Origin: Oscillospiraceae bacterium
GTDB taxonomy: Bacteria; Bacillota; Clostridia; Oscillospirales; Oscillospiraceae
Assembly (NCBI GenBank): GCA_022804995.1
Contig: JAAWUC010000008.1
Span: 1 to 36,629, forward strand
DNA length: 36,629 nt
Reading direction: 5' to 3'
Both the position numbers and the translations under genes were made by a program. The notes beneath the pieces were generated by a model. The model searched no databases and was not told where the DNA came from. It worked only from the letters and a program-made list of their open reading frames with translations. Below are positions 1 through 36,629 of this stretch, one piece after another. The first letter of the stretch is position 1. Each line of letters begins with the position of its first letter.

Positions 1-45
1 TTTTCTTTGCAAAGAAAAGAATGAAGAACCGACAGGAGGGCGGCA

Positions 46-888
46 ATGAGCGGAAAATTGTACCTGGTGGCAACGCCCATCGGAAACCTGGGCGACCTGA
101 GCCCGCGGGCGGCGGAAACGTTGGCGGCGGCGGATTTTGTGGCGGCGGAGGATACCCGCGTGTCGCTGAAGCTGCTGAACCATTTTAATATCAAAAAGCC
201 TCTGGTCAGCTACCACGAGCACAATCAGGCAATCTCTGGTCCGGCTATCCTGAACCGCCTCCTGTCGGGAGAAACCTGCGCCCTGGTCACAGACGCCGGT
301 ACCCCCGCCGTCAGCGACCCGGGGGAGGGGCTCGTAGCCCTGTGCGCCGAAAACGGCGTGGAGGTCCTGGCCATCCCCGGGTGCTGCGCCGCCGTGTCCG
401 CCCTGGCGGTGAGCGGCCTGCCCACGGGCCGCTTCGTCTTTGAGGGCTTCCTCCCCGCGAACAGGGGAGAGCGGCGGGAGCGGCTGGCGGAGCTGGCCGG
501 GGAGGAGCGGACCATGATCCTCTACGAGGCCCCTCACCGCCTGCGGGCGACCCTGGCGGACCTGGCGGAGGCCTTCGGGGAGCGCCGGGTCACCCTGTGC
601 CGGGAGCTGACCAAGCTCCATGAGGAGACGCGGCGGACGACTCTCTCGGAGGCCCTGGCCCGCTACACAGAGAACGATCCGAAGGGCGAATTCGTCCTGG
701 TGCTGGCCGGGCGGGAGCGCCCGGCGGAGCGCGCCGTTACCCTGGAGGAGGGCGTGGACATGGTGCTCTCCCGGCGGGAGAAGGGGGAGCGGATGAAGGA
801 CGCCGTGCGGCAGGTGGCCTCGGATACGGGACTGGGCCGCAACGAGCTCTACCAAGCGGCCCTGCGGGCGGCGCAGGAGCAGCTGTGA
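46..888 (+). CDS. rsmI: 16S rRNA (cytidine(1402)-2'-O)-methyltransferase RsmI
   Basis: 280 aa ORF; N-terminus MSGKLYLVATPIGNLGDLSPRA and AEDTR, TDAGTPAVSDPG motifs typical of RsmI; aggagg RBS upstream. Confidence 0.97.
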   Translation: MSGKLYLVATPIGNLGDLSPRAAETLAAADFVAAEDTRVSLKLLNHFNIKKPLVSYHEHNQAISGPAILNRLLSGETCALVTDAGTPAVSDPGEGLVALCAENGVEVLAIPGCCAAVSALAVSGLPTGRFVFEGFLPANRGERRERLAELAGEERTMILYEAPHRLRATLADLAEAFGERRVTLCRELTKLHEETRRTTLSEALARYTENDPKGEFVLVLAGRERPAERAVTLEEGVDMVLSRREKGERMKDAVRQVASDTGLGRNELYQAALRAAQEQL

Positions 889-906
889 AACGCGCAGGGG
901 CAAAGG

Positions 907-940
907 AAAAACGCGGACCGGAATTCGGTCCGCGTTTTTT
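907..940. terminator. Bidirectional intrinsic terminator between convergent rsmI and trmB
   Basis: aaaaacgcggaccggaattcggtccgcgtttttt: GC-rich inverted repeat with A-run on one side and T-run on the other. Confidence 0.9.
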
Positions 941-943
941 CAC

Positions 944-1582
944 CTACAGCCTCGTCCCCACACAGCGGTGAATGGGAATGCCCTGGGAATAAAACTTCGC
1001 CTCGTAGTCCGTCATGACGCCCTGAGGGCCGTTCTCATGGAGATTATGGGAGACCTCGCTGAGGGCATACCCCGCCGCCGGGAACTCATGGAGGGAGAAG
1101 GCAAAAAGCGGGGCGTTGTCCGTCTTGAAGTGGACCTGTCCCCCGGGGCGCAGGGCTTTCCCGTATGTCTCCAAAAACCCCCGGTGGGTCAGGCGGCGCT
1201 TGGCCTGCCCATTGGGGGGCCAGGGGTCGCAGAAGTTGATGTAGACAAGGTCAACCTCGTCCTGTGCGAAGTAGTCCGGCACCAGGGCCGCGTCCCCCAC
1301 CACAAAAAAGACGTTCCTGAGCTCCGCCTCCACCGCCCGCTCCATGGCCACCACCAGGGCGTCCGGCACCTTCTCGATGGCAATAAACAGGACCTCCGGG
1401 TTCTGCCGGGCCGTCTCCACCGTGAAGCGCCCCTTCCCGCAGCCCAGCTCCACCCGCAGTTCCCTGGCCCCGGGCATCAGCCGCTCCCGCCAGCGCCCCC
1501 GCATGGAAAAGCCGTCCTGCACATGGCAGGCGGCGCAGCGCTCCATCCGGGGAATGAGATTTTTCTTTTTCCGCATCCTCAT
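944..1582 (-). CDS. trmB: tRNA (guanosine(46)-N7)-methyltransferase TrmB
   Basis: ORF with ELGCGKGRFTVETA, YINFCDPWPPNGQAKRRLTH motifs; start chosen at MRMRKKKNLIPRM because of the upstream gggagg. Confidence 0.95.
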   Translation of the reverse strand: MRMRKKKNLIPRMERCAACHVQDGFSMRGRWRERLMPGARELRVELGCGKGRFTVETARQNPEVLFIAIEKVPDALVVAMERAVEAELRNVFFVVGDAALVPDYFAQDEVDLVYINFCDPWPPNGQAKRRLTHRGFLETYGKALRPGGQVHFKTDNAPLFAFSLHEFPAAGYALSEVSHNLHENGPQGVMTDYEAKFYSQGIPIHRCVGTRL

Positions 1583-1714
1583 AAGGGACACCTCCCGACT
1601 GTTTTCGCCCAATCATACCACACAGCGTCTGAAAACACAAGGCGGAACCCGGCGAAACATCCCCGCTCCTGCCGGCGGCGGACAGGCTGTGTGCGTTTTC
1701 ACGGAAAAATCATC

Positions 1715-1743
1715 TTCACAAATATTAAAAATTGTGCTATACT
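1715..1743 (+). promoter_or_regulatory. Putative sigma-A promoter
   Basis: TTCACA-N17-TATACT upstream of the 1776 start. Confidence 0.65.
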
Positions 1744-1775
1744 ACAAATAAGAACAGAGAAAGGGAGGGTTCAAG

Positions 1776-2399
1776 ATGGAAAAGCTGGTAATCACCATTG
1801 GACGGCAGTGCGGCAGCGGGGGCCATTCCATCGGGAAGCTGTTGGCCGGGCGGCTGGGACTGGCCTTTTACGACAAGGAGATCGTGGAGCTGACAGCGGC
1901 AAAGACGAAGCTCTCACCGGAGTTCATCCGCACCCACGGGGAGTATTTCCACGGGGGAGCTCTGGGCCATATCATGGGCTACGGGACCCGGTTCGACGGC
2001 CCGGCCAAAACCGGCAGCGCCCTCACCGACCAGCTCCACCAGGCCCAGAGCGAGATCATCCAGGAAGTGGCGGCGCAGGAGCCCTGCGTCATTGTGGGGC
2101 GGTGCGCGGACCACGTGCTGGCGGGAAAGGTCCCCACCCTGAACGTGTTCATCCACGCGGATATGCCCAGCAAGGTGGAGCGGAGCGTGGTGGAGCACGG
2201 CATGGACCGGGACCGGGCGGCCTCCATCCTCACCCGGCGGGATAAGGCCCGGGCCCACCACTACCGCTTCTACACCGAGCGGAAGTGGGGGGATCCCCGG
2301 AACTACGACCTCTGCCTGGACAGCGGGCGGCTGGGTATTGAAAATTGCGTGGCTATCATCGCCGACGCCTATGGGCGGATGCGGGTCTTAGCCGGGTAG
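1776..2399 (+). CDS. Cytidylate kinase-like family protein
   Basis: MEKLVITIGRQCGSGGHSIGKLLAGRLGLAFYDKEIV P-loop-like N-terminus and CVIVGRCADHVL motif of cytidylate kinase-like proteins. Confidence 0.88.
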   Translation: MEKLVITIGRQCGSGGHSIGKLLAGRLGLAFYDKEIVELTAAKTKLSPEFIRTHGEYFHGGALGHIMGYGTRFDGPAKTGSALTDQLHQAQSEIIQEVAAQEPCVIVGRCADHVLAGKVPTLNVFIHADMPSKVERSVVEHGMDRDRAASILTRRDKARAHHYRFYTERKWGDPRNYDLCLDSGRLGIENCVAIIADAYGRMRVLAG

Positions 2400-2846
2400 C
2401 CGCTCCTCCAGGCGCAGCAGAAACCGCTTGATCTCCAGCCCGCCGGTGTACCCCACCAGCTGTCCGCCGGCGCCGATGATCCGGTGGCAGGGGATGATGA
2501 TGGGGATCGGGTTGCGGCTGTTGGCCTGGCCCACGGCCACCGCGCCGCCGGGCTTGCCCAGCCGGACGGCGATGTCCCGATAGCTGGCGGTGGCGCCGTA
2601 GGGGATCTCCCGCAGGGCGCTCCAGACCGCCAGCTGGAAGGCTGTCCCCACCGGCGCCAAGGGGACCGTAAATTCCCGGCGGACTCCGGCGAAATACTCC
2701 TCCAGCTCACGGGCGGCCAGCTCCAGAGCGGGGGAGGGGCTGCCCGCCCCCGCCTGCCCGCCGCCGAAGGAGAGCCGGGTCAGCGCGTCCTCCGTCCCGG
2801 TGAGGGTCAGGGGGCCGACGGGGCTCTGGATCACATGCTCAAACAT
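2388..2846 (-). CDS. ogt: Methylated-DNA--[protein]-cysteine S-methyltransferase
   Basis: Active site motif IPIIIPCHRIIGAGGQLVGYTGGLEIKRFLL. Confidence 0.95.
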   Translation of the reverse strand: MFEHVIQSPVGPLTLTGTEDALTRLSFGGGQAGAGSPSPALELAARELEEYFAGVRREFTVPLAPVGTAFQLAVWSALREIPYGATASYRDIAVRLGKPGGAVAVGQANSRNPIPIIIPCHRIIGAGGQLVGYTGGLEIKRFLLRLEERLPG

Positions 2847-2870
2847 AACGCGATACCTCCTGCCTGTAGA

Positions 2871-2904
2871 GAAGGGCCCCCGCGAACAGCGGAGGCCCTT
2901 TTTC
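2871..2904. terminator. Hairpin between pckG and ogt, possible terminator
   Basis: aagggcccccgcgaacagcggaggcccttttt inverted repeat; the U-tract is good only on the + strand. Confidence 0.5.
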
Positions 2905-2911
2905 AGGTTGG

Positions 2912-4681
2912 TTACTTCTTCAGGTTGTTCTCCAGGGTGTCCAGCTGCTGGAGCAGCTCCTTGGGCAGCTTATCGCCGAACTTGGCGTAGTACTCCCGGA
3001 TGCCCTTAGCCTCCTCGGCCCACAGCTCTTTGTCCACGCCCAGCAGGCCCTCGACAGTCTCCTTGCTGACGTCCAGACCTTCCAGGTTGATGTCCTCCGC
3101 CTTGGGCTGGAAGCCGATGGCGGTGTCCACAGCGCTAGTCTCGTCAAAGGCGCGCTTCATGATCCACTCCAGCACCCGCAGGTTGTCGCCGAAGCCGGGC
3201 CAAATGAAGTGGCCCTCGTCATCAGTGCGGAACCAGTTGACGTTGAAGATCTTGGGCAGCTTGTCCGCGCCGACCTTCTTGCCCATGTCCAGCCAGTGCT
3301 GCCAGTAGTCGCCCATGTGGTAGCCGCAGAAGGGCAGCATGGCCATGGGGTCGCGGCGCACGACGCCCACGGCGCCGGCGGCGGCGGCGGTGGTCTCCGA
3401 GGCCATGATGGAGCCGACGAACACGCCGTGCTCCCAATCCCGGGCCTGGTACACCAGGGGAGCGGTCTTGGCCCGGCGTCCGCCGAAGACAATGGCGCTC
3501 AGGGGCACGCCCTTGGGGTTCTCAAACTCGGGGGAGATGCAGGGGCAGTTGATGGCGGGGGCGGTGAAGCGGGAGTTGGGGTGCGCGCCCTTCTCGGTGC
3601 TCTCCTTGCCGTTCCAGGGGTTGCCCTTCCAGTCCACGGCGTGCTCCGGGGGATTCTTGTCCAGGCCCTCCCACCACACGGTGTTGTCGTCCAGGTTGTG
3701 GACCACGTTGGTAAAGATAGTGCCCTTCTGAGTGGAGGCCAGGGCGTTGGGGTTGCTCTTGACGTTGGTGCCGGGGGCCACGCCGAAGAAGCCGTACTCG
3801 GGGTTCATGGCCCACAGGCGGCCGTCCTCGCCCACGCGGATCCAGGCGATGTCGTCGCCCACGCACCAGACCTTCCAGCCCTTCTCGCGGTAAGCCTCGG
3901 GGGGAATGAGCATGGCCAGGTTGGTCTTGCCGCAGGCGGAGGGGAAGGCGGCGGCCAGGTAGCGGACCTCGCCGGCGGGGTTCTGGAGGCCCAGAATCAG
4001 CATATGCTCGGCCATCCAGCCCTGCTCGTGGCCCAGGTGGGAGGCGATGCGCAGGGCGAAGCACTTCTTGCCCAGCAGCACGTTTCCGCCGTAGCCGGAG
4101 TTGACGGACATGATGGTGTTGTCCTCGGGGAAGTGGACAATATAGCGGTTCTCGGGGTCGATGTCCGCCTTGGCATGGAGGCCCTTGATGAAGTCGTCGC
4201 CCAGCTTCTCAGCCACGGCGGTGCCCACCCGGGTCATGATGCACATGTTGAGCACCACGTAGATGGAATCGGTCAGCTCAATGCCGTACTTGGCAAAGGG
4301 GGATCCCACCACGCCCATGGAGTAGGGAATGACGTACATGGTACGGCCCTTCATGGCGCCGGTGTAGAGCTTATTGAGCTTGGCATACATCTCTTTGGGG
4401 TCCATCCAGTTGTTGGTGGGGCCGGCGTCCTCCTTCTTGCGGCAGCAGATGAAGGTCCGGTCCTCTACGCGGGCCACGTCGTTGACGGCGGTGCGGTGGA
4501 GGTAGCAGCCGGGCAGCTTCTCCTGGTTGAGCTGCTCGATCTCGCCGGTGGAACAGGCCTCGGCCCGCAGGGCGTCGATCTGCTCCTGGGAGCCGTCAAT
4601 CCAGACGATTTTGTCGGGCTGGGTCATCTTGGCCATCTCGTCGATCCAGGCGAGAACGGCCTTATTGCTTGTGAGAGCCAT
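2912..4681 (-). CDS. pckG: Phosphoenolpyruvate carboxykinase (GTP)
   Basis: 589 aa from MALTSNKAVLAWIDEM; FPSACGKTNLAML kinase motif; RBS aggagg; the longer ORF start at 5365 is an artefact. Confidence 0.96.
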   Translation of the reverse strand: MALTSNKAVLAWIDEMAKMTQPDKIVWIDGSQEQIDALRAEACSTGEIEQLNQEKLPGCYLHRTAVNDVARVEDRTFICCRKKEDAGPTNNWMDPKEMYAKLNKLYTGAMKGRTMYVIPYSMGVVGSPFAKYGIELTDSIYVVLNMCIMTRVGTAVAEKLGDDFIKGLHAKADIDPENRYIVHFPEDNTIMSVNSGYGGNVLLGKKCFALRIASHLGHEQGWMAEHMLILGLQNPAGEVRYLAAAFPSACGKTNLAMLIPPEAYREKGWKVWCVGDDIAWIRVGEDGRLWAMNPEYGFFGVAPGTNVKSNPNALASTQKGTIFTNVVHNLDDNTVWWEGLDKNPPEHAVDWKGNPWNGKESTEKGAHPNSRFTAPAINCPCISPEFENPKGVPLSAIVFGGRRAKTAPLVYQARDWEHGVFVGSIMASETTAAAAGAVGVVRRDPMAMLPFCGYHMGDYWQHWLDMGKKVGADKLPKIFNVNWFRTDDEGHFIWPGFGDNLRVLEWIMKRAFDETSAVDTAIGFQPKAEDINLEGLDVSKETVEGLLGVDKELWAEEAKGIREYYAKFGDKLPKELLQQLDTLENNLKK

Positions 4682-4837
4682 GGTAGGTTTCCTCCTGTAT
4701 TTGAATTTTTCAGAAAGCCAACGTTTCCTGACTACCATGATACTAAAATCTTTTGGAAAATGCAAGGGGGTTGGAAAAAAAACCACAGAAAAATAGCCGG
4801 GTCCGCCGGGCGGAAGCCTTGACGCCGGGCGGGCCGC

Positions 4838-4866
4838 TTTACAAGCGGCGTGAAAACTGCTATACT
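4838..4866 (+). promoter_or_regulatory. Putative sigma-A promoter of the cobI/hem operon
   Basis: TTTACA-N17-TATACT; the -35 box lies inside the inverted repeat gccgctttacaagcggc. Confidence 0.65.
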
Positions 4867-4900
4867 GTGCGAAAATGGGACAGTAAAGGAGAGCATCCAT

Positions 4901-5593
4901 ATGACAAACGGAAAACTCACCGGCGTGGGCGTAGGGCCCGGGGATCCGGAGCTTTTGACCCTCAAGGCGGTCCGCGTCCTGCGGGAGGCGGACGTTGTCG
5001 CCGTGCCGGATAAGGGCGCGGGGGAGCGGACCGCCTTGTCCATCGCGGCGGCGCACATCCAGGACAAGCCCATCCTCTCCTGCGTTACCCCCATGGTCCG
5101 GGACAAGGCCGCCCTGGCGGAGGCCCACAAGGCCGTTGCGGACAGGCTCTGCGCCCTGCTGGAGGAGGGAAAGCGGGTGGCCTTCATCACCCTGGGGGAC
5201 CCCTCCATCTACTCCACCTATCTCTACGTCCACCGGCTGGTGCTGGCGCGGGGATATGCGGCGGAGCTGGTGCCGGGAGTGCCCTCCTTCTGCGCCGCCG
5301 CCGCGAGTCTGAACATGGGGCTGTGCGAGGGCAGTGAGCGGCTGCTCATCGTCCCTGCCTCCCACCGGGATATTTCCGACTGTCTGGACACCGACGCCAA
5401 CCTGGTGTTCATGAAGGCCGGGAAGGACCTGGGGGCCCTGCGGGACCGGTTGGCCCGGGAGAGGCTTTTGGAGAACGCCTCCCTGGCGGCCAACTGCGGC
5501 ATGGAGGGGGAGGTCCTCTGCCCCCGGCTGTCGGAGCTGGAGGAGGAGACGGGGTATTTTTCCCTGGTCGTCGTCAAGCGGGGGGAGAAATGA
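4901..5593 (+). CDS. cobI: Precorrin-2 C(20)-methyltransferase
   Basis: GVGVGPGDPELLTLKAVRVLREADVV and ITLGDPSIYSTY motifs of the tetrapyrrole methylase family; start ATG 4901 chosen over ORF start 4850. Confidence 0.9.
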   Translation: MTNGKLTGVGVGPGDPELLTLKAVRVLREADVVAVPDKGAGERTALSIAAAHIQDKPILSCVTPMVRDKAALAEAHKAVADRLCALLEEGKRVAFITLGDPSIYSTYLYVHRLVLARGYAAELVPGVPSFCAAAASLNMGLCEGSERLLIVPASHRDISDCLDTDANLVFMKAGKDLGALRDRLARERLLENASLAANCGMEGEVLCPRLSELEEETGYFSLVVVKRGEK

Positions 5594-6030
5594 GTCTGCG
5601 GTTTCCCTTCTTTGTGGATTTGAGCGGCAAAAAAGCGGTGGTCGTCGGCGGCGGGACGGTGGGGCTCCGGCGGGCCAGAGTACTGCGGGATTTCGGCGCG
5701 GCGGTTACGGTGGTTGCGCCGTCCCTCGGAGCCCCGCTGGAGGGGGTCGCGCATATCGCCCGGCGCTATCAGGCGGGCGATCTGGCGGAGGCCTTTCTGG
5801 CCGTAGCGGCCACGGACGACCGGGCGGTGAACCGGGCCGTCTGGGAAGAGGCCCAGGGCCGCGGCGTCTGGGTCAACGTGTGCGACTGTCCGGAGGAGTG
5901 CGGGTTTTTCTTCCCCGCCGTCTGCCGGTCGGGACATCTGGCGGCCGGGGTGGCGGGAGACGGCACTGACCACCGCCGCACCGCCCAGGCCGCCGCCGCT
6001 ATTCGGAAAGCATTGGAGGAGCTGCCATGA
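5590..6030 (+). CDS. Precorrin-2 dehydrogenase / sirohydrochlorin ferrochelatase-type NAD-binding protein (CysG N-terminal/Met8-like)
   Basis: FPFFVDLSGKKAVVVGGGTVGLRRARVLRDFGAAVTVVAP; start overlaps cobI stop. Confidence 0.92.
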   Translation: MSLRFPFFVDLSGKKAVVVGGGTVGLRRARVLRDFGAAVTVVAPSLGAPLEGVAHIARRYQAGDLAEAFLAVAATDDRAVNRAVWEEAQGRGVWVNVCDCPEECGFFFPAVCRSGHLAAGVAGDGTDHRRTAQAAAAIRKALEELP

Positions 6031-6893
6031 AAATACGCGTGGGAAGCCGGGAGAGCCGTTTGGCGGTCGTCCAGGCGGAGCTGCTGGTGGAGGCCGTCCG
6101 CGCCGCCCGCCCGGATATCGAGTGGGAGCTCGTGACCATGAAGACCACCGGCGATAGGATTCTTGACCGAACCCTGGACAAAATCGGCGGCAAGGGCCTC
6201 TTTGTCCGGGAGCTGGATCAGGCCCTGCGGGAGGGGCGGGTGGATGTGACCGTCCACAGCTGCAAGGATCTGCCTATGGAGGAGGACCCGGAGCTGCCCA
6301 TCGCGGCCTTCTCCAGGCGGGAGGACCCCCGGGACGCGCTTATCCTGCCGGAGGGCGCGGCGGAGCTGGATTTCTCCAGGCCCATCGGCTGTGCCAGCCT
6401 CCGGCGGAAGATTCAGCTCCAGAAGCTCTTTCCCCAGGCGTGCATTGAGCCAGTGCGGGGGAACGTGCTGACGAGGCTGGAGAAGCTGGACGGCGGACAG
6501 TTCTCCGCCCTGGTGCTGGCGGCGGCGGGGCTGAAGCGCCTGGGGCTGGAGAGCCGGATCTCCCGGATCTTTTCTGCGGACGAGCTCCTGCCCGCCGCGG
6601 GCCAGGGGATTTTGGCCGCCCAGGTCCGCTCCGGGGAGGATACCTCCTGGCTGGCCCCCTTCGCGGACCGGGAGAGCGGCGTCCGGGCCCGGGCGGAGCG
6701 GAGCTTTGTCAAAGCCCTGGGCGGCGGGTGCAGCTCCCCGATTGCCGCCTTCGCGGTGGTGGAGGGGGAGACGATGCTCCTCACCGGCATGGGCGCCGGG
6801 GGAGAAAAAAGCGCCCTCACCGGACCCGCCGGCCAGCCGGAGGAGCTGGGTTGGGCCCTGGCGGAGCGGATGCGGAGGGAGGGACACGCATGA
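6027..6893 (+). CDS. hemC: Hydroxymethylbilane synthase
   Basis: MKIRVGSRESRLAVVQAELL, GKGLFVRELDQAL, GGGCSSPIAAFA cofactor-attachment motif. Confidence 0.97.
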   Translation: MKIRVGSRESRLAVVQAELLVEAVRAARPDIEWELVTMKTTGDRILDRTLDKIGGKGLFVRELDQALREGRVDVTVHSCKDLPMEEDPELPIAAFSRREDPRDALILPEGAAELDFSRPIGCASLRRKIQLQKLFPQACIEPVRGNVLTRLEKLDGGQFSALVLAAAGLKRLGLESRISRIFSADELLPAAGQGILAAQVRSGEDTSWLAPFADRESGVRARAERSFVKALGGGCSSPIAAFAVVEGETMLLTGMGAGGEKSALTGPAGQPEELGWALAERMRREGHA

Positions 6894-8389
6894 GCGGAAA
6901 CGTGATTCTGGTGGGCGCGGGCCCCGGCGACCCCGGCCTGCTGACCGTCAAGGGCCGGGAGGCCCTGGCCCAGGCGGAGGTGGTGGTCTACGACCGGCTC
7001 ATCAGCCCCGCCATCCTCGCCATGATTCCCGAGGGGGCGGAGGCCATCGACGTGGGCAAGCGGGCCGCGCGGCACACGGTCCCCCAGCGGGAGATTAACC
7101 AGATCCTGCTGCGGAAGGCCCAGGAGGGCAAACACGTAGTCCGCCTGAAGGGCGGGGACCCCTTTGTCTTTGGCCGGGGCGGCGAGGAGCTGGAGATTCT
7201 GGCGGAAAATGGCATTGATTTCCAGGTCATCCCCGGCGTCACCTCCGCCGTGGCGGCGGCGGCTTACGCGGGGATCCCAGTGACCCACCGGGACTGCTGC
7301 TCCTCCCTCCATGTCGTCACCGGCCACCGGCGGGAGGGAACGGCCCTGGATATCCAGTTCCGCGCTCTGGTCCAGGGGGGCGGGACGCTGGTGTTTCTCA
7401 TGGGGGTGGGGGCTCTGCCGGAGATTGTCTCCGGCCTGCTGGAGGCCGGCATGGCCCCGAACACCCCCGCCGCGATGGTGGAGCGGGGAACCACGCCCTG
7501 CCAGCGGCGGTGCGGCGGAACGCTGTCCAATCTGCCGGAACGGGCGGCGGAAATGGGGATTTCCAGCCCCGCCGTTATTGTGGTGGGGCAGGTCTGCGCC
7601 CAGGCGGAAAAATTTGACTGGTTCAGCCGCCTGCCTCTGAAGGGGAGGAGGATTCTGGTCACGCGGCCCAAGGAGCGGGCCGGGGCTCTGTCGGAGAAGC
7701 TGCGGGCGCTGGGGGCGGATGTGACGGAGTATCCCTGCATTGCCACGGTTCCGCTGGACCCCTGCCCGGAGCTGGAGGAGGCGCTGGGCCGCCTGTCCCG
7801 GTATGAGTGGCTGGCGTTCACCAGCCCCGCCGGGGTGGAGGCTGTCTGGCGCTGCCTGGGGCGGCTGGGCAGGGATGCCCGAGCTTTCGGAAATATAAAG
7901 CTGGCGGCTATCGGCGGCGGCACCGCCAAGGCCCTGGAGGGCCACGGGCTGTCTGCCGACCTGGTGCCGGAGGTATATGACGCGCGGCATCTGGGGATGG
8001 CCCTGGCGGGAGCCGCTAAGGCCAGGGTGCTGATCCTGCGGGCCCAGGAGGGCTCCCCTGCCCTGACGGAAGCGCTTAGCGGCGCGGGGGTGAGCTATGA
8101 CGACATCGCCGTTTACCGTACGATTTACCAGAATCCCCGCTGGGCGGAGCTGCGGCGGGCCCTGGACGCCGGCGAGCTGGCGTATGTGACGTTTACCTCC
8201 GCCTCTACTGTCAAGGGCTTCGTCTCCACTGTAGGCGCGGACGCGGATTTTGGAAAAATCGTCGGCCTGTGTATCGGAGAACAGACTGCCGGCGAGGCGG
8301 AAAAGCACGGTATTCCCGTACAGGTTGCGGAAAAAGCCACGGTTGACGCGCTGGTGGCGCTGGCCGCAAAAGCGTGCCGGGAGCGATGA
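6890..8389 (+). CDS. cobA-hemD: Fused uroporphyrinogen-III C-methyltransferase / uroporphyrinogen-III synthase (CobA-HemD)
   Basis: MSGNVILVGAGPGDPGLLTVKGREAL and VVRLKGGDPFVFGRGGEE (CobA) followed by LKGRRILVTRPKERAGALSEKLRALGADV (HemD domain). Confidence 0.95.
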   Translation: MSGNVILVGAGPGDPGLLTVKGREALAQAEVVVYDRLISPAILAMIPEGAEAIDVGKRAARHTVPQREINQILLRKAQEGKHVVRLKGGDPFVFGRGGEELEILAENGIDFQVIPGVTSAVAAAAYAGIPVTHRDCCSSLHVVTGHRREGTALDIQFRALVQGGGTLVFLMGVGALPEIVSGLLEAGMAPNTPAAMVERGTTPCQRRCGGTLSNLPERAAEMGISSPAVIVVGQVCAQAEKFDWFSRLPLKGRRILVTRPKERAGALSEKLRALGADVTEYPCIATVPLDPCPELEEALGRLSRYEWLAFTSPAGVEAVWRCLGRLGRDARAFGNIKLAAIGGGTAKALEGHGLSADLVPEVYDARHLGMALAGAAKARVLILRAQEGSPALTEALSGAGVSYDDIAVYRTIYQNPRWAELRRALDAGELAYVTFTSASTVKGFVSTVGADADFGKIVGLCIGEQTAGEAEKHGIPVQVAEKATVDALVALAAKACRER

Positions 8390-8832
8390 AAAAATACCGA
8401 TTCGGTTTTGAGCCCTGGGGGCTGCTGCTGTTCCTGGTGGTCATGCTCCCCAACTTGATCTGGTTTGCCGTCCCGGCCCCCAATGACATCCTGCGGGAAG
8501 GGCCGGCTGGGGGATTTGTGGACAGTGCCGCTTCCGTTTTCCAGATTTTGATGGCTGCCGCGCTCTGCCTGCTCGTGAACAGGGAGCGCGGGCCGCTGCG
8601 GCTGACGCCGCTGATTTTTGCCGCCGGGGGCTGCGTCCTGCTCTACTATGCCGGATGGGCCTGGTACTATATGGCATTTACCGGTCCGCCGGTAATTGTG
8701 CTGCTGACACTTCCGCCGTGCCTGGCTTTCGCCTTTTTCACCATTGACCGGAGGAATTTTGTCGCGGTGCTGGCTGTTTCCGCCTTTACCCTCTGTCATC
8801 TGACATCTGCTGCCGTTCATTTTATATTATAG
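8386..8832 (+). CDS. Hypothetical integral membrane protein inside the tetrapyrrole operon
   Basis: ORF from ATG overlapping the hemD stop (atga); several hydrophobic segments; no family recognised. Confidence 0.75.
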   Translation: MKKYRFGFEPWGLLLFLVVMLPNLIWFAVPAPNDILREGPAGGFVDSAASVFQILMAAALCLLVNRERGPLRLTPLIFAAGGCVLLYYAGWAWYYMAFTGPPVIVLLTLPPCLAFAFFTIDRRNFVAVLAVSAFTLCHLTSAAVHFIL

Positions 8833-8845
8833 GAGGAACTGGGAC

Positions 8846-9292
8846 TTGAAAACGCTTCCCACCGCTACGGAGGACAGCGCAATTCTTGCGCTCCTGGAAG
8901 AATGGACAGAGCTGCTGGCCTGCGAAAAATACGAGGAAGCCCTTGCCCTGCTCCCGCCCGACCCGGAGCAGCAATGGACGCCCGCGCTTCTGGCGTCCGC
9001 CGTCTACGGCTATGGCTGTCCCGGCTATACCAGGGAGGAAGCCGCGCGGGTATTTGGCCGGGCGGACTACAAGGTTACCTCCCTTCGCGGCAGTCCCTGC
9101 CGGGAGCGGATCCTGCGGAGCGTTGACATCTGCCGCTTCACACCGAAGGCCTGCCCGGAGACGCTTGGGATGGTCCACTATTTCAACATCCCCTTGAACG
9201 GGGAAATGAGCGACCTCACCGGAATTTTTTATTTGCGAAAACTGTCGGAAACCTCCATGACCCTGGAATTTCACGACCTGCACGTCATGTAA
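8846..9292 (+). CDS. Hypothetical soluble protein (~148 aa)
   Basis: TTG start preceded by aggagg; C-terminus NIPLNGEMSDLTGIFYLRKLSETSMTLEFHDLHVM resembles a recurrent conserved-hypothetical C-terminal motif, family not certain. Confidence 0.7.
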   Translation: MKTLPTATEDSAILALLEEWTELLACEKYEEALALLPPDPEQQWTPALLASAVYGYGCPGYTREEAARVFGRADYKVTSLRGSPCRERILRSVDICRFTPKACPETLGMVHYFNIPLNGEMSDLTGIFYLRKLSETSMTLEFHDLHVM

Positions 9293-9317
9293 CAATATCA
9301 AAGGAGGACTTTGCCCT

Positions 9318-10301
9318 ATGGATTTCATTCACCGCCCCCGCCGCCTGCGGCGCAGCGACGCGGTACGCCGTATGTGCCGGGAAACACGGGTGAGCCCGGA
9401 CGCCCTGATCTACCCCATTTTTATCGACGAAGCTCTGACCGGCGTGCGCCCCATCGAGAGCCTGCCCGGGCAGAACCACTACGGCCTGGACAGCGTGTGC
9501 CAGGCGGTGGAGGAGTGCCTGGCACACGGGGTGGGGCGGTGCATCCTCTTCGGCCTGCCCAGGGAAAAGGACGCCTGCGGCTCCTCCGCCTGGGCTCAGC
9601 GGGGCGTGATCCAGGAGGCCATCCGGATCATCAAGGTCAAGTACCCCGACTTCTATGTCATCACCGACGTGTGCCTGTGCGAGTACACCAGCCACGGTCA
9701 CTGCGGCCTGCTGGACGGCCAGGAGGTGGACAATGACAAGACCCTGGAGCTGCTGGCCAAGACCGCCCTCAGCCACGCCGCCGCCGGGGCGGACATGGTA
9801 GCCCCCTCGGACATGATGGACGGGCGGGTGGCGGCTATCCGGGCCGCCCTGGACGGCGCCGGGCTCCAGAATATCCCCATCATGGCCTATTCCGCCAAGT
9901 ACGCCTCGGCCTTCTACGGGCCCTTCCGGGCCGCCGCCGGGTCCGCCCCGGCCTTTGGGGACCGGCGGGGGTACCAGATGGACCCCCACAACCGCCGGGA
10001 GGCCCTGCGGGAATGCGAGCTGGACATCCGGGAGGGGGCCGATATCCTGATGGTCAAGCCGGCGCTGAGCTACCTGGATGTCATCCGGGAGTGCCGGGAC
10101 CGGTTTGACCTGCCCCTGTGCGCCTATTCGGTGTCCGGGGAGTATGCCATGATAAAAGCCGCCGCCAGGGCCGGGCTGGTGGACGAGCACCGGGTGATGT
10201 GCGAGAGCGCCCTGTCGGTATTCCGGGCGGGGGCGGATATGCTGATTACATACTACGCCAAGGAGCTGGCGGACGCCATTCGGAGGGGGGACATCGGCTG
10301 A
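9318..10301 (+). CDS. hemB: Porphobilinogen synthase (delta-aminolevulinic acid dehydratase)
   Basis: RPRRLRRSDAVRRMCRETRVSPDALIYPIFI, YSAKYASAFYGPFRAAAGSAP, MVKPALSYLD. Confidence 0.97.
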   Translation: MDFIHRPRRLRRSDAVRRMCRETRVSPDALIYPIFIDEALTGVRPIESLPGQNHYGLDSVCQAVEECLAHGVGRCILFGLPREKDACGSSAWAQRGVIQEAIRIIKVKYPDFYVITDVCLCEYTSHGHCGLLDGQEVDNDKTLELLAKTALSHAAAGADMVAPSDMMDGRVAAIRAALDGAGLQNIPIMAYSAKYASAFYGPFRAAAGSAPAFGDRRGYQMDPHNRREALRECELDIREGADILMVKPALSYLDVIRECRDRFDLPLCAYSVSGEYAMIKAAARAGLVDEHRVMCESALSVFRAGADMLITYYAKELADAIRRGDIG

Positions 10302-10333
10302 AGGGCCGGACGGATATGAAAGGAGACGAGCAG

Positions 10334-10708
10334 ATGATTGACTTTGAAAATGCCAAATTTCTAAAGCTGCGGGCTGTGGAGGGGAAGACCTTCGCCTCTA
10401 CCCTGGCCCCCATGTTTGTCCAGGGGGAGTACATTGTCCAGGCCTTCCAGACCGTCCGGGACGGGGTGGTCTTTACCAACAGGCGCATTTTCGCCATCAA
10501 TGTCCAGGGGGTTATCGGAAAGAAGAAGGACTTCACCATTCTGCCCTACAAGCGCATCCAGGCCTTTTCCATTGAGACCGCCGGGGTGTTCGACATGGAC
10601 AGCGAGCTCCAGCTCTGGTTCAGCGGCCTGGGCCAGGTGACCTTCGAGTTCAGCTCCAACGCCAATGTCACCGAGATTTGCAGGCTCATCAGCGAGAATA
10701 TGCTGTAA
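10334..10708 (+). CDS. Bacterial PH-domain protein
   Basis: FTNRRIFAINVQGVIGKKKDFTILPYKRIQAFSIETAG pattern typical of bacterial PH-like proteins. Confidence 0.75.
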   Translation: MIDFENAKFLKLRAVEGKTFASTLAPMFVQGEYIVQAFQTVRDGVVFTNRRIFAINVQGVIGKKKDFTILPYKRIQAFSIETAGVFDMDSELQLWFSGLGQVTFEFSSNANVTEICRLISENML

Positions 10709-10769
10709 AATTTTCTCCCGGTTCCCGGCGCGCTGTTGACGGACGAGGAAATTTCTGCTACGATTTTCC

Positions 10770-10858
10770 CTGCGGGGATAAAAACACGTCCCGGTCGGTA
10801 GTCCGGGAGCAGCCTTTGCTGTCAGTAACCTGCCTCCTTGGTTGTCCGTTCTCCGCGG
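10770..10858 (+). ncRNA. Candidate yjdF-motif riboswitch upstream of yjdF
   Basis: Closing stem 10770-10778/10850-10858 (CUGCGGGGA/UCUCCGCGG with G-U pairs); hairpins CCCGG-UCGGUAGU-CCGGG (10790-10807), GCAGC-CUUU-GCUGU (10809-10822), AACC...GGUU (10827-10843); sits directly upstream of a YjdF/DUF2992 gene. Confidence 0.75.
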
Positions 10859-10884
10859 AAACCATTTTAAGGAGGAAGCTTTCA

Positions 10885-11304
10885 ATGGACACCGCAAAAG
10901 CGCGCCTGACCGTACTCTTTGACCCGCCCTTCTGGGTGGGCCTCTTTGAGCGGGAGAGCGGAGGCCGGTATGAGGCCTGCAAACACACCTTCGGGGCGGA
11001 GCCCCGGGACGCCGAGGTCTACGCCCTGGTGCTGGAGCAGTACCACCGGCTGGCGTTCAGCCCGGCCCTGGAGGCAGCGCCCGGGGAGGACCGCAGCGTC
11101 AGCCCCAAACGGGCCCAGCGCCTGGCCCGCCGCCAGACACAGCCGGCAGGCATCGGCACCAAGGCCCAGCAGGCCCTCCAGCTCCAGCGGGAGCAGAGCA
11201 GGACAGACCGGCAGGCCCTGTCGAGAGAGCAGCGGGAGGCCGAGGAGGAGCGCCGGTACCAGCTCCGCCAGGAGAAGCGAAGGAAAAAGCATAGGGGGCG
11301 TTAG
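10885..11304 (+). CDS. yjdF: YjdF family protein (DUF2992)
   Basis: MDTAKARLTVLFDPPFWVGLFERESGGRYEACKHTFGAEPRDAEVY N-terminus; basic Q/R-rich C-terminus; RBS aaggagg. Confidence 0.9.
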   Translation: MDTAKARLTVLFDPPFWVGLFERESGGRYEACKHTFGAEPRDAEVYALVLEQYHRLAFSPALEAAPGEDRSVSPKRAQRLARRQTQPAGIGTKAQQALQLQREQSRTDRQALSREQREAEEERRYQLRQEKRRKKHRGR

Positions 11305-11323
11305 CGCGTTCCGGAGAAACAGG

Positions 11324-11358
11324 GAAGCGGCGGAGCTAAAAAGCTCCGCCGCTTCTTT
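11324..11358. terminator. Bidirectional terminator between convergent yjdF and VWA gene
   Basis: gaagcggcggagct-aaaa-agctccgccgcttc, 14-bp perfect stem. Confidence 0.8.
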
Positions 11359-11364
11359 CCGTAT

Positions 11365-12642
11365 TCACAGCCCCACCGCACCCCGGCAGGCTCTGGCCAA
11401 ATCGTTGAGGGTGGCGCAGGGCAGCATTTTGCACAGCATGGAGATGGTCTGGATGCTCCCCACGTAGGGCCACTTGCCCTCGGGGATGGGGTTGAGCCAC
11501 AAAACCCGCCCGGCCTGCCGCTTGGCCTCCGCCAGCGCCCGGGCGGCGCGGGGCAAATCAATGGTCTTGGTGTCCGACAGAATCAGCAGCGTAACCCCCG
11601 GCCCCAGGGGCGCGGGCCGCAGGGCGCACAGCGTTTCCAGGGCCGTGCCCAAATCCGTCCCCTTGCCGTAGAGCCCACAGGAGCTCACATAGCCCCGGAA
11701 CGCCTCCATGCTCTGCATGGAGAAAGCGTCCACCTCCCGCACCCCCTCGGAGAAGAGGAAGGTCCGGGAGAAGTCCGATACCGCCGACAGGGACTGGATG
11801 AACCGCAGGGCGAATTCTGAGAACTGGAGCATGGAGCTGGACACGTCGCACAGCAGCACCAGCCGCCGCCGTCTCTTCCGCTTTTTCCGGAAGGCCAGCC
11901 GGCAGGGCACGCCCCCGGTCTCCAGCCCCCTGCGGATAGTGCGCTTGAAATCCAGCTTCCCGCTGTGCCCCTGGCTCTGCCTGCGCTGGCTCAGCTGGGC
12001 GTTCATCTGGGCCGTCAGCTGGGCCACCAGGGCCGTGGCCCGGGGAATTTCTGCCTCCTTGAACTGGGAGATGTCCCGGTAGAGCAGGGCGAACTCCGGG
12101 TCCACCTCGTCCCCGCCCACGGCGGCGTCCTCCATCATCATCTGCTGCTCCAGCAGGTACTTGGCGAACACCGAGTGGATGAAGCTGCTGTAGAGCTGGG
12201 GGTTGCGCTCGATGTTGCCCTTGGTCTTCTCCATCAAATCCCGGAGGTAGGCCCGCTTGTCCTCGGGCATCCGGACATAGACCTCCCGCAGCTCGTCCCG
12301 CAGGTCCATGGGTTTTCCGTTGTACTGAAGCTCCTGCTCCGCCTCCGCCCGGCGGCGGGAGAGCTCCTCGGCCTCCTGGCGGCGCTGCTTCATAAGGGAC
12401 TCTTTCCTGTCCTGGCTGACAAAGAAGTTCTCAAAGGCCCGGCGGAAGGCCGCCTGCTCCGCGCTGCTCTTGGCGTACACGGCGCACAGCGCCGCCTTCA
12501 CCGCCCCCCGGTCCTCCAGGCCCAGCTCCGTCAGCACCGCGCAGGCGTCCGCCGTCTCCCCGGGCCCTACGCGCAGGCCCTCCTCCCGGAGGATGGCGGA
12601 GAACTCCGTCAGCTTCTCCAGGTAGACAAACCGCTCCGTCAC
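11365..12642 (-). CDS. VWA domain-containing (CoxE-like) protein
   Basis: VLLCDVSSSMLQFSEFALRFIQSL MIDAS-like motif; downstream of a MoxR ATPase; GTG start overlaps moxR stop (gtga). Confidence 0.85.
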   Translation of the reverse strand: MTERFVYLEKLTEFSAILREEGLRVGPGETADACAVLTELGLEDRGAVKAALCAVYAKSSAEQAAFRRAFENFFVSQDRKESLMKQRRQEAEELSRRRAEAEQELQYNGKPMDLRDELREVYVRMPEDKRAYLRDLMEKTKGNIERNPQLYSSFIHSVFAKYLLEQQMMMEDAAVGGDEVDPEFALLYRDISQFKEAEIPRATALVAQLTAQMNAQLSQRRQSQGHSGKLDFKRTIRRGLETGGVPCRLAFRKKRKRRRRLVLLCDVSSSMLQFSEFALRFIQSLSAVSDFSRTFLFSEGVREVDAFSMQSMEAFRGYVSSCGLYGKGTDLGTALETLCALRPAPLGPGVTLLILSDTKTIDLPRAARALAEAKRQAGRVLWLNPIPEGKWPYVGSIQTISMLCKMLPCATLNDLARACRGAVGL

Positions 12643-13553
12643 TGGCCGTCCCCTCCGTGGTGATGGTGGTGACCGCAGCCGCCCCCCTCTCCGCCGCAGC
12701 CGCACTGGTGGGCGGGAGCCTGGGTCAGCTGCCCCAGGTCCTCGCTGTTTTTCAGCACAAAGCCCTTTGTCCGCTCCATGGCCTCCGCCGTCAGGTCGCT
12801 GATGCCCAGGGCCTCCAGGGCGGATACCCAGTCCAGGGTCTCGGCGATGGAGGGCTTTTTGAGGATGGCGTCATTCTCCCGCAGGCGCTTCACCGCCTCC
12901 GCCACCTGAACGGCCAGATGCTCGTTGGCGTTGGGCAGCTTGGCCCGGATGATGGCGATCTCCTTCTCCAGGTCCGGGTACTGTAGATAGAGGTAGGCGC
13001 ACCGCCGCCGCAGGGCTTCGCCCAGGGGCCGGGAGCGGTTGGAGGTGAGCACCACGAAGGGCACGCTTTTCGCCCGGAGGGTACCGATTTCCGGGATGGA
13101 AACCTGCATCTCCGATAAAAGCTCCAGCAGGAACGCCTCGAACTCCTCGTCCGCCTTGTCGATCTCGTCGATGAGCAGGACCACCGGCTTCTCCGACCGG
13201 ATGGACTTCAGCAGGGGCCGCTCCAGGAGGTAGCCGTCGCTGAAGAGGGATTTTGCCAGCTCCGCCGAATCCCGCCGGTCCCGGTCGATCTGAATGGCCA
13301 GCAGCTGCTTCTGGTAGTTCCACTCGTAGAGGGCTTTGCCCTCGTCCAGGCCCTCGTAGCACTGGAGGCGGACCAGCTCCCGGTCCAGGACTCCGGCCAT
13401 GACCTTGGCAATTTCCGTCTTGCCCACGCCGGCGGCGCCCTCGATGAGCAGGGGCCGCCCCAGCTTCAGCGCCACCAGCAGGGTGGTGGCTACGTCCTCG
13501 CCGCAGATATAGCGGGCCTCGTCCAGCTTCGCCCGCAGGGTTTGCAGTTCCAT
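12639..13553 (-). CDS. MoxR-family AAA+ ATPase with Cys/His-rich C-terminal tail
   Basis: EGAAGVGKTEIAKV Walker A, VVLLIDEIDKAD Walker B, TSNRSRPLGEALRRRCAYLYL; tail HQCGCGGEGGGCGHHHHHGGDGQ. Confidence 0.92.
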   Translation of the reverse strand: MELQTLRAKLDEARYICGEDVATTLLVALKLGRPLLIEGAAGVGKTEIAKVMAGVLDRELVRLQCYEGLDEGKALYEWNYQKQLLAIQIDRDRRDSAELAKSLFSDGYLLERPLLKSIRSEKPVVLLIDEIDKADEEFEAFLLELLSEMQVSIPEIGTLRAKSVPFVVLTSNRSRPLGEALRRRCAYLYLQYPDLEKEIAIIRAKLPNANEHLAVQVAEAVKRLRENDAILKKPSIAETLDWVSALEALGISDLTAEAMERTKGFVLKNSEDLGQLTQAPAHQCGCGGEGGGCGHHHHHGGDGQ

Positions 13554-13640
13554 ACCGTGTCCTCACTTTGTTAAGGATTTGACACAAATATACCACCTTT
13601 CCGGGTGGAATGCAAGGGGAAGGCATCCGCGGAGAACCGG

Positions 13641-13676
13641 AAAAAAGATGGGCGCGCCAAATTTGGTGCGCCCATC
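13641..13676 (-). terminator. Intrinsic terminator for the small minus-strand gene
   Basis: gatgggcgcgccaaatttggtgcgcccatc near-perfect palindrome; minus-strand U-tract (A-run at 13641-13646). Confidence 0.85.
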
Positions 13677-13680
13677 CTCT

Positions 13681-13845
13681 CTACAGATCGTCCGCGTCCT
13701 GTACCGGGACTTCATAGGGATCTGCCGGTGTGCCGGTCCAGCTTCCCTGAGGGTCCGCTTTGGCCGACTGCCAGCCGGTCAGTTCCATGGCCTTGTCCAT
13801 GGGGGATGTGTGCGCCCGCTGTTGGGCGCGCTTCTTTTCCGCCAT
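13681..13845 (-). CDS. Small hypothetical protein (54 aa)
   Basis: MAEKKRAQQRAHTSPMDKAMELTGWQSAKADPQGSWTGTPADPYEVPVQDADDL; RBS aaggaggaacc, terminator immediately downstream. Confidence 0.65.
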   Translation of the reverse strand: MAEKKRAQQRAHTSPMDKAMELTGWQSAKADPQGSWTGTPADPYEVPVQDADDL

Positions 13846-13980
13846 TTTGAGGTTCCTCCTTCCATAAGATGCGTCTAGTATACCCGAGAGGGACCTCGCC
13901 GGAGGGATTTTTCGGGAGGGAATATTTTTCAAAAACCCCTCTTGGCTCTCACATTGCGGCATGGTTTTATAATGCCGCGG

Positions 13981-14889
13981 CTACAGGTCGAACACGCCCA
14001 TAATGGCGATGCCGGCCACAATGAGAAGAATCATGGCGTAGTGCTTCCAGGAGAGCTTTTCCCGCAGGAAAATCCGGCTCCACAGCACCGACGCGGCGCA
14101 GTAGGAGGAGATAATGGGGGCGGACATGGCCAGATGCTCCGTGTCCGAGATGGCGTAGATATAGGCGAACTGCCCGGCGGTTTCACAGACCGCGCCGATG
14201 TACTTGGGGGCCTCCATCCTGGGGATCAGCCGGTCCTTCTTGATGACAACGGTGTAGACGAAGCACACCGCCGCCGCGAAGAGGAAGGTCAGCTCGTAGG
14301 CCGCGTTGGCGCTGTCCTCGCTGAGAGTTTCCAGCACCCGGTTGTCGGCGAAGGTGCCCGCCGCGTCCAGCACGCAGTAGGCCACCGGCAGAGCCAGAGC
14401 AAGCCAGCTCTTGGCGTACTTGTAGTTACCGGCCTTCTGCCGCTCCAGCCGGAGCGCCTCGTCCTCCACCGAGTCCACCACGCCCAGGCCGATGGCCCCC
14501 GCGCACACCAGTGCCACGGCGAACAGGGCCAGAGGGGAGTAGTCCTCCGCCCCGACGAAAATAAGGGTCAGCACCGCCACCAGAGCTCCCGAGGAGTTGC
14601 AGATGGGGGAGGAGACGCTCAGCTCGATGTACCGCAGGCCCAGGTAGCCCAGGGCCATGGACAGGATATAGAGGATGGACACGGGCAGGTAGGTGAGGAT
14701 GATGCCGAGATTGATCTCCACCCCGCCCACGAAAATTTCAAAGCAGGCGTGGAGGCCCATGACGGCGCCCACCGCCATAACCATCTTCAGATGGCTGTAG
14801 GGGTCCTTGGGATCCCGACAGCCGATTTTGGAAAAAAGATCGGAACCGCTCCAGCACAGCAGAGCGATCAGCGCAAGCCAAAACCACAT
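13981..14889 (-). CDS. EamA/DMT-family transporter
   Basis: ~300 aa multi-TM protein, MWFWLALIALLCWSGSDLFSKIG start, internal two-half hydrophobic pattern. Confidence 0.8.
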   Translation of the reverse strand: MWFWLALIALLCWSGSDLFSKIGCRDPKDPYSHLKMVMAVGAVMGLHACFEIFVGGVEINLGIILTYLPVSILYILSMALGYLGLRYIELSVSSPICNSSGALVAVLTLIFVGAEDYSPLALFAVALVCAGAIGLGVVDSVEDEALRLERQKAGNYKYAKSWLALALPVAYCVLDAAGTFADNRVLETLSEDSANAAYELTFLFAAAVCFVYTVVIKKDRLIPRMEAPKYIGAVCETAGQFAYIYAISDTEHLAMSAPIISSYCAASVLWSRIFLREKLSWKHYAMILLIVAGIAIMGVFDL

Positions 14890-15039
14890 AAATTTACTTC
14901 TCCTTACACGTTCAAATTTGATTCATCAGATTTGAAGGCGTAAGGGACGTCATTCGGCTCCGCCGAACGACCGTCCCGGCAGCCTTGCGGCTGCCCGGAG
15001 GCGGTCTGCGCCGGTAATAGTGGTTTGGGGTGACGTTGG

Positions 15040-16320
15040 TCATAGGGCGGTCAGACCTCCGTCAATCATTTTTTGCAGGGAGAGCAGAATCCCCAGCTTG
15101 GCGTGCTGCCAGGTGAGCCCGCCCTGGAAATAGACGGCGTAGGGGGGGCGGATGGGGCCGTCGGCGCTGAGCTCGATGCTGCTGCCCTGGACGAAGGTGC
15201 CCGCCGCCATGATCACCTGGCTGTCGTAGCCGGGCATGTCCCCGGGCACGGGAGCGGCGAAGCTGTCCACCGGCGCAGCTCCCTGGATGCCGGCGCAGAA
15301 GGCCCGCATAGCCGCCTCGCTGCCCAGCTCCACAGCCTGGATGATGTCGCACCGGGCCTCGGCGGCGGAGGGCACGCACCGAAAGCCCAGGCCCTCGTAG
15401 AGGTGGGCGGCGAAGATCGCGCCCTTCAGCGCCCCGGCCACCACCGTGGGGGCCAGGAAAAAGCCCTGGTAGAAGGCGGGGAGGATGCCCAGATTGGCTC
15501 CCACCTCCTGGCCCAGCCCCGGGGCGGAGAGCCGGTAGGCGCACCGGTCCACGCAGGTCTGGGTGCCGCAGATGTAGCCGCCGATGGGGGCCAGCCCGCC
15601 GCCGGGGTTCTTGATAAGGGAGCCCACCGTCATGTCGGCCCCCACATCCGAGGGCTCCACGGTGTCCACAAACTCGCCGTAGCAGTTGTCCACCATGACA
15701 AGGACATCGGGCTTGATATTCTTGCAGAAGGCGATGAGCTCGCCGATCTGCTCCACCGAAAAGGAGGGGCGGGTGGCATAGCCCTTGCTGCGCTGGATGG
15801 TGATGAGCTTGGTTTTCGGCGTAATGGCAGCGCGGATGGCGTCGTAGTCGAAGGAGCCGTCGCTTTTGAGGTCCGCCTGCCGGTAGGTCACGCCGTACTC
15901 CGCCAGGGAGCAGGGGGAGGGCCGGATGCCGATGACCTCCTGGAGGGTGTCGTAGGGCAGTCCCACCGGGGAGAGGAGCTCGTCCCCCGGGAGAAGGTTG
16001 GCGGACAGCGCCACCGTCAGGGCGTGGGTGCCGCAGGTGATCTGGGGCCGGACCAGGGCGGCCTCGGAGTGAAAGACGCCGGCGTAGACCCGCTCCAGCC
16101 GCTCCCGGCCGTCGTCGTCGTAGCCGTAGCCGGTGGTGGCGGCAAAGTGGTTGGCCCCGACGCGGTTTTTCTGCATGGAGGCCAGGACCTTGGCCTGGTT
16201 GATCTCGGCGGTCCGGTCGATGGCCCGGAAGCGGCCGGAAAGCCGCTCCAGCACCGCCTCCCCCCGGTCAAAGACGGGCCGGGTGAGGCCAAAGGACTGA
16301 TATATATCAAAGAGTTCCAT
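15040..16320 (-). CDS. Methionine gamma-lyase family protein (aluminum-resistance/YnbB-like PLP enzyme)
   Basis: ITIQRSKGYATRPSFSVEQIGELIAFCK, VMVDNCYGEFVDTVEPSDVGADM, GSLIKNPGGGLAPIGGYICG. Confidence 0.92.
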   Translation of the reverse strand: MELFDIYQSFGLTRPVFDRGEAVLERLSGRFRAIDRTAEINQAKVLASMQKNRVGANHFAATTGYGYDDDGRERLERVYAGVFHSEAALVRPQITCGTHALTVALSANLLPGDELLSPVGLPYDTLQEVIGIRPSPCSLAEYGVTYRQADLKSDGSFDYDAIRAAITPKTKLITIQRSKGYATRPSFSVEQIGELIAFCKNIKPDVLVMVDNCYGEFVDTVEPSDVGADMTVGSLIKNPGGGLAPIGGYICGTQTCVDRCAYRLSAPGLGQEVGANLGILPAFYQGFFLAPTVVAGALKGAIFAAHLYEGLGFRCVPSAAEARCDIIQAVELGSEAAMRAFCAGIQGAAPVDSFAAPVPGDMPGYDSQVIMAAGTFVQGSSIELSADGPIRPPYAVYFQGGLTWQHAKLGILLSLQKMIDGGLTAL

Positions 16321-16454
16321 TGCAGTCTCCTTTAAAACAGAAAATGGATCGGAGCAAGTGTACCATGAATCCGCAGGGAATGCAAGGGGAGAAGACGATC
16401 TCCGGCGCATTCTGTAAATAATCTGTAAATATGCAAAAAAATCTGTATATTCCC

Positions 16455-16483
16455 TTGAATCTCCGGAGGACATATGGTATACT
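16455..16483 (+). promoter_or_regulatory. Sigma-A promoter of the OLE RNA
   Basis: TTGAAT-N17-TATACT; predicted start near 16490, the first base of the closing helix. Confidence 0.8.
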
Positions 16484-16489
16484 GTCCCC

Positions 16490-17144
16490 CGTCAAACGGC
16501 GGCGCAGTATCCTAGTCAGATCTGCCGTCTCTGAAGAAGGGCCTAAAAATCCTTTTAAGGGCATAGCGATGAAACCTCTGGTGCCTGCTTCTTACGCCCA
16601 GTTTGGGGTGGGTGCTGGATGGAAAGCGCGGCGAACCCCGCGCTTGCGGCCGTAGGGCGTTCCTCAATGGCATGAGGAAGCCGACCCTGCGGGCGTGGAG
16701 ACCTGTTCACGTGCATGGGCGTACTCCCTTTGTGGTACTCCGACCTGTGTACGGCTCAGGTGAGAAACCTGTATTGCGGTGCTACCCGGCCTTGAGCCGT
16801 GAACGCTGTGTGCAGATGTAGCCTGCCTTGCGTGGGTATGGCGGATAGGGGACCCACCCCGTTCCTCCCCGGCCAGGGAGGGGCGCGGGATCGCCCCTTG
16901 AAACCATGGCTGCAAAAGAGGCTAGGAGGCGGTTTGACTGTGGTGGAAAACACCTAGGCTGTCGTCATTGGGCGGACAGGGGATTGCAGTGCGGACTAAG
17001 TGGCAGTCGGGCAGCGGGTCAGGCAACAACCCGCCGGAGGGCTGAAAGGGAAACCACCTGACCGGCAACGGGAGGCGCTTTCCGGGGAAATCCAGCCCGT
17101 ACCTAAGCCGTAAGATTTACTCTGGGCGCTGCCGCCGTTTGGCG
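16490..17144 (+). ncRNA. ole: OLE RNA (Ornate Large Extremophilic)
   Basis: ~655 nt with no credible ORF; terminal helix CGTCAAACGGCGGC (16490-16503) / GCCGCCGTTTGGCG (17131-17144), 14 bp with one G-U, followed by TTTTT; internal helices include ACGGCTCA/TGAGCCGT (16751-16758/16793-16800), AAGCGCGG/CCGCGCTT, CAGGT-GAGAA-ACCTG, CCTCCC/GGGAGG; followed by oapA-dxs-tlyA-nadK-argR-recN, the known OLE gene neighbourhood. Confidence 0.92.
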
Positions 17145-17202
17145 TTTTTGAAAATCAGATTCCCAATCATCCTATCATAACATAAAGAGAGGCGGTTTCT
17201 GC

Positions 17203-17763
17203 TTGGACATAGGGCAGGGAAAGAAACAGGAAAAAAAGAAGCCGGGCCGGATGCGGTGGGCTGTACAGGTGTTTTTCATATCCGTGGTGCTCTCCGCCGT
17301 GCTGTCGCTGACGTCGGAGGAGGCGCTGGACGGGGCGGGGCTGCCCATCGCGTTCGCGGTGCTGGCGGCTTTCATCCTGCTGGGCATTATTTTCGACATC
17401 ATCGGCGTGGCGGTAACGGCGGCGGACGAGCGGCCCTTCCACTCCATGGCGGCCCACAAGACTCCCGGCGCCCGGGAGGCTCTGGGCCTCATCCGCAGGG
17501 CCAATAAGGTTTCCAGCTTCTGCAACGACGTGGTGGGCGACATCTGCGGCATCATCTCCGGATCCACTGCGGCTATCATCGTCACCCGGCTCCAGGAGGC
17601 GCTGAGCCTGCGCTCCATCTTTTTCTCCCTGGCGGTGACGGCCCTGGTCTCGGGCCTGACCATCGGGGGTAAGGCCATCGGCAAAACCTTCGCCATTGAC
17701 AAGAGCACCGCCGTCCTCCAGCTGGTGGGACGGGTTATGCACGTATTTTCCAGGAAGAAATAG
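17203..17763 (+). CDS. oapA: OLE-associated membrane protein OapA
   Basis: 186 aa, multiple TM segments, RANKVSSFCNDVVGDICGIISGSTAAIIV conserved segment, directly downstream of OLE; TTG start. Confidence 0.9.
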   Translation: MDIGQGKKQEKKKPGRMRWAVQVFFISVVLSAVLSLTSEEALDGAGLPIAFAVLAAFILLGIIFDIIGVAVTAADERPFHSMAAHKTPGAREALGLIRRANKVSSFCNDVVGDICGIISGSTAAIIVTRLQEALSLRSIFFSLAVTALVSGLTIGGKAIGKTFAIDKSTAVLQLVGRVMHVFSRKK

Positions 17764-17847
17764 GGAAAAATAGACCCGGAATTTTCGAGGCCGTGTCCCC
17801 GAAGGGGAGAAGGCAAAACGGCGTTTTGCCGCAAGGTTTTCTTTTTG

Positions 17848-17877
17848 ATTCTTTTTCTTTTCCAAAAGAAAAAGAAT
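17848..17877. repeat. Perfect A/T-rich inverted repeat upstream of dxs
   Basis: attctttttctttt-cc-aaaagaaaaagaat; a related palindrome is at 1-18. Confidence 0.7.
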
Positions 17878-17899
17878 GGAGACCGCGAGGTGACTGATT

Positions 17900-19738
17900 T
17901 TGCTGTTGGATCGTATCTCGTCCCCTGCGGACGTAAAGACGCTGCCGGCCCGCGAGCTGCCGGCGCTGTGCGGGGAGCTGCGCCGGGAGCTGGTGGAGCG
18001 GGTGGCCCGCACGGGGGGGCATCTGGCCTCCAATCTGGGCGCGGTGGAGCTGACGGTAGCCATCCACCGGATATACGACACCTCCCGCGACCGGCTGGTC
18101 TTTGACGTGGGCCATCAGTGCTACGTCCACAAGATCCTGACCGGCCGCCGGGAGCTGTTTTCAACTTTGCGGCAGCTGGGAGGGCTGGGGGGCTTTCCCA
18201 AGCCGTCGGAGAGCGTCCACGACGCCTTTGTGGCCGGGCACGCCTCCAACGCCGTGTCGGTGGCCCTGGGCATGGCCCGGGCCAGGACCCTCCGGGGAGA
18301 GGACTACGGCGTGATCGCCCTGCTGGGGGACGGGGCCCTCACCGGAGGACTGGCCTACGAGGGGCTCAGCGACGCCGGGGACTCCGGGGAGCCCCTGGTG
18401 GTGGTGCTCAACGACAACGGGATGTCTATCGACCCCAACGTGGGGGGCGTGGCCCTGCATCTCAGCCGCCTGCGGCTGCGGCCGGGCTACTACCGGTTCA
18501 AAAAGGGGTACCACGCCGTTATGAAGCACCTGCCGGGGGGCAAAAAGCTGTATCGCTTCAACCACCGGCTGAAAACCAACCTGAAAAAAGCCCTGTACCC
18601 CTGCTCCATGTTCGAGGACATGGGCTTTACCTACCTGGGCCCGGTGGACGGGCACAACGTGGAGCAGCTGTGTACCACTCTGGCCTGGGCCCGGGAGCTG
18701 AACTGCCCCGTCCTGGTCCATGTCCGCACCCGGAAGGGGAAGGGCTATGCCCCCGCCGAGGACCGGCCGGAGCGGTGCCACGGCGTCGCGCCCTTTGACC
18801 CCGAGCAGGGCCCCGCCGAGAAGCGGACGCCGGATTTCTCCTATGTGCTGGGCCACGAGCTGGTGGAGCTGGCGGGGGAGAACAAGCGCATCTGCGCCAT
18901 TACCGCCGCCATGGCCGAGGGCACCGGGCTCCAGGAGTTCGCCTCTGCGTGGCCCAAGCGGTTTTTCGACGTGGGCATCGCCGAGGGCCACGCCGTGGCC
19001 ATGGCCGCCGGGATGGCCAAGCAGGGGATGCTGCCGGTCTTTGCCGTGTACTCCAGCTTTTTGCAGCGGGGGTACGATATGCTCCTCCATGACGTGGCCC
19101 TCCAGGGGCTCCATGTGGTGCTGGCGGTGGACCGGGCGGGGCTGGTGGGGGCCGACGGCCCCACCCACCACGGCTGTCAGGACGTGGGCTATCTCACCCA
19201 GATTCCCGGTATGACCGTGCTGTGTCCGGCGGACTTTGACGAGCTCCGCGCCATGCTCCGGGCCGCGCTGGCCATGGAGGGCCCCGCTGCGGTCCGCTAC
19301 CCCAGAGGGGGCGGCATTGAGGGCTGTCCGCCCTGGAATGGGGAGAGCGCGTCGGTACTCCGGGAGGGGCGGGACGCGACCCTGGTGTCCTACGGAACGC
19401 TGACGGAGGAGCTTTTGAAGGCCGCGGAGATTTTAAGGGGCCGGGGGATGGAGGCGGAGGTGCTCAAGCTCCACCGCATTGCCCCCCTGGACCCGGAGCC
19501 GGTGCTGGAGTCCGTAAGAAGGACCGGCAGGCTGCTGGTGCTGGAGGACTGCCTGGAGGCGGGCTCCGTCGGCCAGCGGCTGGCGGCGGAGATCGCCTGC
19601 CGGGGGATACGATTGAAAAAATTGTGCCTGAAGAATCTGGGCCGGGCCTTCGCCCCTCAGGGGAAGGTGCCGGAGCTGCGGAGGCTGCTGGGATTGGATG
19701 GAGAGAGCGTGGCAGCGCTGTGGGGAGATAATGTATGA
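17900..19738 (+). CDS. dxs: 1-deoxy-D-xylulose-5-phosphate synthase
   Basis: LVFDVGHQCYVHKILTGRR, GDGALTGGLAYEGL, HVRTRKGKGYAPAE, HHGCQDVGYL. Confidence 0.97.
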   Translation: MLLDRISSPADVKTLPARELPALCGELRRELVERVARTGGHLASNLGAVELTVAIHRIYDTSRDRLVFDVGHQCYVHKILTGRRELFSTLRQLGGLGGFPKPSESVHDAFVAGHASNAVSVALGMARARTLRGEDYGVIALLGDGALTGGLAYEGLSDAGDSGEPLVVVLNDNGMSIDPNVGGVALHLSRLRLRPGYYRFKKGYHAVMKHLPGGKKLYRFNHRLKTNLKKALYPCSMFEDMGFTYLGPVDGHNVEQLCTTLAWARELNCPVLVHVRTRKGKGYAPAEDRPERCHGVAPFDPEQGPAEKRTPDFSYVLGHELVELAGENKRICAITAAMAEGTGLQEFASAWPKRFFDVGIAEGHAVAMAAGMAKQGMLPVFAVYSSFLQRGYDMLLHDVALQGLHVVLAVDRAGLVGADGPTHHGCQDVGYLTQIPGMTVLCPADFDELRAMLRAALAMEGPAAVRYPRGGGIEGCPPWNGESASVLREGRDATLVSYGTLTEELLKAAEILRGRGMEAEVLKLHRIAPLDPEPVLESVRRTGRLLVLEDCLEAGSVGQRLAAEIACRGIRLKKLCLKNLGRAFAPQGKVPELRRLLGLDGESVAALWGDNV

Positions 19739-20538
19739 GCAAGAAGATAAGGCTGGACATCCTGCTGGTGGAGCGGGGGCTACAGGAGAGCCGGCAGCGG
19801 GCCCAGGCTGTCATTATGAGCGGGCAGGTCTTCGTGAACGGACAGCGGGTGGACAAGCCGGGGACGGCCGTGGACCGGTCGGCCCAGATTGAAATTCGCG
19901 GCGAGACCCTCCGCTATGTCAGCCGGGGGGGCCTCAAGCTGGAGAAGGCCATGGCCCTTTGGCCCATCGCCCTGGAGGGCGCCGTGTGCATGGACGTGGG
20001 GGCCTCCACCGGGGGCTTCACCGACTGTATGCTCCAGAACGGAGCGAAAAAGGTCTACGCCGTGGACGTGGGCTACGGCCAGCTGGCCTGGAAGCTCCGC
20101 AGCGATGAGCGGGTGGTGTGCCTGGAGCGGACCAACGCCCGGTATCTCAGCCATGAGCTCATCCCGGAGGAGCCGGATTTCTCCAGCGTGGACGTGAGCT
20201 TTATCTCGCTGAAGCTGATCCTCCCCGCCATCGCCGTGGTCCTGCGGGACGGGGGGCAGGCGGTCTGCCTCGTCAAGCCCCAGTTCGAGGCCGGGCGGGA
20301 GAAGGTGGGCAAGAAGGGCGTGGTCCGGGACCCCGCCGTCCACCTGGAGGTGCTGGAGCGGTTTTTGGAGCACGCGGAGGAGAGCGGCTTCGCCGTCTTG
20401 GATCTGACCTTTTCCCCCATCCGGGGCCCGGAGGGGAATATTGAGTACCTGGGCTGGCTGGAGAAGGGGCCCGGGGCGGAACAGAATTTTGATTTGCGGG
20501 CGCTGGTGGACGCATCCCACGGGGCGCTGGAGGAGTAG
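19735..20538 (+). CDS. tlyA: TlyA family rRNA (cytidine-2'-O)-methyltransferase
   Basis: KIRLDILLVERGLQESRQRAQAVIMSGQVFVNGQRVDKPG S4 domain and MDVGASTGGFTDCMLQNGAKKVYAVDVGYGQL FtsJ motif. Confidence 0.96.
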   Translation: MSKKIRLDILLVERGLQESRQRAQAVIMSGQVFVNGQRVDKPGTAVDRSAQIEIRGETLRYVSRGGLKLEKAMALWPIALEGAVCMDVGASTGGFTDCMLQNGAKKVYAVDVGYGQLAWKLRSDERVVCLERTNARYLSHELIPEEPDFSSVDVSFISLKLILPAIAVVLRDGGQAVCLVKPQFEAGREKVGKKGVVRDPAVHLEVLERFLEHAEESGFAVLDLTFSPIRGPEGNIEYLGWLEKGPGAEQNFDLRALVDASHGALEE

Positions 20539-20540
20539 AG

Positions 20541-21422
20541 ATGGGCTTGAAGCGGGTGATCCTCTGCCCCAACCCCTACCGGGACAAGGGGCTGGCCGCC
20601 GCCAAGGAGGCGGACGAAATACTGCGGGGCGCGGGGCTGGAGACGGTCTACTGCCTGCCCTTCAAGCCGGAGGGAGGGGACGCCCAGTTCGGCGTTCCCT
20701 GCCGCCCCCTCCAGCAGGAGCTGCGCCGGAGCGATCTGGTGGTGGCCTTCGGCGGGGACGGGACCATCCTCCACCTAGCCCGGGGCGTCTCCATGCGGGG
20801 GATCCCCCTGCTGGGGGTGAACCTGGGGAGCCTGGGGTTCATGAGCGAGGTGGAGGTGGGGGAGATGCACCTGCTGAAAAACCTGGCCCGGGGGCAGTTC
20901 CGCAGGGAGAAGCGGATGATGCTGGATGTGTCGGTGGTCCGGGACAACTGGACGGTCTACACCAACAGCGCCCTCAACGACGCGGTCATCTGCAAGGGGG
21001 CCATGGCCCGGGTCATCCGCCTCCAGGTGGACACCGGAGAGGACCACCTGGGCCTCTTCTCCGGGGACGGGGTGGTGGTGGCCACCCCCACCGGGTCCAC
21101 GGGCTACTCCCTGTCCGCCGGCGGGCCCATCGTGGAGCCCACGGCCCAGAACTTTGTCATCAGCCCCATCTGCGCCCACACGGTGTTCTCCAAGTCCTTT
21201 GTTCTCTCCGCCGCCGGGACGGTGACGGTGGCCCCGGCGGATAAAAACCGGAAGCAGGTCTATCTGTCCGTGGACGGGGGGAAGGCGTTCTCCCTGCGGG
21301 CGGGGGACAAGGTCCGCATCAGCCGGTCCCGGTACGAGACAGAGCTGGTGCGGCTGACGGACAGGAGCATCTATGAGGTGCTGCGCACAAAAATGACGGG
21401 AGGCATCGGCCATGAAGAATGA
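20541..21422 (+). CDS. nadK: NAD(+) kinase
   Basis: VVAFGGDGTILHLAR, LGVNLGSLGFMSE, TPTGSTGYSLSAGGPIV. Confidence 0.97.
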   Translation: MGLKRVILCPNPYRDKGLAAAKEADEILRGAGLETVYCLPFKPEGGDAQFGVPCRPLQQELRRSDLVVAFGGDGTILHLARGVSMRGIPLLGVNLGSLGFMSEVEVGEMHLLKNLARGQFRREKRMMLDVSVVRDNWTVYTNSALNDAVICKGAMARVIRLQVDTGEDHLGLFSGDGVVVATPTGSTGYSLSAGGPIVEPTAQNFVISPICAHTVFSKSFVLSAAGTVTVAPADKNRKQVYLSVDGGKAFSLRAGDKVRISRSRYETELVRLTDRSIYEVLRTKMTGGIGHEE

Positions 21423-21864
21423 GAGACAGTCGAAGATCCTGGAGATCATCGAATCGGAGCCCATCGACACCCAGGAGCAGCTCCAGCAGCGGCTCCAGGC
21501 CCAAGGCATTGCCTGCACCCAGGCCACCATCTCCCGGGATATCAAGCAGCTCCATCTGGTGAAGGAGCCCATGGGCCAGGGGCGGTACCGGTACGCCGTG
21601 TCCGTCCAGCGCAGCCGCCTGAACGTGGCGGACAAGCTGCGCACCATCTTCCGGGAGAGCATTGTCAGCGTGGACTCGGCCCAGAACATCGTGGTGGTCA
21701 AGACCATGGCCGGCCTGGCCAACGCCGCCGGCGCGGCCCTGGACAGCATGAGCATCCCCACTATGGTGGGGAGCCTGGCGGGGGACGACACGGCCATCCT
21801 CATCATGCGGGACGGGGAGTCGGCCCGGGTCCTGTGCGAGGAGATCCACGAGATGCTGAACTAG
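21412..21864 (+). CDS. argR: Arginine repressor
   Basis: MKNERQSKILEIIESEPIDTQEQLQQRLQAQGIACTQATISRDIKQLHLVK; GSLAGDDTAILIMRD. Confidence 0.96.
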   Translation: MKNERQSKILEIIESEPIDTQEQLQQRLQAQGIACTQATISRDIKQLHLVKEPMGQGRYRYAVSVQRSRLNVADKLRTIFRESIVSVDSAQNIVVVKTMAGLANAAGAALDSMSIPTMVGSLAGDDTAILIMRDGESARVLCEEIHEMLN

Positions 21865-21883
21865 CGGAGAGAGAGGTGGGAGA

Positions 21884-23566
21884 ATGCTTCAGCTTCTGCA
21901 CATTGAGAACATCGCGGTTATCGAGGAGGCGGACATCACCTTCGACCGGGGCTTCAACGCCCTGACCGGCGAGACCGGCGCGGGCAAGAGCATCGTCATC
22001 GACGCCATGGGGGCGGTGCTGGGCCAGCGGACGAGCCGGGACCTCATCCGCACCGGCGCGGCCAAGGCCTTCGTCAGCGCGGTGTTTACGGACGTGCCGC
22101 CCCTTAGGGAGCTGGCGGAGTGCGGCCTGGAGGCGGAGGACGGAGAACTGCTGCTCCAGCGGGAGATCTACGCCGACGGGAAGAACGCCTGCCGCGTGGG
22201 GGGGAGGCCGGTGACGGTGGCCCAGCTGCGCCGGGTGGGCCAGCAGCTGCTGAACATCCACGGCCAGCACGACGGACAGCTGCTGCTGGACGAGGAGCGC
22301 CACCTGGGCTATCTGGACAGCTACGGCGGGGTGGAGGAGCCTCTGACGGCCTACCTTGCCCGCTATGAGGCCATGGAGGCCACCAGCCGGAAAATGCGCT
22401 CTTTAGAGATGGACGAGGCGGAGAAGGCCCGGCGGGTGGACAGCCTCCAGTTCCAGATCGGGGAGCTGGAGCGGGCGGAGCTGAAGATCGGCGAGGAGGA
22501 GGCTCTTCTCCGGCGGCGGGACATCCTGCGCAACAGTGAGAAGTTTATGTCTGCGGTCCAGGGGGCTCTGTACTGCCTGAGCGGCGGGGACGAGGGCGGC
22601 AGCGGGGCCGTAGGCCTGCTGGGGGAGGCGGAGCGGTCGGTGGCCTCGGTGCGGGGGCTGGGGGAGCAGTTCGCCCAGCTGGCCGGGCGGCTGGAGGGTC
22701 TGCGCTCGGAGAGCTACGACGTGGCGGAGACGCTGCGGGATCTGGCCGGGGACCTGGAGTTCAGCCCCGGGGAGCTCGACGAGCTGGAGAGCCGGGCGGA
22801 CCAGCTCTACCGTCTGAAGAAAAAGTACGGCGAGACCGAGGAGGACATGATCGCCTATCTGGAGAAGTGCCGGGGGGAGCTGGACGAGATCGCCTTCGCC
22901 TCCGACACCCTGGCCCGGCTGGAGAAGACCTTGGCTAAGGAGCGCGCCCAGGCCATGAAGGCGGCGAAGGCCCTCTCCGAGAAGCGGAGGGCGGCGGCGA
23001 AGGATCTGGAGGGCCGGATTCAGGAGGAGCTGCGGCAGCTGGATATGCCCAAGGTCCGCTTCTCCATCCGGTTCACGGAGCGGGAGCCGGACAGGACCGG
23101 CATCGACGAGGTCCGCTTTCTCATGTCCGCCAACGTGGGGGAGGAGCTCAAGCCCATCAACAAGGTGGCCTCCGGCGGCGAGCTGGCCCGGATTATGCTG
23201 GCGCTGAAAAATGTGCTGGCGGAGAACGAGGCCATCGGCACCCTGGTCTTTGACGAGGTGGACACCGGCGTCAGCGGCCGGGCCGCCCAGAAGGTGGCGG
23301 AGAAGCTGGCCCAGGTCAGCCGGAGCAAGCAGGTGCTGTGCGTGACCCACCTGCCCCAGCTGGCGGCTATGGCGGACACCCACTTCTCCGTGGAGAAGGG
23401 CGAGCGGAAGGGGAGGACCTTCACCAGCGTGGAGAACCTGGATCTGGAGCGGCGGAAGGGGGAGCTGGCCCGCCTCACCGGCGGGGAGAAGCCCACCGCC
23501 GCCATGCTGGCCGGGGCGGAGGAGCTCATCGCCTCCGCGGCGGCGTATAAAAAGGGACTCGGATAA
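21884..23566 (+). CDS. recN: DNA repair protein RecN
   Basis: MLQLLHIENIAVIEEADITFDRGFNALTGETGAGKSIVIDAM; LVFDEVDTGVSGRAAQKVAEKL. Confidence 0.97.
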   Translation: MLQLLHIENIAVIEEADITFDRGFNALTGETGAGKSIVIDAMGAVLGQRTSRDLIRTGAAKAFVSAVFTDVPPLRELAECGLEAEDGELLLQREIYADGKNACRVGGRPVTVAQLRRVGQQLLNIHGQHDGQLLLDEERHLGYLDSYGGVEEPLTAYLARYEAMEATSRKMRSLEMDEAEKARRVDSLQFQIGELERAELKIGEEEALLRRRDILRNSEKFMSAVQGALYCLSGGDEGGSGAVGLLGEAERSVASVRGLGEQFAQLAGRLEGLRSESYDVAETLRDLAGDLEFSPGELDELESRADQLYRLKKKYGETEEDMIAYLEKCRGELDEIAFASDTLARLEKTLAKERAQAMKAAKALSEKRRAAAKDLEGRIQEELRQLDMPKVRFSIRFTEREPDRTGIDEVRFLMSANVGEELKPINKVASGGELARIMLALKNVLAENEAIGTLVFDEVDTGVSGRAAQKVAEKLAQVSRSKQVLCVTHLPQLAAMADTHFSVEKGERKGRTFTSVENLDLERRKGELARLTGGEKPTAAMLAGAEELIASAAAYKKGLG

Positions 23567-23568
23567 AA

Positions 23569-23606
23569 ACAGGGGGCGCTTTCGGGGAAGCGCCCCCTGT
23601 TTTTTG
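23569..23606 (+). terminator. Intrinsic terminator after recN (end of OLE operon)
   Basis: acagggggcgcttt-cgggg-aagcgccccctgttttttt-type stem plus T-tract. Confidence 0.93.
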
Positions 23607-23669
23607 ACCGGCTGCGGGACCGATTTGCATAATTCGGCGCAAGGCCTTGCATTTTCAGGCTTGGCGTCC

Positions 23670-23698
23670 TTGACAAACTGTGGAAAATTCAGTATAAT
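23670..23698 (+). promoter_or_regulatory. Perfect-consensus sigma-A promoter of the opp operon
   Basis: TTGACA-N17-TATAAT. Confidence 0.9.
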
Positions 23699-23703
23699 TA
23701 GAA

Positions 23704-23882
23704 CCTGTCAAGACAGGCGGTGCCCCTCTCGGGTCAAATACCGCCTGCCGCTTCTTCCGGACGCTTTAATATATTAAAGCGAGACAGCCGCCAAAAGGCG
23801 GCTGTCTAATGAAGTTGCGCGCCCCCATGTATTTAACCGGCCCGAAGGGACAACCTACGAGGTGGTTAAAGATAATTTTTTT
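23704..23882 (+). promoter_or_regulatory. Structured 5' leader of the opp operon
   Basis: Consecutive inverted repeats: CCTGTCAAGACAGG (23704-23717), AGGCGGT/ACCGCCT (23715-23746), CGCTTTAATATATTAAAGCG (23762-23781), AGACAGCCGCC-AAAA-GGCGGCTGTCT (23782-23807), TTTAACC/GGTTAAA before a T7 run. Confidence 0.6.
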
Positions 23883-23894
23883 AGGAGGATCACT

Positions 23895-26171
23895 ATGAAC
23901 AAGAAATTATTGTGCTTGCTGTTGGCTCTGGTCATGCTGCTGAGCCTGGCCGCCTGCGGAGGCGGGAACGCGCCTCCGGCCGATCCGGCCCAGACGCCCG
24001 CCGGGGACACCCAGACCCCGCCCGAGGGCGACGGCGACGCCGCTCCCGCCGAGGTCACGGACTACCGGGAGATGACCCGGGACGACGACGAGATCTATGA
24101 GATGGTCTTTGGCGACTTCTATGACGCGTACATGACCGCCAAGGACTGCCAGGATCTCTCCCAGCGGTACGCCCTCATGGGCATCGCCGAGGCGAAGATG
24201 CTGGAGTCCGCCATCATGATGCCCAAGCAGAGCTACGGCGGCGGCTACGCCATGACCCGCATTGCCCCCTACACCAACTCCCCCTGCCTGTGGGGCTATG
24301 ATGAGTACCACTATGAGACGATCGTGGCCGTGGAGGAGATCATCTCCGCCGAGGATTACGCCGCCATGCAGGCCCTGTACGGCGAGCTGTCCGGCACCGG
24401 CACCTACCTGGAGAGCGTGAAGGCGTGGCTCACCGAGCACGGCTACACCATCAAGGACACCTACAACAACAGCGCCCGCTTCGCCGACGACCCGAAAACC
24501 TGGGACATCCTGGCTACCTCCCAGACGGGCGACTCCGAGTTCATCTGTAAGACCATCTGCGGCCTGCTCCAGTACGACGTGGAGGGCCTGCCCCAGCCCG
24601 CCCTGGCTGAGAGCTGGGAAGTCTCTGAGGACGGCCTGACCTACACCTTCCACATCCGCCAGGGTGTAAAGTGGGTGGATTCCCAGGGCCGTGAGCTGGG
24701 CGAGGTCACCGCTGACGACTTCGTGGCCGGTATGCAGCACATGATGGATGCCCAGGGCGGACTGCAGGTCCTGGTCCAGGGCACCATCGCGGGCGCGGAG
24801 GCCTACATCGCCCAGGAGACGGACGACTTCTCCACCGTGGGCGTAAAGGCTCTGGACGAGTACACCCTGGAGTACACCCTGGAGCAGAAGACCCCCTATT
24901 TCCTGACCATGCTCAACTACGGCTGCTTCTACCCCATGAACCGGGCCTACTACGAGTCCCAGGGGGGCAAGTTCGGCGCGCAGTATGACAACTCCGCCGC
25001 CGACTACAACTACGGCAAGACCCCCAACAACATCGCCTACTGCGGCGCCTATCTGATCACCAACTTCACCTCCAAGAACTCCATCAACTACAAGATGAAC
25101 CCCACCTTCTGGAATCCCGACAGCGTCAACATCCCCAATCTGAACTTCATCTATGACGACGGCACCGACACCCTGCGGCCCTACAACGACTTCATGGCCG
25201 GCACCATCGATCTCACCGGCCTGAACCCCTCCGCTCTGGAGCAGGCCAAGGTGGACTCCGCCGTTGACAAGGACGGCAATCCCGTGACGGCCACCAACGA
25301 CGAGGGCGAGGAGGTTCCCGTCTCCGTCTTTGACTACTACCACTTCCAGAGCCGGACCGATTCCACCTGCTTCATGGGCTTCTTCAACGTGAACCGGCAG
25401 GCTTACGCCCTGAACACCGACGCGACCAAGGTGGTCTCCTCCCAGACCGAGGAGGACGCCGCCCGCACCCACGCCGCCATGCTCAACCAGCACTTCCGCA
25501 TGGCTCTGCTCACCGGTATGGACCGCGGCACCTTCAACGCCCAGCGCAACGGCGAGGAGCTCAAGTTCAGCAACCTGCTCAACTCCTACACCCCCGGCGA
25601 CTTTGTGAAGCTGGAGGAGGACGTGACGGTTGACATCAACGGCACCCCCACCACCTTCCCCGCCGGCACCAACTACGGCGTGATTGTCCAGGCCCAGATC
25701 GACGCCGACGGCTTCCCCGCCAAGGTCTATGATCCCGAGGGCGCGGGCGGCGCGGGCGCCTCCTCCGGCTACGACGGCTGGTACAACGTGGAGTACGCCA
25801 AGAGCGAGCTGGCCAAGGCCGTGGAGGAGCTGGCCGCGATGGGTCTGGAGATCACCGCCGAGAATCCCATCCAGATCGACTACCCCTACGCCGGCAACGC
25901 GGAGGTGTGGCTCAACTGCGCCCAGGTCATCAAGAAGTGCTGGGAGGAGATGAGCGGCGGCCTCATTCAGGTCAACCTCATCACCTGCGTGGACCAGCCC
26001 GAGTGGTACGCCTGCGGCTATGATCCCAAGACCGGCGCGGAGATGAACTACGACTTCGCCGACATGGCCGGCTGGGGCCCCGACTACGGCGACCCCTGCT
26101 CCTACCTCGACACCCTCCTGCCCAACGGCGACGGCTTTATGGCCAAGAACTTCGGTTTGTACTGGGCCTGA
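23895..26171 (+). CDS. Oligopeptide ABC transporter substrate-binding lipoprotein
   Basis: MNKKLLCLLLALVMLLSLAACGGG lipobox; ALAESWEVSEDGLTYTFHIRQGVKWVDSQG SBP_bac_5 motif; start ATG 23895 with aggagg. Confidence 0.92.
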   Translation: MNKKLLCLLLALVMLLSLAACGGGNAPPADPAQTPAGDTQTPPEGDGDAAPAEVTDYREMTRDDDEIYEMVFGDFYDAYMTAKDCQDLSQRYALMGIAEAKMLESAIMMPKQSYGGGYAMTRIAPYTNSPCLWGYDEYHYETIVAVEEIISAEDYAAMQALYGELSGTGTYLESVKAWLTEHGYTIKDTYNNSARFADDPKTWDILATSQTGDSEFICKTICGLLQYDVEGLPQPALAESWEVSEDGLTYTFHIRQGVKWVDSQGRELGEVTADDFVAGMQHMMDAQGGLQVLVQGTIAGAEAYIAQETDDFSTVGVKALDEYTLEYTLEQKTPYFLTMLNYGCFYPMNRAYYESQGGKFGAQYDNSAADYNYGKTPNNIAYCGAYLITNFTSKNSINYKMNPTFWNPDSVNIPNLNFIYDDGTDTLRPYNDFMAGTIDLTGLNPSALEQAKVDSAVDKDGNPVTATNDEGEEVPVSVFDYYHFQSRTDSTCFMGFFNVNRQAYALNTDATKVVSSQTEEDAARTHAAMLNQHFRMALLTGMDRGTFNAQRNGEELKFSNLLNSYTPGDFVKLEEDVTVDINGTPTTFPAGTNYGVIVQAQIDADGFPAKVYDPEGAGGAGASSGYDGWYNVEYAKSELAKAVEELAAMGLEITAENPIQIDYPYAGNAEVWLNCAQVIKKCWEEMSGGLIQVNLITCVDQPEWYACGYDPKTGAEMNYDFADMAGWGPDYGDPCSYLDTLLPNGDGFMAKNFGLYWA

Positions 26172-26213
26172 TTTCCTGTCCATCAGCAAAGCGATCAAAG
26201 ATCTATAACGCGC

Positions 26214-26249
26214 GCGGCGGGAGAATGGAATAATCCGTTCTCCCGCCGC
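26214..26249 (+). other. Strong intercistronic hairpin between binding protein and permease genes
   Basis: gcggcgggagaa...ttctcccgccgc, 12-bp stem plus inner GGA/TCC; no T-tract. Confidence 0.75.
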
Positions 26250-26276
26250 CACTTAGAGAGAGGTGGGTGACCCCGC

Positions 26277-27848
26277 ATGACAAAATACTTGCTCAAGCGC
26301 CTGCTCCACGGGATCTTCTCCATCGTGATCCTGGTGGGCATCGTCATGGTGATGATCTATTCCATGCTCAACCGGAATCTGGTTTTCGCCAAGGACCCGC
26401 TGTATACCAAGGTCAGCGGCAACGCGAAAACCGCCTACTGCTACCAGAAGTGGGAGGAGTACGGCTATCTGGACTACGTGACCTACGGCGACTATCTCAA
26501 CGAGCTGGTAAAGAGCGGCGAGCTGGACGAGGAGACCCGCGGCGATGTGGCCTCCTTCGGCCGGACGCCGGACAAGGACTCCGAGGCCGTAGCGGAGTAC
26601 GTGGCAAAATTTACCGAGACCTACCGCGCCCGGGGCTACACGGTGGAGCGTCTGGACGCTATGATGCTGGGAGGCCGGAAGGTAGCCAGCGGCGGGCAGC
26701 AGCAGCTCTTCGCCTATAAGGACCTGCCCCTGGCTAACCGGCTGTGGACCTATTTCACCAGCCTTTTCCAGGTGGAGAGCATCCACTATGTACAGGAGGA
26801 CATCCCCGACCGGGGGCTGACCTTTACGCTGCACGATCCGGTTTATGAGGGGAAATTTTCCCCGGCCATTATCGGAAACGGGACGCGGCACAAGTATCTG
26901 CTCTACTTTAACTCAGAATTTCCCTATATTCACCAGAATATAGTTACCATTCGCCTGGGCACCTCCTACACGGTGGCCAACGGCATCGACGTGTTCAGGA
27001 CCATGACCAGAAGCCAAGGCTCCTATGTCCTGCGGCCCATGACCTTCCCCTCGGGCCTCCAGGAGAACAGCGCCGACGATCTGCACAGCGCCACCTACCA
27101 GCCCAACTCCCGGACCAACAACGCCGTCTACGCCGACCGGTTTATCGACGACTACACCGGCGTGGACACGGTAAAGAACAATATGTCCAAGATGGGCTAC
27201 TCCTTCACGCTGGGGATTCTGGCGATTCTCCTGGCCTACCTGATCGCGATGCCCATGGGGATTCTCATGGCCCTGCGGAAGGATAAGCTCCTCGACAAGC
27301 TGGGCACCATCTATATTGTCTTTATCAGCGCGGTGCCCTCCCTGGCCTATATTTTTATGGTCAAGGCCATCGGCGGAAGGGTTTTCGGCCTGCCCACCCT
27401 CATCGACATGGAGTCCGCCAACAAGCTCATGTACCTGCTGCCTGTCGTCTCTCTGGCCCTGCCCTCCATCGCCAGCCTGATGAAATGGCTGCGCCGGTAT
27501 ATGATTGACCAGATGAACTCCGACTATGTGAAGTTCGCCCGGTCCAACGGCCTGTCGGAGGGGGAGATCTTCTCCAAGCATATCCTGAAAAACGCGGCCA
27601 TTCCCATTGTCCACGGCATCCCGGGCAGCATTCTGGCAGCCCTCACCGGCGCGATCATCACCGAGCGCGTCTACGTGGTCCCCGGCGCGGGCAACCTGCT
27701 CACGGAGGCCATCAACAAGTATGACAACGGCGTTATCGTGGGCGTGACCCTCTTCTACGCTGTGCTCAGCGTGGTGTCCCTGATCCTGGGCGATATCCTG
27801 ATGGCCACGGTTGACCCCAGAATCTCGTTCTCGACAAAGGATAGGTGA
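26277..27848 (+). CDS. ABC transporter permease (OppB-like) with large periplasmic/extracellular insertion
   Basis: N-terminal MTKYLLKRLLHGIFSIVILVGIVMVMIYSML, C-terminal permease with RYMIDQMNSDYVKFARSNGLSEGEIFSKHILKNAAIPIV EAA-like loop. Confidence 0.92.
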   Translation: MTKYLLKRLLHGIFSIVILVGIVMVMIYSMLNRNLVFAKDPLYTKVSGNAKTAYCYQKWEEYGYLDYVTYGDYLNELVKSGELDEETRGDVASFGRTPDKDSEAVAEYVAKFTETYRARGYTVERLDAMMLGGRKVASGGQQQLFAYKDLPLANRLWTYFTSLFQVESIHYVQEDIPDRGLTFTLHDPVYEGKFSPAIIGNGTRHKYLLYFNSEFPYIHQNIVTIRLGTSYTVANGIDVFRTMTRSQGSYVLRPMTFPSGLQENSADDLHSATYQPNSRTNNAVYADRFIDDYTGVDTVKNNMSKMGYSFTLGILAILLAYLIAMPMGILMALRKDKLLDKLGTIYIVFISAVPSLAYIFMVKAIGGRVFGLPTLIDMESANKLMYLLPVVSLALPSIASLMKWLRRYMIDQMNSDYVKFARSNGLSEGEIFSKHILKNAAIPIVHGIPGSILAALTGAIITERVYVVPGAGNLLTEAINKYDNGVIVGVTLFYAVLSVVSLILGDILMATVDPRISFSTKDR

Positions 27849-28822
27849 GTGCTATGGAGTATGATTACAAGAAATTGGGTCTGAGCGTGGAGGAGCTCTT
27901 CTCCCGCGTGGACCACAGCGATCTGGAGTCCGAGAAGATCACCGCCCCACGCTACTCCTACTGGCAGAGCGTGTTCCGGGTGTTCTTCCGGAAGAAGCTG
28001 AACATCGTCATTCTGGGGCTGCTGGTGGTGGTGGTTCTGTTCGCCTATATCTACCCCTCCCTGACGGAGTACGACCGGTTCGGCAACCTGATGAACGCGG
28101 AGGCCAAGCACCTGACCCCCGGCGCCGCTATGGAGCTCTTCGGACGGGAGCTCAAGTGGATTCTGGGGGCCGGCGCCAACGGCCAGTCCACCTTCGACGC
28201 CATCTGGACCGGCGCGCGGATCTCCATCACCCTGGCTTTCCTCTGCGCGCTCATCAATATGACCCTCGGCGTGGTTGTGGGTGCTGTCTGGGGCTTCTCC
28301 AAGACGGTGGACGCCTTTATGATTGAGGTCTACAACGTGATGGCCAACGTGCCCTATGTGCTGCTGGTGGCCGTGATGGTCATGCTGCTGGGCCCCAGCT
28401 TCCGGACGCTGGTTTTTGCCATGACCATCACCGGCTGGCTGTCCATCGCCTACTTTATCCGAACACAAGTTGTTATTATCCGTGATCGAGAATACAATCT
28501 GGCATCAAAATGTCTGGGCACCTCCACGGTGAAGATTGCCATGAAGAACATCCTGCCCTTTATGACCAGCGTGATTGTCACCTACGTGGCGGCGGAGATT
28601 CCGCTCTATATCTCCATGGAGGTCTTTCTGGCCTATATCGGCCTGGGCATGAGCGAGATGAGTCTGGGCCGCCTGATCTTCGAGGCGGAGAGCGCCATGG
28701 CGACGCCGGGCTGGGGCTTCGAGTTCTGGAGCCCGGTGGCTATCGCCTGCGTCATCTCCGTGGTGCTGTACGTGGCGGGTCAGAACCTGGGCGACGCGTC
28801 CGATCCGCGGACACACATGTAA
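27845..28822 (+). CDS. ABC transporter permease (OppC-like)
   Basis: FFRKKLNIVILGLLVVVVLFAYIYPSL; YFIRTQVVIIRDREYNLASKCLGTSTVKIAMKNILP; start may instead be ATG 27854. Confidence 0.92.
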   Translation: MSAMEYDYKKLGLSVEELFSRVDHSDLESEKITAPRYSYWQSVFRVFFRKKLNIVILGLLVVVVLFAYIYPSLTEYDRFGNLMNAEAKHLTPGAAMELFGRELKWILGAGANGQSTFDAIWTGARISITLAFLCALINMTLGVVVGAVWGFSKTVDAFMIEVYNVMANVPYVLLVAVMVMLLGPSFRTLVFAMTITGWLSIAYFIRTQVVIIRDREYNLASKCLGTSTVKIAMKNILPFMTSVIVTYVAAEIPLYISMEVFLAYIGLGMSEMSLGRLIFEAESAMATPGWGFEFWSPVAIACVISVVLYVAGQNLGDASDPRTHM

Positions 28823-28834
28823 GGGGGGAGCGCC

Positions 28835-30586
28835 ATGGCAGAAGAGAAGAAGGTAGTGCTGTCCGTCAAGGACTTAGAGGTGAAGTTCCGGGTTCGCGGC
28901 CGGGTGCTCACCGCCATCCGGGGCATCTCCCTGGATATCTATGAGAACGAGGCCATCGCCATCGTGGGAGAGTCCGGCTCCGGCAAGAGCGTGTTTACTA
29001 AGACCTTCGCGGGGATGCTGGACTCCAACGGCTTCATCAGCCAGGGAAAGATCCTCTTTGACGATCCGGAGCTCTCGGATACGCGGGTGAAGCTGACCCC
29101 CTTGGCCCATAAGCTCATTCACAAGGCCCGCCGCAGGCTGGACGAGGACGCCAGGCTAGAGCTGGGGGCCGCCACCTACCGGCAGATTCTGGAGCTGGAG
29201 TCGGAGAAGCGGCAGCGCGCCGGCCTCAGCGGCGAGGAGCAGGCCGCAGCCCAGGCGGAGATGAAGGAGCTGAAGGACCGCCGCACCGAGGCCTTCAACC
29301 GGAAGCAGACCCTAGACCCGTCCAAGGAGAAGGAGCAGATCCGCCAGGTGTCCGGGCTGATTGCCCAGCTGGACGAGGAGATGAAGGCCCTGGAGAAGAA
29401 GCAGGCGGAGGCGGTCAAGGCCAAAGAGGCCTCCCTCGCCGCCGACGCGGGCTTTCAGAAGCAGTACAAGGAGCGCCGCGACGCCCTCCAGGCCCAGTAT
29501 GATCGGGAGATCAAGGGGGAGATTTCCCCCGCCGCCGCCGCGCGCAACGAGATTCTGGCCAAGGAGATCTATCTCTCCGTGGGCCGCTACGGCCTCCACC
29601 AGCGGGTGCAGTACCTCAACCGCCTCCTGGCGGCGGTGCGGGAGGCTATGCGGCTGGGGGTGGATCTGGACGACGAGGAGCAGCGCAGCGCTGTCTTTGA
29701 CGACGTGACCTTCCGGGTCAAGTACTTGGATGAGACGGCGGATCAGCTCCACGGCACCTGCGTGCTGAACCTGGCCAGGGTGAAGTACCCCAAGGACTGG
29801 TGCCAGATCCGGGGCCGGCGGATTGCCACCGTGTTCCAGGATCCCATGACCAGCCTCAACCCCATTATCACCATCGGCAAGCAGATCACCTCCATCATCC
29901 TCAAGCACCAGGACTGCTCCGAGGCGGAGGCCCGGCGGCGGGCTCTGGAGCTGATGCGGAAGGTGGGCATCCCCAAGGCGGAGGCCCGGTTTGACGACTA
30001 CCCCTTCCAGTACTCCGGCGGTATGCGCCAGCGGATTGTCATCGCCATCGCCCTGTCCTGCCAGCCGAAGATCCTGATCTGCGACGAGCCCACCACGGCT
30101 CTGGACGTGACCATCCAGGCCCAGATTCTGCAGCTCATCAAGGATCTCCAGAAGGAGTTCAACTACACCATTGTTTTCATCACCCACGATCTGGGGGTGG
30201 TGGCCAATGTGGCGGACCGGGTGGCCGTGCTGTATGCGGGACAGATCGTGGAGCTGGGCACTGTGGAGGAGGTCTTTTACGACCCCCGCCATCCCTACAC
30301 CTGGGCCCTGCTCTCCTCCCTGCCCCAGCTGGCCCAGAAAAATGAAAAGCTCTACTCCATCACCGGCACACCGCCCTCCCTGTACAACAGTATTGTGGGC
30401 GACGCCTTCGCCCCCCGGAACCCCTACTGCATGAAGATCGACACCCTGGCGGAGCCCCCCATGTTCCAGGTGTCGGAGACCCACTTCGCCAAGACCTGGC
30501 TGCTGGACCCCCACGCCCCCGCGATTGAGAAGCCCGAGGGCATCCGGGATATCCATGAGAAGCTGATCAAGGCGTTCCATATATGA
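28835..30586 (+). CDS. ABC transporter ATP-binding protein (OppD-like) with coiled-coil insertion
   Basis: [18 protein letters not shown] Walker [13 protein letters not shown]-loop; [15 protein letters not shown] signature; [18 protein letters not shown] Walker B; about 240 residues separate Walker A and Q-loop. Confidence 0.95.
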
Positions 30587-30602
30587 GAGGGAGGATAGAA
30601 TC

Positions 30603-31901
30603 GTGGCTGCAACGCAAGCGACTGAAAACCGAGCCGGCCGGCTGCCGGAGCACGGTCCCATCGGCGAGAACGGCAGAGAGATCCTTCTCTCACTGAAGAA
30701 TGTGGACATCACCTTCGGCAAGGGGGAGGACGCGGTCCGGGCCGTTCAGGACGCCTCCTTCGACATCTACAAGGGGGAGACCTTCTCTCTGGTGGGGGAG
30801 TCCGGGTCCGGCAAGACCACCGTGGGCCGGGCCGTCATACGGGTGAACCCCCTGGCCAGAGGGGAGATCGACTACAAGGGCGTGCGCATCTCCGGGAAGA
30901 TTCCCCGCGCTCTGGACCGGGAGGTTATCCGGAATATCCAGATGGTGTTCCAGGACCCGGCGGCGTCCCTCAACGAGCGGGCCACTGTGGACTATATCAT
31001 TTCCGAGGGACTCTACAATTACCATCTCTTTGAGAACGAGGCGGACCGGGTGAAAAAGGTGGAGCACATGATTGAGCAGGTGGGCCTGCTGCCGGAGCAC
31101 CTGACCCGCTACCCCCACGAGTTCTCCGGCGGACAGCGCCAGCGCATCGGCATTGCCCGGGCCATGGTCATGGAGCCGGAGCTGGTGGTGGCCGATGAGC
31201 CCATCTCCGCGCTGGACGTGTCCATCCGGGCCCAGGTGCTCAACCTGATGAAGAAATTCCAGGAGGAGAAGGGGATCACCTATCTCTTCATCGCCCACGA
31301 CCTGTCGGTGGTGCGCTTTATCTCCGACCGCATCGGCGTCATCTACAAGGGGCGCATCGTGGAGGTGGCGGAGGCGGAGGAGCTGTTCAACTTCCCCCTC
31401 CACCCCTATACCCACTCCCTGATTTCCGCGATTCCCATCCCCGATCCCAAGCTGGAGAAGAGGAAGGTCCTCTATACCTACGACCCCTCCATCCATGACT
31501 ACAGTGAGGACAAGCCGGAGTTTGTCTGCATCGGCCATGACCACTACGTCTACGGAAATAAGAAGGAGATCGAGGAGTATCGGGCTGTCCGGGAGCGGGG
31601 AATTCCTGTCAAGCCCATCACCATTCTGGCCCCCGGCGAGGAGATGCCGGCCCCGCAGGAGCGGGCGGGGAGCGGCGAGGAGGATATCACCATCCCGCCG
31701 GCCCGGGATACGGGCAGCATGTGGTATACGGTGCTGGCGTTTTTCCTGCCCCTGCTGGGGCTGGCGGGGATGCTGCTGTTCAAGCATTTCCACCACTTCC
31801 GGAACTATAGAGCGTGCAGAAGGGGGACCATGGCCGGGCTTGCCCTGCTGGGGGTGATTCTGGCGGTGTTCCTGCTGCTGCTCTGGCGGGTGGTGGCCTG
31901 A
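30603..31901 (+). CDS. ABC transporter ATP-binding protein (OppF-like) with C-terminal membrane extension
   Basis: [51 protein letters not shown]-terminal [27 protein letters not shown]...[24 protein letters not shown]. Confidence 0.93.
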
Positions 31902-31902
31902 G

Positions 31903-33165
31903 TTGGGGCGGACCTCCAGGAAAAAGCGGAGCGGCCCCGCGCCTGTGGAGCACGTCGAGCTTCGCGGGGAGCGCGGCGGGCGGCGGCTGCTTGCGGCGGG
32001 CCTGCTGCTGGCGATGGGGCTGGGGCTGGTGGCCTACGCCGTGACCCAGCTCTTCACCCCCCAGAGCGAGTGGATCACTGTGGAGGCGGGGGTGGAGGAA
32101 GGCGCCACCTGCGGCGGGGAGTTCACATTCCTCTACCGCCTGGGAGCCGAAGGTATGTCCCCCAGGGAGGAGCGGAGGACTGTGACGGAGTGCTACACCC
32201 AGCTGTGCCGAAAGGCGTATCAGATGTTCCAAACGCGGGAGGCCTTTGCGGATATGGCCAGCCTCCGGACCATCAACAGCCAGCCCAACACGGCGCTGGA
32301 GGTGGAGCCCGCCCTCTACAGGGCCCTGTGGGAAATGGAGGAGAGCGGAAGCCGGGCGCTGTACCTGGGGCCGGTCTACAGCCGCTACGAGGGCGTGTTC
32401 TTTTGCCAGGAGGACCGGGAGCTGGCGGACTTCGACCCCCGTCTCAACGAGGAGATCCGCCGGGAGTTTCAGACCATCGCGGACTTTGCCAACGACCCGG
32501 ACTCCATCCAGCTGGAGCTGCTGGGGGAGGGACGGGTGTGCCTGCGCGTGTCAGAGGAGTACCTGGCCTGGGCCCAGCGGGAGGACATCGACACCTTTAT
32601 CGACTTCGCTTGGATGCGCAACGCCTTCGTCGCCGACTACCTGGCCCGGGAGCTGGAATTTGCCGGGTATGGCCGGGGAGTGCTCAGCAGCTATGACGGT
32701 TTCGTCCGGAACATGGACAGCGAGGCGTATACCCTCCTGCTCTATGACCGCCAGGGGCAGACGGTATACACCGCCGCCGAGATAGCGTATCAGGGGCCGC
32801 AGAGCGCGGTGTCCCTGCGAAACTTCCCGGTCAGCGAGCTGGACAGCTGGCGGTTCTATCAACTGGAGAACGGCGGGATCCGGACCTGGTATCTGGATCC
32901 GGCGGACGGCCTGTGCAGGAGCGCAGTCCCCAGCCTGACCTGTTATGGGACAGATTGGGGCTGCGGGGAGATCCTGCTGGCGATGCTGCCGGTCTATGTG
33001 GCCGATGAGCTTCGGGCGGAGGAGCTGGACAGGCTGTCGGAGGCGGGCGTCCAGTCTGTCTACTGCCAGGGGGGCGTCATATATCACACGGATCCCCAGC
33101 TGCCGCTGACGGAGCTCCATGAGGCTCCGGGGAGCACCGGTGCGGTGCTTTCCGGGGAGTCGTAG
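31903..33165 (+). CDS. Membrane-anchored hypothetical protein at end of opp operon
   Basis: 420 aa ORF, TTG start 1 nt after the oppF stop; N-terminal TM LLAAGLLLAMGLGLVAYAV then soluble region; possible degenerate ApbE-like fold. Confidence 0.75.
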   Translation: MGRTSRKKRSGPAPVEHVELRGERGGRRLLAAGLLLAMGLGLVAYAVTQLFTPQSEWITVEAGVEEGATCGGEFTFLYRLGAEGMSPREERRTVTECYTQLCRKAYQMFQTREAFADMASLRTINSQPNTALEVEPALYRALWEMEESGSRALYLGPVYSRYEGVFFCQEDRELADFDPRLNEEIRREFQTIADFANDPDSIQLELLGEGRVCLRVSEEYLAWAQREDIDTFIDFAWMRNAFVADYLARELEFAGYGRGVLSSYDGFVRNMDSEAYTLLLYDRQGQTVYTAAEIAYQGPQSAVSLRNFPVSELDSWRFYQLENGGIRTWYLDPADGLCRSAVPSLTCYGTDWGCGEILLAMLPVYVADELRAEELDRLSEAGVQSVYCQGGVIYHTDPQLPLTELHEAPGSTGAVLSGES

Positions 33166-33186
33166 AACATCATTTGCACAATCATA

Positions 33187-33242
33187 AAACTCCGGAAGAT
33201 TTCAACGGAATGTTTGATTCCGCTTGATCTCCCGGAGTTTTT
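33187..33242. terminator. Bidirectional terminator between opp operon and rluB
   Basis: aaaactccgg...ccggagtttt outer stem with inner cggaat/attccg stem. Confidence 0.8.
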
Positions 33243-33289
33243 GAATAGGGGGCGGGACTGGGTGTCCCCGAGCCGCGTCTTTGGCGTGC

Positions 33290-33997
33290 CTACTCCGCCA
33301 GCGCCCGCCGTTCGCTCTCCGTCAGGGGGCGCCACTTTCCCGGCGGGAGATCGCCCAGGCGCACCGGCCCCTCCCGCACCCGCTTCAGCCGCTCCACCCG
33401 AAGCCCGGCCAGGGCGCACATACGCCGCACCTGTCGGTTGCGGCCCTGGTGAATGACAACCGCCAGGACCCACCGGCTCCCGCTCCTCCGCAGGACCTGG
33501 ACACTGTCGGCGGGGGCGATGGGCGCGCCGTCCTCCAGGGCCGTGATGGCGGACAGACGCTGGACGCAGCCCTCCAGGGCTCCGGTGACGGTAACGTGGT
33601 ACTCCTTCTCCATCCGGTGGCTGGGGTGGGCCAGGCGCTGGGCGAAGCCGCCGTCGCTGGTGAAGAGCAGGAGCCCTTCCGAGTCCATATCCAGGCGCCC
33701 CACTGGGTAGACCCGCCCCCCGCAGTCCCGGACCAGCTCCGCCGCCGTAGGGCGGCTCTTTTCATCGGAGAGAGTGGTCACACAGCCACGGGGCTTGTGG
33801 AGCATGAGGTAGATGTGCGCCTCCCGCCGGGGGATGGGCGCGCCGTCCACGGTGATCTGGTCCCGATCCGGGTCAGCCTTGTCCCCCAGGGACGATATCC
33901 TTCCGTTGACCGCCACCCGGCCGGCGGTTAAGTACGCCTCTGCCTGGCGGCGGGAACAGACGCCCGCCGCGGAGAGGATTTTTTGGAGACGATCCAT
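33290..33997 (-). CDS. rluB: Pseudouridine synthase (RluB/RsuA family)
   Basis: S4 domain MDRLQKILSAAGVCSRRQAEAYLTAGRVAVNG; YLMLHKPRGCVTT; YPVGRLDMDSEGLLLFTSDG; EGRNRQVRRM-type motif (QGRNRQVRRMCALAG). Confidence 0.95.
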   Translation of the reverse strand: MDRLQKILSAAGVCSRRQAEAYLTAGRVAVNGRISSLGDKADPDRDQITVDGAPIPRREAHIYLMLHKPRGCVTTLSDEKSRPTAAELVRDCGGRVYPVGRLDMDSEGLLLFTSDGGFAQRLAHPSHRMEKEYHVTVTGALEGCVQRLSAITALEDGAPIAPADSVQVLRRSGSRWVLAVVIHQGRNRQVRRMCALAGLRVERLKRVREGPVRLGDLPPGKWRPLTESERRALAE

Positions 33998-34053
33998 AGC
34001 GCTCCTCTCTTTCTCGATCTCTGCGGAAACGAATAAATCAACAGCAGCCGTTA

Positions 34054-34271
34054 TTACAAAAGCGCAAAGAAGTCAAGTATAAATCCTACAAGTCCCCAAA
34101 TACCTGCCAGCAGACACATCACACCGCCCAGCCGCGTACTAAAAAGGTACAAATAGACGGAGTACCGCCGGTGTGATTTTCCCAGCTTTCCGTAATTTCA
34201 TAAAAAAATTCGGGTTTAAGGATCATTATCATTTCGAGAGCCACGAGTATAATTGACAAAAGAGTATACAT
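34054..34271 (-). pseudogene. Frameshifted small membrane protein (DUF6199-like)
   Basis: Minus strand: MYTLLSIILVALEMIMILKPEFFYEITESWENHTGGTPS then, after a 1-nt shift near 34154/34155, LYLFSTRLGGVMCLLAGIWGLVGFILDFFALL*; ggagg RBS at correct distance. Confidence 0.65.
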
Positions 34272-34529
34272 AATGCCTCCATTCTGATTCTTGGACATTT
34301 AAGCTCTGCTAAATTGGGATGAATCGATACAGATTAAGTATACCATCAAAGCGAATGGCATTCAACCCTCGTTTACAGGTACTGCTAGTAGTAGCAAACC
34401 TGCAAATACATGTGAAGGCCGAAAATGAAAAAGGTGGGAGAAATTTTAGTGGTGTCAAAAGGGTATAACAAACCAAGCCGGTGAGCGAGGAATTTTTGCG
34501 AACCGGCTGAAAGAGGCCGCTGTTTTCAG

Positions 34530-34847
34530 TTAAGCGGCGGTGCGTGTCTCAGCATCCAGCGCCGCCACATGTGCTTTCACTCTAGCCCGCTTTTTGTCCA
34601 TGAACCGAAATATGGGGTTGCCCGGGTCAGAGTGCTGGAGGCTCGTACTGGCGACCATGAACAGGGCTTTTCGCAAATGGGGAGAGCCGCGCTTGAAGAT
34701 GCGGCGGGATTTGGAGTCGAATGTGCCGGACTGGAAGGGCCGAGCGTCCATGCCTGCGAAAGCCAGCGGCGATTGTTTTATGTTCCGTTTACAAGCCTCC
34801 CGAATCAAAAATGGTTTCAACCGGCGCCCGCCGCTGCCAGCTGCCAT
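34530..34847 (-). pseudogene. IS110-family transposase C-terminal remnant
   Basis: SPLAFAGMDARPFQSGTFDSKSRRIFKRGSPHLRKALFMVASTS...NPIFRFMDKKRARVKAH matches the transposase_20-type region; catalytic N-terminal part absent. Confidence 0.8.
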
Positions 34848-34869
34848 TCAGCTTGCTTTGTGACACGAG

Positions 34870-35018
34870 CGTGCGGTGTTGTCCGATCCTCAACCTGCGC
34901 AAATCGAACGCCGCAATGGAAGGGCAGGCTGCCCAAGGTTTCAGACAACGCCATTGACTGGGAGCGTTATATTGAAAAGCAAAAGTCATCTGTGCGTTGT
35001 AAAGTAGAACACCCCTAG
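34870..35018 (+). pseudogene. IS5-like (DDE) transposase remnant
   Basis: QWKGRLPKVSDNAIDWERYIEKQKSSVRCKVEHP* resembles the IS5-family segment 'E..KSSVRCKVEHPF'; truncated on both sides. Confidence 0.7.
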
Positions 35019-35103
35019 AATTTGCTCCGTGCTTTTGACTGTTTGTTTGAATTCCTCCTACTTTATTCAGTGCTTCCTATATTGCGCTGGCCGTTCTTCC
35101 TCC

Positions 35104-35730
35104 TCATATATGGCCTGTCCCCATATCAACCGCTCCAAGAATAAGGTCAACACAGCGGTCGATCCCCAGCTTGCTGCTGTTCAGACAGAGGTCATAATTT
35201 GCCGCCATCCCCCACGCCTGATCGGTGATATGCCTGTAGTAGCTGGAACGCTTCCTGTCCCGCTCCTTCACATGACTTCTGGCAGCATCAACGGCAACCC
35301 CATGCTCCGCGATGACACGGTTGGCCCGGTCAGGCAGCGCGCCGGTGATAAAGACGTGGAAGCAGTCCTCCCGCCCTTGCAGGATGTAGTCGGCGCACCG
35401 CCCCACAATGACGCAGGATTCCTTCTCCGCCAGCTCCTTGATCAGATCGGTCTGATAGGCGTTAATCTGATCCGGCAGGGCCATATTTCCTCTCTGATTG
35501 GCGTTATAGGCCGAGTACCCCCGCGATGAAACGCTGGTGAACAGGCTGCTGGCGGAGGAGTATTCCCCCTCCCGCCGCACCGTCTCGGCGGACAGACCGC
35601 TGCGCTCCGCCACAATCTGCACCAGCTTCTTGTCGTAGAAGGGAATGCCCAGCCGTTCCGCCACGGTTTTTCCGATGGTATGGCCTCCGCTGCCGCACTG
35701 ACGGCCTATGGTAATGACACATTTTTTCAT
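35104..35730 (-). CDS. Cytidylate kinase-like family protein (second copy)
   Basis: MKKCVITIGRQCGSGGHTIGKTVAERLGIPFYDKKLVQIVAERSGLS; ESCVIVGRCADYIL; paralogue of 1776-2399. Confidence 0.9.
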   Translation of the reverse strand: MKKCVITIGRQCGSGGHTIGKTVAERLGIPFYDKKLVQIVAERSGLSAETVRREGEYSSASSLFTSVSSRGYSAYNANQRGNMALPDQINAYQTDLIKELAEKESCVIVGRCADYILQGREDCFHVFITGALPDRANRVIAEHGVAVDAARSHVKERDRKRSSYYRHITDQAWGMAANYDLCLNSSKLGIDRCVDLILGAVDMGTGHI

Positions 35731-36629
35731 TGCTTTGCCTCTTTTCCAAAAATTTTCTTCCAGGACAACCACACGGTAATTAAGGAGATCACACCAGATA
35801 GCCCGTCACTGAAAGGGCCAGCCCAGAGAACCCCTTCCACACCCATAAAATATCCAAAAATCAACATAGCCGGAATCAAGAAAATAATCTGCCGGGACAA
35901 TGAGAGCAGCGTGGCGGGAACGGGTTTGCCGATAGCTTGGAAGAAAATCCCGGTGACAGCTCCGGCAGGGATCAGGAAGCAGGCCAGCAAATAAACCCGG
36001 AAGCATTTTACCGCAAACTCTATGTACAGTTCCGACTCTTTGCCAAACAGGTTGATAATTTGCTCTGGGAAGATTTGAAAAATAAAGAACGCCGCGACCA
36101 TGATCGCGCTGCCGATTCCCAATGCCAGCTTATAGGTTCTTTTTACCCATGGATACTGACCGCTGCCATAGTTATAGCATAAGATGGGCTGAACCCCGGC
36201 AGCAAGGCCCAGCGTAATCCCGGAAACCAGACTGCTCACCTTCATCACGATACCGAACACCGCCATGGGAATGTCAGAACCATAGGGGGATGCAGCGCCA
36301 TAGGCCACCAGCAGATTGTTGGTAACGGCGATAACAAATACAGAGGCGATTTGAGATATGAGACTGGATACGCCCAGGGAAGCAAGCCGCCTGGCAATTT
36401 GCAGCTTGGGAATAAAATATTCCCGTTTCAGCTTGATGGTCTTAAACCGGAACAGACAGGCAGCAAAAAAGGCCGCATTCAAAATCTGCCCCAGGATGGT
36501 AGCCCAAGCGGCGCCTTTGACGCCCCACTGGCACACAAAAATGAAAATCGGGTCTAAAATAATATTTGTTGCACAACCTATGAGCAAGCCAATCATGCTG
36601 ACTCTGGGACGCCCGTCCGCCCGGATTAC
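35727..36629 (-). CDS. MATE family efflux transporter (N-terminus beyond window)
   Basis: IRADGRPRVSMIGLLIGCATNIILDPIFIFVCQWGVKGAAWATILGQ; GLAAGVQPILCYNYGSGQ; open at right edge. Confidence 0.92.
   Translation of the reverse strand, partial: VIRADGRPRVSMIGLLIGCATNIILDPIFIFVCQWGVKGAAWATILGQILNAAFFAACLFRFKTIKLKREYFIPKLQIARRLASLGVSSLISQIASVFVIAVTNNLLVAYGAASPYGSDIPMAVFGIVMKVSSLVSGITLGLAAGVQPILCYNYGSGQYPWVKRTYKLALGIGSAIMVAAFFIFQIFPEQIINLFGKESELYIEFAVKCFRVYLLACFLIPAGAVTGIFFQAIGKPVPATLLSLSRQIIFLIPAMLIFGYFMGVEGVLWAGPFSDGLSGVISLITVWLSWKKIFGKEAKQ

Follow-up and report, generated by a model that had tools for sequence, protein, structure and literature searches.

Here we describe a full-length OLE RNA from an Oscillospiraceae MAG and, with it, a group of OLE RNAs in this family that carry an added, covarying helix in the J5/6 junction of domain 1, have replaced the junction strand from which k-turn 1a is built and keep the core of k-turn 1b without exception. 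OLE RNA is of a known kind, and what is added here is structure, namely the J5/6 helix. We are confident that the region encodes the core of a membrane RNP, dimeric by homology, with OapC most likely placed on k-turn 1b. The window referred to below is the whole 36,629-nt stretch of DNA that was analysed.

Scanning the window with all Rfam families produced two matches, one of which was OLE (RF01071) at 16483-17151 on the forward strand, with 389.6 bits (E 3.6e-111) over model positions 1-616 of 616, more than 300 bits above the family cut-off of 50 bits. Among the 249 highly conserved (upper-case) Rfam consensus positions the window sequence is identical at 222, and standard pairs occur at 139 of the 159 Rfam pairs. 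The earlier note, made from the sequence alone, had proposed a full-length OLE at 16490-17144, a claim that would fall if the OLE model gave no significant match; the match supports it, and the proposed span is correct to within 7 nt when set against the model boundaries, the end of the promoter-like site and the two P1 strands (Table 1). Its description of a gap holding only spurious ORFs in a high-GC, gut-type Firmicute also stands: the host belongs to the Oscillospiraceae, and a coding gene or artefact was rejected as an explanation of the gap, as the ORFs are antisense or spurious and none has a Pfam match. The window OLE is an ordinary and seemingly intact example of an RNP class already known.

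Table 1. Coordinates of features of the OLE locus in the window.
Feature	Position	Strand	Evidence
Promoter-like site, TTGAAT-17-TATACT	16455..16483	+	9/12 consensus matches
P1 5' strand, pairs with 17131-17141; unpaired in Rfam structure line	16493..16503	+	duplex; covariation
CCUAAAAAUCC, A-rich loop region of P4	16542..16552	+	dimer contact by homology; kept in 61/62 relatives
J4a/5 strand of k-turn (C85 = 16567, G89 A90 = 16571-16572)	16566..16573	+	invariant in 100/100 and 70/70
P5 loop CGCCCAG, kissing by homology	16595..16601	+	invariant in 62 sequences
Extra 8-bp hairpin inside J5/6	16624..16645	+	76/100 in Oscillospiraceae-centred set, 0/70 outside
P6 loop AAUGGCAU, kissing by homology	16666..16673	+	nearly invariant in 62 sequences
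J6/7 strand of k-turn 1b, GUGGAGAC (G216 A217 G218 = 16698-16700)	16695..16702	+	invariant in 170/170
P9-loop palindrome GGCC, symmetric kissing contact by homology	16871..16874	+	GGCC in segment in 60/62
Region with the two GGCAAC loops, P12.2/P13, OapB site by homology	17022..17069	+	alignment to RF01071
P1 3' strand	17131..17141	+	duplex; covariation
oapA, membrane partner; starts with TTG, encodes DxxxD motif	17203..17763	+	alignment with relatives; four hydrophobic segments; adjoins OLE in family genomes
dxs, tlyA, NAD kinase, argR, recN; usual OLE neighbourhood	17900..23566	+	NCBIfam matches

A single OLE copy was found genome-wide in the assembly, a MAG that is 89% complete, and a contig of another MAG (JAIEIQ010000115.1) carries an OLE 97-98% identical to it. 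OLE is present in 43 of 151 genomes of the family and in 117 of 292 in a sample of the class. No OLE was found in the phage records searched; seven IMG/VR contigs matched a 16-base OLE pattern, none of them with an OLE match, and a viral OLE was not retained as a candidate.

The gene order downstream of OLE, given in the earlier note as an OapA-like gene, dxs, tlyA, nadK, argR and recN, was confirmed by OapA alignment and NCBIfam matches. The oapA gene begins ∼50 nt downstream of OLE and encodes an OapA-type sequence with a sub-threshold CNNM match and four hydrophobic segments, the number of transmembrane segments expected of an OapA. Its DxxxD motif (D109, D113), which sets OapA apart from CNNM domains (Fernando and Breaker, PMC11332333), is invariant in an alignment of ten relatives. 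Upstream, a methionine gamma-lyase family gene is transcribed divergently. The downstream order is identical in Pusillibacter faecalis, where the whole OLE-oapA-dxs-tlyA-nadK-argR-recN locus is found on pMM59_01 (NZ_AP023421.1, locus L128, 11987-18949), a 504-kb replicon that is typed as a conjugative plasmid and also carries tyrS and xseA; the replicon could instead be a second chromosome or reflect an assembly issue. Elsewhere in the window, a yjdF (azaaromatic) riboswitch (RF01764, 83.4 bits) lies just 5' of a DUF2992/YjdF gene at 10888-11304 (+), the whole spanning 10768-11304 (+). Riboswitch plus YjdF gene is a textbook arrangement.

The remaining protein partners are encoded in the same genome: an OapC/YbxF gene beside rpsL (best PDB match YbxF, E 2e-12), an OapB gene flanked by map and infA (E 1.9e-5 to PDB 7k9b, 'OLE-associated protein B') and bS21. 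No CNNM/MpfA protein besides OapA was found in this 89% complete MAG, in line with the published MpfA anticorrelation. Across the family, OapA occurs in all 43 OLE-bearing genomes, with one weak extra OapA-like match. Five Butyricicoccus-like loci were suspected of holding OapA without OLE, a suspicion that was dropped for four of the genomes, which have OLE on another contig (L105, L106, L110 and L112 with L129-L132); in these four the usual ole-oapA tandem appears to be broken with both genes kept. OLE was not found in the assembly of the fifth (G152), the completeness of which is not established. Two close relatives, G029 and G151, show other departures: in the former (L124, 2312-6062) a lipoprotein gene at 3094-5454, of solute-binding type by eye, separates ole and oapA, and in contig 1 of the latter (L039, L133) the gap between them is ∼5 kb. 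An in-frame TGA within the OapA match at G020:C21:5901-6434 may be a sequencing error, decay or an alignment that runs past the stop.

As 16483 is the last position of the promoter-like site, transcription of OLE is predicted to start near 16490, just before the P1 5' strand. Among related OLE loci, 60 of 96 have a comparable site upstream, compared with 57 of 480 shuffles. At the base of the molecule, RNAalifold recovered P1 and P2 from an alignment of 62 OLEs (A2); both helices are unpaired in the Rfam structure line and have already been named in PMC12265935. In these 62 sequences P1 is 96.7% paired, with four of six counted pairs changed on both sides. When P1, P2 and the J5/6 helix are imposed as a set structure, 97.7% of cells pair and 13 of 22 pairs have changed on both sides; none of the shuffle or slid controls came near these values. 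The P1 3' strand can alternatively form a short hairpin (CGCC-GTTT-GGCG, then T5, at 17131-17149), and in the window this terminator-like fold and P1 would exclude one another, an arrangement that is not conserved across relatives. In the window P1 is followed by U5 and the competing hairpin, but the idea that P1 itself is the stem of an intrinsic terminator with a 600-nt loop was dropped: across loci a U-tract after P1 is only weakly enriched (21/100 against 47/500 control stretches).

The extra J5/6 hairpin, which did not feature in the earlier note and which the Rfam model treats as an insertion, was seen in 41 of the 62 OLEs of alignment A2 and, in the alignment with other families of the class, only within the Oscillospiraceae-centred set. 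Pairing is standard in 96.4% of cases over its eight pairs, seven of which have changed on both sides; length and loop vary widely among relatives. The helix is strongly clustered and may have a single origin. We do not uphold single origin as a fact, since a tree that includes the hairpin columns requires one change (88% bootstrap) and a tree with these columns left out requires three. The clade includes Oscillibacter valericigenes, Sporobacter termitidis and Pusillibacter faecalis. The subtype is not mentioned in the texts of PMC11332333, PMC12265935, PMC12054373, PMC12286853 or PMC9723947 that were available, figures and supplementary alignments aside, and it may already be visible in those figures or alignments.

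The position of this helix matters for an existing dispute. The stretch from J4a/5 to J6/7 has been described as adopting three mutually exclusive structures, namely an open-joint P5/P6 form, k-turn 1a, in which J4a/5 meets J5/6 (PMC9723947), and k-turn 1b, in which J4a/5 meets J6/7 and which is the cryo-EM form (PMC12286853). The study that names all three judges the bS21 probing of H. halodurans closer to 1a than to 1b (PMC12054373), and biochemistry in that organism favours 1a (PMC9723947, PMC12054373), with OapC and bS21 as switches, as against the 1b of cryo-EM. From the published description we assigned six core nucleotides to k-turn 1b (C85, G89, A90, G216, A217 and G218). None of the six varies across the 170 OLEs compared here, 100 of them Oscillospiraceae-centred and 70 from outside, and they fit the pattern C-bulge-GA against GA-G. 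In the window, J6/7 GGAG can be drawn facing J4a/5 C...GA. For the 1b core the support is invariance, as distinct from covariation, and helix-bearing OLEs do not conserve the pair that follows in the C helix (84-219).

The 1a strand, by contrast, differs between the two groups. All 24 helix-less OLEs of the Oscillospiraceae-centred set have U at position 84 and either UUAAGG or UUAAGA in J5/6; outside the family A164 is A in 70/70 and A165 in 63/70. Among the 76 helix-bearing OLEs, A164 has become G in 74 and A165 has become C in 75, and position 84 may be any base. The window accordingly has a hairpin followed by GCGG where 1a would place AAGG opposite J4a/5. As A164 A165 have changed to GC, position 84 has been freed and the hairpin sits between the former UUAAGG strand and P5, a standard k-turn 1a cannot be drawn. 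We therefore infer that the helix-bearing clade uses k-turn 1b only, and on balance favour the fuller reading that this Oscillospiraceae subtype, with its added domain 1 junction helix, is unable to form 1a and that OapC recognition and function would proceed on 1b alone.

An opposing explanation is that this is a canonical OLE in which the hairpin is a neutral expansion, looped out when 1a still forms on OapC binding. The wide variation in hairpin length and loop would be expected of such an expansion, 66 of the 76 helix-bearing sequences retain G166, with which C85 is partnered in 1a, and the H. halodurans biochemistry (PMC9723947, PMC12054373) backs 1a; we nevertheless consider this explanation unlikely, though worth keeping in mind, as the two adenines that are so well kept outside the family are GC in nearly all helix-bearing OLEs, G89 would face C instead of A, and the hairpin interrupts continuity with P5 while position 84 was freed simultaneously.

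Two further explanations concern the RNA as a whole. The element could be chiefly a cis-acting structured leader for the oapA-dxs operon instead of a free RNA, and its promoter-like site of its own and its distance of ∼50 nt from oapA would suit that role. This is very improbable in our view, given that OLE is intact both in the four Butyricicoccus-like genomes where ole and oapA lie on different contigs and in the relative with a protein gene between them, and that in H. halodurans OLE is a separate abundant RNA (PMC9723947). That the locus is a decaying remnant might be suspected from its score, which is below that of many other OLEs of the class (up to 565.5 bits), but lineage insertions partly account for the lower score, 222 of the 249 highly conserved positions are kept, the loops and the k-turn core are intact, and the partner genes are present; the conservation contradicts decay, to which we give practically no credence.

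For how the window OLE might work, the best-supported picture comes from work on H. halodurans and from the cryo-EM structures. Two copies would dimerise through the P4 A-loop (PMC12286853), the P5 and P6 kissing loops (PMC12265935) and the GGCC palindrome of the P9 loop (PMC12286853), contacts that come from cryo-EM and whose loop sequences are all present in the window. OapA would anchor the dimer in the membrane, OapC would bind the k-turn at the P5 base, with bS21 on P6 and OapB on P12.2/P13 (PMC9723947). In this lineage the J5/6 helix would remove the 1a strand, so that OapC most likely recognises the J4a/5-J6/7 form. The particle would help the cell to adapt to stress, a role demonstrated only in Halalkalibacterium halodurans. 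Two relatives depart from the common loops: in an Oscillospiraceae MAG (L099, 2296-2976) the P4 A-loop is altered and GGCC in the P9 loop is replaced by GTAC, which fits a symmetric kissing loop because it is still a palindrome, and in L102 (2226-2862) the P9 tip with the dimer loop is lost and the remainder of OLE is intact.

The P6 helix of H. halodurans contains an exact anti-Shine-Dalgarno mimic, CCUCC (PMC12054373). None of the 100 OLEs of the Oscillospiraceae-centred set has this motif in its P6 3' strand, and we reject general mimicry by exact CCUCC. P6 retains a G-C rich core (GACCC), and loss of CCUCC with this core kept agrees with the finding that mutants in which the mimic is altered and the conserved G-C pairs remain still bind (PMC12054373). 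No 16S match was found in the MAG for a comparison with the 16S tail.

The role of OLE has been a question since 2006. A clade in which the 1a strand is replaced and the 1b core and OapA are kept, and whose member in the window genome also keeps OapC and bS21, amounts to a natural experiment on the k-turn dispute. If our reading is correct, the proposed 1a/1b switch is not universal in how OLE works, and the named species in the clade make the k-turn question testable outside extremophiles.

Compared with the full-length class of RF01071 (H. halodurans, C. acetobutylicum, C. botulinum), the window OLE has in common the full-length match, the conserved loops, the P1-P2 closure, the adjoining oapA and its neighbourhood, and genes for OapB, OapC and bS21; it differs in the extra covarying J5/6 hairpin, the replaced UUAAGG strand, a P6 without the CCUCC mimic, a higher GC content and a host family with many gut bacteria. 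Variants 1 and 2 of OLE, described in PMC11332333 from the TANB77 and RF39 clades, share with it lineage-specific changes in domain 1 and an origin in uncultured gut bacteria. In those variants P7-P9 are shortened or lost and OapB and OapC are often absent, whereas the window OLE gains a J5/6 helix, keeps all partners and has P7, P8 and P9 all present, the loops of P7 and P8 carrying insertions. With respect to the two published k-turns (PMC9723947, PMC12286853, PMC12054373), the J4a/5 strand is common to both and present here, the second strand of 1a in J5/6 is replaced, and that of 1b in J6/7 is intact.
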